Of a DNA stretch of 64,000 nt, positions 1-64,000 are shown in pieces. Position 1 is the stretch's first letter, and each line of letters starts with the position of its first letter. A program made the position numbers and the translations under genes. The notes below the pieces were generated by a model. That model ran no database searches and had not been told where the DNA came from. It saw only the letters and a program-made list of their open reading frames with translations. The stretch is taken from contig NZ_FNIR01000002.1 in NCBI RefSeq assembly GCF_900103975.1, forward strand, positions 62,001-126,000, in the 5' to 3' direction. The stretch comes from Klenkia soli (GTDB lineage Bacteria; Actinomycetota; Actinomycetes; Mycobacteriales; Geodermatophilaceae).

Positions 1-1147
1 CGGCGCGGTGCTCGGCGACCACCGAGGTGACCACGCCCTCGTCGTCCACCTCGGAGATGGCCACCCAGTCGGCCAGCAGCGGCACGCACAACCGGGCCGT
101 GCGCTGCTGCAGCTCGGCCATGTCCAGGCTGGCGCCCAGCTGGGTCGTCGCCTCGGCCATCAGGGCCAGGCGTGCGCGGGCGGCCTCGGCGACCGCCCGG
201 TCCCGCTCGGCCGCCCTCCGTGCCGACTGCTCGGCGGCCAGCGCGGCGTCGCGCTCGGCGTCGGCGACCACCCGGGCCGTGACGTCGGTCTGCACGCCGA
301 CGAAGCTCACCAGCTCGCCCGCGCCGTCCCGGACCGGGCTGATCGCCACGTGGTTCCAGAAGGCGGTGCCGTCGGGGCGGTGGTTGAGCAGGGTGACCGC
401 CGTCGACCGGCCCGCGTCCAGGTCGGCGACCATCTGCGCGACGGCGGCCGGGTCGGTGGCCGGGCCCTGCAGGAACTTGCAGTTGCGGCCGACCGACTGC
501 TCGACGGTGTACCCGGTGACCCGGGTGAACGCGGGGTTGACCCAGACCAGCGGGTTCCCCGGCTGCCGGGGGTCGGAGATGGTGAAGCAGATGTCGGTGG
601 CCAGGACGGCCCGCTCGCGCAGGGCCTGCATCACCTGGTCGGGGTCGGCGGCACCGCGGGGTTGCTCGACCGGGAGGAAGACCAGCAGCGACAGCTGGTC
701 GCCGTCGGTGTCCAGCGGGAAGCCGGTGGCCCAGACGACCGGGCCGGGCTCGCCGTCCTCGTCGGTGCCCCGGACGCGGACGGGCTCCCCGGCCAGCGGG
801 TCGCCGGCGGCGATGCGGCTCAGCGGCTCGCTCGTGGCGGCGAGCGGGGTGCCGTCGATGTCGGTGACCCCGGCCGCGGCGGCCCACCGGTCGGTGGCCA
901 CCGGCAGTCGCACGTCACCGGCCAGGGCGAGGGCGGCGGTGTTGGCGTAGGTGACCTGGCCCGACGACCGGTCGACCAGCAGCACCGCGACGGGGGAGTC
1001 CCCCAGCACGCGGGACAGCAGGAGCGGTCCGGCGGCGTGCGACGCGCCGGTCAGCGCGTCGTTCGCCGGGCCGACCACCGAGGTCTGCAGCTGGTCCGTC
1101 GACGAGCTCGGCGAGGTGTCGCCGGACCCGCCGGCGCTGGTGTGCAC
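1..1147 (-). CDS. PAS-LOV sensor protein with GAF start, 3' end beyond window (probable PP2C phosphatase)
   Basis: The visible 382 residues start at a GTG (1147) two codons after an in-frame TAG. Order: a degenerate PAS domain (about residues 15-150), a LOV domain (about 165-285) and the beginning of a GAF domain (about 320 on). The LOV domain carries the flavin-adduct motif GRNCKFLQG, with the photoactive Cys at about residue 223 (codon 479-481), so it should bind FMN and sense blue light. The segment after it (LALMAEATTQLGASLD, then LCVPLLADWVAIS) matches the same segment of the two PP2C phosphatases at 4789-6366 and 46712-49273. A C-terminal SpoIIE-type phosphatase past the edge is therefore likely but not seen. 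It is divergent from an RsbW-like ATPase gene, which supports a light-controlled partner-switching role (inference). Confidence 0.85.
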   Translation of the reverse strand, partial: MHTSAGGSGDTSPSSSTDQLQTSVVGPANDALTGASHAAGPLLLSRVLGDSPVAVLLVDRSSGQVTYANTAALALAGDVRLPVATDRWAAAAGVTDIDGTPLAATSEPLSRIAAGDPLAGEPVRVRGTDEDGEPGPVVWATGFPLDTDGDQLSLLVFLPVEQPRGAADPDQVMQALRERAVLATDICFTISDPRQPGNPLVWVNPAFTRVTGYTVEQSVGRNCKFLQGPATDPAAVAQMVADLDAGRSTAVTLLNHRPDGTAFWNHVAISPVRDGAGELVSFVGVQTDVTARVVADAERDAALAAEQSARRAAERDRAVAEAARARLALMAEATTQLGASLDMAELQQRTARLCVPLLADWVAISEVDDEGVVTSVVAEHRA

Positions 1148-1265
1148 CTCGCAAGGCTAGAGCATTTACGCAGGTGGTCCTGGGGGGCCGTGCGCGGTGC
1201 CGGTGGTCGGCGGGTCGTCGGGCTGCGCCCGTGCCACACTCGCCGGGATCGAGCGAGGAGGATCC

Positions 1266-1754
1266 GTGGTCGACCGGGCTCGGCTCACCCCGCAGGAGCA
1301 CGCTGCCGCAGCGGCGTCCTGGGCGCACGACACCCCGGTGCCGCAGCCGCCGCAGGCCGACCGCCTCGTCCACCTCCTCGAGTCGATCCGGTCGCTGGGC
1401 GCGGTCCGCCGGCAGGTGCGCGCGTTCCTGCGGGCCGGGCTGCCCGACGACGCCGGCGAGGCCGCGGAGGACGCCGTCGAGCACGCCGTCCTGGTCATCG
1501 ACGAGCTCACCTCCAACGCGCTGCGGCACGGCCGGCCGCCGTCGCGGCTGCAGGTGTGCGACGAGCCCGACCGCTGGATCGTGGTCGTCAGCGACGCGGC
1601 CCCCGAGCGCATGCCCACCCCCGCGGTCGAGCGGCCGGCGGGGGCCGGCGGGTACGGCCTGCACCTGGTCGCCGACCTGACCGGCGCGCACGGGGTGCAC
1701 TACGAGACCGACCAAAAGCTGGTCTGGGCGTGCCTGGAGAAGCCCGGTCGCTGA
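1266..1754 (+). CDS. RsbW-like HATPase (anti-sigma factor / serine kinase)
   Basis: 162 residues. The start is the GTG at 1266, preceded by the strong site GAGGAGG; the upstream in-frame GTG has no such site. GHKL ATPase motifs are visible: N box VIDELTSNALRHG (Mg/ATP), G1 box VVVSDAAPERMP and G2 GGYGLHLVADL. Stand-alone HATPase_c domains of this size in actinobacteria bind ATP and act as anti-sigma factors or kinases of anti-sigma antagonists. A PP2C phosphatase family member is divergent next door and another lies at 4.8 kb, the usual counter-players in partner switching. The target sigma factor is not identifiable here. The stop abuts that of the convergent P-type ATPase within TGATCA (1752-1757). 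Confidence 0.85.
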   Translation: MVDRARLTPQEHAAAAASWAHDTPVPQPPQADRLVHLLESIRSLGAVRRQVRAFLRAGLPDDAGEAAEDAVEHAVLVIDELTSNALRHGRPPSRLQVCDEPDRWIVVVSDAAPERMPTPAVERPAGAGGYGLHLVADLTGAHGVHYETDQKLVWACLEKPGR

Positions 1755-3713
1755 TCAGGCCGGCCGCCACGCGCTGCGGCGCAGCAGGCGGACCCCGTTC
1801 AGCGCCACCAGGATCGTCGAGCCCTCGTGCCCGGCCACGCCCAGCGGCAGCGGCAGGTGCGCCACGAGGTCCCAGGTGACCAGCCCGACGACGACCACCC
1901 CGGCGAGCACCAGGTTCTGCACCACGAGCCGCCGGGCCCGCCGCGCGAGGTCGAGGACGGCGGGCAAGGTGGCCAGGTCGTCGCGCACCACCACGACGTC
2001 CGCGCTGGACACCGCGAGGTCGGACCCGATGCCGCCCATCGCCACCCCCACGTCGGCGGCGGCGAGCGCGGGCGCGTCGTTCACGCCGTCCCCGACCACC
2101 AGCACCCGGTGGCCGGCGGCCTGCAGCTGGCGCACGGCGTCGACCTTGTCCTCGGGGAGCAGCCCGGCCCGGACGTCGGTGATGCCCACCTCGGCGGCCA
2201 GCGCACCCGCCGCCCGCTCGCCGTCGCCGGTCAGCAGCACCGGCGCGCGGCCCAGCGACCGGTGCAGCGCGGCGACCGTGGCCGCCGCGGCGGGGCGCAC
2301 CCGGTCGGCCAGGGCGATCCAGCCGGCGGGCTCGCCGTCCACGGTCACCGCCACCACGGTGCGGCCGCGGGCCTGCTCGGCGGCGCCGCCCTCCGGGTCG
2401 TCGCCGTCGGGCGCCGCGGCGACCGCGACGACCCGGCCGCCCACGCTGCCGGTGACCCCGTGCCCGACCCGGGCGCGGAAACCGGACACCGGCCCGTACG
2501 CGATCCCGCGGGTGCGGGCGGCCTCGACCACGGCCCGACCCAGCGGGTGCTCGCTGGGCGCCTCGACCGCCGCGGCCAGGGCCAGCAGCTCGGCCCCGGA
2601 CCACCCGGGGCGGGGACCCACGGCGACGACGGTCGGCGTGCCGTCGGTCAGCGTGCCGGTCTTGTCCACGACCACCGCGGTGACGCTGCCCAGGCCCTCC
2701 AGGGCCACCGCCGAGGTGACCAGCACGCCGTTGCGGCCGGCCGTGGCGATCGCCGACAGCAGCGGCGGCATGGTGGCCAGCACCAGCGCGCACGGCGAGG
2801 CGACGATCATGAACGTCATCGCCCGCAGCAGCGCGCTCTGCAGGTCGGCGCCCAGCAGCAGCGGCACGGCGAAGATCGCCACCGTGGCGACGACGACGCC
2901 GACCGAGTAGCGCTGCTCGACCTTCTCGATCAGCAGCTGGGCGCGTGCCTTGGTGCCCGAGGCCTGCTCGACCAGCACCCCGATGCGGGCCACCACGCTG
3001 TCGTGCGACGGCGCGCCCACCCGCACGGTGAGCGTGCCCGTGCCGTTCACCGTGCCGGCGAACACCGCGTCGCCGGCCTGCTTGTCCGCCGGCAGCGGTT
3101 CGCCGGTGATCGATGCCTGGTCGACCTCCGAGGCGCCGTCCAGCACGGTGCCGTCGGCCGGGAGCCGGTCCCCGGGCCGGACCAGCACCCGGTCGCCGAC
3201 CGCCAGCTCGGCCGCCGGGACCTGCCGCTGCGTGCCGTCGTCGGCCACCCGGCAGGCCTGCTCGGGGGCGAGGTCGGTCAGGGACCGGACGGCGTCGCGG
3301 GTCCGCTGCGTGGCGAAGGCCTCGAGCGCGCCGGAGGTCGCGAAGATGACGATCAGCAGCGCGGCGTCGAACACCTGGCCGATGCCGACGGCGCCGACCG
3401 CGGCCACGACCATCAGCAGGTCGACGTCCAGCGTGCGCTCCCGCAGCGCCTGCACCCCGGCCACCGCGGGCTCCCACCCGCCGGCCACGCCGCAGGCCAG
3501 GTAGGCCGTCCACCACAGCGGCGCCGGGGCGCCGGCGAGGTGCAGCGACGCGCCGACGGCGAACAGCGCCAGCGACAGCGCCGCCCACCGCACCTCGGGC
3601 AGCGTCCAGGCCACCCGCGCGGCCACCCGCGCGGCCACCGCCGGGCGGTCGCGGCGGTCGCGGCGGTCGACGTGGACGGTCCGGTCGGCGGTCGTCGCGG
3701 TCACCCTTGGCAC
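1755..3713 (-). CDS. P1B-4-type heavy-metal transporting P-type ATPase (CtpD/CtpJ-like)
   Basis: 652 residues. Hallmarks in order: actuator TGEP loop (DQASITGEPLP), intramembrane SPC motif (VASPCALVLATMPP), phosphorylation site DKTGTLT, ATP-binding HPLG (SEHPLGRAV), hinge GDGVNDAPAL, and HEGST in the last transmembrane segment. SPC plus HEGxT defines the P1B-4 group, known to export Co2+, Fe2+ or Zn2+ (CtpD and CtpJ of mycobacteria). There is no N-terminal CxxC metal-binding domain, as is usual for this group. The N-terminus is rich in Arg/Ala and encoded by short direct repeats (about 3610-3670). Metal specificity cannot be fixed from sequence. The start is a GTG with a modest AGG upstream; a second GTG lies three codons in. 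Confidence 0.9.
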   Translation of the reverse strand: MPRVTATTADRTVHVDRRDRRDRPAVAARVAARVAWTLPEVRWAALSLALFAVGASLHLAGAPAPLWWTAYLACGVAGGWEPAVAGVQALRERTLDVDLLMVVAAVGAVGIGQVFDAALLIVIFATSGALEAFATQRTRDAVRSLTDLAPEQACRVADDGTQRQVPAAELAVGDRVLVRPGDRLPADGTVLDGASEVDQASITGEPLPADKQAGDAVFAGTVNGTGTLTVRVGAPSHDSVVARIGVLVEQASGTKARAQLLIEKVEQRYSVGVVVATVAIFAVPLLLGADLQSALLRAMTFMIVASPCALVLATMPPLLSAIATAGRNGVLVTSAVALEGLGSVTAVVVDKTGTLTDGTPTVVAVGPRPGWSGAELLALAAAVEAPSEHPLGRAVVEAARTRGIAYGPVSGFRARVGHGVTGSVGGRVVAVAAAPDGDDPEGGAAEQARGRTVVAVTVDGEPAGWIALADRVRPAAAATVAALHRSLGRAPVLLTGDGERAAGALAAEVGITDVRAGLLPEDKVDAVRQLQAAGHRVLVVGDGVNDAPALAAADVGVAMGGIGSDLAVSSADVVVVRDDLATLPAVLDLARRARRLVVQNLVLAGVVVVGLVTWDLVAHLPLPLGVAGHEGSTILVALNGVRLLRRSAWRPA

Positions 3714-3775
3714 ACTACCTGCGCATGCGTGAAGAAACGCAGGCTGTCGAGCAGGCCGGGTGAGAGGGTGGGGTC

Positions 3776-4339
3776 GTGTCGGTCGCCGCGCTCGTCCTGG
3801 CCGCCGGGGGCGGTCGCCGCTACGGCATGCCCAAGGCCCTGGCCCCGCTGCCCGACGGCGAGCTGTTCGTCGAGCGGGCCGTGCGCACCGCCCGGGCGGT
3901 GTGCGACCCGGTGCTGGTCGTGCTGGGGGCGGCGATGGTGGAGGTCTGGCAGCGGGCCGACCTGCACGGCGCCACCGTGGTGGGCAACCGCGACTGGGAG
4001 ACCGGCATGGCCTCTTCGCTGCGCACCGGCATCCAGGGGCTGCAGGCCCTCGGCGCGGGCATCGAGGCGGCCGTGGTGATGCTCGTCGACGTCCCCGGCC
4101 TGACCCCCGAGGCGCTGGCCCGGGTCACCGCGCACGCGGCGCCCGACGCGCTCGTCGTCCCCACCTACGACGGCGTCCCCGGGCACCCGGTGCTGATCGG
4201 GCGGGACCACTGGGCCGGGGTGGCCGACTCGGCCACCGGCGACGAGGGCGCCCGGGCCTACCTGCGCGAGCACGCCGTGACCGAGGTCGACTGCACGGGC
4301 CTGGCCGACCCGGCCGACCACGACACGCCGCGCGCGTAA
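3776..4339 (+). CDS. MobA/MocA-like NTP transferase
   Basis: 187 residues, a single nucleotidyltransferase domain. The N-terminal signature LVLAAGGGRRYGMPKAL is the LAAGxxxRxGxxK nucleotide-binding loop of the MobA/MocA family, and MLVDVPGLTP matches the DxPxxxP metal-binding region. The family transfers CMP or GMP to molybdopterin (MocA for xanthine-dehydrogenase type cofactor, MobA for the bis-MGD type). moaE is 10 nt downstream in the same direction, so a cofactor role is likely. MocA-type action would fit the cox/xdh-like maturation genes at 40.7-43.9 kb, but a more general sugar-nucleotide role is not excluded. Start GTG. Confidence 0.8.
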   Translation: MSVAALVLAAGGGRRYGMPKALAPLPDGELFVERAVRTARAVCDPVLVVLGAAMVEVWQRADLHGATVVGNRDWETGMASSLRTGIQGLQALGAGIEAAVVMLVDVPGLTPEALARVTAHAAPDALVVPTYDGVPGHPVLIGRDHWAGVADSATGDEGARAYLREHAVTEVDCTGLADPADHDTPRA

Positions 4340-4349
4340 CGTCCGTGCG

Positions 4350-4760
4350 GTGATCGCCCGCATCAGCGAGGAACCGCTGGACGTCGCCGCCCACGAGGCC
4401 GCGGCCGCCCACCCGGCCGCCGGGGCCACCGTCAGCTTCGCCGGGGTGGTCCGCGACCACGACGGCGGCCGGTCGGTCACCGAGCTCGAGTACGTCGGCC
4501 ACCCCACCGCGCAGGCGCTGCTCGAGGAGATCGCCGCCGAGTTCGCCGCCCGCCCCGAGGTGCACGCCGTCGCGGTCAGCCACCGGGTCGGCCTGCTCGC
4601 GATCGGCGACGTCGCGCTGGCCTGCGCGGTCTCGACCAGCCACCGGGGCCAGGCGTTCAGCGCCTGCGCGGAGCTGGTGGACGAGGTGAAGGCGAGGCTG
4701 CCGATCTGGAAGCGGCAGGTGTTCACCGACGGCGCCGAGGAATGGGTGGCCTGCCCCTAA
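4350..4760 (+). CDS. moaE: Molybdopterin synthase catalytic subunit MoaE
   Basis: 136 residues, family length. MoaE with MoaD converts precursor Z (cPMP) to molybdopterin by adding two sulfurs. Visible signatures: FAGVVRDHDGGRSVTELEYVGHP near residues 30-52, SHRVGLLAIGD, and the C-terminal catalytic stretch KARLPIWKRQVFTDGAEEWV with the essential lysines. It follows a MobA/MocA-like gene by 10 nt, probably as one transcript. Its partner moaD is at 9091-9333 on the opposite strand with moaA, so the pathway is split here. Start GTG. Confidence 0.95.
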   Translation: MIARISEEPLDVAAHEAAAAHPAAGATVSFAGVVRDHDGGRSVTELEYVGHPTAQALLEEIAAEFAARPEVHAVAVSHRVGLLAIGDVALACAVSTSHRGQAFSACAELVDEVKARLPIWKRQVFTDGAEEWVACP

Positions 4761-4788
4761 GCTGAGCGCCGTCGGGAGGGGGCCCCGG

Positions 4789-6366
4789 GTGGTGCGGCAG
4801 GCCGGTACAGGGGTGCTCGAGGGCATGCCCATGGGGTTCCTGCAGTTCTCCGCCGACTGGACGGTCACCTACGTCAACGCCGGTGCCGAGCGGGCCTTCC
4901 GCCGCCGCCGCGAGGACCTCCTCGGCCGCAACGCGTGGCAGGCCTTCCCCGGCAACGAGGACTCCGCCCTGGGCCGGGCCTACCGGCGGGTGGCGAGCAC
5001 CCGCGACCGCGAGGTCCTCGAGGTGCGGTCCGCGGTGCTGGGTGTCTGGTTCGAGGTCCGGATCGTGCCGGCCGAGGGCGGGGGTGTCAGCGCCTTCTTC
5101 ACCGACACCACCGACCGGCACCGCACGCAGGAGCGGCTGGCCGTGCTGGCCCAGATCAGCGCCGAGGTGGCCGGCACACCCGACGCCGTGCAGAGCATGA
5201 GCCGCATCCCCCGGGTCCTGGTGCCGGCGCTGGCCGACTGGGCCGTCGTCACCGTGCTGGAGGACGACGGCCGGCCCCGGGACGTGGGGTGCTGGCACGC
5301 CGACCCCGCGCTGCGGCCGGTGCTGGCCCGGTACAGCGAGCTGCGGCTGGGCGAGCTGCCGGCGACCACCCCGCTGATCCGCTCGATGCACACCCAGGAG
5401 CCGACCCCGGTCACCGCGGCCGAGGTGGCCGACAGCCTCCCGCCGGGCGAGAGCCGCGACCTCCAGCGGCGGCTGGCCACCGGCTCGGGGCTCTACCTGC
5501 CGCTGCTGGGCCGTGGCCGCACCCTGGGCGTCATCACGCTGTGGTGGGCCGCGGGGCACACCCCGGAGGCCGAGGACCTCGCCGCCGCCCGCGAGGCCGC
5601 CGACCGGATCGGCCTGGCCCTCGACAACGGCCGGCTGTACCGCCAGCAGGCCGCGCTGGCCGAGGAGCTGCAGCGCAGCCTGCTGACCCAGCCGTTCCAG
5701 CCGGCCGGCGCCGACGTCGCGGTGCGGTACACCCCCGCGGCCGAGGCGGCCCGGGTCGGCGGCGACTGGTACGACGCCTTCCGGGCCTCCGACGGGGCCA
5801 CCACCCTGGTGATCGGCGACGTCGTCGGGCACGACACCGCCGCGGCCGCCGCGATGGGCCAGCTGCGGGGGCTGCTGCGCGGCATCGCCACCTACTCCGA
5901 CGCCGGCCCCGCCGAGGTGCTGCGGGGGCTGGACGCCGCCATGGCCCAGCTGTCCTTCCCCACCCTGGCCACGGCCGCCGTCGCCCGGCTGGTGCCCACC
6001 GGCGACGGCGGGGCCTGCCTGCGCTGGTCCAGCGCCGGCCACCTGGCCCCCGTGGTGCTGCGCCCCGACGGCACCCTCGACCCGCCGCCCCCGTGGCAGG
6101 GCGACCTGCTGCTGGGCGTCGACCGCCTCGCGCCCCGGGTCGAGCACGACGTCGCGCTGGCGCCGGGGTCGACGGTGCTGCTGTTCACCGACGGCCTGGT
6201 CGAGCGGCGCAACGAGGACCTCGACACCGGCCTGGCCCGGCTGCGCGCCGCCGTCGAGCAGCTGGCCGACCGGCCGCTGGACGACCTGTGCGACGAGCTC
6301 GTCGACCTGCTCGTGCACGGCCGGCCGGACGACGACGTCGCGCTGGTCGCCGTCCGGCTGCGCTGA
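4789..6366 (+). CDS. PAS-GAF-PP2C (SpoIIE/RsbU-type) serine phosphatase
   Basis: 525 residues, no membrane segment. A PAS domain (about 8-112, ending in FFTDTTDRHR) is followed by a GAF domain (about 120-285) and a PP2C/SpoIIE phosphatase domain (about 300-525). The metal-binding PP2C motifs are visible: GGDWYDAF, VIGDVVGHD, FTDGLVERR and DDDVALVAVRL. Such proteins dephosphorylate anti-sigma-factor antagonists in response to a signal at the PAS/GAF domains. It is closely similar to the C-terminal half of the protein at 46712-49273 (GMPMGFLQFS against AMPTGYLSMD, DDGRPRDVGCWHADP against DDGRPRDVGSWHADP), so the two are paralogues. The start is an early GTG; alignment with the paralogue supports it over the later ATG at 4825. 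Confidence 0.9.
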   Translation: MVRQAGTGVLEGMPMGFLQFSADWTVTYVNAGAERAFRRRREDLLGRNAWQAFPGNEDSALGRAYRRVASTRDREVLEVRSAVLGVWFEVRIVPAEGGGVSAFFTDTTDRHRTQERLAVLAQISAEVAGTPDAVQSMSRIPRVLVPALADWAVVTVLEDDGRPRDVGCWHADPALRPVLARYSELRLGELPATTPLIRSMHTQEPTPVTAAEVADSLPPGESRDLQRRLATGSGLYLPLLGRGRTLGVITLWWAAGHTPEAEDLAAAREAADRIGLALDNGRLYRQQAALAEELQRSLLTQPFQPAGADVAVRYTPAAEAARVGGDWYDAFRASDGATTLVIGDVVGHDTAAAAAMGQLRGLLRGIATYSDAGPAEVLRGLDAAMAQLSFPTLATAAVARLVPTGDGGACLRWSSAGHLAPVVLRPDGTLDPPPPWQGDLLLGVDRLAPRVEHDVALAPGSTVLLFTDGLVERRNEDLDTGLARLRAAVEQLADRPLDDLCDELVDLLVHGRPDDDVALVAVRLR

Positions 6367-6367
6367 C

Positions 6368-6568
6368 CTACCGCGCGCCGGCCAGCCCGTCGTCGTCCCG
6401 GCGGTGGTGGTCGCGCTGCTCGAGGGCCTCCTCCTCGGCCTCGCCCTCGAGGCGGCGGGCCTCGCCGGCGACCTCCGCCGCGGCGTCGCCGTGGGACTCG
6501 CCGTAGACCTCCGTCGCCCGGCCGAGCAGCTCCTCCGCCTTGGCCTTGGCCTTGTCGAACACGCTCAT
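6368..6568 (-). CDS. Small CsbD-like stress protein
   Basis: 66 residues, highly charged, helical, with Glu/Ala/Lys repeats. The N-terminus MSVFDKAKAKAEELLGRATEVYGE resembles CsbD and related short general-stress proteins, though the full CsbD signature is not clear. A good ribosome site (GAGGAGCACTGGG) precedes the ATG. The gene is convergent with the PP2C phosphatase, with 1 nt between the stops. Function unknown. Confidence 0.65.
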   Translation of the reverse strand: MSVFDKAKAKAEELLGRATEVYGESHGDAAAEVAGEARRLEGEAEEEALEQRDHHRRDDDGLAGAR

Positions 6569-6581
6569 CCCAGTGCTCCTC

Positions 6582-7607
6582 TCATCGGTGGGCCGAATCC
6601 CTGATCTCCCCGACCAGCTCCTCGAGGATGTCCTCGAGGGCGACGACGCCGACCACCCGGTCCTCGTCGACCACGGCGGCCAGCTGCGCCCGGCCGGCCT
6701 GCATGGTCTGCAGCGTGGTCCGCAGGTCGGTGGTCGCCTGCACCCGGGGGAGCGGGCGGGTGATGTCGGCGACCCGCACGTCGGCCTCGCCCTCGGCCAC
6801 CAGCACGTCCTTCAGGTGCACGTAGCCGGCCAGCTCGCCGTCGACGACCACCGGGAACCGGGAGAACCCGGTGCTGGCGGCCAGCTGCTCGACGGCCAGG
6901 CCGTCGTCGTCGCGGTCCAGGACGGCCAGCTCGCTGCGCGGGATGAGGACCGACCGGGTGTCCCGGTCCTCCAGGGCCAGGGCGCCGGTGAGCAGGTCGT
7001 GGTCGGCGGCGTCCAGCAGCCCGCCCTCGCGCGACTGGTCCAGCAGCCCGGCCACCTCGTCGCGGGTGAAGGAGCTGGTCACCTCGTCCTTGGGCTCGAC
7101 CCCCACCAGCCGCAGGACGGCGTTGGCCACGGCGTTCATGAGCAGCAGGAACGGCTTGAGCACCGCCACCACGACCTTGAGCGGCGGGGCCAGCGCCAGC
7201 GCGGCGCGGTCGGGGCCGGCCAGGGCCAGGTTCTTGGGCACCATCTCGCCGATCACCACGTGCAGCGCGACGACGACCGAGAGCGCGATGGCGAACGAGA
7301 TCGGGTAAACCGCGGCCTCGGGCACCCGGAGGGCCTCGAACACCGGCTCGAGCAGGTGCGCCACGGCCGGCTCGCCGATGGCACCCAGGCCCAGCGAGCA
7401 GACCGTGATGCCCAGCTGCGCGCCGGCCATCATCAGCGAGACCTGCTCCATGGCGGCCAGCGTGGTGCGGGCCCGCCGGGACCCGGCCTCGGCCAGCGGC
7501 TCGATCGACGAGCGGCGCGCCGAGATCAGCGCGAACTCGGCGGCCACGAAGAACGCGTTGGCGCCCAGCAGCACGACGGCCACCAGCAGCCCGACCCAGT
7601 CGCTCAT
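6582..7607 (-). CDS. CNNM/CorC-type DUF21 + CBS-pair membrane protein (shorter copy)
   Basis: 341 residues. N-terminal DUF21/CNNM transmembrane domain (about 1-190; MSDWVGLLVAVVLLGANAFFVAAEFALISARR, with GEMVPKNLAL) followed by a CBS pair (about 200-340) ending in VGVVALEDILEELVGEIRD. It stops before the C-terminal CorC_HlyC domain that its upstream neighbour has. The family is linked to Mg2+/Co2+ transport or resistance and is often misnamed hemolysin. Its ATG overlaps the stop of the upstream paralogue by 4 nt and has the site GGAGG, so the two are translated together. The pair may form a heterodimer (inference). Confidence 0.9.
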   Translation of the reverse strand: MSDWVGLLVAVVLLGANAFFVAAEFALISARRSSIEPLAEAGSRRARTTLAAMEQVSLMMAGAQLGITVCSLGLGAIGEPAVAHLLEPVFEALRVPEAAVYPISFAIALSVVVALHVVIGEMVPKNLALAGPDRAALALAPPLKVVVAVLKPFLLLMNAVANAVLRLVGVEPKDEVTSSFTRDEVAGLLDQSREGGLLDAADHDLLTGALALEDRDTRSVLIPRSELAVLDRDDDGLAVEQLAASTGFSRFPVVVDGELAGYVHLKDVLVAEGEADVRVADITRPLPRVQATTDLRTTLQTMQAGRAQLAAVVDEDRVVGVVALEDILEELVGEIRDSAHR

Positions 7608-9019
7608 CGGTTCGCCTCCTCGACGGCTGCGGCGGGTTCGGTGTCCTCGCCGGTGGCCGGGATCTCCCCGACCAGCAACCGGTCGACCCGGCTCCCCTCC
7701 AGCGACACGACCTCGAGCCACACGCCGCCCAGGCCGGTCTCGTCGTCGACGTCGTCGGCCAGCTCGGGCGGCAGCTCGCGCATGACCTCGACCCGGTCGC
7801 CCACCTCGGGCATGCGGCCGAGCTGGCGGAGCACCAGCCCGCCGAGGGTCTCGTAGCTGTGGTCGTCGGGGACCTGCAGCGCGGTGGCCTCGCGCACCTC
7901 GTCGGGGCGCAGCAGGCCGCTCAGCGACCAGGTGCCGTCGCCGAGGTCGGTCAGGCCGGGCACCTCGGGCTCGTCGTGCTCGTCGGCCACCTCGCCGACC
8001 AGCTCCTCGACCAGGTCCTCGACGGTGACGACGCCGTCGGTGCCGCCGTACTCGTCGACCAGCACGGCCATCTGCAGGCTGCCCTGGCGGAGGTCGGTGA
8101 GCAGGTCGTCCAGGCGGCGGCTGGTGGGCACGTGCAGCGCGGGCACCATGACCGCCGCGACGGCCGTGGTGCGCCGGTCGGGGCGGGGCACGGCGAGGGC
8201 GTGTTTCACGTGGACCAGCCCGACGACGTCGTCCACGCCGTCGCCGACCACCGGGAATCGGGAGTGCCCGGACTCGCGGGCGGCGTCCAGCACGGCGGAC
8301 ACGGCGGCGTCGGCCGGGATCGTGGTCATCTGCAGGCGACGGGTGGCGACGTCGGAGGCGCGCAGCTCGCCGAAGGCCAGGCTGCGGGTGAGCAGCTGGG
8401 CCGTGGTGGCCTCGAGCGTGCCCTGGCTGCCCGACCGGCGGACCAGCGAGGTCAGCTCCTCGGCGGAGCGGGCCGAGGCGAGCTCCTCCTGCGGCTCGAC
8501 CTTGAACAGCCTCATGAGGATGGCGTTGGCCCAGCCGTTGAGCGCCCGGATGACCAGCGCGGTGGAGCGGGTGAAGCCGCGCTGGAAGCCCGAGACCGCC
8601 CGCGCGGTGCGCAACGGCTCGGACAGCGCGATGTTCTTGGGCACCAGCTCGCCGAACACCATGGTCAGCGCGGTGGCCAGCACCAGGGCCAGGGTGATGG
8701 ACACCGACCGGGCAGCGGCCTCGCCGAGACCGAGCGCCCCGAGGGGTCCCTGCAGCAGGGCGGCGATCGACGGCTCGGCGACGAAGCCGACGGCCAGGTT
8801 GGTCACGGTGATGCCGAGCTGGGCGCCCGACAGCTGGGTGGACAGCGTGCGCAGCGCCGCGAGGACCCCCTCGGAGCCCTTGTCGCCGTCGGCCACCTGG
8901 CGCTCGACGGTGGCGCGGTCGACGGTCACCAGGGAGAACTCGAAGGCGACGAACGCTGCGCAGCCGGCGATCATCACGATCCCCACCAGGACGAGCAGCC
9001 ATTCGATCACGGGGCGCAC
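7604..9019 (-). CDS. CNNM/CorC-type DUF21 + CBS-pair + CorC_HlyC protein
   Basis: 471 residues. DUF21/CNNM membrane domain (about 1-195; VIEWLLVLVGIVMIAGCAAFVAFEFSLVTVDR, then GELVPKNIALSEP), CBS pair (about 215-345; VTVEDLVEELVGEVADEHD) and a C-terminal CorC_HlyC domain (about 355-445; GLLRPDEVREATALQVPDDHSYETLGGLVLRQLGRMPEVGD). First gene of a two-gene unit with the shorter paralogue. Proposed role is Mg2+/Co2+ homeostasis. Start GTG at 9019; a second GTG three codons later is also possible. Confidence 0.9.
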   Translation of the reverse strand: MRPVIEWLLVLVGIVMIAGCAAFVAFEFSLVTVDRATVERQVADGDKGSEGVLAALRTLSTQLSGAQLGITVTNLAVGFVAEPSIAALLQGPLGALGLGEAAARSVSITLALVLATALTMVFGELVPKNIALSEPLRTARAVSGFQRGFTRSTALVIRALNGWANAILMRLFKVEPQEELASARSAEELTSLVRRSGSQGTLEATTAQLLTRSLAFGELRASDVATRRLQMTTIPADAAVSAVLDAARESGHSRFPVVGDGVDDVVGLVHVKHALAVPRPDRRTTAVAAVMVPALHVPTSRRLDDLLTDLRQGSLQMAVLVDEYGGTDGVVTVEDLVEELVGEVADEHDEPEVPGLTDLGDGTWSLSGLLRPDEVREATALQVPDDHSYETLGGLVLRQLGRMPEVGDRVEVMRELPPELADDVDDETGLGGVWLEVVSLEGSRVDRLLVGEIPATGEDTEPAAAVEEANR

Positions 9020-9090
9020 GTCCCCAGCGGGGCCAGTCGGGAAACCGGTGGGACAGGACTGTGAGGCAACGAGCTCACGAGCGGGGTGGA

Positions 9091-9333
9091 TCAGCCTCCG
9101 GCGAAGGGGGGCAGCACGTCGACGACCGCCCCGGGTGCCAGCACCAACGCGCGATCACGGGTGGAGGTTCCGTCGACCAGGAACGAGCAGGCGGTGAGCA
9201 CCCGTTCGAGCTTCTCGCCGTGCTCGCCGACGATCTGCCCGACCAGCTCGTCGAGCGAGCCGGCGTCGCGGGTCTCGGTGTCCACGCCGACCGCGGCGCG
9301 CGCCCCGGCGAAGTAGCGCACGGTGACGGCCAC
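9091..9333 (-). CDS. moaD: MoaD/ThiS-family sulfur carrier
   Basis: 80 residues with a beta-grasp pattern (VTVRYFAGARAAVGV) and the C-terminal di-glycine FAGG that is adenylated and thiocarboxylated. It lies 1 nt downstream of moaA in the same direction, which points to MoaD, the small subunit of molybdopterin synthase with MoaE (4350-4760), rather than ThiS. Start ATG. Confidence 0.92.
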   Translation of the reverse strand: MAVTVRYFAGARAAVGVDTETRDAGSLDELVGQIVGEHGEKLERVLTACSFLVDGTSTRDRALVLAPGAVVDVLPPFAGG

Positions 9334-9334
9334 C

Positions 9335-10387
9335 TCAGCCCCCGATCGCGGACATGGGCCGGGAGGGCTGCAGGAACGACGGGTCGTCGATGCCGTGGCC
9401 GGGCAGCTTGGTCAGCGTGGCGATCCGCCAGCGGTCGGCCAGCTCCTGGTCGCTGGCGCCGTCCCGCATCGCCGTGCGCAGGTCGCTCTCCTCGCGGGCG
9501 AACAGGCAGTTGCGGATCTGCCCGTCGGCGGTGAGCCGGGTGCGGTCGCAGGCGCCGCAGAAGCTGCGGGTGACCGAGGCGATGACGCCGACGGTGAGGT
9601 CGGTGCCGTCGACCAGCCAGCGCTCGGCGGGGGCGGCGCCGCGCTCCTCGACGTCCGGGGTGAGGGTGTGGGTGGCCGACAGCTTGGCCAGGATGTCCTC
9701 GGCCGTGACCATCTCGGCGCGGGTCCAGGCGTGGTGGGCGTCCAGCGGCATCTGCTCGATGAAGCGCAGCTCGTAGCCGTGCTCGAGGCAGTACTCCAGC
9801 AGCGGGACGGCGTCGTCCTCGTTGATGCCCTTGAGCAGCACCGTGTTGACCTTGACCGGGGTCAGCCCGGCCTCCTTGGCGGCCTTGAGGCCGGCCAGCA
9901 CGTCGGGCAGCCGGTCGCGGTGGGTGAGCTGCTTGAACCGCTCGCGGTCGAGGGTGTCGAGGCTGACGTTGAGCCGGTCGAGGCCGGCCGCGGCCAGGGC
10001 GGGCGCCATGCGGGAGAGCCCGACGGCGTTCGTGGTCAGGCTGACCTCGGGGCGGGGGAGCAGCGCGGTGGTGGCCGCGACGATGCCGGGCAGGCCGGGG
10101 CGCAGCAGCGGCTCGCCGCCGGTGAACCGGACCTCCTCGATGCCCAGCTGCTCGACGCCGATGCGCACCAGCCGGACGACCTCGTCGTCGGTGAGCTGCT
10201 CGACCTTGGGCAGCCAGTCCAGGCCCTCGGGCGGCATGCAGTAGCTGCAGCGCAGGTTGCAGCGGTCGGTCAGCGAGACCCGCAGGTCGGTCGCGGTGCG
10301 ACCGTGCCGGTCGACCAGTCCGCCGCTGCCCGGGGCGGGCGCGGGCATGCGGACCACCGGGTCGGGGAGCGGGCTCGGCGTCGTCAC
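9335..10387 (-). CDS. moaA: GTP 3',8-cyclase MoaA
   Basis: 350 residues. Radical SAM enzyme that converts GTP to the precursor of cyclic pyranopterin monophosphate with MoaC. The N-terminal 4Fe-4S motif is RCNLRCSYCMPPEG (CxxxCxxC), the SAM region FTGGEPLLR, and the C-terminal second-cluster cysteines are SFCGACDRTRLTADGQIRNCLF. The C-terminal Gly-Gly (MSAIGG) needed for activity is present. An in-frame extension to 10489 exists; I chose GTG 10387 because it gives the family's usual length, although its GGGAGG abuts the codon, so the transcript might be leaderless. moaD follows by 1 nt; moaC is not in the window. Confidence 0.95.
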   Translation of the reverse strand: MTTPSPLPDPVVRMPAPAPGSGGLVDRHGRTATDLRVSLTDRCNLRCSYCMPPEGLDWLPKVEQLTDDEVVRLVRIGVEQLGIEEVRFTGGEPLLRPGLPGIVAATTALLPRPEVSLTTNAVGLSRMAPALAAAGLDRLNVSLDTLDRERFKQLTHRDRLPDVLAGLKAAKEAGLTPVKVNTVLLKGINEDDAVPLLEYCLEHGYELRFIEQMPLDAHHAWTRAEMVTAEDILAKLSATHTLTPDVEERGAAPAERWLVDGTDLTVGVIASVTRSFCGACDRTRLTADGQIRNCLFAREESDLRTAMRDGASDQELADRWRIATLTKLPGHGIDDPSFLQPSRPMSAIGG

Positions 10388-10510
10388 CCTCCCGACTGTA
10401 GGGCCGCCTCGTGACGGGTTCGTGACGGCTGTGTCCGCGGTCACCCACCCCTCCGCGACTGCGGATCTAGTGGCCGCTCCCCGCCGCACCAGCGGGTTGC
10501 ACGACGTTGC

Positions 10511-11035
10511 TCAGTGGGTGAGGACGAGCTTGAGGACGACGACCAGCAGCGCCACGCCCGCCGCGACGGCACCCACCAGCACGGCCCGCCCGAACGGGAC
10601 GTCGGCCCGCAACCGCCGGTACACCACCCCGATGCCGGCCACCCGGACCAGCCCGACCAGCGCGGCCAGCGCCTGCCCCCACAGCTCCGGCGGCCAGCCC
10701 AGCGCGGTGGCGGCCAGGACGAGGGCCGGCAGCGCCCCCGAGCTCAGGATCGGCGTCGCGTCCCGGGCGGCCTGCCGCAGCTCCCGGTGCTCGCCGCCGG
10801 TGACCAGCGCCCCGACCGAGTGCGCGAGCACGTGCGCGACGTAGGTCGAGAGCACCGTGCCCACCACGATCGTCACGGCCGCACCCGAGTCCACCGCCTC
10901 GGGCGAGCAGCCGACGACGGCGGCCAGCACCAGCACCGTCCCGTAGACGTAGGCCGACACCCGGCTCTCGGCCCGGTGCGGGTCGAGGTCCTCGCGTCGG
11001 CGGGTGAGCGGACGCACCACGCGGGAACCGGTCAC
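10511..11035 (-). CDS. Hypothetical multi-pass membrane protein
   Basis: 174 residues from GTG 11035. About four to five hydrophobic segments are visible (VSAYVYGTVLVLAAVVG, AAVTIVVGTVLSTYVAHVLA, ILSSGALPALVLAATALGW, VLVGAVAAGVALLVVVLKLVL), with a basic N-terminus. No family recognised. It is divergent from the MFS transporter gene (78 nt between starts). Codon use is typical of the window, so it is probably a real gene; function unknown. Confidence 0.7.
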   Translation of the reverse strand: MTGSRVVRPLTRRREDLDPHRAESRVSAYVYGTVLVLAAVVGCSPEAVDSGAAVTIVVGTVLSTYVAHVLAHSVGALVTGGEHRELRQAARDATPILSSGALPALVLAATALGWPPELWGQALAALVGLVRVAGIGVVYRRLRADVPFGRAVLVGAVAAGVALLVVVLKLVLTH

Positions 11036-11113
11036 GGACCCATTCTGGGTGGCGCGGGTCGTTAGCATCGGCAACGCCACCCGGGAGTCCGGCAGGCCCC
11101 CCTGTCTCCGCCA

Positions 11114-12397
11114 GTGGCCAGGAAGTCGAGATCGATCCCCGTGTTCAACCCGTTCTCCCCGTACGGCCGCATCTTCGCGGTCCCGGGTGCCCGTTCCTTC
11201 TCCTTCGCCGGCTGGCTGGCCCGCGTCCCGATGTCGAGCATGGGCCTCGGCTCGGTGCTGATGGTCGCCGGCGAGACCGGCAGCTACGGCCTGGCCGGGG
11301 CCGTCTCCGGCACCCTCGCGCTGGCCAACGCCGTCGGCAGCCCGCAGTGGGCCCGCGGCATGGACCGGCTCGGCCAGGGCCGGGTGCTCGTCTGGTCGGC
11401 CGCGGTCTTCCTGGTGCTGGGCATCTCGTTCGCCGCGGTCGTCGTCTCCGGCGGCCCGCGGTGGTCGTGGTTCGTGCTCGCCGCGCTGACCGGGGCGTCG
11501 GCGGCCAACGTCGGCGCCGCCGTCCGGGCCCGCTGGGCGCACGCGCTGCCCGGCACCGATGCGCGGCAGACGGCCTTCGCGTTCGAGTCGGTGGTCGACG
11601 AGGTCGTCTTCGTCGTCGGCCCGCCGACCATCACCTTCCTGGCCGCGCTGATCGCCCCGCCGGTCGGCTTCCTGGTCGGCCTGCTGGTCGGGGTGGCCGG
11701 CTCGCTCTGGCTGGCGCGCCAGGTGGCCACCCAGCCGCCGGCGCACGCCCGCACCCGCGGGACGAAGCGGTCGGCGACGTCGGTGCTGAGCCCCACCCTG
11801 GTCGTCGTCGCGATCGCCTACCTCGCCGTCGGCACCGTCTTCGGCGCGATGGACGTCGTCGTGGTCGGGTTCGCCCAGGAGCAGGGCCGACCGGTCATGG
11901 CCGGGGTCGCGCTGGCCGCCTACGCCGGGGGCAGCCTGGTGTCGGGGCTGCTCTACGGCATCGTCCGGCTGCCCGGCACGCTGCTGACCCGCTTCGTGGG
12001 CTGCGGCCTGCTGTTCGGGATCGCCACCCAGAGCCTGCTGCTGGTCGGTTCGCTGCCCTGGCTGGTGGTCGCGGTGTTCCTCGCCGGCCTGACCATCGCC
12101 CCGGTGCTGGTGGCGGGGATGTCGCTGGTCGAGTCGCGGGTGGCCCGGGCCGCGCTGAACGAGGGCCTCACCTGGACGACGACCGGCCTCACCGTGGGCG
12201 TCACCGCCGGCGCCGCGCTGGCCGGCACCGCCGTCGACGCGTGGGGTGCGCAGCCGGCCTTCCTGGTGCCGGCACTGGGCGCGGCCTCCGCCGGGGTGCT
12301 CGCACTGGTCGGTGGCCTGCTGGTGCGCGGCAGCGCCCCGGTCGAGGCGGTCCCCGTGTCCCCCGCCCCCGCGCCCGTGGCTCCTGTGCAGCGTTGA
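11114..12397 (+). CDS. MFS transporter
   Basis: 427 residues with roughly 12 hydrophobic segments and an MFS loop 2-3 region (GSPQWARGMDRLGQGRVLV, resembling GxxxDRxGRR). Substrate unknown; the pattern resembles drug- or small-molecule-efflux members. The start is a GTG at 11114 with the site CCGCCA only, hence weak. The last codons (CAGCGTTGA) lie inside the palindromic repeat element, half copy at 12389, which supplies the stop codon. Confidence 0.85.
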   Translation: MARKSRSIPVFNPFSPYGRIFAVPGARSFSFAGWLARVPMSSMGLGSVLMVAGETGSYGLAGAVSGTLALANAVGSPQWARGMDRLGQGRVLVWSAAVFLVLGISFAAVVVSGGPRWSWFVLAALTGASAANVGAAVRARWAHALPGTDARQTAFAFESVVDEVVFVVGPPTITFLAALIAPPVGFLVGLLVGVAGSLWLARQVATQPPAHARTRGTKRSATSVLSPTLVVVAIAYLAVGTVFGAMDVVVVGFAQEQGRPVMAGVALAAYAGGSLVSGLLYGIVRLPGTLLTRFVGCGLLFGIATQSLLLVGSLPWLVVAVFLAGLTIAPVLVAGMSLVESRVARAALNEGLTWTTTGLTVGVTAGAALAGTAVDAWGAQPAFLVPALGAASAGVLALVGGLLVRGSAPVEAVPVSPAPAPVAPVQR

Positions 12398-12464
12398 TCA
12401 AGGGGGTGCACAAGAGTCCGTCCTCCCGGCGCAGAGCTGGTGGAGGAGGACGGATTTCCCCGGA
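12389..12464. repeat. Palindromic repeat, half copy (A)
   Basis: Begins CAGCGTTGATCAAGGGGGTG, the same left arm as the full copies at 29410 and 31385, followed by the inner inverted repeat (GAGTCCGTCCTCC ... GGAGGAGGACGGA). The right outer arm (GTGCACCCCCCTGATC...CGCTG) is missing. The inner hairpin could end transcription of the MFS gene, whose stop it contains. Confidence 0.85.
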
Positions 12465-12814
12465 GGAGGACGACGGCCTGCCCGGTTGCCGCCGATGGCC
12501 CACCACGCCGGGTAGCTCTTCGATCGCCGAGAATGACCTGGCCAGCGGCCTGTTCGGCTGACCGGAATTGTCGTACCCCTCTGGTGGACTGGGTCCATGA
12601 CGGCGACGGCGGAGCGGTCTGGGTGAGCGGTGGCCGGGGCCGGTGCTGGCGATGGCCGGTGCTGATGATGGCCGGGGCTGATGCGGACCGGGGCTGATGC
12701 GGACCGGCGGCCGGGGTCGGGGCCGACCGGCGGTCGGTGGCGGACAGCTGGTCCCGACCACGTGGCTCCGTGGCCCGGGGGTGTGGGGCGCGGGGCAGGC
12801 GGCAGGATCGGGGC
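12465..12814. other. Intergenic stretch without a supported gene; short tandem repeat
   Basis: No open frame here has protein-like composition. At 12672-12707 a 16-nt unit (CCGGGGCTGATGCGGA) occurs twice in tandem plus 4 nt, preceded by degenerate versions (GCCGGTGCTGATGATG). It lies downstream of the half palindromic element, so the region may be a decayed insertion (inference). The only likely function is the leader of the acetyltransferase gene at 12815. Confidence 0.55.
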
Positions 12815-14005
12815 GTGGACCTCACCGTGCGCCCGATGACCGAGGACGACCTGGCAGAGGCCTGGGCACTGGGCCGCTGGGCGTTCGGCGGGCCCGCGGA
12901 GGCACCGCCGCGCGCCCTGCAGGTGCTGCCCGAGACCCACCGCTGGGGCGCCTACGACGCCGGCGGCCGGCTGGTCGGCAAGGTCACCGACCACGAGGAG
13001 CGCTCCTGGTGGGGTGGCCGGCAGGTCCCCTCGGCGCACGTCAGCGGCGTCGCCGTCGCCCCGGAGGTCCGCGGCGGTGGGGTGGCCCGAAGACTGCTCA
13101 CCACCGCGCTGGCCGCCGCCCGCGACCGCGGCGCCGCGGTGAGCGCGCTCTACCCGACCGTCTCGGCGGCCTACCGGTCGCTGGGGTACTCGGTCACCGG
13201 GCTGCTCGGCTCGGCCGTCCTGGACACCGCCGCGCTGCCGGTGCTGCGCGCCCCGGAGGGCGTCGTCCTGCGGGCGGGCACGCCCGCCGACCGGCCCGCC
13301 GTCGTCGACCTCTACGAGCAGATCGCGCGCGGCTTCGACGGCCCGCTCACCCGACGGGGCGGCCGGTGGGAACTGCCGCCCCGCGATGAGCAACCCCTCG
13401 GGGACGGCGTCGACCTGCTCACCCTCGCCGAGCAGGACGGCGTGGTCACCGGGGCGCTGGCCTACGAGCGCGGTCGGGGCTACGACGCGTCGGCCGGGCT
13501 CGACGTCAGCGACCTGCTGGCCACCACGCCGGCTGCTGCCCGCGCGCTGGTCGACGTCCTCGCCGGGTGGCGCACCGTCACGCGCACCGTCGACGTCCCG
13601 GTCCTGCTGGGCGACGCCGTGTCCGCCGTCCTTCCGCTGGAGCGGGCCACCGCCCGCGGCACGCACGTGTTCATGCACCGGCTCGTCGACGTCGAGCGCG
13701 CCGTCGCGGCCCGCGGCTGGCCGGCGCACGTGCGCGGCTCGGTGCGCTTCTCGGTGGTCGACGACGCCGCCCCGTGGAACAGCGGCAGCTGGCAGCTCGA
13801 GCTCGACGCCGGTGAGGGCCGGTTGACCCGCACCACCGAGGACGCCGACCTGGTGCTCGGCCCGCAGGGTCTGGCCCTGCTGTGGACCGGGGCCGGCCGC
13901 GGACACGGGGCGGCGACGGCCGGCCTGGTCACCGGTCCCGGCGACCCGGCCGGGCTGGACCTGCTCGCCTGCGGTCAGGCCCCGCAGCTCGTGGACTACT
14001 TCTGA
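12815..14005 (+). CDS. Eis-family GNAT N-acetyltransferase
   Basis: 396 residues, the length of Eis. N-terminal GNAT domain (about 1-140) with the acetyl-CoA loop VSGVAVAPEVRGGGVARRLL, a second GNAT-like domain (about 150-280) and a C-terminal SCP2-like domain (about 290-396). The chain ends in a free aromatic residue (LVDYF), matching the Eis feature in which the C-terminal carboxylate acts as catalytic base. Eis enzymes acetylate aminoglycosides at several amines, and also lysines of proteins; the natural substrate here is unknown. The start is GTG 12815, which begins the conserved fold (VDLTVRPMTEDDL). Confidence 0.85.
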   Translation: MDLTVRPMTEDDLAEAWALGRWAFGGPAEAPPRALQVLPETHRWGAYDAGGRLVGKVTDHEERSWWGGRQVPSAHVSGVAVAPEVRGGGVARRLLTTALAAARDRGAAVSALYPTVSAAYRSLGYSVTGLLGSAVLDTAALPVLRAPEGVVLRAGTPADRPAVVDLYEQIARGFDGPLTRRGGRWELPPRDEQPLGDGVDLLTLAEQDGVVTGALAYERGRGYDASAGLDVSDLLATTPAAARALVDVLAGWRTVTRTVDVPVLLGDAVSAVLPLERATARGTHVFMHRLVDVERAVAARGWPAHVRGSVRFSVVDDAAPWNSGSWQLELDAGEGRLTRTTEDADLVLGPQGLALLWTGAGRGHGAATAGLVTGPGDPAGLDLLACGQAPQLVDYF

Positions 14006-14060
14006 CCCCCATCCGTCCCGGCAGGCATATCCGTTGCGCGCCACGGGCATGGCAGGAGGC

Positions 14061-14897
14061 ATGGCGAACGTCCCGAACATCACCCTGAACAACGGCGTCG
14101 AGATCCCCCAGCTGGGCTTCGGCACCTACCAGATCGAGCCCGAGAACACCCGCGAGGCCGTGAAGACCGCGCTCGAGGTGGGCTACCGGCACATCGACAC
14201 CGCCGAGATGTACGGCAACGAGAAGGAGGTCGGCGAGGGTTTCCGCGACTCCGGGCTGGCCCGCGACGAGGTCTTCATCACCTCGAAGCTGAACAACGGC
14301 TTCCACGCCGAGGCCGACGTCGCGAAGGCGATCGACCAGTCGCTGGCCGACCTGCAGCTCGAGCACCTCGACCTGTTCCTCATCCACTGGCCGCTGCCGG
14401 GCATCGACGTCGACTTCGTCGAGACCTGGAAGGCCATGGAGCAGCTGTACCGCGACGGCAAGGCCCGCGCGATCGGCGTCTCCAACTTCCAGACCAACCA
14501 CCTGAACAAGCTGCGCGACCAGACCGACATCACCCCGGCGGTCAACCAGATCGAGGTGCACCCCTACCTCACCCAGGACGAGCTGCGCGCCTACAACGCC
14601 GAGCACTCCATCCACACCGAGGCCTGGTCGCCCATCGCCCAGGGCAAGGTCCTCGACGACCCGGCCATCGTGCGCGTCGCCGAGCGCGTCGGCCGCACCC
14701 CGGCTCAGGTCACCCTCCGCTGGGCCATCCAGCGCGGCGACATCGTGTTCCCGAAGTCGGTCACCCGCAGCCGGGTCGAGGAGAACTTCGCCCTGTTCGA
14801 CTTCGAGCTGAGCCAGGACGACATCACCGCGATCAGCACCCTGAACCGCGACGAGCGCACCGGCCCGAACCCGGACACGTTCAACATGATTCCGTAG
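14061..14897 (+). CDS. Aldo/keto reductase
   Basis: 278 residues, family length. NADPH-dependent reductase of the AKR5-like group. Signatures: GYRHIDTAEMYGNE with catalytic Asp and Tyr, ITSKL with the Lys, LIHWPLP with the His, and C-terminal cofactor residues (VFPKSVTRSRVEEN). AGGAGG sits only 2 nt before the chosen ATG; in-frame starts at 14034 and 14049 are alternatives, with poorer ribosome sites. It stands alone, followed by a strong hairpin. Confidence 0.92.
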   Translation: MANVPNITLNNGVEIPQLGFGTYQIEPENTREAVKTALEVGYRHIDTAEMYGNEKEVGEGFRDSGLARDEVFITSKLNNGFHAEADVAKAIDQSLADLQLEHLDLFLIHWPLPGIDVDFVETWKAMEQLYRDGKARAIGVSNFQTNHLNKLRDQTDITPAVNQIEVHPYLTQDELRAYNAEHSIHTEAWSPIAQGKVLDDPAIVRVAERVGRTPAQVTLRWAIQRGDIVFPKSVTRSRVEENFALFDFELSQDDITAISTLNRDERTGPNPDTFNMIP

Positions 14898-14907
14898 GTG
14901 GGGGACG

Positions 14908-14938
14908 GCCGTCCCCGGTCGTGGAGGCCGGGGACGGC
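14908..14938 (+). terminator. Terminator-like hairpin after the aldo/keto reductase
   Basis: An 11-bp perfect stem (GCCGTCCCCGG / CCGGGGACGGC) with a 9-nt loop starts 11 nt after the stop codon at 14897. There is no U-run, as is common in high-GC actinobacteria. An overlapping smaller palindrome GGGGACGGCCGTCCCC (14902-14917) could compete. Confidence 0.6.
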
Positions 14939-15059
14939 ACAGGTCCGGGTGGCCGTGGTCGCGGGGGTCGGAGACCTCCCGACCGCGGCCACCGGACGGG
15001 CTCGGCGCACCAGGGGGACGGCACGTGGCCGCCGTGCGATCCGGAGGATCGCGATGTGC

Positions 15060-15869
15060 TCAGCCGGTCGTGACGAAGTCGATCAGTTCCTCGACGCGGC
15101 CGATCAGTGCTGGCTCCAGGTCGGTCCAGGTGGTCACGCGGGCGAGGATGCGCTGGGCCCAGACGTAGCCGGTGTCGTCCTCCCAGCCCAGCCGGCGGCA
15201 GACGCCGCCCTTCCAGTCCTCGCCCTTCGGGACCGTCGGCCAGGCCTTGATCCCGACGACGGCGGGCTTCACCGCCTGCCAGATGTCGATGAACGGGTGC
15301 CCGACGACCAGCGCGTGCGCGCCGGTGACCTGGGCGGCGATCCGGGTCTCCTTCGAGCCGGTGACCAGGTGGTCGACCAGCACCCCCAGCCGGCGCCCGG
15401 ACGACGGCCGGAACTCCCGCACGATGCCCGGGAGGTCGTCCACGCCGTGCAGCGGTTCGACGACGACGCCCTCGATGCGCAGGTCGTGGCCCCACACCTT
15501 CTCGACCAGCTCGGCGTCGTGCTTGCCCTCGACGTAGATGCGGCCCTCGCGGGCCACGCGCGCCCTGGCCCCGGCCACGTAGGTCGACCCCGACGCGCTG
15601 CGGGTGGGGGCGGTGACCACGGCGGCCTTCGGGCGCACCAGCGTCACCGGGCGGCCCTCCACCCAGAAGCCCGGGCCCAGCGGGTAGCCCTTCACCCGGC
15701 CGAAGCGGTCCTCGAGGTGGACGACGTCCCTCTCGCAGCGCACGACGGCGCCGACGAAGCCCGAGCTGGGGTCCTCGACGACGAGGTCCTTCTCGGCCTC
15801 CACCTGCACGGGTGGCTTCTTCACCGTGCGCGGGTGCACCAGGTTGTCGTACTGCGAGCGAGGAGGCAC
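15060..15869 (-). CDS. DUF3097 family protein
   Basis: 269 residues from GTG 15869. Conserved features of DUF3097: DRFGRVKGYPLGPGFWVEGR, a TOPRIM-like segment RIYVEGKHDAELVEKVWG, then LGVLVDHLVTGSKE and VVGHPFIDIWQAVKP. The TOPRIM-like EGxxDAxLxxK pattern suggests nucleic-acid binding, but no function is established. An in-frame extension to an earlier GTG (15914) is possible. It is divergent from the small basic protein gene at 16012. Confidence 0.85.
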   Translation of the reverse strand: MPPRSQYDNLVHPRTVKKPPVQVEAEKDLVVEDPSSGFVGAVVRCERDVVHLEDRFGRVKGYPLGPGFWVEGRPVTLVRPKAAVVTAPTRSASGSTYVAGARARVAREGRIYVEGKHDAELVEKVWGHDLRIEGVVVEPLHGVDDLPGIVREFRPSSGRRLGVLVDHLVTGSKETRIAAQVTGAHALVVGHPFIDIWQAVKPAVVGIKAWPTVPKGEDWKGGVCRRLGWEDDTGYVWAQRILARVTTWTDLEPALIGRVEELIDFVTTG

Positions 15870-16011
15870 CGATCGAGTCTGCGCAGCCCGCGGCGCAGCC
15901 CGGAGCAGCGACACGCAGGGGGCGTAGCGTTCACCCCTCAGCCGCAGGCGCACGCCACCTCCGGACCGCGCTCCGTGACAGTCCGCCGGGTTCCGGTGGC
16001 GAGGAGTCCCC

Positions 16012-16137
16012 ATGGCCGGCAAGAACAAGGGTGGCCGCGAGGCCAAGAAGCCCAAGGCCGAGAAGGTCAAGAACAACGCGTCGCAGCCCAGCCTGAAGGA
16101 CAGCGCCGTCCAGGCCATCAAGCAGAAGGCCCGCTAG
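16012..16137 (+). CDS. Very small lysine-rich protein (41 aa)
   Basis: 41 residues: a basic stretch (GKNKGGREAKKPKAEKVKNN) followed by a short amphipathic tail (SLKDSAVQAIKQKAR). GAGGAGT precedes the ATG by 6 nt. The composition looks like a real protein rather than chance coding. The stop shares CTAG (16134-16137) with the stop of the convergent gene. Function unknown; it may bind nucleic acid (inference from charge only). Confidence 0.65.
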   Translation: MAGKNKGGREAKKPKAEKVKNNASQPSLKDSAVQAIKQKAR

Positions 16138-16880
16138 AGCCCGCCCGCCCGCAGGTCCTCGACGCAGGCGGCCCACGGGCTGGTGGGGTCCTTCGGGCGG
16201 CGGGTGTGCCCCCGCAGCGCACCGCGGGGCACTGGCCGCCCGCGCCGTCCCGGCGTCCCGCGCCACCAGTCGGCCAGCAGCTGGGCCTGCTGCTCCAGCC
16301 CGTAGGCAACCAGCGGTCGCACCGGCAGGTCGTAGGCGTAGGCGTCCCGGCCCGTCGAGTGCCGCACCTGGGCGAGGACGGCCGTGGTGACCCAGCTCCG
16401 CCGGCTGGCTGCCGCGTGCACCTGGCAGGTGTGCACCAGCTCGTGCAGGAACGTGTGCGGGTCGGTGCCCACCGGGTCGGCGTACAGCTCCGGGCCCAGG
16501 TTGACCGTGATCGCGCCGTCCCAGCGCGGGAAGACGAACGGCCGCCCGCCGGCGCCGATCGTGTCGGTGACGACCAGCCGTCCCCGGGGCGGCAGCGCGT
16601 CGCCGAGCAGCTCGGTGCGCGCCCATTCGTGCTCGACCGCGGTCATGCCCCGCTCGCGCGAGCGCAGCGCGGCCACCCCGGAGGCGAGCACGGCCAGCAG
16701 CGAGTTCTCCGGCCCGGCGCCCCACAGCAGGCCGTCGGCGATGCGCGCCCCGGCGGCGGGGGACCCGGTGGTGACCAGCGAGCCCAGCACCAGCCCGGCG
16801 CCGGTGACCACCCCGGCCGGGTGCAGCGCCGTGCCGACGGCCCAGGCCGTCGTCGTGGCCAGGACCCCGGCACGGTTCAC
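16134..16880 (-). CDS. Hypothetical protein with HExxH motif
   Basis: 248 residues from GTG 16880. The N-terminus has hydrophobic segments (AGVLATTTAWAVGTALHPAGVVTGAGLVLGSLVTT). A zinc-metallopeptidase-like motif FLHELVHTCQVH lies at about residue 135, followed by AYAYDLPVRPLVAYGLEQQAQLLADWW with a possible third ligand (Glu of LEQQAQ). This resembles DUF4157-like or similar HExxH proteins, but no family is certain and protease activity is unproven. The C-terminus overlaps the stop of the small convergent gene. Confidence 0.7.
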   Translation of the reverse strand: MNRAGVLATTTAWAVGTALHPAGVVTGAGLVLGSLVTTGSPAAGARIADGLLWGAGPENSLLAVLASGVAALRSRERGMTAVEHEWARTELLGDALPPRGRLVVTDTIGAGGRPFVFPRWDGAITVNLGPELYADPVGTDPHTFLHELVHTCQVHAAASRRSWVTTAVLAQVRHSTGRDAYAYDLPVRPLVAYGLEQQAQLLADWWRGTPGRRGRPVPRGALRGHTRRPKDPTSPWAACVEDLRAGGL

Positions 16881-16989
16881 CGGCTGATCGTGGCAGGTCC
16901 GACCACCCGGTCCGGTTTCCACCCCCGGCCGGTCCGGGCAGACCCCGGAGGCAACCGCACCACCCGCGCACCACCACCGAGGAGCACCC

Positions 16990-17160
16990 ATGAGCAGCAC
17001 GGACGACGACGGCGTGCGCTTGGGCGCCGACCTGGACGACCGCGGCACCCGCACCGGGGACGCCCCCGTCCGGCTCGGCGACGACCTGGACGACCGCGGC
17101 CAGCACGCCCCCCGCTCCGCCGAGGACGGCCCCGACCGGGACGACGAGGTCGCCGGCTGA
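16990..17160 (+). CDS. Small acidic protein with internal repeat (56 aa)
   Basis: 56 residues, strongly acidic. Two near-identical units, VRLGADLDDRG and VRLGDDLDDRG, are separated by a short linker. GAGGAGCACCC precedes the ATG. Not recognised; the repeat and the good ribosome site argue for a real gene. It is divergent from the HExxH gene and ends 7 nt before the convergent azoreductase. Confidence 0.6.
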   Translation: MSSTDDDGVRLGADLDDRGTRTGDAPVRLGDDLDDRGQHAPRSAEDGPDRDDEVAG

Positions 17161-17167
17161 CCGGGTC

Positions 17168-17812
17168 TCAGCCCAGCGCGCGGGCCAGCTCCTGCACCCG
17201 GGTCGTCGCGGCGACCCGCTGGGCCTCGGCGTCGCCGGCGAGCGGTGCCATCGCCGGCACCCGGCCGGCCAGCGTCAGGTCCAGCGTCACCACCTCGACG
17301 TGCATGCCGAAGCTCTGGCCCAGCACCTGCGCCAACGGCGGGACGGTGTGGTCCAGGCCGGCCGTCGGTCCGCCGGGGGCGTAGCCAGCACCCCGGCTGG
17401 ACACCACGACCGCCGTCCGGCCGGCGAGCGGCTGGTCGGTCCGGTCACCGAAGGGCACCGTCGTCCCCAGGACGTGCACGTGGTCGACCCAGGCCTTGAG
17501 CGTCGAGGGCAGCGACCAGTTGTACATCGGTGCGCCGACCAGCAGGACGTCCGCGGCGAGCAGCTCGTCCAGCAGCGCCCGCTGCACCGGGTCGTCGACC
17601 TCCGCCGCGGCCTCGTCGGCGGTGCGCAGGGGCGCCGCCCAGTGGAGCGCGGCGTGCGCCAGGTGCGGGGGCGGGTCGGCCTGCAGGTCGTGGTGGGTGA
17701 CGGTGTGGTCGGGGCCGAGCGCCCGCCAGGCCTGCGCGAAGGCGGCGGTGACCGGCCGGGACGACGACGCCCGCGGGTCGAGGGCGGAATCGAGGTGCAG
17801 CAGGTGGGGCAC
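17168..17812 (-). CDS. FMN-dependent NADH:quinone oxidoreductase / azoreductase (AzoR-like)
   Basis: 214 residues, family length. Flavodoxin-like fold: PHLLHLDSALDPRASSSRPVT is the AzoR phosphate-binding start, and GAPMYNWSLPSTLKAWVDHV (MYNFxxPxxLKxWxD) is the FMN-binding signature. Members reduce quinones and azo compounds with NAD(P)H through FMN. The start is GTG 17812 with GAGGAGT 5 nt upstream. It is divergent from the flavin enzyme MftD (122 nt between starts). Confidence 0.9.
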   Translation of the reverse strand: MPHLLHLDSALDPRASSSRPVTAAFAQAWRALGPDHTVTHHDLQADPPPHLAHAALHWAAPLRTADEAAAEVDDPVQRALLDELLAADVLLVGAPMYNWSLPSTLKAWVDHVHVLGTTVPFGDRTDQPLAGRTAVVVSSRGAGYAPGGPTAGLDHTVPPLAQVLGQSFGMHVEVVTLDLTLAGRVPAMAPLAGDAEAQRVAATTRVQELARALG

Positions 17813-17934
17813 GGGGACTCCTCGGGACGGCCCGGGCAGAACCGTGCGCCCGGGGGGTGGTGGCACTGAGTGTCACAGGGCATCCTGAGACCCACAGCAC
17901 AGTGCGGCACCGCAGCCGCCGGAGGAGGACAGCA

Positions 17935-19128
17935 ATGGCCAACCAGTGGTTCGAGACCGTCGCCGAGGCGCAACGGCGGGCCAAGCGCCGGCTGCCGAAG
18001 TCCGTGTACGGGGCGCTGATCGCCGGCTCCGAGCGGGGCTGGACGGTGGAGGACAACACCCGGGCCTACGCCGAGCTGGGGTTCGCCCCGCACGTGGCAG
18101 GCCTGCAGGGCGAGCGCGACCTGTCCACGACGGTGATGGGCCAGCCGCTGTCGATGCCGGTGATGATCTCCCCGACCGGTGTGCAGGCGGTCCACCCCGA
18201 CGGCGAGGTCGCCGTCGCGCGGGCCGCGGCCGCCCGCGGCATCACCATGGGCCTGTCCTCGTTCGCCTCCAAGAGCGTGGAGGAGGTCGCCGCGGCCAGC
18301 CCGCAGACGTTCTTCCAGATGTACTGGGTGGGCTCGCGCGACGTGCTCGTGCAGCGCATGGAGCGGGCGCGCAAGGCCGGCGCGGTCGGGCTGATCATGA
18401 CCCTGGACTGGTCGTTCTCCAACGGCCGCGACTGGGGCTCACCGGCCATCCCGGAGAAGGTGAACCTCAAGGCGGCGTTGCAGTTCGGCCCCGAGGTCGC
18501 GCTGCGCCCGCAGTGGTTGGCCACCTGGCTGCGCAGCGGGGCGATCCCCGACCTGACCACCCCGAACCTGACCCCGCCCGGGGGCACCGCGCCCACGTTC
18601 TTCGGCGCGTACGGGGAGTGGATGGGCACCCCGCTGCCGACCTGGGACGACGTCGCGTGGCTGCGGGAGCAGTGGGGCGGGCCGTTCATGCTCAAGGGCG
18701 TGATGCGTGTCGACGACGCGCACCGCGCGGTGGACGCCGGGTGCACGGCGATCTCGGTGTCCAACCACGGCGGCAACAACCTCGACGGGACCCCGGCCCC
18801 GGTCCGGGCGTTGCCGGCGATCGCCAAGGCCGTGGGCCACGAGGTCGAGGTGGTCACCGACGGCGGCATCCGCCGCGGGTCCGACGTCGTGAAGGCCCTG
18901 GCCCTGGGTGCCAAGGCCGCGATGATCGGCCGCGCGTACCTGTGGGGCCTGGCCGCCAACGGGCAGGCCGGGGTGGAGAACGTGCTGGACATCCTCCGGT
19001 CGGGCATCGACTCCGCCGTCCTGGGCCTGGGCCACCGGGACGTGAAGGACCTGCGACCCGAGGACGTCGTCGTCCCGGCGAACTGGCCCCGCGTGCTGGG
19101 CACCGCCGACCAGAAGGACGTGGTCTAG
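17935..19128 (+). CDS. mftD: Pre-mycofactocin synthase MftD (FMN-dependent alpha-hydroxy-acid dehydrogenase family)
   Basis: 397 residues. The opening WFETVAEAQRRAKRRLPKSVYG and blocks such as GFAPHV, RDLSTTVMGQ, ISPTGVQAVHPDGEVAVARAAAARG, GGPFMLKGVMRVDDAHRAVDAG, AISVSNHGGNNLDGTPA and MIGRAYLWGLAANGQAGVENVLDILR are the MftD pattern, as I recall it from Rv0694 of M. tuberculosis. MftD oxidatively deaminates the AHDP intermediate to pre-mycofactocin. The active-site His is in SNHGGNN. GGAGGAGG precedes the ATG. The usual neighbours mftA, B, C, E and F are absent within the window, so it is either split from its cluster or a paralogue. The stop shares CTAG with the convergent gene. Confidence 0.88.
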   Translation: MANQWFETVAEAQRRAKRRLPKSVYGALIAGSERGWTVEDNTRAYAELGFAPHVAGLQGERDLSTTVMGQPLSMPVMISPTGVQAVHPDGEVAVARAAAARGITMGLSSFASKSVEEVAAASPQTFFQMYWVGSRDVLVQRMERARKAGAVGLIMTLDWSFSNGRDWGSPAIPEKVNLKAALQFGPEVALRPQWLATWLRSGAIPDLTTPNLTPPGGTAPTFFGAYGEWMGTPLPTWDDVAWLREQWGGPFMLKGVMRVDDAHRAVDAGCTAISVSNHGGNNLDGTPAPVRALPAIAKAVGHEVEVVTDGGIRRGSDVVKALALGAKAAMIGRAYLWGLAANGQAGVENVLDILRSGIDSAVLGLGHRDVKDLRPEDVVVPANWPRVLGTADQKDVV

Positions 19129-19664
19129 GAGCGGAGCAGGTCGACCCGCCAGTCGGCCTCGGGGTGCCGGCCGCCGCGCCACCACGGGCGGACCAGCTCG
19201 AACCGGCTGAGCACCCCGGCCCGGTCGGCCCACAGCAGCGCGAGGTGGTTGCCGGCCGGCGGGGCGCCGTCCAGCGCGAGCTGGGTGGTGGGCGCCTGCT
19301 GGTAGAACGCCCGCAGCGCCGCCGTGTCGGCCGGCGGGAGCTCGCCGTCGTCGGAGTGCCAGACCCGGACGACGTCGTGGTCGGTGGTGATGATCAGCCC
19401 GCTCATCGGCAGACCGAGGTTCTCGCCGCCGCTGTCGCCGACGTCGAAGGTGAGCTGCTCGCCGATCGACGCCCGCCACGGCTTCAGCTGCTCGACGGCG
19501 TGCCGGCGGACCAGCTGCCGGTCCAGGTGGGGGTCGGCCGCGCGCTGCCACCCGTGCTGCCGGTGGACCTGCTGGCTGACGGCCACCCCGGCCACCAGCG
19601 CCTCCTGCACGGCGCGCAGCAGCGGCCGCAACCGGGCCGTCGTCGCCTCCCGGGTCCCGTCCAC
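19125..19664 (-). CDS. Hypothetical protein (179 aa)
   Basis: 179 residues from a GTG. No recognisable family. It shows a helical N-terminal half (EATTARLRPLLRAVQEALVAGVAVSQQV) and a beta-rich C-terminal half (SGLIITTDHDVVRVWHSDDGELPPADTAALRAFYQQAP). No signal peptide or membrane segment. Probably transcribed after the glycosidase-like gene 28 nt upstream. Confidence 0.7.
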   Translation of the reverse strand: MDGTREATTARLRPLLRAVQEALVAGVAVSQQVHRQHGWQRAADPHLDRQLVRRHAVEQLKPWRASIGEQLTFDVGDSGGENLGLPMSGLIITTDHDVVRVWHSDDGELPPADTAALRAFYQQAPTTQLALDGAPPAGNHLALLWADRAGVLSRFELVRPWWRGGRHPEADWRVDLLRS

Positions 19665-19692
19665 CCGACGATCATGCCCGCCGGCACCGACA

Positions 19693-20607
19693 TCAGCCGG
19701 GCAGCAGCACCGTGCGCAGCTCGTGCGCGCCGTCGGGCCGGGTGATCTCGTAGAACCAGCGGACGTCGCCGCCGGGCAGCTCGACGGCGTCGGCGTACCG
19801 CAGGCCGCCGTCCGGGCCCTGCAGGTGCGGGCCGTCGGGGAGTGCCCGCCACCCCTCGCCGTCGCGGACGGCGACGCCGGTGCGCTCCTCCCAGTTCTCC
19901 GCCGCGCTCGCCCGGCCGTCGTACAGCGCCCAGTCGCCGAGGACGGCGGCGAACCGCACCCCGCGGGCGTCCCAGGTGCCCGGTGTGCCGGTGAGCGCGG
20001 TGTCCACCCAGGTCCACGCCACGCCGTCGGCGCTGACCGCGTGCTCGGTGGTCATCCGGTCGGTGGCGTCGGGGTCGTCGAGCGGGTGCACCGACGCCCA
20101 CAGGTGCCAGCGGGCCCCGTGCTCCCGGCCCTGCCCCCCGACCCCGCCCTCGTGCCGGATGACCGGGTCCTTCACCGCCGAGCCGGGCACCGGGCCCGAC
20201 CCGAGCACGGTGCGCGCGGGGGCGCCCGCGAGGCCCTCGACGGTGTCGGCCTCGAGCAGGTCGACCCGCCAGTGCTTGGTGCCCGGGGTGGCGCAGCTGA
20301 CGTAGAGCCGCCACCGGCCCTCGGGGGTGTGCACCAGTGCCGGGCGCTCCAGCGAGTCGCAGGCGAAGGACTCGCGCAGCACGGTGGCGACCGGCGTGAA
20401 GTGCACGCCGTCGGCGGACCGGGAGACGACGTTGGCGAACCCGCGGCCCTCGCCCACCGGGCGGCGCAGCCGGTGGGCCAGCCACCAGGTGCCGGCGACG
20501 AACTGGGCGCTCGGCCCGCCGGCCCACGACCCGGGTCGTGGGTCCTCGGGGGCCAGCACCAGCTCGGCGTCGGCGAGGAAGCGGTCGACGTCCACGGGCA
20601 GGGTCAC
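19693..20607 (-). CDS. Beta-propeller glycosidase-like protein (GH43/GH32-like fold)
   Basis: 304 residues. Repeated blades typical of five-bladed glycosidase propellers are visible: GTWWLAHRLR, FANVVSRSADGVHFTPV, ERPALVHTPEGRWRLYVSC, AVKDPVIRHEGG, WHLWASVHPLDDPDATDRMTTEHAVSADGVAWT and WYEITRPDG-like FYEITRPDGAHELR. Acidic residues that could be catalytic lie near VKDPV and in LERPAL. No signal peptide, so it is probably cytoplasmic. Family assignment is by pattern only. Its GTG overlaps the sulfotransferase stop by 4 nt, so the two are translated together. Confidence 0.6.
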   Translation of the reverse strand: MTLPVDVDRFLADAELVLAPEDPRPGSWAGGPSAQFVAGTWWLAHRLRRPVGEGRGFANVVSRSADGVHFTPVATVLRESFACDSLERPALVHTPEGRWRLYVSCATPGTKHWRVDLLEADTVEGLAGAPARTVLGSGPVPGSAVKDPVIRHEGGVGGQGREHGARWHLWASVHPLDDPDATDRMTTEHAVSADGVAWTWVDTALTGTPGTWDARGVRFAAVLGDWALYDGRASAAENWEERTGVAVRDGEGWRALPDGPHLQGPDGGLRYADAVELPGGDVRWFYEITRPDGAHELRTVLLPG

Positions 20608-21587
20608 CCGGCCGAGTCTGCCTCGCGGGCCGCGGCCCGGCTGGCGTAGTCCCCGCGCCCGGTGTCCCCGCGCCAGTCGTCGAAGGACTCGCCGGTGACC
20701 TCCTCCAGCAGCGCGATGTCGTCGAGCACCCGGGCCTGCACGGCCCGCCGGACCTCGACCGCCAGCGGTGGCCGCTTCGTCGCCGCGGCGTGGATCGCGG
20801 CGAGCACGGGGCGGCTGGCCTGCCGCCAGACCTGCGGCGGCACGTGCGCACCGGCAGCGGCGCCGGCCCGGGCCAGCTGCGCCAGGCGCCGGTACCGCGG
20901 GGTGTCGGCGACGTAGGGCTTGACGTTCTCCGGCGGGACGGCGCGGGCCACCCCGGTGCGGACGCCGAGGAAGTCGCTGACCCGGTCCAGCGTGCGGGCC
21001 TGCTCGGAGACGACCTCGCGGAAGCGGAGCAGCAGCAGCTGCTCGCGCGGGACCAGCGTGAGCAGGTGCTGCAGCTGCTCGCCGTACCGGCCCATGCGCG
21101 TGTAGTGCCAGAACGGGGCGTACCCGTCGGCGACCCGCTGGTCCTCCAGCTCGACGGCCCGGCCGAAGTCGGGCTCGGGCTCCAGCCCGTCCGCCCGGAG
21201 GTGCACCCAGTTGGAGATCGCTCTGTCGACCGGGTCGCGGACCACGGCGATCACCTTGACGTCGGGGACGTCGGCCACCAGCCGGCGCTGGGCCGCCCGG
21301 TCGTACAGGTAGAACGGCGTGCTCTCGCCCCGCACGGCGTCGGCGGGCGCCCGGTCGAACAGCGCCAGGTAGCGGTCGCGGCGCCAGACCCACTCCTGCG
21401 CGCTGTGCGCGTCGCCGGGCCCGCGCTGCGCGGCCGGCGGCGGCGGACGCCCGTCGGTCAGGTAGAACTTCGGCTCCTTCACCGGCGACAGGTACAGCTC
21501 CGGGTGGGTGGCCAGCGCCGCGTGCAGCGCCGTCGTCCCCGCCTTGGGGGCGCCGGCGATCACGAACTGCGGCAGGCGGTCGGTCAT
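20604..21587 (-). CDS. PAPS-dependent sulfotransferase
   Basis: 327 residues. Sulfotransferase fold with the 5'-phosphosulfate loop IAGAPKAGTTALHAALATHPEL near the N-terminus and the 3'-phosphate motif VKVIAVVRDPVDRAISNW around residues 115-135. KEPKFYLTD is typical of bacterial carbohydrate/lipid sulfotransferases. The acceptor is unknown; coupling to a glycosidase-like protein suggests a glycan (inference). The ATG overlaps the stop of the winged-helix gene (ATGA). Confidence 0.9.
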   Translation of the reverse strand: MTDRLPQFVIAGAPKAGTTALHAALATHPELYLSPVKEPKFYLTDGRPPPPAAQRGPGDAHSAQEWVWRRDRYLALFDRAPADAVRGESTPFYLYDRAAQRRLVADVPDVKVIAVVRDPVDRAISNWVHLRADGLEPEPDFGRAVELEDQRVADGYAPFWHYTRMGRYGEQLQHLLTLVPREQLLLLRFREVVSEQARTLDRVSDFLGVRTGVARAVPPENVKPYVADTPRYRRLAQLARAGAAAGAHVPPQVWRQASRPVLAAIHAAATKRPPLAVEVRRAVQARVLDDIALLEEVTGESFDDWRGDTGRGDYASRAAAREADSAG

Positions 21588-22060
21588 GCAGGATCCAATC
21601 GGTAGCCCCGGCCGCGGACGGTGACCAGCTGGCCGGCGGCGGGGCCGAGCTTGGCGCGCAACCGGGCGACGTGCACGTCGACCGACCGGCGACCGCGGTC
21701 GTCGTCGGTGCCCCAGACCGCAGCCAGCACCTGCTCCCTGCTGCGGGTGCGGCCCCGGGCGCGGGCCAGGTCGGCCAGCACCTCGAACTCGCGGACGGTC
21801 AGCGGCAACCGGCGGCCGGCGAGGGTGGCCACGTGCGACGCGGGGTGGACGGCGAGGTCCCCGAGCTCGACGGCGTCGCTGTCGGGGGTACGGGCGGTGG
21901 CCCGGTCGAGCAGGGCCGCCAGGGGGGCCAGCTGGTCCGGGGTGGGCGGCAGCAACCGGCCGTCCTCGGTGAGCACCAGCAGGGCCACCGGGGCGGACGA
22001 GGGCGGCGGCACGACCTGCAGCCGGGGCGCGGGGACGGGGGAGGACAGGGCAGCGGACAT
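21584..22060 (-). CDS. Orphan OmpR/PhoB-type winged-helix regulator without receiver domain
   Basis: 158 residues. The C-terminal winged helix is complete: ASHVATLAGRRLPLTVREFEVLADLARARGRTRSREQVLAAVWGTDDDRGRRSVDVHVARLRAKLG ... VRGRGYRLDPA. The N-terminal 60 residues (PVALLVLTEDGRLLPPTPDQLAPLAALLDR) are too short for a phospho-acceptor receiver, and no phosphorylatable Asp pattern is seen. First gene of a coupled unit with the sulfotransferase and the propeller protein, and preceded by a leader peptide at 22102-22176. Its signal input is unknown. Confidence 0.85.
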   Translation of the reverse strand: MSAALSSPVPAPRLQVVPPPSSAPVALLVLTEDGRLLPPTPDQLAPLAALLDRATARTPDSDAVELGDLAVHPASHVATLAGRRLPLTVREFEVLADLARARGRTRSREQVLAAVWGTDDDRGRRSVDVHVARLRAKLGPAAGQLVTVRGRGYRLDPA

Positions 22061-22101
22061 CGGGGCTCCAGCGAGGGGTGACGGGTGGCGTGACGGAGGC
22101 G

Positions 22102-22176
22102 TCAGGCCCGACAGCTGCTGGAGCCCACCCGGACGAGGTCGACGTGCAGACGTCGGCTCAGGGTCGGGTGGCTCAC
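22102..22176 (-). CDS. Putative regulatory leader peptide (24 aa)
   Basis: GTG start at 22176. The peptide contains RRLHVDLVRVGSSSCRA at its C-terminus, the actinobacterial leader-peptide pattern RRxHVDLxRxxSxxCR. These peptides typically stand before sulfur-metabolism genes, and the near-terminal Cys is thought to link translation to cysteine supply. It lies 41 nt upstream of the winged-helix/sulfotransferase unit. No clear ribosome site. Too short to be certain alone; two further peptides of the same pattern at 35.9 and 36.2 kb support it. Confidence 0.7.
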   Translation of the reverse strand: MSHPTLSRRLHVDLVRVGSSSCRA

Positions 22177-22379
22177 GGGGAGAGTTCTACCAGCAACCCC
22201 AGTTTCTCCATCGAACCGGTAGGGATTTGCAGCACCCGGGTCCGGAGGTGCACGCTGGTGCACGTGACCCGTCCCGAGCTGGAGCCGTTCTGGCCCGGCC
22301 GGAGGTCGGACGCCTTCGACGAGCTCTGTCGGCCGGCCCGCCCCGCCGTCCGCCCGATCCAGCCCTGAGGAGCACCACC

Positions 22380-22868
22380 GTGACCGTCACCGACGACCTG
22401 CTGCAGAACAACGCCCGCTACGCCGAGTCCTTCTCCGGTCCCCTCCCGCTGCCCCCGGCCAAGCAGATCGCCGTCCTGGCCTGCATGGACGCCCGCATCG
22501 ACGTCTACCGCGTGCTCGGCCTCGCCGAGGGGGAGTCGCACGTGATCCGCAACGCCGGTGGCGTGGTCACCGACGACGAGATCCGCTCGCTGGCGATCAG
22601 CCAGCGGCTGCTCGGCACGAAGGAGATCGTGCTGATCCACCACACCGACTGCGGCATGCTCACCTTCACCGACGAGCAGTTCCGCGACGGCATCGCGGAC
22701 GAGGTCGGCACCCGCCCGACGTGGGCGTCGGAGGCGTTCACCGACCTCGAGGACGACGTCCGGGCTTCACGGCAGCGGATCCTCGACAGCCCGTTCATCC
22801 CGGTCAAGGACAGCGTGCGCGGGTTCGTGTTCGACGTCGCCACCGGGCAGTTGCACGAGGTCTCCTGA
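22380..22868 (+). CDS. Beta-class carbonic anhydrase
   Basis: 162 residues, the compact type (like Rv1284). Zinc ligands and the Asp/Arg dyad are visible: VLACMDARID (Cys, Asp-Arg), IRNAGGVV and HHTDCGM (His...Cys). It interconverts CO2 and bicarbonate. The GTG start is preceded by GAGGAGCACCACC. It leads a row of LLM monooxygenase genes (88 nt to the next), next to sulfur-type leader peptides. Confidence 0.93.
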   Translation: MTVTDDLLQNNARYAESFSGPLPLPPAKQIAVLACMDARIDVYRVLGLAEGESHVIRNAGGVVTDDEIRSLAISQRLLGTKEIVLIHHTDCGMLTFTDEQFRDGIADEVGTRPTWASEAFTDLEDDVRASRQRILDSPFIPVKDSVRGFVFDVATGQLHEVS

Positions 22869-22956
22869 CCCACCCGCCCGACCCACCGCAGGCGGTGCCC
22901 GGCCCCGGCGACAGCCCGGGGCCCGGGCGCTGCCGAGCCCCGTACGGAGGAAGCAC

Positions 22957-24153
22957 GTGCCCGACCCCTCGTCCCCGCTCCACCTCGTCGCCGCCCTCGA
23001 CGGCGCCGGCTGGCACCCCGCCGCCTGGCGCGAACCGGGCGCCCGCCCGACCGAGCTGCTCACCGCCGGCTACTGGACCGACCTGGCCCAGGAGGCCGAG
23101 CGCGGCCTGCTCGACGCCGTCACGATCGAGGACGCGCTGAACCTGCAGTCCGACGACCCGTTCACCCCCGACGACCGCACCGACCGCGTGCGCGGCCGGT
23201 TGGACGCCGTGCTCGTCGCCTCCCGCGTGGCCCCGACCACCCGGCACCTGGGGTTCCTGCCGACCGCGGTGGTCACCCACACCGAGCCCTTCCACCTGTC
23301 CAAGGCGATCGCGACGCTGGACTACGTGAGCACCGGCCGGGCCGGCGTCCGCGTGCAGGTCGCCGCCCGTCCGGACACCGCCGCGAACTTCGGCCGCCGG
23401 GAGCTCCCCCCGGTCGACCGGTCGACCGCCGCCACCGGGCCGCTGGTCACCGAGCTGTTCGACGAGGCCGCCGAGTACGTCGAGGTGCTCCGCCGGCTCT
23501 GGGACAGCTGGGAGGACGACGCCGAGATCCGGGACGCCGCCACCGGCCGGTTCGTCGACGTCGACAAGCTGCACTACATCGACTTCGCCGGCCAGAACTT
23601 CTCCGTCCGCGGCCCGTCGATCACCCCGCGGCCGCCCCAGGGACAGCCCGTGGTCGCGGCCCTGGGCCACGCCGAGGGGCCGTGGCGGCTGATCGGCCGC
23701 TCCGCCGACCTGGGCTTCGTCACGCCCACGGATGCCGCCGACGCCGCCCGGCTGGTGGCCGCCGTCCGCACCGAGCAGGCGGCGGCCGGCCGGTCGGAGG
23801 AGCCCGTGCACGTGTTCGGCGACCTGGTCGTCGTCCTGGACGACGACGCCACCGCGGCCGCGGACCGACTGGCCCGGCTCGACGACGTGGCCGGCGCGCC
23901 GCTGCGCAGCGACGCACACGTGTTCACCGGCACCCCGGCGCAGCTGGCCGACCTGCTCGCCGAGTGGCAGCGGGCCGGGCTGACCGGCTTCCGCCTGCGG
24001 CCGGCCGTGCTGCCCGACGACCTCGAGCGGATCACCCGCGGCCTGGTGCCCGAGCTGCGGCGCCGCGGGCTGTTCCGCACCGGGTACGAGGCCGACACCC
24101 TGCGCGGGCTGCTCGGCCTGACCCGCCCCGCCAACCGCTACGCGCACGCCTGA
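22957..24153 (+). CDS. LLM-class flavin-dependent monooxygenase
   Basis: 398 residues, TIM-barrel bacterial-luciferase-like protein. Signs: LLDAVTIEDALNLQSDD, LVASRVAPTTRHLGFLPTAVVTHTEPFHLSKAIATLDYVSTGRAGVRVQVA, and a C-terminal RRRGLFRTGYEADTLRGLLGL tail like the NtaA neighbour. These enzymes use reduced FMN and O2, often on organosulfur compounds. Start GTG. A second LLM gene follows after 10 nt, so they are co-transcribed; the pair and the SsuD-like gene at 26206 suggest sulfur scavenging from sulfonates or sulfides (inference). Confidence 0.88.
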   Translation: MPDPSSPLHLVAALDGAGWHPAAWREPGARPTELLTAGYWTDLAQEAERGLLDAVTIEDALNLQSDDPFTPDDRTDRVRGRLDAVLVASRVAPTTRHLGFLPTAVVTHTEPFHLSKAIATLDYVSTGRAGVRVQVAARPDTAANFGRRELPPVDRSTAATGPLVTELFDEAAEYVEVLRRLWDSWEDDAEIRDAATGRFVDVDKLHYIDFAGQNFSVRGPSITPRPPQGQPVVAALGHAEGPWRLIGRSADLGFVTPTDAADAARLVAAVRTEQAAAGRSEEPVHVFGDLVVVLDDDATAAADRLARLDDVAGAPLRSDAHVFTGTPAQLADLLAEWQRAGLTGFRLRPAVLPDDLERITRGLVPELRRRGLFRTGYEADTLRGLLGLTRPANRYAHA

Positions 24154-24163
24154 GGGACCCGAG

Positions 24164-25531
24164 ATGACCAAGCAGATCCACCTCGCCGCGCACTTCCCCG
24201 GCGTCAACAACACCACCGTGTGGAGCGACCCGGAGTCGGGCAGCCACATCGAGTTCGACTCGTTCCGCGAGTTCGCCCGGATCGCCGAGGCCGGCAAGCT
24301 CGACTTCATCTTCCTGGCCGAGGGCCTGCGGCTGCGCGAGCAGAACGACCGCATCTACGACCTGGACGTCGTCGGCCGGCCCGACACCTTCACGGTGCTG
24401 GCCGCGCTGGCCGCGGTCACCGAGCGCATCGGGCTGACCGGCACGATCAACTCCACCTTCAACGAGCCCTACGAGGTGGCCCGGCAGTTCGCCAGCCTCG
24501 ACCACCTCTCCGCCGGCCGGGCCGCCTGGAACGTGGTCACCTCGTGGGACGCGTTCACCGGCGAGAACTTCCGGCGTGGGGGCTTCCTGGCCCAGGTCGA
24601 CCGCTACGACCGGGCGAAGTCCTTCCTGCAGACCGCGCACGAGCTGTTCGACTCCTGGCGGGGCGACGAGGTCGTCGCGGACAAGGAGACCGGCACCTTC
24701 CTGGCCGACCCGCACCCGGGCGCCTTCGCCCACCACGACCGGTTCTTCGACATCGCCGGCCAGTTCGACGTGCCGCGCAGCCCGCAGGGGCGGCCGGTCG
24801 TGTTCCAGGCCGGTGACTCCGACGAGGGCCGGGACTTCGCCGCGGCCGCGGCCGACGTGATCTTCTCGAGGCACAGCACGCTGGAGGCCGGTCAGGCGTT
24901 CTACGCCGACGTCAAGGGCCGGCTTCCCCGGTTCGGCCGCACCCGCGACGAGCTGCTGATCATGCCGGCGGCCACGTTCGTGCTCGGCGACACCGAGGTC
25001 GAGGCCGCCGAGCTCGCCCAGGAGGTGCGGCTGGCGCAGGTGTCGCCGGCGACGGCGATCAAGTTCCTCGAGCAGCTGTGGAACCGCGACCTCTCCGACC
25101 ACGACCCCGACGGCCCGCTGCCCTCGGTCGACCCCGTGGTCGGGGAGAACACCATCGCCCGCGGCCGGGCCAGCGTGCGCATGCACCGCGACCCGGTGGC
25201 GACGGCGCACGAGTGGCGGGCCAAGGCCGAGGCGGAGCACCTGACCACCCGCGAGCTGATCGTCGAGGTGACCGGCCGGCAGTCCTTCATCGGCACCCCG
25301 GCCACGGTCGCGGCGACGATCGACGAGTTCGTGCAGAACGACGCCAGCGACGGCTTCGTGCTCGCCCCGCACATCACCCCGGGCGGGCTCGGCCGGTTCG
25401 TCGAGCAGGTGGTCCCCCTGCTGCAGGAGCGCGGCGTCTTCCGCACCGACTACGAGGGGACGACGCTGCGCGACCACCTGGGACTGCCGCTGCGGGACGG
25501 CGACCACCGGTCCCGGACACTGGCGGGGTGA
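24164..25531 (+). CDS. NtaA/DmoA/DszA-family FMN-dependent monooxygenase
   Basis: 455 residues, the usual length. Family pattern: KQIHLAAHFPGVNNTTVWSDPESGSHIEF, AEAGKLDFIFLAEGLRLRE, VARQFASLDHLSAGRAAWNVVTSWD, FRRGGFLAQVDRYDRAKSFL and a conserved SPQGRPVVFQAGDSDEGRDFAA. Known members oxidise nitrilotriacetate, dimethyl sulfide or dibenzothiophene sulfone with FMNH2 from a partner reductase. The actual substrate is not deducible. No flavin reductase gene is adjacent. Confidence 0.92.
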   Translation: MTKQIHLAAHFPGVNNTTVWSDPESGSHIEFDSFREFARIAEAGKLDFIFLAEGLRLREQNDRIYDLDVVGRPDTFTVLAALAAVTERIGLTGTINSTFNEPYEVARQFASLDHLSAGRAAWNVVTSWDAFTGENFRRGGFLAQVDRYDRAKSFLQTAHELFDSWRGDEVVADKETGTFLADPHPGAFAHHDRFFDIAGQFDVPRSPQGRPVVFQAGDSDEGRDFAAAAADVIFSRHSTLEAGQAFYADVKGRLPRFGRTRDELLIMPAATFVLGDTEVEAAELAQEVRLAQVSPATAIKFLEQLWNRDLSDHDPDGPLPSVDPVVGENTIARGRASVRMHRDPVATAHEWRAKAEAEHLTTRELIVEVTGRQSFIGTPATVAATIDEFVQNDASDGFVLAPHITPGGLGRFVEQVVPLLQERGVFRTDYEGTTLRDHLGLPLRDGDHRSRTLAG

Positions 25532-26223
25532 CCGACGCGCACCCCCTGGACACCGCCGCCTGGTCGTCCCTGACCGGCCCGCACGCGCGGTTCGCCGAGC
25601 GCGTCGGCCGGGTGGTCCGCTACCCGGCCGACGTCTCGCCGTTCGCCGCGCTCCCGCCGGACCCGGCGCCGCAGGACTGGGCCGACGCCGCCGAGCTGGT
25701 CGGCCCGGGCGGGGTCGTCGTCCTGACCCTGCCCGCGACCGCGCCGGACGGGTGGACGCAGGAGTTCGCGATCCCCGGCGTGCAGCTGGTCGACGAGGGC
25801 GTCGCGGCGGCCCCGGACGACGAGGCGGTGCGGCTCGGGGCGGACGACGTCCCCGAGATGACCGCGCTGGTCGCCCGCACCGAGCCGGGCCCCTTCCTGG
25901 CGCGCACCCACGAGCTGGGCAGCTACCTGGGCATCCGGCGCGACGGCGAGCTGGTGGCGATGGCGGGGGAGCGGCTGCACCCGGCCGGCTTCACCGAGAT
26001 CAGTGCCGTGTGCACCGACGCCGGCCACCGCGGGCAGGGCCTGGGCACCCGGCTGGTGCTGGCCGTGGCGCACGGCATCCGGGCCCGCGGCGAGACCCCG
26101 TTCCTGCACGCCTCGGCCAGCAACACCGGCCCGATCGCGCTGTACGAGCACCTGGGTTTCCGGCTGCGCCGCACGACGACCTTCGCCGGGTACCGCCCGC
26201 CGGGGTCAGCGCAGCAGGGGTAG
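25528..26223 (+). CDS. GNAT family N-acetyltransferase (FR47-like)
   Basis: 231 residues. The GNAT domain fills the C-terminal half: ELGSYLGIRRDGELVAMAGERLHPAGFTEISAVCTDAGHRGQGLGTRLVLAVAHGI (acetyl-CoA loop HRGQGLG) then SNTGPIALYEHLGFRLRRTT. The N-terminal half is variable. The GTG overlaps the stop of the NtaA-like gene by 4 nt, so it is the last gene of the carbonic anhydrase-LLM row. It overlaps the convergent SsuD-like gene by 18 nt at the 3' ends. Substrate unknown. Confidence 0.88.
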   Translation: MTDAHPLDTAAWSSLTGPHARFAERVGRVVRYPADVSPFAALPPDPAPQDWADAAELVGPGGVVVLTLPATAPDGWTQEFAIPGVQLVDEGVAAAPDDEAVRLGADDVPEMTALVARTEPGPFLARTHELGSYLGIRRDGELVAMAGERLHPAGFTEISAVCTDAGHRGQGLGTRLVLAVAHGIRARGETPFLHASASNTGPIALYEHLGFRLRRTTTFAGYRPPGSAQQG

Positions 26224-27285
26224 CACCTCCTCGCCGACCCGCCACGCCTCCTCGAGGTGTGGGTAGCCCGAGAGCACGAACTCGTCGAAGCCCAGCTCGG
26301 CGTACTCGGTGATCCGCTCGGCCACCTGCTCGTGGCTGCCGACCAGCGCGGTGGCCGCGCCCTCGCGGACCAGGCCGATGCCGGCCCACAGGTTGGGGGC
26401 GACCTCCAGCGAGCGGGCGCCGTCCCCCGCGCTGCCGCCGTGCAGCGAGGCCATCCGGGCCTGGCCGACGGAGTCCATCCGGGCGAACCGCTCCTGGGTG
26501 GCCGCGATCGCGCTGGCCGGCATGCCCGCCAGCATGCGGTCGGCCTCGGCCCAGGCCTGCTCGGGGGTGTCCCGGCTGACCACGTGCAACCGGATGCCGA
26601 ACCTGATGGTGCGGTCCTGCGCGGCGGCCTTCTCCCGCACCCGGTCCAGCCGCTCGCGCACCATCGTGGGCGGCTCGCCCCAGGTCAGGTAGGTGTCCAC
26701 GTACCGGGCCGACACGTCCTCGGCCGGCCCGGACGCCCCGCCCAGGTAGATCGGGGGTGCGGTCTCCGGCGGGTCGGTCAGCCCGGCGCCCTGCACCTGC
26801 ACGTGCTCGCCGGCCAGGTCGAACCGCTCGCCGGCGAAGCTGCGCCGCACGACGTCGAGGAACTCCGCCGTCCGGGCGTAGCGGGCGTCGTGGTCGAGGA
26901 AGTCGCCGTAGGCGCGCTGCTCGACCGGATCGCCGCCGGTGACGACGTTGAGCCGCAGCCGCCCGCCCGAGAGCCGCTGGAAGGTGGCCGCCTGCTGCGC
27001 GGCGAGCGTGGGCAGGATGAAGCCGGGCCGGAAGGCCACCAGGAAGTGCAGCCGCTGCGTGCGGTCCAGCAGCGCCGCGCAGGTCACCCAGGCGTCCTCG
27101 CAGCCCGACCCGGTCGGGGTGAGGACGGCGGTGAACCCGGCCTGCTCGGCGGCCCCGGCGACCGCGCCCAGGTAGTCGAGGGTGGGCCGGCGCCTGAGCG
27201 CGGCGGCGTTGTGCCCGCGGTCGGTGGTGGCCGGGCCGACGTCCCGGCCGTCGCCGCGGGTGGGCAGGAACCAGTGCAACTCCAT
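26206..27285 (-). CDS. SsuD-like alkanesulfonate monooxygenase (LLM class)
   Basis: 359 residues, close to SsuD. Typical stretches: ELHWFLPTRGDGR, LVAFRPGFILPTLAAQQAATFQRLSGGRLRLNVVTGGDPVEQRAYGDFLDHDARYARTAEFLDVV and the ending FDEFVLSGYPHLEEAWRVGEEVLPLLR. SsuD releases sulfite from alkanesulfonates using FMNH2 and O2. It is divergent from the SAM-IV riboswitch-controlled PLP enzyme; the shared upstream region at 27286-27334 is compact. No ssuABC genes are adjacent. Confidence 0.88.
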   Translation of the reverse strand: MELHWFLPTRGDGRDVGPATTDRGHNAAALRRRPTLDYLGAVAGAAEQAGFTAVLTPTGSGCEDAWVTCAALLDRTQRLHFLVAFRPGFILPTLAAQQAATFQRLSGGRLRLNVVTGGDPVEQRAYGDFLDHDARYARTAEFLDVVRRSFAGERFDLAGEHVQVQGAGLTDPPETAPPIYLGGASGPAEDVSARYVDTYLTWGEPPTMVRERLDRVREKAAAQDRTIRFGIRLHVVSRDTPEQAWAEADRMLAGMPASAIAATQERFARMDSVGQARMASLHGGSAGDGARSLEVAPNLWAGIGLVREGAATALVGSHEQVAERITEYAELGFDEFVLSGYPHLEEAWRVGEEVLPLLR

Positions 27286-27334
27286 CCCTGAAGTGCACCA
27301 TGCCGATCGGGATTGTCTGCTAGCGTCTCCGGCA

Positions 27335-27447
27335 GGTCACGAGCACCAGCGCGAAGCCCCGGCTCGCTGGTCGGCAACCCTTCCACCGCGATGGGGTGCT
27401 CCGGGTGACGACCCGGCGGCTGCGCAGTGCAGCCGCAAGCGCGGGCC
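27335..27447 (+). ncRNA. SAM-IV riboswitch
   Basis: The sequence follows the actinobacterial SAM-IV aptamer: P1 strands GGTC (27335-27338) and GACC (27410 area), the core AAGCCCCGGC...GCTGGTCGGCAACCC, CCGCGATGGGGTGC and CCGGGTGACGACC, then a variable hairpin and the 3' pseudoknot element GCAAGCGCGGGC. As recalled, it matches the mycobacterial SAM-IV RNA nearly position by position. It binds S-adenosylmethionine and should lower expression of the downstream PLP enzyme and OsmC genes when SAM is high. The sequence GCGGGCCCGCGGGCCC overlaps the 3' end and could pair as a switch helix over the ribosome site. Confidence 0.93.
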
Positions 27448-27479
27448 CGCGGGCCCTGGACCACCAGGAGTGCACCACC

Positions 27480-28850
27480 ATGACTGCCGTCCTCGACTGC
27501 CCTCCCACCACCGCAGCCCTGCTCCCGACCGTCGGTGCCGACACCCGCGTCCCGCTGGTCGACGGCGCCACCGCGACCTACGCCAACCTCGACGTCGCGG
27601 CCAGTGCCCCGGCCCTGGTGTCCGTCGCGGCGAAGGTCGCCGAGGCCCTGCCGCTCTACGCCAGCGTGCACCGGGGCGCCGGGTACCTCTCCCAGGTCTC
27701 CACCGCCCTCTACGAGTCCGCCCGCGACACCGTGGCCGCCTTCGTCGGCGCCCGCGAGGACGACGTCTGCGTGCTGACCCGCACCACCACCGACTCGCTG
27801 TCCCTGCTGGCCGGCTGCCTGCCCGCCGACGGCGCCGTCCTGGTGCTGGACGTCGAGCACCACGCCGACCTGCTGCCCTGGCAGCAGCGTTCCCGCGAGC
27901 TGTGCGACGTGCTGCAGGCGGCGCCGACCGTGGCCGGGACGCTGGACCTGCTCGCCGACGCACTCGCCGCCCGGCGGTACGTGCTGCTCGCCGTCACCGG
28001 CGCCTCGAACGTGACGGGGGAGTCCCTCCCGCTGAGCCGGGTCGCCGACCTCGCGCACGACCACGGCGCGCTGCTGCTCGTCGACGGCGCCCAGCTGGTG
28101 CCGCACCGGCGGTTCTCCCTCGCCGAGTCCGGCGCCGACTGGGTCGCCTTCTCCGGCCACAAGCTCTACGCCCCGTTCGGCACCGGTGCGCTCGTCGGCC
28201 GCCGCGACTGGCTCGACACCGGCCGCCCCTACCTGCCCGGCGGCGGCGCCGTCGCCCAGGTGGACCTCGACGCCACGACCTGGGTCGCCGCCCCGCACCG
28301 GCACGAGGGTGGATCGCCCAACGTGCTCGGCGCGGTCGCGCTGGCCGCCGCCTGCGACGCGCTGTCCGCGCTCGCCCCCGGGGCCCTCGAGCAGCACGAG
28401 CGCGACCTGCGCACCCGGCTGGTCGACGGGTTGGTCGGCATCGACGGGGTCCGCCTGCTGCGCATCTGGTCGGACTCCGTCGACCCCACCGGCGTCGTCT
28501 CCTTCACCGTCGACGGCGCCGACCCCGGCCTGGTCGCCGCGTACCTGTCGGCCGAGCACGGCATCGGCGTCCGGGACGGCCGGTTCTGCGCGCACCCGCT
28601 GCTGGCCCGGCTCGGCGTCGGGGGCGGGGCGCTGCGGGCCAGCGTCGGCGTCGGCACGTCGTCCGACGACGTCGACCGCCTGGTGACCGCGATCACCCGG
28701 TTCGTCGCGCTCGGACCGGGCACCGACTACGCCGTGGTCGACGGGCGGCACCAGCCGGTCGCCGACCCGCGTCCGGTCGCCGGCCTGGCCGGCGCCGACC
28801 TGTCCGCGGTGGCCCGCGGCGCAGGGTGCGGGCCGTCGCCGGTCCGCTGA
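27480..28850 (+). CDS. Class V aminotransferase / cysteine desulfurase-like PLP enzyme
   Basis: 456 residues. NifS/SufS-type fold: TYANLDVAASAPAL and SVHRGAGYLSQVSTALYESARDTVAAFVGA at the start, LLLVDGAQLVPH (PLP-interacting Asp), and AFSGHKLYAPFGTGALVG with the Schiff-base Lys at about residue 230. The region after RFCAHPLLARLGV carries the likely cysteine loop. Expected reaction: removal of sulfur from cysteine or a related sulfur amino acid. It follows a SAM-IV riboswitch by 32 nt and precedes an OsmC gene, so it is under methionine/SAM control. The ATG has CCAGGAG upstream. Confidence 0.9.
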   Translation: MTAVLDCPPTTAALLPTVGADTRVPLVDGATATYANLDVAASAPALVSVAAKVAEALPLYASVHRGAGYLSQVSTALYESARDTVAAFVGAREDDVCVLTRTTTDSLSLLAGCLPADGAVLVLDVEHHADLLPWQQRSRELCDVLQAAPTVAGTLDLLADALAARRYVLLAVTGASNVTGESLPLSRVADLAHDHGALLLVDGAQLVPHRRFSLAESGADWVAFSGHKLYAPFGTGALVGRRDWLDTGRPYLPGGGAVAQVDLDATTWVAAPHRHEGGSPNVLGAVALAAACDALSALAPGALEQHERDLRTRLVDGLVGIDGVRLLRIWSDSVDPTGVVSFTVDGADPGLVAAYLSAEHGIGVRDGRFCAHPLLARLGVGGGALRASVGVGTSSDDVDRLVTAITRFVALGPGTDYAVVDGRHQPVADPRPVAGLAGADLSAVARGAGCGPSPVR

Positions 28851-28913
28851 ACCGAACCCCCAGACCCCGCCGAACCACGGCGGACATCCACCCCGGCACC
28901 GAGGAGAACACCC

Positions 28914-29384
28914 ATGGCCACCCGGCCCAAGGCGAGCGTCGTCCCCTTCACCAACCACGCGGAGGGCACCGGCGTGGCCCAGACCGTCACCGTCGGCGGC
29001 GACGCCGGCCACGTCTTCGACGTGGACACCTACCCGGCCTTCGGCGGCGCGGACGCCCAGCCCAGCCCGCTGTCCTACGTGCTCGGCGCGCTGACCTCGT
29101 GCAACCAGATCACCGCCTCGATCGTGGCCAAAGAGCTCGGGGTGACCCTCGGCGCCTGGACCTTCGACGTGCAGGGCGACCTCGACACCGCCGTGATGGT
29201 GGGCGGCGAGGAGGGCAACGCGAACTTCGACGCCGTCACCGTGCGCGCGACCGTCGCCACCGACGCCGACGAGGAGACCTTCGCCCGGCTGCAGGCCGAG
29301 ACCGAGCGGCGCTGCCCCGTCACCCAGCTCTTCCAGCGCTCCGGCCTGGAGTACTCCAGCGACTGGACCCGCGCCGCCCTCTGA
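28914..29384 (+). CDS. OsmC family protein
   Basis: 156 residues, family length. OsmC-fold thiol peroxidase/redox protein: PSPLSYVLGALTSCNQITASIVAKELGV has the first reactive Cys in the central helix and ERRCPVTQLFQRSG the second. The family reduces organic hydroperoxides or works on small thiols. It is the second gene behind the SAM-IV riboswitch, 63 nt after the PLP enzyme, so it probably belongs to sulfur metabolism rather than general osmotic stress. GAGGAG precedes the ATG. Confidence 0.9.
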   Translation: MATRPKASVVPFTNHAEGTGVAQTVTVGGDAGHVFDVDTYPAFGGADAQPSPLSYVLGALTSCNQITASIVAKELGVTLGAWTFDVQGDLDTAVMVGGEEGNANFDAVTVRATVATDADEETFARLQAETERRCPVTQLFQRSGLEYSSDWTRAAL

Positions 29385-29409
29385 CCCCCACCCCCGGCGG
29401 CCCGGGGTT

Positions 29410-29503
29410 CAGCGACGATCAGGGGGGTGCGCCGGAGTCCGTCCTCCGCCACGAGATCTGGCGGAGGAGGACAGACCTGCGTGCACCCCCCTGATCAACG
29501 CTG
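29410..29503. repeat. Palindromic repeat, full copy (B)
   Basis: Nested inverted repeat between convergent osmC-like and lysR-like genes. Outer arms are CAGCG..GATCAGGGGGGTGC and GCACCCCCCTGATC..CGCTG; the inner hairpin is GTCCTCCGCCA against TGGCGGAGGAGGAC (3-nt bulge). The right arm contains the LysR stop codon. Its position and symmetry suit a bidirectional terminator. Same family as 12389 and 31385. Confidence 0.9.
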
Positions 29504-30424
29504 CGGGGGGCTCGTGGCTGCGACCAGCGCGGCGGTCAGCGCGCGCAGCTGGTCCAGGGTCTCGGCGACGGCGACGCGCGCCAGGTTCTCCGGGCGGGCG
29601 AGGACGTCGACGTCGCGGGTGACGGCGATGCCGTGCAGCGGTCGGGTGACGACACCCGGGTGCAGGCCGGGGCGGCCCAGGTGCCGGGGGACCAGCGCGA
29701 GGCACCGGCCGGCGGCCGCGACGGCGCTCGCCAGCCCGAAGTCGTTCACCCGGTGCACGACGTCGAGGGGGCGCCCGGCGGCGGCGCCGATGCCGTCCAG
29801 CACCCCGGTGAGCGGGAACCCCTGGTGGACGGCCACCCACGGGTGCGCGGCGGCGTCGACCGGCGCCACCTCGGGCGCGGCGGCCAGCGGGTGGTCGGCG
29901 GCCAGGGCGACGTCCATCGGCTCGGAGAGCAGCCGGGTGACCACCAGGCCCCGGTCGGTCGGCCAGCGGGGCCCGTGCCGCAGCCGGTGGGCCAGCACGA
30001 GGTCGTGGTCGGCGACCAGGGCCGGGAACGACGCCTGGGCGATGTCCTCGTCGCGGCAGTGCACCGGCGGTCCACCGGAACCGCTCGACCAGGCCAGCAG
30101 CGGGCCGAAGAACGCCTGACCCGCGCTGTGGAACGCGCTCACCCGCACCGGCGCCGTGCGGTCGGCCAGGTGGCCGCCGACCGCCCGCTCGGCCCGCCCG
30201 AGCGCCTCGGCGATGTCGACGGCGGCCCCCGCCAGGGCCCGGCCGGCCGGGGTGAGCGCCAGCCGTCGTCCCCGGCGCTCGGTGAGCGGCACCGCGGCCT
30301 GCCGCTGCAGTGCACGCAGCTGCTGCGACACCGCCGAGGGGCTGACGTGCGCCGCCTCGGCGACCGCGGCCAGGCTGCCGCGCTCGCCGAGCTCCCGGAG
30401 CAGGTGGAGGTGCCGGATCTCCAT
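29495..30424 (-). CDS. LysR-family transcriptional regulator
   Basis: 309 residues. N-terminal winged helix-turn-helix (MEIRHLHLLRELGERGSLAAVAEAAHVSPSAVSQQLRALQRQ) and a C-terminal periplasmic-binding-like effector domain (about 90-300). It is divergent from the EamA transporter gene (73 nt between starts), the classical arrangement for a LysR regulator of the adjacent exporter. Effector unknown. The stop codon lies in palindromic repeat copy B. Confidence 0.92.
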   Translation of the reverse strand: MEIRHLHLLRELGERGSLAAVAEAAHVSPSAVSQQLRALQRQAAVPLTERRGRRLALTPAGRALAGAAVDIAEALGRAERAVGGHLADRTAPVRVSAFHSAGQAFFGPLLAWSSGSGGPPVHCRDEDIAQASFPALVADHDLVLAHRLRHGPRWPTDRGLVVTRLLSEPMDVALAADHPLAAAPEVAPVDAAAHPWVAVHQGFPLTGVLDGIGAAAGRPLDVVHRVNDFGLASAVAAAGRCLALVPRHLGRPGLHPGVVTRPLHGIAVTRDVDVLARPENLARVAVAETLDQLRALTAALVAATSPPQR

Positions 30425-30497
30425 GAAGCCCAGGCTAAACCGTCGATGAACGAAGAGGCCGTTGCTCTCATGTGTCCGGGCGCCGGATGCTGCCCTC

Positions 30498-31436
30498 GTG
30501 CGCCTCTCCCGGACCGACGTCAGCCTGCTCGCGGTCGCCGCGGTGTGGGGCAGCAGCTACTGGGCGGCGCAGCACGCCGCCGGCACGATCGGGGTCCTGC
30601 CGCTGCTGGCGGCGCGGTTCGGCCTCGCGGCCGCCGTCCTCACCGTCGTCGCCGTCCTCCTGCGGGTCGCCCGGCCGTCCCGCGACGAGCTGCGGCTGGG
30701 CCTGCTGCTGGGTGGGTCGCAGGCCGTCGTCCTGGTCCTGGAGACGTGGGGGGTGACCCGGACGACGGCGACCAACGCGGGGCTGCTGATCAGCCTGACC
30801 GTGGTGCTGACCCCGGTGCTGGAGAGCCTGGCCGGTCGCCGGTGGCTGCCCCGGCCGTTCTTCGTCGCCGCGGTGACCGCGGTCGTCGGGGTGGCCCTGC
30901 TGGTCTCCGGCGACGGGTTCAGCGCACCGACGGTGGGGGACACGCTGATGCTCGTGGCCGCGCTGGTGCGGTCGGTGCACGTGACGGCCAGCGGCTCGCT
31001 GACCCGGCACCGCGAGGTGCGGACGGTGACGCTGACGCTGGTGCAGAGCTGGGTGTGCGCGGTCGGGTTCACCGTCGCGGCCCTGCCCGGCGGGCTGGGG
31101 GCGGCGTTCGGGGCCGCGGACGCCGGGACGTGGTGGGCGGTGGCCTGGTTGGGGCTGGCCTGCACGCTGTTCGCGTTCCTGGTCCAGCTCTGGGCGGTGC
31201 GGGCGACGTCGGCGGCGCGGGCCAGCCTCGTCATGGGCACCGAACCGGTCTGGGCCGTCGCGGTCGGCATCACGCTCGCCGGGGACCAGCTGACCTCGCT
31301 CATGGCCGCGGGCGCTGCGCTGGTGCTCGTGGGCACCGGCTGGGGGCAGCAGGTCGAGGTGCGCCACCGCACCGGCCCGGCCCTGAGCGCGGATCAGGGG
31401 GGTGCACCGGAGTCCCGCCTCCTCCACCAGAGCTGA
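30498..31436 (+). CDS. EamA/DMT-family transporter
   Basis: 312 residues from GTG 30498, about ten hydrophobic segments with two EamA halves (VWGSSYWAAQHAAGTIGVLPLLAARFGLAAAVLT and the second half ending AARASLVMGTEPVWAVAVGITLAGDQLTSLMAAGAALVLVG). Such proteins export amino acids or metabolites. The last 16 or so codons (SADQGGAPESRLLHQS) are encoded by palindromic repeat copy C, so the C-terminus was extended or replaced by that element. Probably controlled by the divergent LysR. Confidence 0.88.
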   Translation: MRLSRTDVSLLAVAAVWGSSYWAAQHAAGTIGVLPLLAARFGLAAAVLTVVAVLLRVARPSRDELRLGLLLGGSQAVVLVLETWGVTRTTATNAGLLISLTVVLTPVLESLAGRRWLPRPFFVAAVTAVVGVALLVSGDGFSAPTVGDTLMLVAALVRSVHVTASGSLTRHREVRTVTLTLVQSWVCAVGFTVAALPGGLGAAFGAADAGTWWAVAWLGLACTLFAFLVQLWAVRATSAARASLVMGTEPVWAVAVGITLAGDQLTSLMAAGAALVLVGTGWGQQVEVRHRTGPALSADQGGAPESRLLHQS

Positions 31437-31478
31437 TGGCGGAGGACGGAGCTTCGTGCACCCCCCTGATCATCGCTG
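31385..31478. repeat. Palindromic repeat, full copy (C)
   Basis: Same family as copies A and B: left arm GGATCAGGGGGGTGCACCGG, right arm GTGCACCCCCCTGATC then CGCTG, inner hairpin TCCTCCACCAGAGCTGATGGCGGAGGA. It lies between the convergent EamA gene, whose last codons it forms, and the binding-protein gene. Confidence 0.9.
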
Positions 31479-31493
31479 CGGGGGCAGCGGGGG

Positions 31494-32477
31494 CTACGAG
31501 GCGACCGCGGGGTTGAGCTCGGGGGCGTCCACCGCCTCGTCGGACAGGCCCCAGCGGTCCAGGGTCTGCTGGTAGCTGCCGTCGTCGAAGGCGTGCTGCA
31601 GCGCGGCCTGGACCGCCTCGGCCAGCCCGTTGCCCTTCAGCGTCGTCGCCGCGACGTAGGTGGTGTTCGGCCAGCCGGCGTTCACCGTGCCCACGACCTC
31701 CACCGTGCCCTTCGAGGCCTGGTACACCGCGTTCGGGTTCGGCCCGAGGTAGGTGTCCAGCCGGCCCGACTGGATGGCGAGCAGGGCGTCGGCGGCGTTG
31801 GCGTAGTACTCCAGCGTCGCGGGCGCCTCGCCCTCGGCCTCGAGCGTCGCGTTCCAGTCGAGCAGGATGCGCTCCTGGTTGGTGCCCGAGCCCACGCCCA
31901 CCGACAGGCCCGAGATGGCCTGGGCATCGGTGATGTCCAGCCCGCTGTCCGGGGCGGCGACGAAGGCCATGATCCCCTGCCGGTAGGTGGCGAAGTCGAA
32001 CAGCTGCAGCCGCTCGGCGTTGACCCCGACGTTGGAGAACACCGCCTCCAGGTCGCCGGACTGCACGCCCAGCGGCCACGCCTCCCACGTCGTGTTGACC
32101 ACCTCGAGCTCGAGGCCGAGGCCGTCGGCGACCAGCTGGGCGATGTCGACCTCGCTGCCGACGACGGTGCTGTTGTCGTCGGCCAGGAAGCCCAGCGGCG
32201 GGTCACCCGCGCCGTTGACGCCCACCCGCAGCACGCCGTCCTCGGCGACGTCGGCGGGCACCAGGGCGGCGGCGTCCGGGTCCTCGTCGGTGCGCACCCG
32301 GTCGGCCTGCTCGGGTGAGGTGTCCACCACCAGGGCCGAGGACGGTGCGTCGGACGACTGCGCCTCCTGCTCGATCTCCGCCGAGCTGGTGCACGAGGTC
32401 AGCAGCAGGACGGCGACGACCGGGAAGGCGGCGACGAGCCGGGACAGACGGATGCGTTCCACGTGGAACCCCTTCAT
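31494..32477 (-). CDS. Amino-acid-type ABC transporter substrate-binding lipoprotein (second copy)
   Basis: 327 residues. Signal peptide with lipobox VAVLLLTSC, then a type II periplasmic binding domain (SBP_bac_3): LRVGVNGAGDPPLGFLADDNSTVVGSEVDIAQLVADGLGLELEVV and GRLDTYLGPNPNAVY. About half its residues match the binding protein directly upstream, so the two are tandem duplicates. The ATG overlaps that gene's stop (TGATG); a GTG five codons in, with AAGGGG upstream, is an alternative start. Last gene of the SAM-IV-controlled importer operon. Confidence 0.9.
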   Translation of the reverse strand: MKGFHVERIRLSRLVAAFPVVAVLLLTSCTSSAEIEQEAQSSDAPSSALVVDTSPEQADRVRTDEDPDAAALVPADVAEDGVLRVGVNGAGDPPLGFLADDNSTVVGSEVDIAQLVADGLGLELEVVNTTWEAWPLGVQSGDLEAVFSNVGVNAERLQLFDFATYRQGIMAFVAAPDSGLDITDAQAISGLSVGVGSGTNQERILLDWNATLEAEGEAPATLEYYANAADALLAIQSGRLDTYLGPNPNAVYQASKGTVEVVGTVNAGWPNTTYVAATTLKGNGLAEAVQAALQHAFDDGSYQQTLDRWGLSDEAVDAPELNPAVAS

Positions 32478-33454
32478 CAGGCGCTCAGACCGGGCGGGTT
32501 GAGCTGGGAGGAGTCGACGGCCTCGGCCGACAGGCCCCAGCGGTCGAGCACCTGGGCGTAGGTGCCGTCGGCGATCACGTGGTCGACGGCGGCCTGGAAC
32601 GCCGCGGCGTAGCCGTTGCCCTTGACGGTGGTCACCGCGATGTCGGCGGTGGCCGGCCAGCCGCCGCTGGTGGTCCCGGCGATGGTGAAGTCCTGCGGCG
32701 CGGTGGCGGCGCTGTAGGCCGCGGTCGGGTTGGGGCCGACGTAGGCGTCCAGCCGGCCCGACTGCAGCGCCAGGATCGCGTCGTCGTACTTCGGGTAGTA
32801 GTCGATGGTCACCGGCGCCAGGCCGGCGTCGACGTTCTCCTGGTTCCAGGCCAGCAGGATCTGCTCCTGGTTGGTGCCCGAGGCGACCCCGACGGTGAGC
32901 CCGGCGATGTCCGGTGCCGAGGAGATCTGCAGGCCGGAGTCGGCGCCGACCAGCCAGCCGAGCACGTCGGAGCGGTAGGTGGCGAAGTCGTAGAGCTGCT
33001 TGCGCTCCTCGGTCACCGTCACGTTGGATATGACGGCGTCGACGTCGCCGGACTGCACCGACAGCGGCCAGTTGGACCAGTCGTTGACCACGAACTCGAC
33101 GTCGAGGCCCAGGGCGTCCCCGAACAGGGTCGCCAGGTCGGTCTCGCTGCCGATCACGGTGGAGTTGTCGTCGGCGTAGAACGCCAGCGGCACGGCGCCC
33201 TGGGTCACGGAGACCCGCAGGACGCCGTCGTCGAACGCGCCGGCGGGCAGCAGGGCCACCGCGGCGGGGTCGACGGTGGAGTGGATCCGGTCCTGGTCCG
33301 GGCTGGTGTTCACGGAGATGGCCGAGCTGTCGGCTGCGGCCCCGGTGCGGGCCTCCTCCTCGATCTCGGCGCTGTTGCTGCACGCCCCGAGGGCCAGGAG
33401 TGCGGCGGTGGCCAGGGACAGTGCGACGGTGCTGCGCCGCAGGTGTGCAGTCAC
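32477..33454 (-). CDS. Amino-acid-type ABC transporter substrate-binding lipoprotein (first copy)
   Basis: 325 residues. Signal peptide and lipobox LLALGACSNSAEIEEEA, then SBP_bac_3 domain: LRVSVTQGAVPLAFYADDNSTVIGSETDLATLF, TVGVASGTNQEQILLAWNQENVD and GRLDAYVGPNPTAAYSAA. Likely binds a cystine-, methionine- or related ligand, given the SAM-IV riboswitch ahead of the operon (inference). The stop is coupled to the start of the tandem copy. Confidence 0.92.
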   Translation of the reverse strand: MTAHLRRSTVALSLATAALLALGACSNSAEIEEEARTGAAADSSAISVNTSPDQDRIHSTVDPAAVALLPAGAFDDGVLRVSVTQGAVPLAFYADDNSTVIGSETDLATLFGDALGLDVEFVVNDWSNWPLSVQSGDVDAVISNVTVTEERKQLYDFATYRSDVLGWLVGADSGLQISSAPDIAGLTVGVASGTNQEQILLAWNQENVDAGLAPVTIDYYPKYDDAILALQSGRLDAYVGPNPTAAYSAATAPQDFTIAGTTSGGWPATADIAVTTVKGNGYAAAFQAAVDHVIADGTYAQVLDRWGLSAEAVDSSQLNPPGLSA

Positions 33455-33529
33455 GGGTGTTCTTCCTCTTCTGGACGTGCTTCAGCTACCGGCGACGCGG
33501 GTGCGCCGTCGGGGGATCAGGGGCAGGAG

Positions 33530-34309
33530 CTAGAGGACCTTGGCCAGGAACGCCTTCGTGCGCTCGTGCTGCGGGTGGTCGAGCACGTCGGTGGGCGTGC
33601 CCTGCTCGACGATGCGGCCCTCGTCCATGAACACGATCTGGTCCGCGGCCTGCCGGGCGAAGCCGATCTCGTGGGTGACCACGATCATCGTGGTGCCGGT
33701 GCGGGCCAGGTCGGCGATGACGGCGAGCACCTCGCCGACCAGCTCGGGGTCCAGCGCCGAGGTCGGCTCGTCGAACAGCAGGACGGCGGGCCTCATGGCC
33801 AGCGCGCGGGCGATCGCCACCCGCTGCTGCTGGCCGCCGGAGAGCTGCCGGGGGTGGGCGTCGGCCTTGTCGGCCAGCCCGACCCGGGCCAGCAGCTCGC
33901 GGGCCTCGGCCTCGACCTCGCGGCGGTTGCGGCCCTGGGCCGACACCGGTGCCTCGACGACGTTCTCGAGCGCCGTGAGGTGCGGGAACAGGTTGAAGCT
34001 CTGGAAGACGAAGCCGAACCGGGTGCGCTGGCGCAGCAGGTCGCGCTCCTTGAGCTCGTGCAGGGTGTCGCCCTTGCGGCGGTAGCCCACGAGCTCGCCG
34101 TCCAGGGCGATGAACCCGCGGTCGACGGCCTCGAGGTGGTTGATGCTGCGCAGCAGCGTCGACTTGCCCGACCCGGAGGGCCCGAGGACGACGGTGACGC
34201 TGCCGGGCTCGACCACCAGGTCGACGCCGTTCAGCACCTCGTGGGCGCCGAAGGACTTGTGCACGCCGTGCACCTCCACCCGACCGGTGCGGGTCTCGAC
34301 GGCGGTCAC
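33530..34309 (-). CDS. Amino-acid-type ABC transporter ATP-binding protein
   Basis: 259 residues. Walker [15 protein letters not shown]-loop [18 protein letters not shown], signature [16 protein letters not shown], Walker [15 protein letters not shown] and H-loop [10 protein letters not shown]. It belongs to the polar amino-acid uptake group (GlnQ/HisP-like). The GTG overlaps the permease stop by 4 nt. It lies between permease and binding-protein genes of one operon. Confidence 0.95.
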
Positions 34310-35271
34310 CGGTGGTCCCCGACCGGGCGCACGCGGGACAGCCCCGCGGTCAGGTTGCCGCGCAGCCGTTGCAGCGGTGTGGGTGGCAGCGTGCGGACCG
34401 CGCCCTTGGCGTAGTACCGCTCCACGTAGTACTGGATCACCGTGACCACGGTGGTCAGGACGACGTACCAGATCGCGGCGACCACCAGCATCGGGAGCAC
34501 GCGCTGCGTGCGGCCGTAGATGACGCTCACGGTGTAGAACAGCTCGCCGAGGGCCAGCACGTAGACGATCGACGTGCCCTTGAACAGGCCGATGATCTCG
34601 TTGACCGCGGTGGGCACGATGGTGCGCATCGCCTGGGGCAGCACGATCTTCGTGGACTGCCGGCGCCGTGGGATCCCCAGCGAGGCGGCCGCCTCGTGCT
34701 GGCCCTGGTCGACCGACAGGATCCCGGCCCGGACGATCTCGGCCGAGTAGGCGGCCTGGTGCAACCCGAGGCCGAGGATCGCGGCGCCGAACTTGTCGAT
34801 CAGCGACAGCGTCTCGAACGAGGCGAAGGACGGGCCGAACGGGATGCCGACGTCGAGGGACTGGTAGAGGTAGGCGAGGTTGTACCAGAGCAGCAGCTGC
34901 AGGATCAGCGGCACGGAGCGGAACACCCAGGTGTAGCCCCAGCTCACCGCCCGCAGCAGCGGCGACTGCGAGAGCCGCATGAGGGCGAGCACGGTGCCCA
35001 GCGCGAACCCGAGCACCGCGGTGATCAGGGTGAGCTTGATCGTCATCCAGACGCCCTGGACGATCGACACCTCGCCGAGGTAGGCCCAGACCACGCCCCA
35101 CTCCCACCGAGGGTTGGTGATCAGCGAGTTCAGCACCATCGCCAGCAGGACGGCGACGACGGCGGTGGCGGCCCAGCGGCCCGGGTTCTTGGCCTTGACC
35201 ACCCGGAACTGGTCGTACGGGGTGCCCGCGGGCGGCGCGGCGGCCGACGGGCGGGTCTCGAGCGTGGTCAT
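34306..35271 (-). CDS. Amino-acid-type ABC transporter permease
   Basis: 321 residues. A long cytoplasmic N-terminus (about 30 residues), one anchor segment ([18 protein letters not shown]), then the HisM-type core with about five segments. The EAA loop is [28 protein letters not shown], close to the family consensus. Forms the channel for the ATPase and binding proteins of this operon. The ATG overlaps the stop of the GNAT gene by 4 nt. Confidence 0.94.
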
Positions 35272-35816
35272 CGGGGATCCCCCTGGAGGTCCTTCACGAA
35301 CGGGTAGATGCGCTGCTCCACGGGCAGGGCGCGCAGGGTCTCGAGGTCGGTGGGTCGCAGGTGCGCGGGGTCGAACATCGGGGTGTAGCCGGCGGCCAGG
35401 TACAGGTGGCGGGCCTCGGGCTGGCGGGGGCCGGTCGTGAGGTACACCCGCCGGGCTCCGCGCTCGACGGCGAGGGCCTCCAGCTCGGCCAGCACCCGGC
35501 GGGCGAGTCCGTGCCGGCGGTGGGTGGCGGCGGTCCACATCCGCTTGACCTCGACGGTGCCGTCGTCCGGGTGCGGCTTGAAGGCGCCCCCGGCGACGGC
35601 GACGCCGTCGGCCAGCAGCAGCACGAACGCGCCGTGGGGTGCGGTGAACAGCTCCGCCGGGTAGCGGTGCAGCTCGTGCTCCGCGCCGCCGAACAGGTCG
35701 CCGTAGCGGGTGTCGTACTCGACGGCGAGCTCGGCGAACAGCGGGGCGGCCAGCGGGTCGTCGGGATGGACGACGACGACGTCCACGTCGAGGCCGAGCA
35801 GGGGTGATCGGGACAT
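35268..35816 (-). CDS. GNAT family N-acetyltransferase, first gene of the importer operon
   Basis: 182 residues. GNAT core: [53 protein letters not shown] with the acetyl-CoA loop HRRHGLA, then [13 protein letters not shown]. Acetyltransferases often lead cystine or S-methyl-cysteine uptake operons, where N-acetylation detoxifies or channels the substrate; that role is inference here. It follows leader peptide 35886-35993 by 69 nt. Confidence 0.88.
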
Positions 35817-35885
35817 GCGGGTGCTCCAGGGGAGGCGGTCTGGCCCCGGGACTGTGCGACCGGGGTGGGGGAGCGCGGGAACAGC

Positions 35886-35993
35886 TCAGCGACAGAGCGC
35901 GCTGTCGGTACGGACCAGGTCGATGACCGGCCGTCCGACCAGGAGGAGGACAGGCAGCGCCAGGGACCGCGGGGCGGCCTCGGGGATCTCCAC
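35886..35993 (-). CDS. Putative regulatory leader peptide (35 aa)
   Basis: GTG start with GAGGAG 6 nt upstream. The C-terminal half (VGRPVIDLVRTDSALCR) follows the actinobacterial leader-peptide pattern (R..HVDLxRxxSALCR) ending in Cys-Arg. It sits between the SAM-IV riboswitch (36022-36134) and the acetyltransferase-importer operon, so the operon has two sensing elements in series: SAM by RNA and, probably, cysteine supply by translation of the peptide. Confidence 0.72.
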   Translation of the reverse strand: MEIPEAAPRSLALPVLLLVGRPVIDLVRTDSALCR

Positions 35994-36021
35994 GTCGTCT
36001 CCTCGTCCCCCGCCGAGCGGC

Positions 36022-36134
36022 GGGGCTGCACTTGCGACGGTCGGACGCCGTCGCCAGGTCGTCACCCGGGGCACCCCACCGCAGCGGAGGGTTGCCGGCC
36101 AGCGAGCCGGGGCTTGTCGCTGGCACTCAGAACC
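36022..36134 (-). ncRNA. SAM-IV riboswitch (minus strand)
   Basis: Read on the minus strand: GGTTCTGAGTGCCAGC, AAGCCCCGGCTCGCTGGCCG, GCAACCCTCC, GGTGGGGTGCCCCGGGTGA, CGACC, then a hairpin (CGACGG...CCGTCG) and the pseudoknot-type 3' segment GCAAGTGCAGCCCC. It is nearly identical in the core to the copy at 27335 and to published SAM-IV RNAs as I remember them. P1 is GGTT/GACC. It controls the leader peptide, GNAT and ABC importer genes downstream. Confidence 0.93.
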
Positions 36135-36229
36135 TGTGCAGGAACGTAGGACCACCCAGGCCGATGCGTCAAATCCGATCGACTTGGTAGAGAATGGGCG
36201 GGTCCCCCGCTCCGGAGAGGAGGTCCGCG

Positions 36230-36307
36230 ATGCCCGACCAACCGCTCGTCCGCCGTCGGCACGTGGACCTGTGCCGCACCGGCAGCGCGCTGGGCCGGTG
36301 CCGGTAG
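36230..36307 (+). CDS. Putative regulatory leader peptide (25 aa)
   Basis: ATG preceded by GGAGAGGAGG. The peptide contains VRRRHVDLCRTGSALGRCR, the clearest match in the window to the RRHVDLCRxxSALCR leader-peptide family known upstream of actinobacterial sulfur genes. It contains two Cys codons. It precedes the FAD/NAD(P)-binding protein gene by 41 nt and is divergent from the SAM-IV/importer operon. Confidence 0.82.
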   Translation: MPDQPLVRRRHVDLCRTGSALGRCR

Positions 36308-36348
36308 GCCCTTCCCGCCTGTCCGCACCCCAGCTCCGGAGCAGCCCC

Positions 36349-38163
36349 GTGACCAGCTCGAACACCCTCACCGTCGCCCTCGTCGGCGCCGGTCCCACCG
36401 CACTCGGCGTGCTCGAGCGGCTCGCCGCCCGGGCTGCGGGCCGCGGGCTCGTCGTGCACCTGGTCGACCCGTTCCCGCCCGGTGGCGGGCGGGTGTGGCG
36501 GACCGCGCAGTCCGACCTCCTGTGGGCCAACTCATTGGCCCGCGACGTCACCGTGCTGCCCGACGAGTCGGTCACGGTGCCCGGCCGGGTGCTCGCGGGG
36601 TCCACCGTCGCGCAGTGGGCCGAGCAGGTCGGGTCGGCGCTCCCCGGCGAGGTCGGCGCGGCCGCCCGGGCCCTGACGCCGGGCACGTTCCCGCCGCGTC
36701 GGTTGGTCAGCTCCTACCTGCGGTGGGTGCTGGACTCCCTCACCGACCTCCCCGGGGTCGCCGTGCACGAGCACCGCACCCGCGCGGTCGACCTCGTCGA
36801 GCACGACGCCGGCGTGCAGGTCCTGCTCGAGGACGGCGACCGGTTGGACGTCGACACCGTCGTGCTCGCCCAGGGCCACCTCGGCCGCACGCGCACCGAC
36901 CGGGAGGTCGAGCTGGCCGCGGCAGCGGCCACCGCTGGCCTCACCCACGTGCCCACCGGCTACACCGCGGACCTCGACCTCTCGGTGCTGCGTCCGGGCG
37001 AGGACGTCCTGGTCCGGGGCGCCGGTCTGGCCTTCGTCGACCTGGTCACCCTCCTCACCGGTGGTCGCGGCGGCAGCTTCGCGACCGTCGACGGCACCCT
37101 GGTCTACCGACCCTCGGGGCAGGAGCCCGTGCTGCACGTCGGCTCCCGCCGGGGCACGCCGTACAAGGCCAAGCTGGACTACGACTGGGCCGGTCCGCCG
37201 GTGCCGCTGCGGTTCTTCACCCCCGCCGAGCTCACCGCCCGGTTCGGGGACCGCCCGCTGGACCTGCGGGCCGACCTGGCCCCCGTGATCGCCCGTGAGC
37301 TGGCGTGGGCGCACTGCACGGAGCTGTTCCGCGCGCACCCGGAGCGGGTCACGATGCCGTGGGCGGAGTTCGCCGAGCGCTTCGTCGCCGGCGCGGACCC
37401 CCAGGCCGAGGCGATCCCCGACCCGGCCGACCGGTTCGACCTGGCCGTCCTGGACCGCCCGCTGGCCGGCGCCCGGTTCGCCACCGGCGAGCAGCTGCAG
37501 GAGTGGGTGCGTGGCTACGTCCGGGCCGACCTCGCCCGGGCCGCGGACCCCGCGCACAGCGCTGACCAGGCCGTCTTCACCGCGCTGCTGTTCTGCCACG
37601 GCACGATCGCCGGGCTGGTCCGGGCCGGTCGGCTCACCCTCCGCTCGGCCCGCGAGGACGTCAGCGGCTGGTGGATGAACCTGTTCAGCCACCTGGCCAG
37701 CGGTCCGCCGTCCCCGCGGTCGGCCGAGCTGCTGGCCCTCAGCGAGGCCGGTGTCGTGCGGTTCACCGGCGCCGACACGGTGGTCACCCTCGAGGAGGGT
37801 CGCTGGGTCGCGCGCTCCGCGAGCACCGACGAGGTGACGACGGCGACGGCGCTGGTCGAGGCCCGGGTGCCGGCGGTCGACGTCCGCGCGACCACGGATC
37901 CGCTGCTGCGCGCCCTGCAGGCCCGCGGCACGGCCGCCGAGCAGCCCGGCACCGGCCGCCTGCACGTCGACGCCGGCCACCGGCTGGTGTCGGCCACGGG
38001 CGGGTCCGCCGAGCGGGTGCACGCCGTCGGCTTCTGGACCTCCGGGGCCCAGGTCGCGGCCTTCGCCCGGCCGCGCACCGACGCCCCCTTCTTCCACCAG
38101 GACGACCACGTGGCGCAGGAGCTGTGGGCGCTGGTGCCCGCGGCCGCCGTGCGGGCGGCGTGA
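36349..38163 (+). CDS. FAD/NAD(P)-binding protein (large FAD_NAD(P)-binding_9 type)
   Basis: 604 residues. The N-terminal dinucleotide-binding motif VALVGAGPTALGVLERLA is followed by DPFPPGGGRVWRTAQSDLLWANSLARDV, typical of the large FAD/NAD(P)-binding family (PF13454). A second nucleotide-binding stretch is DVLVRGAGLAFVDLVTLLTGGRGG, and LRFFTPAELTARFG occurs mid-protein. The reaction is not established. The leader peptide in front suggests a sulfur-linked oxidoreductase (inference). Start GTG 36349. Confidence 0.85.
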   Translation: MTSSNTLTVALVGAGPTALGVLERLAARAAGRGLVVHLVDPFPPGGGRVWRTAQSDLLWANSLARDVTVLPDESVTVPGRVLAGSTVAQWAEQVGSALPGEVGAAARALTPGTFPPRRLVSSYLRWVLDSLTDLPGVAVHEHRTRAVDLVEHDAGVQVLLEDGDRLDVDTVVLAQGHLGRTRTDREVELAAAAATAGLTHVPTGYTADLDLSVLRPGEDVLVRGAGLAFVDLVTLLTGGRGGSFATVDGTLVYRPSGQEPVLHVGSRRGTPYKAKLDYDWAGPPVPLRFFTPAELTARFGDRPLDLRADLAPVIARELAWAHCTELFRAHPERVTMPWAEFAERFVAGADPQAEAIPDPADRFDLAVLDRPLAGARFATGEQLQEWVRGYVRADLARAADPAHSADQAVFTALLFCHGTIAGLVRAGRLTLRSAREDVSGWWMNLFSHLASGPPSPRSAELLALSEAGVVRFTGADTVVTLEEGRWVARSASTDEVTTATALVEARVPAVDVRATTDPLLRALQARGTAAEQPGTGRLHVDAGHRLVSATGGSAERVHAVGFWTSGAQVAAFARPRTDAPFFHQDDHVAQELWALVPAAAVRAA

Positions 38164-38164
38164 C

Positions 38165-38515
38165 TCAGGCGGTGATCGAGCGCAGCACCAGCGCGGCGAC
38201 GGCGACCAGCAGCAGGAAGGCGGCCGGGCCGTAGCCGTTGTCCTTCACCCGCAGGTGCGCGACGACGGCACCGAGGAAGTACAGGACGACGCCCACCGCG
38301 GCGGCGATGCCCAGCGGCGCCCACAGCACCAGCCCGATCACCAGGCCCACGGCACCGGCCAGCTCCAGGGCGGCCAGCACGGGGATCCGGTTCGCCGGCA
38401 CCCCCACGCCGAGCACGGCCGCGGTGGCGCCCTCGTTCTTCGTGAGCTTGCCGATCGCGGAGGCGACCAGGGCGACGGTGAGGAAGACGGTGACGACGAC
38501 GGTGGCGATGAACAC
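38165..38515 (-). CDS. DoxX family membrane protein
   Basis: 116 residues, four hydrophobic segments, DoxX-like: VALVASAIGKLTKNEGATAAVLGVGVPANRIPVLAALELAGAVGLVIGL. The family has been linked to quinone or thiosulfate oxidation and to redox stress in mycobacteria, but its role here is unknown. It ends 1 nt after the convergent FAD/NAD(P)-binding gene. Confidence 0.85.
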   Translation of the reverse strand: MFIATVVVTVFLTVALVASAIGKLTKNEGATAAVLGVGVPANRIPVLAALELAGAVGLVIGLVLWAPLGIAAAVGVVLYFLGAVVAHLRVKDNGYGPAAFLLLVAVAALVLRSITA

Positions 38516-38605
38516 GGGTGCTCCAGGGGTCAGCGGATCGGGCAGCCCCCGCAGCGCCCGGGCGGGCGGCGCTGTTCCCGCCCGGTGATCACGATCCGGT
38601 GACGG

Positions 38606-38896
38606 TCACAGGGCCGAGCTCAGCGACCCCAGCACGGGGTTCCACTCGGCCACGGTGGTCGAGGCGACGACCCCGCGCAGGGCGAACGGGTCGGCGTCCA
38701 GCCAGCCCTGCACCTGGGCCTCGTCCTCGGCCCGGAAGACCAGCAGGGCACCGGCCGGCGCCGCCGGCCCGAAGGGACCCGACAGGAGCAGGGAGCCGGC
38801 GTCGGCGAGCCCGCCCAGGTACTCGCGGTGCTCGGCGCGCACCTCGTCCCGCAGGGCGACGTCCTCGGTGTAGCGGTAGGTGACGGCGACGATCAC
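38606..38896 (-). CDS. YciI family protein
   Basis: 96 residues from GTG 38896, preceded by GAGGAGCTCCGC. Signature YciI fold: VAVTYRYTEDVALRDEVRAEHREYLGGLADAGSLLLSGPF with the conserved His, and DADPFALRGVVASTTVAEWNPV with the DPF motif. Small enzymes or ligand-binding proteins of unknown physiological role. Confidence 0.88.
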   Translation of the reverse strand: MIVAVTYRYTEDVALRDEVRAEHREYLGGLADAGSLLLSGPFGPAAPAGALLVFRAEDEAQVQGWLDADPFALRGVVASTTVAEWNPVLGSLSSAL

Positions 38897-38947
38897 GCGG
38901 AGCTCCTCGGTCGGTGGCAGGACCTGCGATCCTGCCACCGCGGCCGG

Positions 38948-40492
38948 TCAGGCCAGGATCGCCCGGGTGACCGCGACCTGCTCGGTCAGCACCCCGCCGA
39001 TGACGGCCTGGGTCTCGTTGATCGTCTCGATCACCGTGCCGATGGAGGCCAGCGACGAGACGACGGCCTCGACCTGCTCCTGGATCGCGTTGATCTTGGC
39101 GTTGACGTCGGTGGTGGCCACCGCGGTCTCGCGGGCCAGCTCCTTGACCTCGTTGGCCACGACGGCGAACCCGCGGCCGGCCTCGCCGGCGCGGGCGGCC
39201 TCGATGGTGGCGTTGAGGGCCAGCAGGTTGGTCTGGGCGGCGATGCTGCCGATGGTGTGCGCGACCTGGCCGACCTGCTGGCTGGACTCGCCGAGCTGGG
39301 CGACGACCCGGTTGGCCTCGTCGGCCAGGGTTCGGCCCTCGCTGGCCACGTTGGTCGCCGAGAGCACGTTGCGCTCGACCTCCTCGATGGAGATCACCAG
39401 CTCCTGGCCCGCGGTGGACAGCCGCTCGGTCGAGGCGATGCGGTCGAGGGCCTGGCCGAGCAGGTAGGCGGTGTTGCGGAGGGCGGCCTCGCGGCCGGGG
39501 GACAGCACCATGGTCCAGGTGGCGAAGAAGTCCATCGTGCCGATGATCTCGCCGCCGACGACGATCGGGAGGCAGACGCCGGACTTCACGCCGGCCTTCT
39601 GGGCGACGGGGGCCCGCACGCAGTCGGTCATCTCGCCCAGGTCGGGGACGAAGAAGAGGTCCTTGTTCCGCCAGGTCCGACCGGACAGGCCGACGCCCGG
39701 GGCGAAGGTGGCCGACAGGGTGACGGCGCGGAACTCGGGGCCGGCGTCGCCGGACTCGCGCTCGAAGCGCAGCACGTTGGCCGAGGGGTCGACCCGCCAG
39801 AAGGAGCCGTAGATCCAGCCGAAGCCGGAGCGGATGGTGTCCAGGGCGATCCGCAGCGCGGCGTCGGCGTCGGTGGTGGTGGTGAGCTGCTGGAGCACCG
39901 AGGTGACCGCGGCGACGTCCTGGGCGGTCTTGCGGTCGGCCTCGACCGCGGCGAACCGGGCCAGGGACTGCGAGACCAGCGTGCCCACGCAGCGCAGCGT
40001 CGACAACCGCCGCGGGGAGGGGGTGAGCTCCTTCATGCAGAAGAAGTCCATGGTGCCGGTGACCTGGCCGTCGGCGAACAGCGGGAAGCAGATGCCCGAG
40101 CGCACGCCCACCCGCTGGGCGACCGGGGCGCGCACGCAGTCCTTCACCTCGCCCAGGTTGGAGGTGAAGACCAGGTCGCGGGTCGACCACGCGCGGCCGG
40201 AGAGGCCCACCCCGCGGGCGAACGTGGCGGTGGCGGTGACCTGCGCGAACTCGTCGCTCACCGAGCCGCTCTCGGAGGAGAAGTGCAGGGTCTGGTCGAC
40301 CGGGTCGACGGTCCAGTGCGAGCCGTAGGCGTAGCCGAAGGCGTCCCGGACGGCGGTCAGCGCCGCGACGACGGCGCTCCTGGTGTCGGTGGCCGCGGCC
40401 AGCGCGGTGACGACCGCGGTGACGGCCTCGATGTCGAGCTCGGCCTCGGTGGGGCCGAGCACCTCGCTGCGGGCGGTGCGACTGGCGAACAC
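38948..40492 (-). CDS. Soluble double-GAF methyl-accepting chemotaxis-type protein
   Basis: 514 residues with no membrane segment or signal peptide. GAF 1 (about 20-175) and GAF 2 (about 190-345) are alike: each has a YGSHW/YGSFW stretch and DCVRAPVAQ-x-x-GV-x-SG-x-C, so two cysteines are conserved in both copies. The C-terminus (about 360-514) has the MCP signalling hairpin [40 protein letters not shown]. The GTG start has GAGGAG upstream. It probably relays a cytoplasmic ligand or redox signal to a CheA kinase; no che genes are nearby. Confidence 0.9.
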
Positions 40493-40639
40493 GGGCACTC
40501 CTCGGGACGGAGCGCGCGGGAGCGCGCCGGTGGTGATCTCGGCCGCGCGCAGTGCATGTTGATCCGAATCGCCCGCGGAACTGGAACGGCTCCATCCATC
40601 GGGGGGAGAGGCGTGCAACGCCGTTGCAACGCGGCGTCG

Positions 40640-40653
40640 TCGCACGCGTGCGA
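40640..40653. promoter_or_regulatory. 14-nt perfect palindrome upstream of the coxD-like gene
   Basis: TCGCACGCGTGCGA lies 10 nt before the GTG at 40664, where the ribosome site would be. Just upstream, GCAACG-C-CGTTGC (40616 area) is a second inverted repeat. Either could be an operator for the coxDE-xdhC unit or an RNA hairpin masking the start. Function not demonstrated. Confidence 0.35.
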
Positions 40654-40663
40654 AGGTGGGCCG

Positions 40664-41569
40664 GTGAGCCAGCCCACAGCCACCCCGCCGTCCGCGGCCG
40701 CGCCGGCCGACCCGGATGCCCTGGCCGAGTCGCTGCGGGCGACCGGCTACCTGCCCGACGAGGGGCTGGCCACCGCGGCCTACCTGGCGCTGGCGATGCA
40801 CCGCCCGCTGTTCCTCGAGGGCGAGGCCGGGGTGGGCAAGACCGCGCTGGCGCACGCGCTGGCCGAGGTGACCGGCCGGCCGATGTACCGGCTGCAGTGC
40901 TACGAGGGCCTCGAGGCCAGCCAGGCGCTCTACGACTGGGACTTCGGCCGCCAGCTGCTGCACCTGCGCGCCGCCGAGGCCGCCGGCTCCGGCGGCGACA
41001 CCGCCGCGCTCGAGGCCGGCCTCTACGACCGCCGGTTCCTGCTGGCCCGCCCGTTGCTGCAGGCCCTCGAGGACTCCCCGAGCGTGCTGCTGGTCGACGA
41101 GATCGACCGCGCCGACGACGAGTTCGAGGCCTTCCTGCTCGAGCTGCTCAGCGACTTCACCATCTCCATCCCCGAGCTGGGCACGGTGCGGGCCGCCGTC
41201 CCCCCGCTGGTCGTGCTCACCTCCAACCGCACCCGCGAGGTGCACGACGCGCTCAAGCGCCGCTGCCTCTACCACTGGCTCGAGCACCCCGACTTCGAGC
41301 GCGAGGTCGCCATCCTGCGCAGCCGGCTGCCCGAGGTGACCGAGACCCTCGCCCGCCAGGTGGCGCGGGCAACCGCGAAGCTGCGCAGCCTGGACCTGCT
41401 CAAGCCCCCCGGCATCGCCGAGGCCATGGACTGGGCCACCGCGCTGCACACCCTCGGCGCCCGTGAGCTCGACCCCGACACCGCCGCCCGCACCCTCGGC
41501 GCGGTGCTGAAGTACCGCGAGGACACCGACCGCGTGCACGCCCTCACCCGGGGTGCGCTCTTCGGATGA
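40664..41569 (+). CDS. MoxR-family AAA ATPase, CoxD-like
   Basis: 301 residues. Walker [16 protein letters not shown], Walker [24 protein letters not shown], sensor region [29 protein letters not shown]. In the cox cluster CoxD is a AAA chaperone needed to mature the Mo-Cu site of CO dehydrogenase. It is followed by a CoxE-like VWA gene (ATGA overlap) and an XdhC-family gene, the cox arrangement. The structural genes coxM, S, L are not in the window. Confidence 0.88.
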
Positions 41570-42708
41570 CGGAGCTCGCCTTCGGGCTCACCGTCGAGCG
41601 CCGCCAGCGGGACGTCGTCGAGGTGGTGCTCGGCTTCGCCCGCACCCTGCGGCACGCCGGCGTGGCCGCCTCGCCGGACCGGGTCGAGGCCATGCTGGCC
41701 GCCGTCGGCCACCTCGACGTCCTCGATCCCACCGACGTGTACTGGGCCGGGCGGCTCACGCTGTGCGGCAGCCCCGACGACCTCGACCGCTACGACGCCG
41801 CGTTCGCCGCCTACTTCGCCGGCGAGGCGCCCCGGAAGAGCCGGACGAGCGCCCAGCACGAGCAACGGCTGGCCGAGTCCGCACCGTTGAGCGCGTCCGA
41901 GGGGTCGGGCGAGGAGTCGGAGGAGGCACCGGACCTGAAGGCCGCGGCCAGCGAGGCCGAGGTGCTGCGCAGCCGGGACGTCGCCGACCTCACCGTCGCC
42001 GAGCGCGACCAGCTGCGCCGGCTGTTCGCCCTGCTCGTGCCGGCGGCCCCGATGCGGCCCTCCCGCCGGCGCCGCCCCGACCGGCACGGCGGGGTCGACA
42101 TGGCCCGCACCATCCGGCACGCCCTGCACGACGGCGGCGAGATCACCCGGCTGCGGCGACGACGGCCCCGGCCCCGGCCGCGGCGGGTGGTGCTGCTGGT
42201 CGACGTCTCGGGCTCGATGAGCCCCTACGCCGACGCGCTGCTGCGGTTCGCGCACGCCGCCGTGCGGGCCCGGCCCGCGGCCACCGAGGTGTTCACCATA
42301 GGCACCCGGCTGACCCGGGTCACCCGGGAGATGCGGCTGCGCGACCCGGACAAGGCGCTGGCCGCCAGCGGGCACGCCATCCCCGACTGGTCGGGTGGCA
42401 CCCGCATCGGCGAGGTGCTCAAGGCGTTCCTGGACCGGTGGGGCCAGCGCGGCACCGCCCGCGGCGCGGTCGTCGTGCTGTGCAGCGACGGGTGGGAGCG
42501 CGGGGGCACCGAGCTGCTGGGCGAGCAGATGGCCCGGCTGCACCGCCTGGCGCACAGCGTGGTGTGGGTGAACCCGCACAAGGGCCGGGCCGGCTACGAG
42601 CCGCTGACCGGCGGGATGCAGGCGGCCCTGCCCGCTGTTGACCACTTCGTCGCCGGGCACAGCCTGGCCGCCTTCGAGGAACTGGCAGGAGTGATCGAAC
42701 GTGCCTGA
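41566..42708 (+). CDS. VWA-domain protein, CoxE-like
   Basis: 380 residues. The C-terminal von Willebrand A domain has the MIDAS motif [19 protein letters not shown] (about residue 210), followed by [21 protein letters not shown] and [13 protein letters not shown]. The N-terminal half ([28 protein letters not shown]) matches CoxE. It works with the MoxR ATPase to insert or modify metal cofactors of molybdenum hydroxylases. Overlaps coxD-like gene by 4 nt. Confidence 0.9.
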
Positions 42709-42785
42709 AGGACCTCGGTCCCCCCACCACTCGCAGGCTCGCGGCGGGCCCCTGACCGAGGCCGAACAACGAGAGGGATCTGACG

Positions 42786-43907
42786 ATGCGTGACGTCTTG
42801 GAGGACCTGGTCGGGTGGTGGCAGGCGGGGGAGACCGTCGGCATGGGCACCGTCGTGGCCACGTGGCGGTCGGCGCCGCGGCCGGCGGGGGCCTCGATGC
42901 TCGTCGGCCCCGACGGCACCGCGGTGGGCAGCGTGTCCGGCGGCTGCGTCGAGGGCGCGGTCTACGAGGAGGCCAAGGACGTCGTCGCCTCGGGGTCGCC
43001 GACGCTGGAGCGCTACGGCGTCAGCGACGACGACGCGTTCGCCGTCGGGCTGACCTGCGGCGGGATCCTCGACGTCTATGTTGAGTCGATCTCCCGCGAG
43101 TCCTTCCCCGAGCTGGGCGAGGTGGCCGAGAGCGTCGGCCGGCACGAGCCGGTCGCCGTCGTCACCGTGGTCAAGGGCGCCGACGACCGGCTGGGCCACC
43201 GGCTGGTGGTCTGGAACGACCGGACGTCGGGCACCCTGGGCTCGCAGCGCCTGGACGACGCCGTCGCGGCCGACACCCGCGGCATGCTCGCCGCCGGGCG
43301 CACCGCCACCCTGGGCTTCGGGCACGACGGCGAGCGCCGCGGCGACGACCTGACGCTGTTCGTGTCCAGCTTCGCCCCACCGGCCCGCATGGTCGTGTTC
43401 GGCGCGATCGACTTCGCCGCCGCCGTCGCCCGGGTCGGGGCGTTCCTGGGCTACCGGGTCACCGTCTGCGACGCCCGCCCGGTGTTCGCCACCGCACGCC
43501 GGTTCCCCGACGCGCACGAGGTGGTCGTCGAGTGGCCGCACAGCTACCTGCAGACCGAGGTCGACGCCGGGCGCATCGACGAGCGCACCGTGCTGTGCGT
43601 GCTCACCCACGACCCCAAGTTCGACGTCCCGCTGCTGGAGGTGGCGCTCGACCTGGACGTCGCCTACGTCGGCGCCATGGGGTCGCGGCGCACCCACGAC
43701 GAGCGGCTCGAGCGGCTGCGCGAGGCCGGGCTGACCGACGCGCAGCTCGCGAAGCTGTCCTCCCCGATCGGCCTGGACCTCGGCGCCCGCACGCCCGAGG
43801 AGACCGCCATCTCGATCGCCGCCGAGATCATCGCCGGCCGCTGGGGTGGCTCGGGCGAGCGGCTGACCGGCGCCGCGGGCCCCATCCACGCCACCGCCGA
43901 CCGCTGA
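42786..43907 (+). CDS. XdhC/CoxI-family molybdenum-enzyme maturation protein
   Basis: 373 residues. N-terminal XdhC_CoxI domain: GTVVATWRSAPRPAGASMLVGPDGTAVGSVSGGCVEGAVYEEA and the Rossmann-like C-terminal domain (MVVFGAIDFAAAVARVGAFLGYRVTVCDARPVFATARRFPDAHEVV, YVGAMGSRRTHDERL, LDLGARTPEETAISIAAEI). Such proteins bind the molybdenum cofactor, promote its sulfuration and deliver it to xanthine-dehydrogenase-type enzymes. Third gene of the coxDE-like unit, 77 nt after coxE; a GACCTCGGTC...GACCGAGGCC inverted repeat lies in that gap. Confidence 0.92.
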   Translation: MRDVLEDLVGWWQAGETVGMGTVVATWRSAPRPAGASMLVGPDGTAVGSVSGGCVEGAVYEEAKDVVASGSPTLERYGVSDDDAFAVGLTCGGILDVYVESISRESFPELGEVAESVGRHEPVAVVTVVKGADDRLGHRLVVWNDRTSGTLGSQRLDDAVAADTRGMLAAGRTATLGFGHDGERRGDDLTLFVSSFAPPARMVVFGAIDFAAAVARVGAFLGYRVTVCDARPVFATARRFPDAHEVVVEWPHSYLQTEVDAGRIDERTVLCVLTHDPKFDVPLLEVALDLDVAYVGAMGSRRTHDERLERLREAGLTDAQLAKLSSPIGLDLGARTPEETAISIAAEIIAGRWGGSGERLTGAAGPIHATADR

Positions 43908-43914
43908 CCCCCTG

Positions 43915-43938
43915 TCCCGGGAACCGCGGTTCCCGGGA
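43915..43938 (+). terminator. 24-nt perfect palindrome after the XdhC-family gene
   Basis: A fully self-complementary stretch centred on CCGCGG (43921-43932 reads GAACCGCGGTTC, flanked by CCCGG/CCGGG) begins 8 nt after the stop. In RNA it would form a short hairpin; there is no U-run. It could instead be a protein-binding site for the GNAT gene at 43960. Confidence 0.45.
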
Positions 43939-43959
43939 GCCGAGGGGCTAGCGTGCGGC

Positions 43960-44529
43960 ATGGCGCTGACCGTGCGGGCCGTCGACGCGGCGTCCTTCGA
44001 CGACGTCCAGACCGTCCTCGGCACCCGCGGGCAGGCCGCGCGCTGCCAGTGCCAGGGGTACCGGCTGGGCTGGTACGACCAGCACTCCGACGACGTCGCC
44101 GGCCGGCGCGAGCTGCTGCGCGACCAGGTCGCCGAGGGGTACGGGCTGCTGGCCCACGACGACGGCGAGCCGGTCGGCTGGTGCGCGGTGGCGCCGCGGG
44201 CCGACCTCGGGTACCTGCGCAAGACCACCTGGAGCGGCCGGCAGGAGGACCCGCAGGACCCCCGGGTCTGGGCGGTCACCTGCTTCGTGACCCGGGCCGG
44301 CCACCGGCGGCAGGGCGTGATGCGGGCGCTGGCGGCCGGCACGGTGCCCCTGGCCCGGGACGCCGGCGCCGGTGTCGTCGAGGCCTACCCGATGAAGCCG
44401 GCGCCCGGGGGCAAGGACGTGCCGTGGGGGGAGCTGCACGTCGGTGAGCTGCAGGTCTTCCTCGACGCCGGGTACCGGGTCGCGCACGTGCCGTCGCTGC
44501 GCCGGGTGGTCGTGCGGTACGAGTTCTGA
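43960..44529 (+). CDS. GNAT family N-acetyltransferase
   Basis: 189 residues. GNAT elements: GYGLLAHDDGEPVGWCAVAPRADLGYL, then VWAVTCFVTRAGHRRQGVMRALAAGTVPLARDAGAGVVEAYP with the acetyl-CoA loop HRRQGVM, and FLDAGYRVAHVPSLRRVVVRY. N-terminal QAARCQCQGYRLGWYDQH is typical of a small actinobacterial subgroup. Substrate unknown. ATG start. Confidence 0.88.
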   Translation: MALTVRAVDAASFDDVQTVLGTRGQAARCQCQGYRLGWYDQHSDDVAGRRELLRDQVAEGYGLLAHDDGEPVGWCAVAPRADLGYLRKTTWSGRQEDPQDPRVWAVTCFVTRAGHRRQGVMRALAAGTVPLARDAGAGVVEAYPMKPAPGGKDVPWGELHVGELQVFLDAGYRVAHVPSLRRVVVRYEF

Positions 44530-44544
44530 TCTCCCACTTCAAGG

Positions 44545-44578
44545 TATAACCGCTGGTGGGGCTTGCGGCAAGACCCCC
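44545..44578 (+). promoter_or_regulatory. helR promoter -10 and rifamycin-associated-element-like palindrome
   Basis: TATAAC (44545-44550) is a good -10 hexamer. From 44558 the sequence GGGGCTTGCGGCAAGACCCC is an imperfect inverted repeat (GGGG.TTGC..GCAAG.CCCC) that resembles, as remembered, the rifamycin-associated element found before rifamycin-inactivating and helR genes of actinomycetes. It would overlap the transcription start (about 44557). This suggests rifamycin-inducible expression of the downstream gene. Confidence 0.72.
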
Positions 44579-44601
44579 GTGACGGCGGAGCATGCTCCGC
44601 C

Positions 44602-46722
44602 GTGCCGCACTTCGCCCTCCCCGCCAGCCGCTCCGCCAAGGCCGCCCCGGCCCTCGTCGCCGACGACGAGCAGTTCTTCGACACCCTCGCCGCCTGCCTC
44701 GCCGAGCAGGTCGCCGACCTCGAGCGGCGGCTGTCCGCCGAGCGCGCCGCGCCCGTCCGGCACGGGACGGCGGTCCTCGAGCGCGACCAGGAGGTGCACC
44801 GGCTCACCGCGCGGCTGCGCACCCTGCGCCGCTACGGCGTGGACCTCTGCCTGGGCCGCATCGTGACCCCCGACGCGGTGGTGCACGTCGGCCGGCTCGG
44901 GCTGACCGGCGCGGGGGGCGAGCGGCTGCTGGTCGACTGGCGCTCACCGGCCGCCGAGCCGTTCTTCGCCGCGAGCCACGCCGACCCGATGGGGCTGGTC
45001 AGCCGCCGTCGGTACCGGTGGACCCGCGGTCAGGTCACCGACTTCTGGGACGAGGTCTTCACCGACGACGGGCTGGCGGACAACGCCGCCCTCGACGACC
45101 ACTCCGCCTTCCTCGCCACGCTCGCCGGGGCCCGGTCGGCGCAGATGCGTGACGTGCTGGGCACCATCGCCGCCGACCAGGACGCGGTCGTGCGGGCCTC
45201 CGCCGCCGGACCGCTGGTGGTCGACGGCGGCCCCGGCACCGGCAAGACCGTCGTCGCGCTGCACCGCACGGCCTACCTGCTGCACGCCGACCCGCAGGTG
45301 GGGCAGCACCGCGGCGGCGTGCTGGTGGTCGGGCCGCACGAGCCCTACCTGGCCTACACCGCCGACGTGCTGCCCAGCCTGGGCGAGGATGGCGTGCGGA
45401 CGGCGACCCTGCGCGATCTGGTGCCCGAGGGGAGGGCGGCCGGCGTGGAGACCGACGCCGTGGTGGCCGCGCTCAAGGCCGGGCTGGACGTCGAGGCCGT
45501 GGTGGAGGCCGTGGTCGCGTTCTCCGAGGAGCCGCCGCGGACCGCCACCGTGCTGGACACCCCCTGGGGCGAGGTCCGGCTGGGCCGCGCCGAGTGGGCC
45601 GAGGCGTTCGGCGTGGTCGACCCCGGGACGCCGCACGACGACGCCCGCGACGAGGTGTGGGACGAACTGGTCCTGCTCGTGGCCGACCGTCTGGAGGAGG
45701 CCGAGCCGGACCGGCTGCGCCGCTGGCTGGCCCAGGACGCCGACCTGGTGCGGGCCTTCGACGTGGCCTGGCCGCTGCTGGACGCCGCCGACGTCGTCGC
45801 CGACCTGTGGTCGGTGCCGGCCCTGCTGCGCCGCTGCGCCCCGGGGCTGACCGCGGACGACGTCCGGGCGCTGCAGCGGACCGACCCGCGCGCCTGGACG
45901 ACGGCCGACCTGCCCCTGCTGGACGCCGCCCGGCGGCGGGTGGGCGACCCGGCGGCGTCCCGCCGGCGCCGGGCGACCGAGGCCGAGACCGCCGCCCAGC
46001 GCGCCCGGATGGACGACGTCGTGGCCGACCTGATCGCCGCCGACGACTCCGAGCTGAAGCTGATGCACAGCCTCCGGCAGGCCGACCTGCGCGACGCCCT
46101 GGTCGACCCCGGCGGGTGGGACGCCGCCGACCCCGACCGGCTGGCCGGCCCGTTCGCGCACGTCGTGGTCGACGAGGCGCAGGAGCTCAGCGACGCCGAG
46201 TGGGCGATGCTGCTGGCCCGGTGCCCGTCCCGCAGCCTCACCGTCGTCGGCGACCGTGCGCAGGCCCGGCACGGCTTCCGCGAGTCCTGGGTCGACCGGC
46301 TGGCCCGGGTGGGGCTGCCCGGCGCCCGGCTGGCGACGCTGGGGGTCAACTACCGCACGCCGTCGGAGGTCATGGCGGTCGCCGAGCCGGAGATCCGGGC
46401 CGCGGTGCCCGACGCCAACGTGCCGACGTCGATCCGCGCCTCGGGGGTGCCGGTGCGGTACGGGCCGGCGTCGTCGCTGCCCGACGTGCTCACCGGCTGG
46501 CTGGCCGCCCACGCCGACGGCGTCGCCTGCGTGGTCGGGGCACCCGCGCCGGTGGACTCGCCGCGGGTGCGGGCGCTGAGCCCGGTGCTGGCCAAGGGCC
46601 TGGAGTTCGACCTGGTCGTGCTGGTCGACCCGGCCGCGCTCGGCGACGGGGTCGAGGGCGCGGTGGACCGCTACGTGGCGATGACCCGGGCGACCGCGGA
46701 GCTGGTCGTGCTCACGACGTGA
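44602..46722 (+). CDS. helR: HelR-type RNA polymerase-associated helicase-like ATPase (rifamycin tolerance)
   Basis: 706 residues, UvrD/HelD-like superfamily 1. N-terminal coiled-coil arm (about 1-110: VADDEQFFDTLAACLAEQVADLERRL), Walker A VVDGGPGTGKTVVALHRTAYLL (about residue 215), Walker B HVVVDEAQELSDAEW, motif III VVGDRAQARHG, motif VI region RYVAMTRATAELVVLTT at the very end. HelR binds RNA polymerase, displaces rifamycins and recycles the enzyme. The start is GTG 44602 (PHFALPASRSAKAAPAL fits the family N-terminus); a 22-nt perfect palindrome (44582-44603) covers it. The 3' end overlaps the convergent phosphatase by 11 nt. Confidence 0.85.
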   Translation: MPHFALPASRSAKAAPALVADDEQFFDTLAACLAEQVADLERRLSAERAAPVRHGTAVLERDQEVHRLTARLRTLRRYGVDLCLGRIVTPDAVVHVGRLGLTGAGGERLLVDWRSPAAEPFFAASHADPMGLVSRRRYRWTRGQVTDFWDEVFTDDGLADNAALDDHSAFLATLAGARSAQMRDVLGTIAADQDAVVRASAAGPLVVDGGPGTGKTVVALHRTAYLLHADPQVGQHRGGVLVVGPHEPYLAYTADVLPSLGEDGVRTATLRDLVPEGRAAGVETDAVVAALKAGLDVEAVVEAVVAFSEEPPRTATVLDTPWGEVRLGRAEWAEAFGVVDPGTPHDDARDEVWDELVLLVADRLEEAEPDRLRRWLAQDADLVRAFDVAWPLLDAADVVADLWSVPALLRRCAPGLTADDVRALQRTDPRAWTTADLPLLDAARRRVGDPAASRRRRATEAETAAQRARMDDVVADLIAADDSELKLMHSLRQADLRDALVDPGGWDAADPDRLAGPFAHVVVDEAQELSDAEWAMLLARCPSRSLTVVGDRAQARHGFRESWVDRLARVGLPGARLATLGVNYRTPSEVMAVAEPEIRAAVPDANVPTSIRASGVPVRYGPASSLPDVLTGWLAAHADGVACVVGAPAPVDSPRVRALSPVLAKGLEFDLVVLVDPAALGDGVEGAVDRYVAMTRATAELVVLTT

Positions 46723-49273
46723 GCGTCGCCGCGGGGTCGGGCGGCAGGCCGGGCGGCACCTGGGTGGGGCCGGCCTCCGGCGGGCGGGGCTGGTCCTGCC
46801 GGTGCAGCCGGACGGCGACCAGGGCGATGTCGTCGTCGTTGCGGCCGTCGACCAACCGCGAGACCAGGCCGTCGCAGAGCTCCTCGAGGGTGCCCCCGGC
46901 GAGGTCCACGACGGCCTCCTGCAGGCGGGCCATGTCGTCGTCGAGGGTGCTGGCCCGACGCTCGACGAGGCCGTCGGTGAACAGCAGGATGGTCGACCCC
47001 CGGTCGAGGGTGATGACCTGCTCGGTGCGCCGGGTGGTCGGGTCGACGCCCAGCAGCAGGTTGCCGCGCCAGTCGGCCAGGACGGCGAGGCTGCCGTCGG
47101 GGTGGACGACGACCGGGGGCAGGTGGCCGGCGTTGGACCACACCATGCGGGTGACCCCGCGGCGCAGCTCGTCGGGCGTCTGCTCGAACCGGGCGACCGC
47201 CGCGGTGGCCAGGGTGGGGACCTGCAGCACCTCCATGGCGGCGTCCAGCCCGCGCAGCACCTCGGCCGGCCCGGCGTCGCTGTAGGCGGCGATGCCGCGC
47301 AGCAGGCCGCGCAGCTGGCCCATGGCGGCGGCGGCCTCGATGTCGTGGCCCACGACGTCGCCGATCACCAGCATCGTCGTGCCGCTGGGCTGCAGGAACG
47401 CGTCGTACCAGTCGCCGCCGACCTTGGCCGACTCGGTGGCCGGGATGTAGCGCACGACGATCTCGGAGTGGTTGGGCGCCGGGGGGTCGGTGAGCAGGCT
47501 GCGCTGCAGGCCCTCGGCGACCTGGGACTGGCTGGCCAGCAGGGCGGCGTTGTCCAGGGCCAGCCCGACCCGGTCGACGACGTCCCGGGCGGTCGACTCG
47601 TCGTCCAGGTCGCGGGCCCGGGTGGGCCCCGAGAAGAGGGTGACCGCCCCCCGCACCCGGTCGCGGCCGCGGATCGGGAGCACCAGGGACGTGGGGGAGT
47701 CCAACGCGTCGAGCAGGTCGCGGGTCTCGCCGGCGGGCAGCGTGTCGCGGACCTCGGCCGCGTCGTGGTGCACCGGCTCACCGGTGGTCAGCGCCCGGGC
47801 CAGCGGGGAGGTCAGCGACTGCGCGGCGATGCGGGTGCGGGTGTAGCGCTCCAGCAGCGGACGCTTCTCGGGGTCGGCGTGCCAGGAGCCGACGTCGCGG
47901 GGCCGGCCGTCGTCGGCCAGCAGGGTGACGACGCAGCCGTCGGCCAGGGTGGGGACGAGCAGGCGGGGCAGCTCGGCGACGGTCACCGGGACGTCGGCGG
48001 CGTCGACCAGCGAGCGGTTGACCGAGGCCAGCAGGGCCAACCGTGCACTGGACGCCTCGGCACGCCGGGTGGTCAGCGTGCGCTGCGTGGTGTCGGTGAA
48101 GAACAGCGACAGCCCGTCGGGGGAGGGCCAGCACAGGACCTCGTAGTAGGCGTCCAACGGGGCCGGGTAGTAGGCCTGGACGGTCTGCGGCAGGCCGGTC
48201 GCGACCGCCGTCCGGTAGCTCCGCTCGAAGTCGCTGCCGACGTTGTGGGGGAAGGCCTCGAAGATGCTGCGACCCAGCAGCTCGTCGCGGCTCTGCCCGA
48301 GCAGGCTCTCGGCGGCGGTGTTGATGACCGTGAACCGCCACTCGTGGTCCATCGAGAGGTACCCGGTGGGCATGGCCTCGAGCACCCGGCCGGTGCGGGC
48401 CTCGCCGTCGTGCACGGCGGTGGTGTCGTAGGCGACGCCGATCAGCCGCTCCGCCGTGCCGGACGCGTCGGGCAGCGCCTGCCCGCGGGCCTGCACCCAG
48501 CGCGTGCGGCCGTCGGGCAGCACGATCCGGTACTCCGCCTCGTAGATGCCCAGGGTGTCGATGGCCCGCTGGATGGCGTGCGCGACCCGCTCGGCGTCCG
48601 CGGGCAGCACGGCCTTGTTGAAGGCGGCGATGTTGCCGTCGAAGGTGTCCTCGGTCAGGCCGAAGATGTCGAGCAGGCGCTGGTCCCACGTCAGCTCGTC
48701 GGCGGGCAGGTGCCAGTCGAAGCTGCCCACCTGACCGGCGTCCATGGCCAGGGCCCACCGGGTCCGGTCGGCGTCGTGCCGGGTGCGCATCTCGCCGGTG
48801 CGCTGCTGGGTGCTGCGCAGCTGCAGCTCCGAGCTGCAGGCGTCGGCGAGGTCGCGCAGCACGTCGAGGTCGGTGCTGGTCCACTCGTGCGGCTCGCCGT
48901 CGATCGCGCACAGCGAGCCCACGACGGTGCCGTCCTCGGCGACCAGCGGCATGCCCGCGTAGGCCACGACGCCCAGGTCGGGGATGGCCAGGTTGTCCTT
49001 GACCAACGGGTGCTCGCGGGCGTCGGTGATGACCAGCGGCTGCGCGGAGGTGACCACGTGCTGGCAGAACGAGTGGCTCAGCGGCGTGCTGCGGTCGGTC
49101 TGCCACGGCTCGGGCAGCCCCAGCGAGCCGGGGAAGACCTGCTCGTCGGCCGACACCAGCGTGACCAGCGCGACCGGCACGCCCAGCGTCGCGCGGACCA
49201 GCCGGGCGAACCGCTCGAAGGCCGGGTCCGACGCGGCCGGCAGGGGGGTGGACGCAGGCAGCGAGCCGGTCAT
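46712..49273 (-). CDS. GAF-PAS-PAS-GAF-PP2C phosphatase sensor
   Basis: 853 residues, soluble. Order: GAF (about 20-165; SADEQVFPGSLGLPEPW, GSLCAIDGEPHEW), PAS (about 180-305; WALAMDAGQVGSFDWHLPADELTWDQ, phytochrome-like GSFDWH), PAS (about 310-425), GAF (about 430-605) and PP2C/SpoIIE (about 630-820). The metal-binding motifs GGDWYDAF, VIGDVVGHD, FTDGLVERR and DDDIALVAVRL are intact. It is paralogous to 4789-6366 over PAS-GAF-PP2C. Expected role: dephosphorylates an anti-sigma antagonist on sensing several inputs. The ATG at 49273 has GGAGGCAGC upstream; an in-frame extension to 49384 is not needed. Confidence 0.92.
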   Translation of the reverse strand: MTGSLPASTPLPAASDPAFERFARLVRATLGVPVALVTLVSADEQVFPGSLGLPEPWQTDRSTPLSHSFCQHVVTSAQPLVITDAREHPLVKDNLAIPDLGVVAYAGMPLVAEDGTVVGSLCAIDGEPHEWTSTDLDVLRDLADACSSELQLRSTQQRTGEMRTRHDADRTRWALAMDAGQVGSFDWHLPADELTWDQRLLDIFGLTEDTFDGNIAAFNKAVLPADAERVAHAIQRAIDTLGIYEAEYRIVLPDGRTRWVQARGQALPDASGTAERLIGVAYDTTAVHDGEARTGRVLEAMPTGYLSMDHEWRFTVINTAAESLLGQSRDELLGRSIFEAFPHNVGSDFERSYRTAVATGLPQTVQAYYPAPLDAYYEVLCWPSPDGLSLFFTDTTQRTLTTRRAEASSARLALLASVNRSLVDAADVPVTVAELPRLLVPTLADGCVVTLLADDGRPRDVGSWHADPEKRPLLERYTRTRIAAQSLTSPLARALTTGEPVHHDAAEVRDTLPAGETRDLLDALDSPTSLVLPIRGRDRVRGAVTLFSGPTRARDLDDESTARDVVDRVGLALDNAALLASQSQVAEGLQRSLLTDPPAPNHSEIVVRYIPATESAKVGGDWYDAFLQPSGTTMLVIGDVVGHDIEAAAAMGQLRGLLRGIAAYSDAGPAEVLRGLDAAMEVLQVPTLATAAVARFEQTPDELRRGVTRMVWSNAGHLPPVVVHPDGSLAVLADWRGNLLLGVDPTTRRTEQVITLDRGSTILLFTDGLVERRASTLDDDMARLQEAVVDLAGGTLEELCDGLVSRLVDGRNDDDIALVAVRLHRQDQPRPPEAGPTQVPPGLPPDPAATLTS

Positions 49274-49588
49274 GCTGCCTCCGTCCCGCTCAGTGGACCC
49301 GACGGGCGGACGCGAGTCAGGGGCTCGGGGATGGTACGTCGTGCGGCCCCGGGGCAGGTGCATCCCGTACGGGAACTGCCCCACACGGGTCTCACCTGCG
49401 TCACGGGGTGCGCCCGTGCTCCGCCACCCACGTGCATCCGCCCCTCACGACATCGGGACGAGGACGCCGACCCGTCACCCGTCTGGTCCGCGCCCGGCAC
49501 CACCGTCGCGCGGAGTTGCGCGGAGCGGGCCGATCGTCGGTATGACCTGGCCTTTCTCGTTGCGAGCGATGGGTGGAGCAGGTAGTCT
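49274..49588. other. Intergenic region between divergent PP2C and DUF222-HNH genes
   Basis: No supported gene. A nested inverted repeat at 49351-49382 (GGGGCAG / CTGCCCC around the palindrome CCCGTACGGG at 49364-49373) lies in the 5' region of the phosphatase gene. The right part, from about 49530, is less GC-rich (GTATGACCTGGCCTTTCTCGTT) and probably holds the promoter of the HNH gene. Confidence 0.45.
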
Positions 49589-49604
49589 TCGATCAGGTGT
49601 TCGA
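49589..49604 (+). promoter_or_regulatory. LexA/SOS-box-like operator before the DUF222-HNH gene
   Basis: TCGATCAGGTGTTCGA differs from the actinobacterial LexA consensus TCGAACnnnnGTTCGA at one position (T for A in the left half). It lies 20 nt upstream of the GTG at 49625. Mycobacterial 13E12/DUF222-HNH genes are reported to be DNA-damage induced, which fits. Confidence 0.6.
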
Positions 49605-49624
49605 GTGGACGGAGGTGGTCGAGG

Positions 49625-51058
49625 GTGGGTGACTATGCCGGCGCGTTCGGCACCTCGGGCTCGGCTGGTGAGGGGTGGGCGGCTCTGGATGCAGAGGTCG
49701 CCGCAACCCGAGAGGCCGAGGAGCAGGCCGCGCCGAAGCGAGCGGAGACGGGCCGGGCGGCTCGCACCGCGGAGCGGGAGGCTGCTCGTCAGCTGTCGAT
49801 GACCGTTCCCGTGGACGTCGCCGCCGTATTGACAGCTGCACTCGGCCTGGTCGACGCAGAGATGCCCCTGGGTGGGCCGGCCGTCGTGGCACCGGCGCTG
49901 CTGGCCCGGGTGCGCGGGTTGGCGCAGCTGGCCAACGTCGTGGACACCGCCCTGGCCCATGCCGTGCGGGCCGCGGAGTGCGCGCAGGCGGCGGAGTTCG
50001 ACGGTCACAAGACCATGCGCGCCTGGCTGCCGGGCCACCTCAACATCAGCCCCGCGACCGCGGCCCGGGTCGTGCGCGCGGGGCGCCCCCTGGAGCAGCT
50101 GCCCCGGTGGGACACCGCCGCCCGCGAGGGCCGGGTGACCCCCGACCAGACCGCCACCGTGGCCAGGGTCGCCACCCCCGCCCGACTCGCCACCGCCACC
50201 GAGCTGGGTGTCGACGTGCACGGCGAGGACGGCCTGGACGCGACCCTGCTGGGCTGTGCCACCGGGCAGAGTCCTGACGCGCTGCCGGCGATGGTCAAGC
50301 GGGCCCTGGACTGGATCGATCCCGACGGCCCCGAACCCGACCCCACCAAGCAGCGCGAGTTCCACATGTCACCGTCCCCGAACGGGGGTGGCACCTTCCA
50401 CGGCCGGCTCGACGCCGTGGGCTACGAGAAGCTCGCGACCGCCGTCACCGCGTTCCAGCAGGCCGGCCGGTGCGCCGATGACGACCGGTCCCACGCCCAG
50501 CAGATGGGTGATGCGTTGGTGCAGCTGTCCGACAACGCCCTCGCCTCGGCCACCACGCCGATGCTGCGCAAGAGCCATGCCCACATCGCGGCCACCATCG
50601 CAGCCGAGGACCTCCTCGACACCGAGACCGTGGCCGGCGCCGCGCGCCTGGGCTCCGGGCAGCAGGTCTCCAACGACATCGCCCGCCAGATCGTCTGCGA
50701 CTCGATCATCACCCGCATCCTCTTCGGCCCCGACGGCGTGCCGCTGAACATCGGCCGCGCCCAACGCCTCGTCCCCGCCCACATCCGCCGGGCCGCCGAG
50801 GCCCGTGACGGCGGCTGCGTGTTCACCGGCTGCTCGGCACCCACCTGGTGGTGCGACGCCCACCACGTCGCCGAGTGGATCGCCGACCACGGCGACACAT
50901 CGGTCGAGAACACCGCCCTGCTCTGCGAACGGCACCACACCCAGGTCCACCACGGCTACGCCGTGCGGTGGGACCCCGACGAGAGACGCTGGCGCACCTT
51001 CCGCGAGAACGGCACCGAGATCATCACCGGCTACCCACCGGCAGCGGCACCTGCGTGA
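49625..51058 (+). CDS. DUF222 and HNH endonuclease domain protein (13E12-type)
   Basis: 477 residues. N-terminal DUF222 (about 45-330) with the typical LAQLANVVDTALAHAVRAAE, HKTMRAWLPGHLNISPATAARVVRAGRPLEQLP and TPDQTATVARVATP. C-terminal HNH nuclease (about 385-460): RDGGCVFTGCSAPTWWCDAHHVAEW ... ENTALLCERHHTQVHH has the paired cysteines and the HNH residues (HH, N, H). These multi-copy actinobacterial proteins probably cut DNA; their role is unclear. A near-consensus LexA box is upstream. Start GTG; the frame is open a little further upstream. Confidence 0.92.
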   Translation: MGDYAGAFGTSGSAGEGWAALDAEVAATREAEEQAAPKRAETGRAARTAEREAARQLSMTVPVDVAAVLTAALGLVDAEMPLGGPAVVAPALLARVRGLAQLANVVDTALAHAVRAAECAQAAEFDGHKTMRAWLPGHLNISPATAARVVRAGRPLEQLPRWDTAAREGRVTPDQTATVARVATPARLATATELGVDVHGEDGLDATLLGCATGQSPDALPAMVKRALDWIDPDGPEPDPTKQREFHMSPSPNGGGTFHGRLDAVGYEKLATAVTAFQQAGRCADDDRSHAQQMGDALVQLSDNALASATTPMLRKSHAHIAATIAAEDLLDTETVAGAARLGSGQQVSNDIARQIVCDSIITRILFGPDGVPLNIGRAQRLVPAHIRRAAEARDGGCVFTGCSAPTWWCDAHHVAEWIADHGDTSVENTALLCERHHTQVHHGYAVRWDPDERRWRTFRENGTEIITGYPPAAAPA

Positions 51059-51117
51059 CCGGTCGGGGCCGCTGGCTGCCTGTCGTCGGGACCTCCGTGG
51101 TTGCGGAGGATGGGGGT

Positions 51118-51606
51118 GTGCCCGAGGTCGAGATCGTCGCGTTGATGGCGTCGCCGCAGCACCGGTACGACGGTCGGCCGGGTACCGAGGTCCCCGAGCA
51201 GGAGGCCGACCGGCGCAGCGAGCTGGTCGTGCGCGGCGGGTTCGGCGTCGTCGGCGACCGGTACGCAGGCAGGCCGGCCCACCGCGACGCCGCCGTCACC
51301 GTGCTGGCGATCGAGTCGCTGGAGGCCCTGGCTGCCGAGCTCGGGGTGCCGCCGTTCGACCCGCTGCTGGCCCGGCGCAACGTCGTCCTCCGCGGGGCCG
51401 ACGTCGAGGCGCTGCGCGGCCACACCTTCACCCTGGGCGGGGTCACCCTGCTCGGCGGCCGGGCGGCCAACCCGTGCCGCTGGATGGACGTCGTCCTGGC
51501 GCCCGGCGCCCACCGCGGGATGCGGGGTCGCGGCGGCGTGCGGTGCCGCCCGCTGAGCGACGGCGTCCTGCGCCTGGGACCGACCACGCTGACACCCGGC
51601 GTGTGA
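51118..51606 (+). CDS. MOSC-domain protein
   Basis: 162 residues from GTG 51118. MOSC fold: VEIVALMASPQHRYDGRPG, GGFGVVGDRYAGRPAHRDAAVTVLAIESLEALA, LLARRNVVLRGADVEALRGHTFTLGGVTLLGGRAANPCRWMD with the conserved Cys. MOSC proteins handle sulfur of the molybdenum cofactor or bind the cofactor; this fits the Mo genes elsewhere in the window. It stands alone between the HNH and MoxR-VWA genes. Confidence 0.85.
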   Translation: MPEVEIVALMASPQHRYDGRPGTEVPEQEADRRSELVVRGGFGVVGDRYAGRPAHRDAAVTVLAIESLEALAAELGVPPFDPLLARRNVVLRGADVEALRGHTFTLGGVTLLGGRAANPCRWMDVVLAPGAHRGMRGRGGVRCRPLSDGVLRLGPTTLTPGV

Positions 51607-51636
51607 CCGCTGACACGGCCCAGGCAGGATCCGGCC

Positions 51637-53466
51637 ATGGACGTCATCGGGCTGCGCCGGGAGCGCGAGGTGCTCACCGTCGCGCTGCAGACCGACCGGC
51701 ACGTGGTGCTCGAGGGCCCACCGGGCACCGGCAAGTCGACGCTGCTGCGCTCCATCGCCGCCGACGTCGGCACCGAGGTGGTCTTCGTCGAGGGCAACGC
51801 CGAGCTGACCCCGGCCCGGCTGGTCGGCCAGTACGACCCGTCCGCGGTCATGACCGACGGGTACGTGCCGACGAGCTTCACCGACGGCCCGCTGCTCACC
51901 GCCATGCGCGGCTCGGGCCTGCTCTACCTCGAGGAGCTCAACCGCATCCCCGAGGAGACCCTCAACGTCCTCATCACCGTGCTCACCGAGGGCGAGATCG
52001 CCGTCCCCCGGCTGGGTCGGGTGCGCGCGGCCGCCGGGTTCCGGCTGATCGCGGCGATGAACCCCTTCGACGCGATCGGCACCGCCCGGGTCGGGCAGGC
52101 CATCGCCGACCGCATGTGCCGGGTGGTGCTCGGCTACCAGGACGCCGACGCCGAGCGCGCCATCGTCAGCCAGGTGACCGGGGCCGACCCCCGGCTGGTC
52201 GTCCTGGCCGTGGCCCTCGTGCGGGCCACCCGCGAGCACCGCGACCTGCGCACCGGGTCCTCCGTCCGCGGGGCCAACGACCTGGTGCTCCTGCTCGACG
52301 GCCTGCTGCGCATGCGCGGCGAGGAGCTCGTGGACGGGCGCGGCACGGTGCGCGACGCCCTGCATGCGGCGCTGTCGGGCCGGGTCAAGGTCGTGGACGG
52401 CGTCGACCGCACCCCCGAGGCGGTGCTCGACCAGATCCTGGACGACCTCTGGCCGGCCGACGCCCCACCCCCCGAGGAGCAGGAGGACGAGGAGCGCGAC
52501 CCGGGAAAAGCTGAGGGCCCGCAGGCGCAGCAGCCTGCGGGCCCCGACTCCCCGAGCTCGTCGAGCCGCGACCGCAAGAACGCCCAGCGCTCCCGGTCCA
52601 CCCCGCGCCAGCAGCTGCGGCGCCAGCACGAGCAGTTCGACCAGGTCAGCCCCGAGGTCGGCGAGCTCGACGAGGGCGCCTTCTCCGCCCTGCTCGCCGA
52701 GCGCCCCGACGAGGCCGCCGCCCTGCTGGCCGACCTGGGCCGGGCCACCGACCGCGAGCTGCGGGCCGCCGCGCACCGGCTCGCGCGCCGGGTCTTCGTG
52801 CAGGTCGCCCGCGTGGGGACGACGCGCTCGCGCGGCACCCGCCGGCTGGTGCCCAACCGGCGGGCCGACGGCGACCTCGACCTGGACCGCACCCTCGACC
52901 GGTGGACCGGGCAGTGGCCGCCGGCCGCCGAGGACCTGGTCACCCGCACCTGGACCGGGCACCGCCGGGCCGTCTGCCTGGTGGTCGACGCGTCGGGCTC
53001 GATGCAGGGCCTCGGCGTGGCCATCGCCGCGGTGGCCGCCGCCGGGGTGGTGCTGGCCGCGGACGAGAAGCTGACCACCAGCGTGCTCAGCTTCGCCGGC
53101 GACGTCACCGAGCTGCAGCCGCTGGGCCGCCGGGTACCCCCCGAGGAGCTGGTCGGCCGCCTGGTCTCGCTGCGCGGCCACGGGATGACCGACCTGGCCG
53201 GCGCGCTGCGGGCCGCCCGGCTGCAGCTGGCCCCGGCCGTGGTGGACGAGCGGGTCGTCGTCCTCCTGTCGGACTGCCTGCACACCGCCGGCGCCCCGCC
53301 CGAGTCGGCGCTGACCGGCATCGACACGCTGCACGTGCTCTGCCCGCTGCCCACCGAGGAGGCCGAGGACGCCGCCCGCGCGCTGGCGGCCCGCGGCGCC
53401 GGGCGGGCCGAGATGGTGCGCACGGTGACCGACACCGGCCCGGCGCTCACCCGGCTGCTGGGCTGA
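51637..53466 (+). CDS. MoxR AAA ATPase-VWA domain fusion (BchI/BchD-like)
   Basis: 609 residues. N-terminal MoxR/chelatase-I-like AAA domain (about 1-275): Walker A VLEGPPGTGKSTLLR, Walker B GLLYLEELNRIPEETLN, AAMNPFDAIGTARVGQAIADRMCRVVLGY. A charged Pro/Ser/Gln linker (about 280-325) leads to a helical segment and a C-terminal VWA domain (about 440-600) with MIDAS CLVVDASGSMQGLGV, then GHGMTDLAGAL. In most genomes the two parts are separate genes; here they are fused, as in Mg-chelatase-like or gas-vesicle GvpN-VWA systems. Target unknown. The linker DNA holds a perfect 12-bp hairpin (52515-52544). Confidence 0.9.
   Translation: MDVIGLRREREVLTVALQTDRHVVLEGPPGTGKSTLLRSIAADVGTEVVFVEGNAELTPARLVGQYDPSAVMTDGYVPTSFTDGPLLTAMRGSGLLYLEELNRIPEETLNVLITVLTEGEIAVPRLGRVRAAAGFRLIAAMNPFDAIGTARVGQAIADRMCRVVLGYQDADAERAIVSQVTGADPRLVVLAVALVRATREHRDLRTGSSVRGANDLVLLLDGLLRMRGEELVDGRGTVRDALHAALSGRVKVVDGVDRTPEAVLDQILDDLWPADAPPPEEQEDEERDPGKAEGPQAQQPAGPDSPSSSSRDRKNAQRSRSTPRQQLRRQHEQFDQVSPEVGELDEGAFSALLAERPDEAAALLADLGRATDRELRAAAHRLARRVFVQVARVGTTRSRGTRRLVPNRRADGDLDLDRTLDRWTGQWPPAAEDLVTRTWTGHRRAVCLVVDASGSMQGLGVAIAAVAAAGVVLAADEKLTTSVLSFAGDVTELQPLGRRVPPEELVGRLVSLRGHGMTDLAGALRAARLQLAPAVVDERVVVLLSDCLHTAGAPPESALTGIDTLHVLCPLPTEEAEDAARALAARGAGRAEMVRTVTDTGPALTRLLG
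52515..52544 (+). other. Terminator-like perfect hairpin inside the MoxR-VWA gene
   Basis: GGGCCCGCAGGC and GCCTGCGGGCCC form a perfect 12-bp stem with the 6-nt loop GCAGCA, preceded by the A-rich GAAAAGCTGA. It codes for the linker residues around EGPQAQQPAGP. The shape is that of an intrinsic terminator, unusual within a coding sequence. Confidence 0.7.
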
Positions 53467-53504
53467 CCGGCCGGGCCGGGCCGGCGGGGTGAGAATCGGA
53501 CACC

Positions 53505-54212
53505 GTGTCCACCATCCTGCTCGTCGACGACGAGACGGCGATCACCGACAACCTGCAGCCGTTCCTGGTGCGGTCCGGCTTCGAGGTGGTGGTGGCCGGG
53601 GACGGCGACACCGCCCTCGCGCGGATCGCCGACGCCGCGCCCGACCTGGTGGTGCTCGACGTGCTCATGCCCGGCCGGGACGGACGCTCGGTGCTGCGGG
53701 AGGTGCGGCAGAGCGGCGGGACCGTGCCGATCATCCTGCTGACCCAGATCGGCGAGTCCGGCGAGCGGGCGATGGCGCTCGAGGAAGGCGCGGACGACTA
53801 CCTCAACAAGCCCTTCGACCCGCACGAGCTGGTCGCCCGGATCCGGGCGGTGCTGCGCCGGGGTGCCCCGCCGTCCGGTCCGTCGCTGGCCGGTGCCGAC
53901 CGGCTGCGCAGCGGCCGGTTGGTCGTGGACCGCACCTCGCAACGGGTGCTCCGGGACGGCGCCGAGGTGGTGCTGACCCCGCGGGCCACCACCCTGCTGG
54001 CCTACCTGATGAGCCACCCCGGTGAGACGGTGTCCCGCGAGCGGCTGCTCGAGGAGGTCTGGGGCTGGTCGTTCCACACCAGCACCCGCACGGTCGACAC
54101 CCGGGTCGCCGAGCTGCGCCGGGTGGTGGAGGTCGACTCGGCCGACCCGCAGCTGGTGGTCACCGTGCCCGGCGAGGGCTACCGCTTCGTCGGCCCGGTC
54201 GAGGCCGGCTGA
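53505..54212 (+). CDS. OmpR-family response regulator
   Basis: 235 residues. Receiver (about 1-118) with acidic pair VDDE, phospho-acceptor Asp in LVVLDVLMPGRDG, Thr in LLTQIG and Lys in YLNKPFDP; C-terminal winged helix (about 135-232) ending VTVPGEGYRFVGPV. GTG start. The cognate histidine kinase gene overlaps its stop codon. Confidence 0.95.
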   Translation: MSTILLVDDETAITDNLQPFLVRSGFEVVVAGDGDTALARIADAAPDLVVLDVLMPGRDGRSVLREVRQSGGTVPIILLTQIGESGERAMALEEGADDYLNKPFDPHELVARIRAVLRRGAPPSGPSLAGADRLRSGRLVVDRTSQRVLRDGAEVVLTPRATTLLAYLMSHPGETVSRERLLEEVWGWSFHTSTRTVDTRVAELRRVVEVDSADPQLVVTVPGEGYRFVGPVEAG

Positions 54213-55132
54213 TGCGCCGGGTCGCGAGCTGGTCGCTCGCCCTGCTGCCGCTGGTGGCCGGGGTGGTGCTGGCCGTGCTGGGCCGCTCGGGCCGGCTGCC
54301 GGGTGACCGCTTGTTCCTCAGCGCGCTGCCGGGGGACTGGGCCCTGGCCGCCGGGGTGGCGGTCACGGTGGTCGCCGTCCTCGGCCTGCTGGTGGCCGGC
54401 GGGCGCGACCGGCGCTGGCGGCGCCGGCTGGCCGCGGTGTCGGCGTCGGCCGCGCAGGACCGCCGGCTGCTGCTGTCCCGCCTGGACCACGAGCTGAAGA
54501 ACCCGCTGACGGCGATGCGTGCGGCGACGGCCAACGTCGCCGCGGGCTCGGACCCCTCCCAGGCCGCCGCGGTGGGCACCATCGAGGAGCAGGTGCTGAG
54601 GCTGAGCCGGCTGACCACCGACCTGCGCAAGATCGCCGACATCGAGAGCGCGCACCTCGACCGTCGTCCGGTGGACCTGACCGACCTCATCGAGGAGATG
54701 GTCGACGTCGCCCGGGACCTGCCCGGCGCGGCCGAGCGCGACCTGGTGCTGGACCTGCCACGTGCGCCGTGGCCGCTGCCGCCGGTGCCGGGGGACGCCG
54801 ACCTGCTCTCCCTGGCCGTGGCCAACCTGCTGGACAACGCGCTGAAGTACACCCCGCCCGGCGGCCGGGTCGAGGTGCGGGCCCGGGAGTCGGCCGGCTC
54901 CGTGGTCGTGGAGGTGGCCGACACCGGTCAGGGCATCCCGCCCGACGAGCTGCCCCAGGTGTGGGAGGAGATGTACCGTTCGCCCTCGGCCCGGTCGGTC
55001 CCGGGCAGCGGCCTCGGGCTGCCGCTGGTCCGGGCCGTGGTCGAGCGGCACGGCGGCCGCGTGCACGCCGACAGCCGCGTCGGCGCAGGCACCGTCGTGC
55101 GCGTCGAGCTCCCCGTTCAGGCCGCCGCGTAG
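54212..55132 (+). CDS. Sensor histidine kinase
   Basis: 306 residues. Two N-terminal membrane segments (SWSLALLPLVAGVVLAVLG and WALAAGVAVTVVAVLGLLVAGG) with a very short loop between them, so there is almost no extracytoplasmic sensor. H box LDHELKNPLTAMRAATAN, N box LANLLDNALKYTPPGG, G boxes VVEVADTGQGIPPDE and GSGLGLPLVRAVVERHGG. Starts within the stop of the regulator gene (TGATG). Its short sensor part suggests membrane or intramembrane sensing (inference). Confidence 0.94.
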   Translation: MRRVASWSLALLPLVAGVVLAVLGRSGRLPGDRLFLSALPGDWALAAGVAVTVVAVLGLLVAGGRDRRWRRRLAAVSASAAQDRRLLLSRLDHELKNPLTAMRAATANVAAGSDPSQAAAVGTIEEQVLRLSRLTTDLRKIADIESAHLDRRPVDLTDLIEEMVDVARDLPGAAERDLVLDLPRAPWPLPPVPGDADLLSLAVANLLDNALKYTPPGGRVEVRARESAGSVVVEVADTGQGIPPDELPQVWEEMYRSPSARSVPGSGLGLPLVRAVVERHGGRVHADSRVGAGTVVRVELPVQAAA

Positions 55133-55797
55133 GGGGTCTGCTCGATGAGGCCCATGTCGCAGACGGGGCCGTAGGTCCACGTCACCGAGAGGCTGTCGGT
55201 CTCGTTGGGCGGGATCACCGTGAGCACCGCCGGGGTCGCCTCGCAGTCACCGGTGGTCGGTTCGGGACCGGTCGCGACCACCGTCCAGTGCAGGGTGGCC
55301 GCCACCGCCTGGCCGGGCTGCAGGGTCGTGCGGCTGCCGCCGGAGCCGTCCGGGCCGGCCACCCGCGACTGGCGGCTGGGCACCACGCTGCCGCCCTGGC
55401 CCACCAGGCCGAGGCCGCCGTAGCCGTAGACGGTGCAGACCTCGCCGCCGGTGTTCGTCAGGGTCAGCGTGGCGTACCGGTTCCCGGCCGCGCTGTCGCC
55501 CTGGGAGAGCGAGCCCGTGAGCTCGCTGGTGTGGCAGCGGTCCGGCCCCCCGGCGGTGGTCGGCTCGGGGTCGGCGGACTCGGGGGCAGGGGTCCCGCCC
55601 GACGCGGCGGAGGTCGCCGCCGCCGGCACCGTGGTGCTGGCCGGGGAGGTCGTCGCCGAGCTCGTGGTGGCCGACGGCGTGGTCGTGGTGGCGGGGCCCG
55701 CGGCGTCCTCGGTGCCACCGGTGAAGGAGCAGGCGCTCAGCGCGAGTCCACCGGCGAGCAGCACGGGCAGGGCCAACCGCTTCGTCAGGTTCGTCAT
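55117..55797 (-). CDS. DUF4232 lipoprotein
   Basis: 226 residues from ATG 55797 (an ATG at 55806 is possible). Signal peptide with lipobox LALSACSFTGG, a long Thr/Ser/Ala/Pro-rich linker (about 30-85), and a DUF4232 domain: CHTSELTGSLSQGDSAAGNRYATLTLTNTGGEVCTVYGYGGLGLV with paired cysteines, ending SVTWTYGPVCDMG. Extracellular or cell-wall protein of unknown role. The 3' end overlaps the histidine kinase gene by 16 nt on the other strand. Confidence 0.85.
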   Translation of the reverse strand: MTNLTKRLALPVLLAGGLALSACSFTGGTEDAAGPATTTTPSATTSSATTSPASTTVPAAATSAASGGTPAPESADPEPTTAGGPDRCHTSELTGSLSQGDSAAGNRYATLTLTNTGGEVCTVYGYGGLGLVGQGGSVVPSRQSRVAGPDGSGGSRTTLQPGQAVAATLHWTVVATGPEPTTGDCEATPAVLTVIPPNETDSLSVTWTYGPVCDMGLIEQTPYAAA

Positions 55798-55947
55798 GAC
55801 CACCATGTTGCCCCGCGCAACCGTCGTCCTCACCTGCACGGACGTCACGGTCCGGTGGACCTCGTCACCGATCCGTGACACCCGGGTGCGGACGTGCGAC
55901 GGCCCCGGATACCAGCACGCATCCGGGGCCGTCGGGTCGAGGGTGGC

Positions 55948-56214
55948 TCAGCTGCGCACGGACCGCTTGCCGGAGACGCCCTCGGCGACGCCGATCAGCA
56001 GCACGGCGGCGACGATCGCGACGATCGCACCCAGGATGTTCAGCTCGGTGAACGAGCCGGTGCCCAGCAGGGTGGCCACGACACCGCCGATCAGCGAGCC
56101 GACGACGCCCAGGCCGAGGGTGGCCAGGATCGAGAGGTTCTGCTTGCCGGGCTTGATGAGGCGTGCGACGGCGCCGACGACAAGCCCGAAGACGAGAAAG
56201 CCGATGATGCCCAT
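55948..56214 (-). CDS. GlsB/YeaQ/YmgE-family stress membrane protein
   Basis: 88 residues. Three hydrophobic segments with the family pattern MGIIGFLVFGLVVGAVARLIKPGKQ, LGVVGSLIGGVVATLLG and NILGAIVAIVAAVLLIGV. Often called transglycosylase-associated. The ATG at 56214 has GTCAGGAGC upstream. GlsB proteins accompany Gls24/Asp23 in other Gram-positives; an extended Asp23 operon starts 3 kb away. Confidence 0.88.
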   Translation of the reverse strand: MGIIGFLVFGLVVGAVARLIKPGKQNLSILATLGLGVVGSLIGGVVATLLGTGSFTELNILGAIVAIVAAVLLIGVAEGVSGKRSVRS

Positions 56215-56411
56215 GGTTGGTGCTCCTGACGTGGGGTGACCGCACATGCATGACGGCCACGGGTGGAGCACGGCTACCCGGCCGGGGTCGCCCCCAACCC
56301 TCGGCGGCCGGGCTCACCCGGTGGGGTCAGGCCGGTCGCGCGGGGTCAAGGGCAGACGTTCCTGTGCCGAAACCCCGTGCGAGGTGCCGAGGGGCACCGC
56401 ACGGAGGCACC

Positions 56412-58586
56412 ATGACGCAGCACGAGGACGCCGGACCGACCCCGCAGGGGTCGCCGTGGCGCATCCTGCTCACCGTGCTCGGCACCCTGGCCGTGATCGG
56501 GGTCGAGTTCGTCCTGCTCTACGGCGTGTACGCCCGGGCCACGCCCGTCGCGCAGCAGCGCGTGGTGGTCGCCGAGCTGGCCGGGACGCTGGACTCGGCA
56601 CCCCGGGACCTGCCCGCCCTCCTGGACGCCGCGGCCGCCCGCCTGGCCGCCGCGGGCGCCGACGGCGACCAGGTGCAGGTGCTCCGCGCCGCCGCCGACG
56701 GCTCGGTCGACGAGGCGCGCGCGGACGTCGCGGCGCTGTCCGCCGACCTCGCCGACCACAGCTCGTCGCTGGACACCCAGGCCGCCCTCGCCTACACGGG
56801 CATGCTCGTCGTCGCCTCGGTGGGCTGGATGTTCTGGTTCCGCCGGTTGGTCTCGCGGCACCGCCGGCTGCAGGCCGAGGTCACCGAGCAGGCGGCGCTG
56901 GTGGCCAGCGAGGGCCGCCTGGCCAGCCTGGTCCGGCGCAGCGCCGACGTCATCGTCGTGCTGGGCACCGACGGTCGGGTCAGCTACGCCACGGACTCCG
57001 CCGCCGGCCTGTTCGGCGTCCCCGTCGCCGAGCTGCTGGGCACCGCCATCCACGACCGGGTGCGGCGGGCCGACGCCGAGCCGCTGGTGGCGCTGCTGGA
57101 CGCCCGCCCCGAGGGCGACGCCGAGGTCGGGTTCCGGCTCACCCGGGACGACGGCCGCACGGTGCACGTGGAGGGCGTCTTCACCAACCTGCTCGCCGAC
57201 CCCGGCGTGGCCGGTCTCGTGCTGACCCTGCGCGACGTCACCGCCCGCGTGGAGCTGGAGACGCAGCTGACCCACCAGGCCCTGCACGACCCGCTCACCG
57301 GCTTGTCCAACCGCCGGCTGCTGGGCGACCGCCTCGAGCACGCCCTGCGCCGTCGGGGGTCGCGCGACCTGACCGTGGTGCTCTGCGACCTGGACGACTT
57401 CAAGGACGTCAACGACCGGCTCGGGCACGCCGCGGGCGACCAGCTGCTGCTGGAGGTCGCGTCCCGGCTGCGGACGGTGGCCCGCGAGGGCGACACCGTG
57501 GCCCGGCTCGGCGGTGACGAGTTCGCCCTGCTGCTGGAGGACACCGGGCTGGCCGGTGCCCGCGAGGTCGCCGACCGCATCCACGAGTGGCTCGCGCAGC
57601 CGGTGGTCGTCGAGGGCGAGACGGTCTCGGTCAGCGCCAGCATCGGGCTGGCCGACGTCCTCGCCGAGGGCGTCACCGCCGAGGAGCTGCTGCAGCACGC
57701 CGACGTGGCGATGTACCTGGCCAAGGACGGCGGCAAGCGGGCCACCGCCGTCTACGAGGCGTCGCTGCACTCGGCCGCCCTGGAGCGGCTGCAGCTGCGG
57801 GCCGACCTGGAGCGCGCGCTGGGCGCGGGGGAGCTGGTGCTGCACTACCAGCCGACCATCACCCTCGGGCTGGACGACGGCCTCGCGCCCACCGTGCACG
57901 GCTTCGAGGCGCTGGTCCGCTGGCAGCACCCCGAGCGGGGGCTGCTGGCCCCGGTGCACTTCGTGCCGCTGGCCGAGGAGTCGGGGCTGATCGTGCCGCT
58001 GGGCACGTGGGTGCTGCAGGAGGCCTGCCGCTCGGCGGTGGCGCTGCAGCAGCCGGGCCGCCCGGACGTCGCCATGTCGGTGAACGTCGCGGTCGCCCAG
58101 CTCACCGCCCCGGGGTTCGTCGACCTGGTGCACGCGTCCCTGGCCGAGAGCGGGCTCGCCCCGCACCTGCTGGTCCTCGAGATCACCGAGACCGCGGTCC
58201 TCGCCGGTGCCGACGTGGTCGCCCCGCTGCTGGCGCAGCTGCGGGCCACCGGGATCCGGATCGCCATCGACGACTTCGGCACCGGCTACAGCTCGCTGTC
58301 CTACCTGCGCGACCTGCCGGTCGACGTCCTCAAGGTGGACAAGTCCTTCGTCGACCACGTGGTGCGCGACGAGCAGGGCGCCTCGTTGGCCGAGGCGATC
58401 ATCGCCATGGGTCACTCGCTGCACCTGACGACGGTGGCCGAGGGGGTCGAGGACCGCGACCAGGCGACCTGGCTGACCTCGGCCGGCGCGACCTACGGCC
58501 AGGGGTACCTGTGGTCCCGGCCGGTGCCGCTGGTGCAGGCGGCTGCCCTGCTGAACGGCGCGGAGCGGGGGGTCCCCGCCCCCTGA
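56412..58586 (+). CDS. Membrane-bound PAS-GGDEF-EAL protein (cyclic-di-GMP turnover)
   Basis: 724 residues. Two membrane segments (ILLTVLGTLAVIGVEFVLLYGVY and AALAYTGMLVVASVGWMFWF) flank a short outer loop of about 85 residues. A PAS domain (about 175-290), GGDEF domain (about 300-455) with the intact active site RLGGDEFALL, and EAL domain (about 470-720) with EALVRW, VLEITET and DDFGTGYSSLSYL follow. Both catalytic signatures look intact, so it may make or degrade c-di-GMP. GGAGG precedes the ATG. It is followed by an ECF sigma factor gene 49 nt downstream. Confidence 0.93.
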   Translation: MTQHEDAGPTPQGSPWRILLTVLGTLAVIGVEFVLLYGVYARATPVAQQRVVVAELAGTLDSAPRDLPALLDAAAARLAAAGADGDQVQVLRAAADGSVDEARADVAALSADLADHSSSLDTQAALAYTGMLVVASVGWMFWFRRLVSRHRRLQAEVTEQAALVASEGRLASLVRRSADVIVVLGTDGRVSYATDSAAGLFGVPVAELLGTAIHDRVRRADAEPLVALLDARPEGDAEVGFRLTRDDGRTVHVEGVFTNLLADPGVAGLVLTLRDVTARVELETQLTHQALHDPLTGLSNRRLLGDRLEHALRRRGSRDLTVVLCDLDDFKDVNDRLGHAAGDQLLLEVASRLRTVAREGDTVARLGGDEFALLLEDTGLAGAREVADRIHEWLAQPVVVEGETVSVSASIGLADVLAEGVTAEELLQHADVAMYLAKDGGKRATAVYEASLHSAALERLQLRADLERALGAGELVLHYQPTITLGLDDGLAPTVHGFEALVRWQHPERGLLAPVHFVPLAEESGLIVPLGTWVLQEACRSAVALQQPGRPDVAMSVNVAVAQLTAPGFVDLVHASLAESGLAPHLLVLEITETAVLAGADVVAPLLAQLRATGIRIAIDDFGTGYSSLSYLRDLPVDVLKVDKSFVDHVVRDEQGASLAEAIIAMGHSLHLTTVAEGVEDRDQATWLTSAGATYGQGYLWSRPVPLVQAAALLNGAERGVPAP

Positions 58587-58634
58587 TCCCGCCCAGGGGG
58601 TTGACCACCCCGCCGCCGGGGCAGGGGTCGGGGC

Positions 58635-59252
58635 GTGACCGGGTGGGGTGCGTCGTCGCCCGGGAGGTCGCGCGGGACGGCCCTCCCGTCCGACGTCGAC
58701 GCGGCCTTCTCCGACGGTCGCCACCTGGACGACGACTACCTCGTCCGGCGGGCCCAGGGCGGGTCGGTCGCGGCCTTCGAGGTGCTCGTCGCCCGGCACC
58801 AGCAGCAGGTCTTCCGGCTCGCCCACCGGTTGGTCGGCGAACGGGCCGCCGCCGAGGACGTCGCCCAGGACGCGCTGGTCTCGGCCTGGCGGGCGCTGCC
58901 CGGCTTCCGCGGGGAGGCCGGCTTCGCGACCTGGTTGCACCGGATCACCACCAACGCCGCCCGCCAGCTGCTGGCCCGGCGCCGGTCCACCGTCCCGCTG
59001 ACCGGGGAGGAACCCGTGCCGGAGCACGAGCAACCCGAGGCCCGAGCCCTCACCACCGCCCGCACCGACGCCCTGCGGGTCGCCGTCCGGGAGCTGCCGT
59101 TCGAGCAGCGGGCCGCCCTGGTCCTGGTCCAGTTCGAGGGCCTGTCCTACGCCGAGGCCGCCCGCACCCTGGAGGTGTCCGAGCCCACCCTGCGCGGCCG
59201 GGTCGCCCGGGCCCGGCGGTCCCTGCTCGAGCAGCTGCGGGGCTGGCGATGA
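58635..59252 (+). CDS. ECF-type RNA polymerase sigma factor
   Basis: 205 residues. Region 2 (DDDYLVRRAQGGSVAAFEVLVARHQQQVFRLAHRLVGERAAAEDVAQDALVSAWRALPGFRGEAGFATWLHRITTNAARQLL) and region 4 (LRVAVRELPFEQRAALVLVQFEGLSYAEAARTLEVSEPTLRGRVARARRSLLEQL). GTG start. The next gene starts inside its stop codon and codes for an Asp23-like protein rather than a classical anti-sigma factor. Confidence 0.94.
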   Translation: MTGWGASSPGRSRGTALPSDVDAAFSDGRHLDDDYLVRRAQGGSVAAFEVLVARHQQQVFRLAHRLVGERAAAEDVAQDALVSAWRALPGFRGEAGFATWLHRITTNAARQLLARRRSTVPLTGEEPVPEHEQPEARALTTARTDALRVAVRELPFEQRAALVLVQFEGLSYAEAARTLEVSEPTLRGRVARARRSLLEQLRGWR

Positions 59253-59698
59253 CCGGCGACGCGCTCCGCCACGACGAGGAGGACCCCGTCGACGGGGCCG
59301 AGCTGGACGGCGCGCTGCGCGAGCTGGCCGCCGAGGCCGAGCCGGTGCCCTCCGGGCTGGCCGGCCGGGTCGTCGAGCGCGTCGACGGGCTGGCCGGCCA
59401 CGACTGGCACGCCGTGCTGGTGCAGCCCGGCGGGCGTACCCGGGTGGCCGGCTGGGTGGTCGCACTGGTCGCCCGCCGGGCCGCCGCCGCGGTCGACGGC
59501 GTCGGCGGGGCGACCAGCCGGGCGTCGGCGGACGGCGTCGACGGGGTCGTCGTCGAGCTGGGGCTCACCGTCCGGGCCGGCGTCCCGCTGCCGTCGCTGG
59601 CCGAGCAGGTGCGCCGGTCGGTCGTCGGTGCGGTGCGGGAGCTGACCGGCGTCGAGGTGGTCGCGGTCGACGTCCACGTCGACGACCTGGTGGAGTGA
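59249..59698 (+). CDS. Asp23/Gls24-related protein (translationally coupled to the sigma factor)
   Basis: 149 residues. N-terminus DALRHDEEDPVDGAELDGALRELAAEAEPVPSGL is acidic. The C-terminal two-thirds (WVVALVARRAAAAVDGVGGATSRASADGVDGVVVELGLTVRAGVPLPSLAEQVRRSVVGAVRELTGVEVVAVDVHVDDLVE) follows the Asp23/Gls24 pattern ending in VVxVDVxVDDL. Start overlaps the sigma stop (ATGA), so it may regulate sigma activity (inference). Confidence 0.75.
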   Translation: MTGDALRHDEEDPVDGAELDGALRELAAEAEPVPSGLAGRVVERVDGLAGHDWHAVLVQPGGRTRVAGWVVALVARRAAAAVDGVGGATSRASADGVDGVVVELGLTVRAGVPLPSLAEQVRRSVVGAVRELTGVEVVAVDVHVDDLVE

Positions 59699-59804
59699 GG
59701 CAGGTCACACCACGTCGGCGTGAGGAATGCCGCCCGGGCGACTCCAACCCATCGAGCACCCCTGAACCGGCCTGCGCTCGGGCCAGCAACCGAAGGGACC
59801 GACG

Positions 59805-60254
59805 ATGACCGAGTCCACCAAGTCCGACGCCGCGAAGACCTCGACCGAGCTGGTCTCCAGCCAGGGCAAGACCACGATCGCCGACACCGTGGTGGCCAAG
59901 ATCGCCGGCATGGCCGCGCGCGAGGTGCACGGCGTCTACCGGCTCGGCGGCGGCACCGCCCGCGCGTTCGGCGCCATCCGCGAGCGCATCCCGGGCTCCG
60001 GCGGCCCGAACGTCAGCCAGGGCGTCTCGGTCGAGGTCGGCGAGACCCAGGCCGCCGTCGACATCGACGTGGTCGTCGAGTACGGCGTGGCCATCGCCGA
60101 CCTCGCCGCGGGCATCCGCCGCAACGTCATCCAGAGCCTGCAGCAGATGACCGGCCTGCAGGTGGTCGAGGTCAACATCGCCGTCGACGACATCCACCTG
60201 CCCTCCGACGAGTCCGGCGACGACGCCGAGCCCACGCCGAGCCGGGTCCAGTGA
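59805..60254 (+). CDS. Asp23/Gls24-family envelope stress protein
   Basis: 149 residues. Full-length Asp23 signature: TTIADTVVAKIAGMAAREVHGVYRLGG at the start and VSVEVGETQAAVDIDVVVEYGVAIADLAAGIRRNVIQSLQQMTGLQVVEVNIAVDDIHL at the end. A core cytoplasmic protein of the alkaline-shock/envelope-stress response, anchored by AmaP (61981-62586). The gap before it (59699-59804) may hold its own promoter; GAAGGGACC precedes the ATG. Confidence 0.93.
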   Translation: MTESTKSDAAKTSTELVSSQGKTTIADTVVAKIAGMAAREVHGVYRLGGGTARAFGAIRERIPGSGGPNVSQGVSVEVGETQAAVDIDVVVEYGVAIADLAAGIRRNVIQSLQQMTGLQVVEVNIAVDDIHLPSDESGDDAEPTPSRVQ

Positions 60255-60565
60255 CCTCCCCGGGCCGCGCCCTCGTCGCCGGCGTCGACCCGCAGGTCGT
60301 CGCCGCGGCGGTGCTCGCGTGCCCGGCCGTCGTCCGGCTCTCCGGCGGGCCGTTCGGCGCCGCCGGCACCTACCTGCCGGGCGGGCGGGTGACCGGGGTC
60401 GTGGTCCGCGAGGTGGCCGGCGGCGGAGCGCCCGACGTGGCCGTGCACCTGGTGGTCCGCGCCGGGGTGCCGGTCGCCGAGGCGGCCGAGCAGGTCCGGA
60501 CCGCGCTGGTCGTGGTCGTCCCCGGCTCGCGGGTCGACGTGCACCTCGAGGACGTCGAGGACTGA
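60251..60565 (+). CDS. Asp23-like short protein
   Basis: 104 residues. PQVVAAAVLACPAVVRLSGGPFGAAGTYLPGGRVTGVVVREV... then VAVHLVVRAGVPVAEAAEQVRTALVVVVPGSRVDVHLEDVED resembles a shortened Asp23 fold. GTG overlaps the preceding stop by 4 nt. Probably a partner of the other Asp23-like proteins in the operon. Confidence 0.75.
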   Translation: MTSPGRALVAGVDPQVVAAAVLACPAVVRLSGGPFGAAGTYLPGGRVTGVVVREVAGGGAPDVAVHLVVRAGVPVAEAAEQVRTALVVVVPGSRVDVHLEDVED

Positions 60566-60569
60566 TCCC

Positions 60570-60836
60570 GTGACCACCCCCGGACCCGACCCCGCCGCCC
60601 TGCGTTCCCGGCGCGCGGCCGAGCGGGCCTTCGTCCGGGCGCACCACCCCGACGTCGGCGGCGACCCGGTGGCCTTCGCCGCCGGGCTCGCCGCCCTCCG
60701 GGCCGGCCGCACCCCGGCCTCGGCCCCGCCGGTCACCGTCGTCGCCACCCGGCGGCTGCGGACGGCACCGGTCCGGTTGCTGCGTCGCTGGCGCCGGGCC
60801 CGCCGGACGGCCTCCCGCTCCACCCGGCTCAGCTGA
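60570..60836 (+). CDS. Small basic protein with J-domain-like HPD motif
   Basis: 88 residues. The segment AERAFVRAHHPDVGGDPVAFAAGLAALR resembles the HPD loop and following helix of a J domain (RxxxxxxHPDxGGDxxAF). The C-terminus is very rich in Arg (VRLLRRWRRARRTASRS). Too short for a complete J domain of about 70 residues with all helices. It may interact with DnaK or be a degenerate copy (inference). Located within the Asp23 operon. Confidence 0.6.
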   Translation: MTTPGPDPAALRSRRAAERAFVRAHHPDVGGDPVAFAAGLAALRAGRTPASAPPVTVVATRRLRTAPVRLLRRWRRARRTASRSTRLS

Positions 60837-60860
60837 ACCACCTACCTCCAGGAGACCCCC

Positions 60861-61052
60861 ATGCGTCCCAGCACAGTCGGACTCGTCGTCGGGATGGTCC
60901 TCGGCATCGCCGGGGCCTTCGGCGGCTTCGGCGCCTTCGTCCTCGTCGCCGTCCTCGCCGCGCTCGGCTTCGTGGCCGGCAAGGTCGTCGAGGGCCAGCT
61001 CGACCTCTCCTCCCTGATGGGCTCCGGCGACCGCTCCCGCCGGGACCGGTGA
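60861..61052 (+). CDS. DUF2273-like small membrane protein
   Basis: 63 residues with two hydrophobic stretches (VGLVVGMVLGIAGAFGG and FVLVAVLAALGFVAGKVVEG), ending in DLSSLMGSGDRSRRDR. This is the DUF2273 pattern commonly placed in Asp23-AmaP operons. AGGAGACCCCC precedes the ATG. Confidence 0.8.
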   Translation: MRPSTVGLVVGMVLGIAGAFGGFGAFVLVAVLAALGFVAGKVVEGQLDLSSLMGSGDRSRRDR

Positions 61053-61453
61053 CCACGCCGACCGCAGCGGTCCCGGCCCCGGCCGCCGACCCGCTGCCGG
61101 AACCGGAGCACCGGGGTCGCACGACGATCGCCGACCGGGTGGTCGAGCGGATCGCCGCCGCGGCCGCCGCCGAGGTGGACGCCGCCACCGGCACCGCCCG
61201 GCGCGTGCTGGGGGTCGCGGTGAGCAGCGCCGACCGGCCCCGGGTGTCCGCCCGGGTGCACGGCGAGGAGGCCACCGTCGAGATCGACATGTCCGTGTCC
61301 TGGCCGGCTCCGGTCCGCCAGGTCACCCGCCGGGTCCGCGAGCACGTCGGCGAGCGGCTGGTCACCCTGGTCGGCCTGCGCAGCGCGCGGATCGACGTCC
61401 ACGTGGCGGCGCTCGTCGTCGAGCGCGCCCCCGAGCAGAAGAGGGTGGTCTGA
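61049..61453 (+). CDS. Asp23/Gls24-family protein
   Basis: 134 residues. RTTIADRVVERIAAAAAAEVDAATG at the start and ATVEIDMSVSWPAPVRQVTRRVREHVGERLVTLVGLRSARIDVHVAALV at the end match the Asp23 fold. GTG overlaps the previous stop. Third or fourth member of the cluster. Confidence 0.88.
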   Translation: MTTPTAAVPAPAADPLPEPEHRGRTTIADRVVERIAAAAAAEVDAATGTARRVLGVAVSSADRPRVSARVHGEEATVEIDMSVSWPAPVRQVTRRVREHVGERLVTLVGLRSARIDVHVAALVVERAPEQKRVV

Positions 61454-61984
61454 GTGCGCAGCGTCGACCGCGTCCTGGCCCTCGTCCTGGGCCTGGTCGG
61501 TCTCGCGGGCGGGATCCTGGTGGCCGCCGAGGTGGTGCAGGGCCTGCTCGGCCGGCCCGGCCACCTGCTCGTGCCCTACGAGGGCACCGCGTCCTGGCTG
61601 CGCGACCACACCTGGTCCAGCGGCGCCGTGCTGACCATCGGCGGCGTGCTCGCCGTCCTCGGCCTGCTGATGCTCGTGCTGGAGCTCAAGCCCCGCCGCA
61701 GGACCCTGCTGGTCGTGGCGACGGAGGACGACGACGTCGTCACCGCGGTCTCCCGCACCGGCGTGGGCCGGGCCCTCGAGCAGTCGGTGGCCGGCCTGTC
61801 CGGCGTCGACGGCACCCGGTCCTCGGTCGGCCGCCGCACGGCCACGTTGACCGTGCGCACGGCGCTGCGCGAGACCGGCGACCTGGAGTCCGTGGTGCGC
61901 GAGCGGGCCGGCGTCGCGCTGCAGTCCCTCGGGCTGGTCGCCGCCCCGAAGCTGGACGTCGACCTGCAGCGGGTGTCGGCATGA
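61454..61984 (+). CDS. DUF6286-type membrane protein of the Asp23 operon
   Basis: 176 residues. Two N-terminal membrane segments (VLALVLGLVGLAGGILVAAEVVQG and AVLTIGGVLAVLGLLMLVLEL) and a cytoplasmic C-terminal domain of about 95 residues. That domain ends in DLESVVRERAGVALQSLGLVAAPKLDVDLQRV, similar to the C-terminal Asp23/AmaP motif. Assigned to DUF6286 by pattern and context. Confidence 0.75.
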   Translation: MRSVDRVLALVLGLVGLAGGILVAAEVVQGLLGRPGHLLVPYEGTASWLRDHTWSSGAVLTIGGVLAVLGLLMLVLELKPRRRTLLVVATEDDDVVTAVSRTGVGRALEQSVAGLSGVDGTRSSVGRRTATLTVRTALRETGDLESVVRERAGVALQSLGLVAAPKLDVDLQRVSA

Positions 61985-62586
61985 GCGGCCCCGCGGCCCT
62001 CGCGCCGGTCACGCGCACGCCCGGCGCCGTCCGGGTCAACCGCTCGGTGCTCACCGTGCTGGCCCTGCTCCTGCTCGCCGCGGGGGCCTTCACCCTGCTG
62101 GTCGGGCTGGGTGTGCTCGGTGCCGACCAGGCCGACCGCGCCGTGGTCGACCCACCGGTCGACGACGTCGCCCGCACGGGCTGGTTCTGGCCCGTGGTCG
62201 GGGTGGCCGCGCTGCTGGTCGCCGCGCTCTCGGCGTGGTGGCTGGTGGCGCAGGCCCGCACGGACCGGCTCGCCCGGCTCCGGCTGGACGACGACCCCGC
62301 CGGCGGCCGCACGCTGCTCGAGGGGACGGCGCTGACCCGGGCGGTCGAGGACGAGGTGGGCGACCTGGCCGGGGTCACCCGGGCGTCGGCGCACCTGTCG
62401 GGCACCTCCTCGGCGCCGCGGCTGCACCTGCGGGTGCGGCTGGACGGCCGGGTCGACCCCGCCCAGGTGCACCGGGCGATCAGCGGCGAGGTGCTGGCCC
62501 ATGCCCGGCAGGCGCTCGAGGTCGAGCGGCTGCCCGCGCGGGTGGAGCTGGACCTGCCCCGCAGCACGGCCCGGGCCCTGGGCTGA
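61981..62586 (+). CDS. AmaP-like membrane anchor of Asp23
   Basis: 201 residues. Two N-terminal membrane segments (VLTVLALLLLAAGAFTLLVGLGVLG and WFWPVVGVAALLVAALSAWWLV) with a cytoplasmic C-terminal Asp23-like tail (LHLRVRLDGRVDPAQVHRAISGEVLAHARQALEVERLPARVELDL). This is the layout of the alkaline-shock response membrane anchor AmaP. ATG overlaps the stop of the DUF6286-type gene by 4 nt. Confidence 0.82.
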   Translation: MSGPAALAPVTRTPGAVRVNRSVLTVLALLLLAAGAFTLLVGLGVLGADQADRAVVDPPVDDVARTGWFWPVVGVAALLVAALSAWWLVAQARTDRLARLRLDDDPAGGRTLLEGTALTRAVEDEVGDLAGVTRASAHLSGTSSAPRLHLRVRLDGRVDPAQVHRAISGEVLAHARQALEVERLPARVELDLPRSTARALG

Positions 62587-62675
62587 CGTTGCACGGACGT
62601 GACGGCGGTCACCACCGGCGGTCCTGACGGGATAGCCTCGGGGACCGCCGTCCGACCACGGTCTGGAGGTCCGCC

Positions 62676-63878
62676 ATGACCGCCGTGCTGGGCACGTCCG
62701 GGCTGCCGGCCCCGCCGGTGTCGGCCGCCGGCCCGTTCAGCAAGTACCTGGTGCCCGAGGTCGTCTTCGGGTGGGGGGCCCTCTCGGAGGCCGGGCACGC
62801 CGCCCGTCGGCTGGGTGCCCGGCGTCCCTTCGTCGTCACCGACGACGGGCTGCTCGCGGCCGGGTGGTGGGGGGAGCTGGAGCAGCACCTGGCCGCCGCC
62901 GGCCTGGTGGGCACGGTCTGGCAGGACCTCACGCCCAACCCGAAGGACCACGAGGTGGCGGCCGGTGCCCGGGCCTACGCCGAGAGCGGCTGCGACGTCG
63001 TGGTCGGGCTGGGCGGCGGGTCGGTCATCGACGCGGCGAAGGCCATCGCCGTGGTGGCCAGCAACGGCGGCGCGATCGGCGACTACGAGGGCGTGGACAA
63101 GGTCGGTCTCGCCCTGCCGCCCACCCTCATGTGCCCGACGACCGCGGGCACCGGCGCCGACGTCTCGCAGTTCGCCGTCATCACCGACACCGCCCGGTTG
63201 GTCAAGGCAACGCTGATCGGCCGGGCCCTGGTGCCCGACATCTCCATCACCGACCCCCGGCTGCTCACCACCATGCCGGCCGACCTCGCCGCCGCGACCG
63301 GCCTGGACGCGCTCACCCACGCGGTCGAGGCCTACGTGTCCCGGGCGCACGGCCCGCTCACCGACGTGCACGCGCTGCACGCCGTCGAGCTGATCGCGGC
63401 CAACCTGCGCCGCACCCTGAGCCACCCCGACGACGCGGCCGCCCGCACCGCGATGGCCCAGGCCAGCCTCGAGGCGGGCCTGGCGTTCACCAACGCGATC
63501 CTGGGCGCGACGCACGCGATGAGCCACCAGGTCGGCGGCCTGCTGGACCTGCCGCACGGCGTGGTCAACGGGGTGCTGCTGCCGCACGTCATGCGCTTCA
63601 ACGCCCGTACCGGCCCCGACCGGTTCGGCCCGGTCGCCGCGGCGCTGGGGGTCGACACCGCGGGGCTGTCCCCGGCCGCCGCGGCCGAGGCCGCCGCCGA
63701 CGCGGTGGCGACGCTGGCCGCCGACCTCGGGTGCCCCGGCGGGCTGGCCGAGCTCGGCGTGCGCCCCGCCGACGTGGCCACCCTGTCGGTGACCACGCTG
63801 GCCGATGCGTGCCTGTCGACCAACCCGCGGGAAGCGGACGCCGACGACGTCGCCGAGCTCTTCCGGGCGGCGATGTGA
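62676..63878 (+). CDS. Iron-dependent (group III) alcohol dehydrogenase, ErcA-like
   Basis: 400 residues. Rossmann GGGSVIDAAKAIA, TTAGTGADVSQFAVITD, and metal-ligand residues in DPRLLTTMPADLAAATGLDALTHAVEAYVS, with ILGATHAMSHQVGGLLDLPHGVVNGVLLPHV holding the His ligands. It oxidises alcohols with NAD. The opening KYLVPEVVFGWGAL and the neighbour resemble ErcA-type dehydrogenases of ethanol-signalling loci. GTCTGGAGGTCCGCC precedes the ATG. Confidence 0.9.
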   Translation: MTAVLGTSGLPAPPVSAAGPFSKYLVPEVVFGWGALSEAGHAARRLGARRPFVVTDDGLLAAGWWGELEQHLAAAGLVGTVWQDLTPNPKDHEVAAGARAYAESGCDVVVGLGGGSVIDAAKAIAVVASNGGAIGDYEGVDKVGLALPPTLMCPTTAGTGADVSQFAVITDTARLVKATLIGRALVPDISITDPRLLTTMPADLAAATGLDALTHAVEAYVSRAHGPLTDVHALHAVELIAANLRRTLSHPDDAAARTAMAQASLEAGLAFTNAILGATHAMSHQVGGLLDLPHGVVNGVLLPHVMRFNARTGPDRFGPVAAALGVDTAGLSPAAAAEAAADAVATLAADLGCPGGLAELGVRPADVATLSVTTLADACLSTNPREADADDVAELFRAAM

Positions 63879-64000
63879 CCGCGCCGGGCATCAGCGAGCT
63901 CACCGGGCTGCGCTCGTCCAAGCCCTCCTGGTACGCCGAGTACCGGCACACCGCCGACAAGCTGACCCGCGCGCTGGGGTCGCTGGACCACATCGCCCAG
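63875..64000 (+). CDS. N-terminal fragment of a protein, possibly sensor kinase
   Basis: 42 residues visible, running off the window. The GTG overlaps the stop of the dehydrogenase by 4 nt. The segment ELTGLRSSKPSWYAEYRHTADKLTRALGSLDHIAQ resembles the start of GAF-type histidine kinases next to ErcA-like dehydrogenases as I recall them. Too little is present for a firm call. Confidence 0.5.
   Translation, partial: MTAPGISELTGLRSSKPSWYAEYRHTADKLTRALGSLDHIAQ

Follow-up and report, generated by a model that had tools for sequence, protein, structure and literature searches.

A rifamycin-associated element before helR in Klenkia soli, probably the common −35 core of two divergent promoters

The helR gene of Klenkia soli is probably driven by a rifamycin-associated element (RAE) together with a mirror-image pair of sigma70-type promoters, which have overlapping −35 elements and compete for RNA polymerase. 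On the sequence evidence, the most fitting reading of the RAE is a −35 core common to these two divergent promoters. The anatomy of the pair is well supported, and competition for polymerase is likely. That the drug is sensed by this competition and not by an RAE-bound regulator is speculative and is held here with more doubt than belief.

The helR locus and its relatives

The window is the whole stretch of Klenkia soli DNA that was analysed, 64 kb in length, and all positions below refer to it. It contains the RAE, the 19-bp palindrome GGGGCTTGCGGCAAGACCC, at 44558–44576. This is the commonest form of the element, and the same core occurs, at 0–1 mismatch, in 63 of 112 Geodermatophilaceae genomes. 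The pattern GGGGCTTGCNNCAAGNCCC has a single match within the window, which is the RAE, with 0.06 expected by chance. In the 4.76-Mb genome, the RAE is the sole match at 0–1 mismatch and the remaining matches all have 3 mismatches; the search for further copies that was suggested in a preliminary description of this DNA found none at the closer level. What characterizes an RAE, a 19-bp palindrome GGGnCTTGCnGCAAGnCCC 5′ of a rifamycin-resistance gene, is found here. The preliminary description had placed the palindrome 7 nt past a TATAAC sequence and directly before a HelR-type gene, and both placements are correct: the RAE (+ strand) begins exactly 7 nt after TATAAC (44545–44550), and the gene that follows is named HelR by NCBIfam.

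This gene (44602–46722, + strand) encodes a HelR-type RNA polymerase recycling/rifamycin-protection ATPase of 706 aa with a GTG start. The frame, which ends at 46722, is open from a TTG at 44563, inside the RAE. The start is likely the GTG at 44602, 44 nt past the first RAE base, because 11 relatives from the family have an in-frame GTG at the same place. The protein scores 1117.1 bits with the NCBIfam model NF041254 for HelR (cut-off 750; profile positions 1–706 of 706), whereas the M. smegmatis HelD model, HelD_MYCSM, gives 336 bits against a cut-off of 1051. These scores, together with the usual pairing of RAE and HelR in Geodermatophilaceae, bear out the earlier assignment to HelR and not to HelD. 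Among relatives of solved structure, M. smegmatis HelD is the best (6yxu, chain H; residues 39–704 against 25–709). The alignment is near full-length, includes the nucleotide-binding motif GGPGTGKT and covers the primary-channel loop region (toward the rifamycin pocket), which is weakly conserved and gapped.

The resistance region of the genome's own rpoB is susceptible-type, the usual positions being occupied by D, H and S, so that its RNA polymerase, judged by this sequence, is of the rifampicin-susceptible type. An RAE is needed for the rifampicin induction of a mycobacterial gene (PMC10719064). Given this requirement and the susceptible-type rpoB, rifamycin induction of helR is a fair prediction by analogy.

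In Geodermatophilaceae, an RAE before helR is nothing unusual. HelR above cut-off is found in 69 of the 112 genomes, and about 52 of these 69 genes have an RAE directly 5′ (our own count from two tables). Within the genus, HelR above cut-off is absent from the other eight genomes. In one sister genome (G077, locus L254), an intact RAE precedes what is left of helR, a short remnant; in another (G080), the genes that flank helR are adjacent, with no helR between them. Both arrangements indicate that helR was probably lost in the sisters rather than newly gained in Klenkia soli. The antisense −10 element described below has decayed to CACGTC in G077, despite the intact RAE, in this one case. Separately, second RAE-like sites with a degenerate antisense hexamer lie before a rox-type gene in HelR-bearing genomes of the family (L255 and L258).

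Mirrored hexamers around the palindrome

In aligned sites, the conserved flanks around RAEs extend far. Their geometry was followed in an independent set of at least 120 RAE sites, which came from named genomes scanned for the RAE by itself, with the flanks ignored; the first RAE base is index 0. Among the matches listed, 108 of 120 sites have a NAnnnT hexamer (A second, T sixth) at index 30 on both strands. At every other offset from 19 to 45, NAnnnT is present on both strands in 0 or 1 of these listed sites. The 12 listed sites that lack the two hexamers comprise four near misses and eight matches in unrelated bacteria or archaea, which look like chance. Among the near misses, L104 and L163 are shifted by one, and L188 and L201, before arr and rox, are looser. 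Like L255, L258, L265 and L266, these four have shifted or degenerate −10 elements, which counts against the promoter pair. Three matches in viral contigs, considered as possible RAEs in viruses, all lack the mirrored hexamers and were set aside as chance.

In Actinomycetota, the full 19-bp palindrome is invariant, including the outer GGG/CCC arms and C4/G14, and its TTGCnGCAA core is nearly invariant both there and in Lysobacteraceae. The putative sense −35 element, TTGCGG (44563–44568, + strand), is part of this core, and P2, a mapped promoter of M. smegmatis, has a −35 that overlaps the RAE (PMC10719064, review). Downstream of the RAE, and separated from TTGCGG by a 19-nt spacer, is the predicted sense −10 element GAGCAT (44588–44593, + strand), which is weak, having no T at −12. 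On the minus strand, the palindromic counterpart TTGCCG (44566–44571) would be the antisense −35 and overlaps the sense −35 by 3 bp. This is followed, again after 19 nt, by the candidate antisense −10 TACCTT (44541–44546, minus strand), which mirrors the sense −10 and has the form TAnnnT. The predicted antisense start nucleotide is the G at 44534 (minus strand), which is 95% conserved (forward C at index −24). Sense transcription is predicted to start at 44600–44602 (+ strand), 7–9 nt past the sense −10, and in relatives the GTG is at the same index. The helR mRNA would then be leaderless or near-leaderless.

The reading as a promoter pair rests on TAnnnT being the sigma70-type form of a −10 element, and on TTGC(G/C)G being a plausible −35 on each strand. 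We infer a working −10 role for both hexamers and mutual exclusion between the two promoters. As the sites, though related by descent, span several unrelated genes and two phyla, the shared geometry does not come from one gene lineage alone.

The preliminary description took TATAAC as a forward −10 box, which would make the RAE a downstream operator at the start of the transcript. TATAgC is indeed kept in most sites, but its base at −7 is C in 98% of 175 aligned sites, and several genomes drop the forward TATA while keeping the reverse-strand TAnnnT (as at L073, L076 and L078). In addition, a −35 inside the RAE, as mapped for M. smegmatis P2, puts the −10 of that promoter downstream (PMC10719064). 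The forward −10 is probably wrong, and an operator at the transcript start is very improbable. Instead, TATAAC, which shares two bases with TACCTT on the opposite strand, is best read as the overlapping complement of the antisense −10. The symmetry of the hexamers about the palindrome would also suit extra half-sites for a DNA-binding protein, having no promoter role. This is improbable, as the middle positions of NAnnnT are free, the two sides differ by polarity, and the sense hexamer agrees with the mapped M. smegmatis promoter (PMC10719064). Likewise, GGGGCUUGCGGCAAGACCCC is self-complementary and could form an RNA hairpin in the helR 5′ leader. Visual inspection of a few sites at first suggested an extension of this hairpin. 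Column shuffles over 175 sites left scattered pairs only: mirror complementarity of the flanks exceeds the shuffles at a few positions (z 2.7–4.7), with no continuous stem. As the predicted sense start lies beyond index 42, the RAE would be outside the sense transcript, and a leader hairpin is extremely improbable.

Two points bear on the RAE as a shared −35 core. The 19-nt spacer exceeds the usual 17–18, which counts against the promoter pair. So does a reported mycobacterial promoter, P1, which lies upstream of the RAE (PMC10719064) and for which the pair model has no need. As a side observation, a perfect 22-bp palindrome, ACGGCGGAGCATGCTCCGCCGT, is located at 44582–44603 and covers the sense −10 and the start codon; a portion of it is also present in the sister remnant (L254).

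Polarity, downstream genes and host range

The polarity of the pair was followed at the 42 sites, among the matches listed, where a HelR match begins no more than 600 nt away. In 40 of these 42, the sense hexamer has a first base other than T (C/GAnnnT, weak) and the antisense hexamer is TAnnnT (strong). Of the exceptions, one is a distant paralogue next to an RAE that faces the other way, toward rgt; the other is a site where the antisense hexamer is shifted by one. When the sites were oriented by polarity alone, the first gene was HelR, Rox (monooxygenase-type), Rph, Rgt or Arr in nearly all of the 108 listed. In nearly all sites among the matches listed, the stronger hexamer is directed away from the resistance gene. 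Representative downstream genes were named by NCBIfam, the Rox and Rgt examples and a partial Lysobacteraceae Rph being below the strict cut-offs. The module and its polarity are the same for rox, rph, rgt and arr as for helR, but the products of these four alter the drug, whereas HelR protects the polymerase.

A conserved divergent gene as the target of the antisense promoter was also considered and rejected. By a rough heuristic gene call at 86 sites, a gene end faces the module in 56 and a gene start in 30, and no general target was found across these sites.

The RAE module is not confined to Actinobacteria and is also present in Pseudomonadota. In Lysobacteraceae, the RAE and both hexamers (at most 2 mismatches) were found in 67 of 297 genomes, and a reversed-pattern control gave 0 matches in each of the 297. 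The genes linked to the module are arr, rgt, rox and rph, with the polarity seen in Actinomycetota; in Stenotrophomonas maltophilia, for example, it lies 79 nt 5′ of arr. On account of these sites, inducible rifamycin resistance of the RAE type probably extends past Actinobacteria. The 47 distinct canonical Lysobacteraceae sites were picked by their hexamers, so that only free positions are informative: here, the first base is C in 41 of the sense hexamers and T in all 47 of the antisense ones. The outer bases of the RAE arms vary in these picked sites, and TTGCnGCAA is nearly invariant. One rox subgroup (L236–L238, L240–L242, L244–L246, L250 and L252) has the antisense hexamer TAAGAT with a shorter spacer, a variant of the module whose sense hexamer in most cases lacks the A in second position.

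A search of 398 sampled Pseudomonadota genomes for the RAE by itself gave matches in 7, and five of the 7 were also in the Lysobacteraceae set. In the remaining two, and in two named alphaproteobacteria, the RAE is before rgt, rox or arr and the hexamers are looser. Outside Lysobacteraceae, the Pseudomonadota RAEs with looser −10 geometry include L188 (about 4969), L201 (3488), L265 and L266, before arr, rox and rgt. Three MAGs labelled Chloroflexi also carry RAEs, before rph (L167) or rox (L185 and L215), which may reflect transfer or mis-binning.

Possible modes of drug sensing through the element

In the proposed competition, the outward promoter (TACCTT) would be the stronger and the inward promoter, toward helR (GAGCAT), would be weak. 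The RNA polymerase footprints on the two promoters overlap and should bring them into competition. When no drug is present, most of the polymerase would go to the outward promoter and helR would stay low; a rifamycin would tip the balance toward the inward promoter, and the HelR then made would release polymerase from the drug.

The same promoter anatomy can be joined to a different sensing step. The RAE could be the operator of a rifamycin-responsive, dimeric regulator that sits over the shared −35s, where it would either repress or activate the divergent pair, so that the sensor is a protein. We give this somewhat less than an even chance. Sensing via the RAE in actinobacteria was called unresolved in a 2026 paper (PMC12802891), and authors in the field propose an unidentified transcription factor (PMC10719064, PMC12802891). 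Consistent with this, the 19-bp palindrome, with GGG/CCC arms that are invariant in Actinomycetota, is more than two −35 hexamers need. The arms and C4/G14 are left unexplained by the hexamers, which tells against competition as the sensing step; for this reason, protein binding to the palindrome is quite plausible, and the invariant arms favour such a protein as the rifamycin sensor. Moreover, simple competition by overlap would predict that an outward polymerase stalled by rifamycin also blocks the inward promoter, which counts against the model. Against a regulator, the arm positions are variable in Lysobacteraceae while TTGCnGCAA hardly is, and an unsystematic look noticed no recurrent regulator gene beside RAEs. 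At least five unrelated genes in Actinomycetota and Pseudomonadota are involved, and a regulator would need to be shared across phyla. This spread over phyla and gene types, with no obvious linked regulator, favours the polymerase as the sensor. The broader claim, that the RAE is a portable rifamycin sensor made of DNA and RNA polymerase only, which moved between phyla with its resistance gene and has no dedicated regulator, is unlikely.

In Streptomyces venezuelae and Mycobacteroides abscessus, also actinobacteria, the same 19-bp palindrome is 5′ of a HelR-type gene (PMC10719064, PMC8655204). The published description has one or two sense promoters and a palindrome that is probably bound by a factor; in the texts that were read, no antisense promoter is mentioned at RAE–helR in these two species. 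The searchable papers gave no account of a mirror-image promoter pair at an RAE. In B. subtilis, a helD-class gene has a promoter pair that, like the one proposed here, is weaker in the sense and stronger in the antisense direction, and that acts as a rifampicin alarm (PMC12802891). There, the promoters are convergent with 39 bp between the starts and no RAE, whereas the hexamers at Klenkia soli helR diverge and share the −35 region, and a convergent pair about 39 bp apart is absent. The Bacillus mechanism as described would not tolerate overlapping −35s, and shortening the distance between the helD promoters to overlap abolished induction (PMC12802891).

The fixed pair, with its conserved −10 elements, strong outward and weak toward the gene, allows a precise, cheap test of drug sensing through one or two bases that lie outside the palindrome. 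The module can also be used to locate candidate rifamycin-resistance genes. In Actinoplanes aureus (L116, 116–1794), it precedes an MFS efflux gene of the DHA2 type, whose product is a candidate pump for rifamycins.
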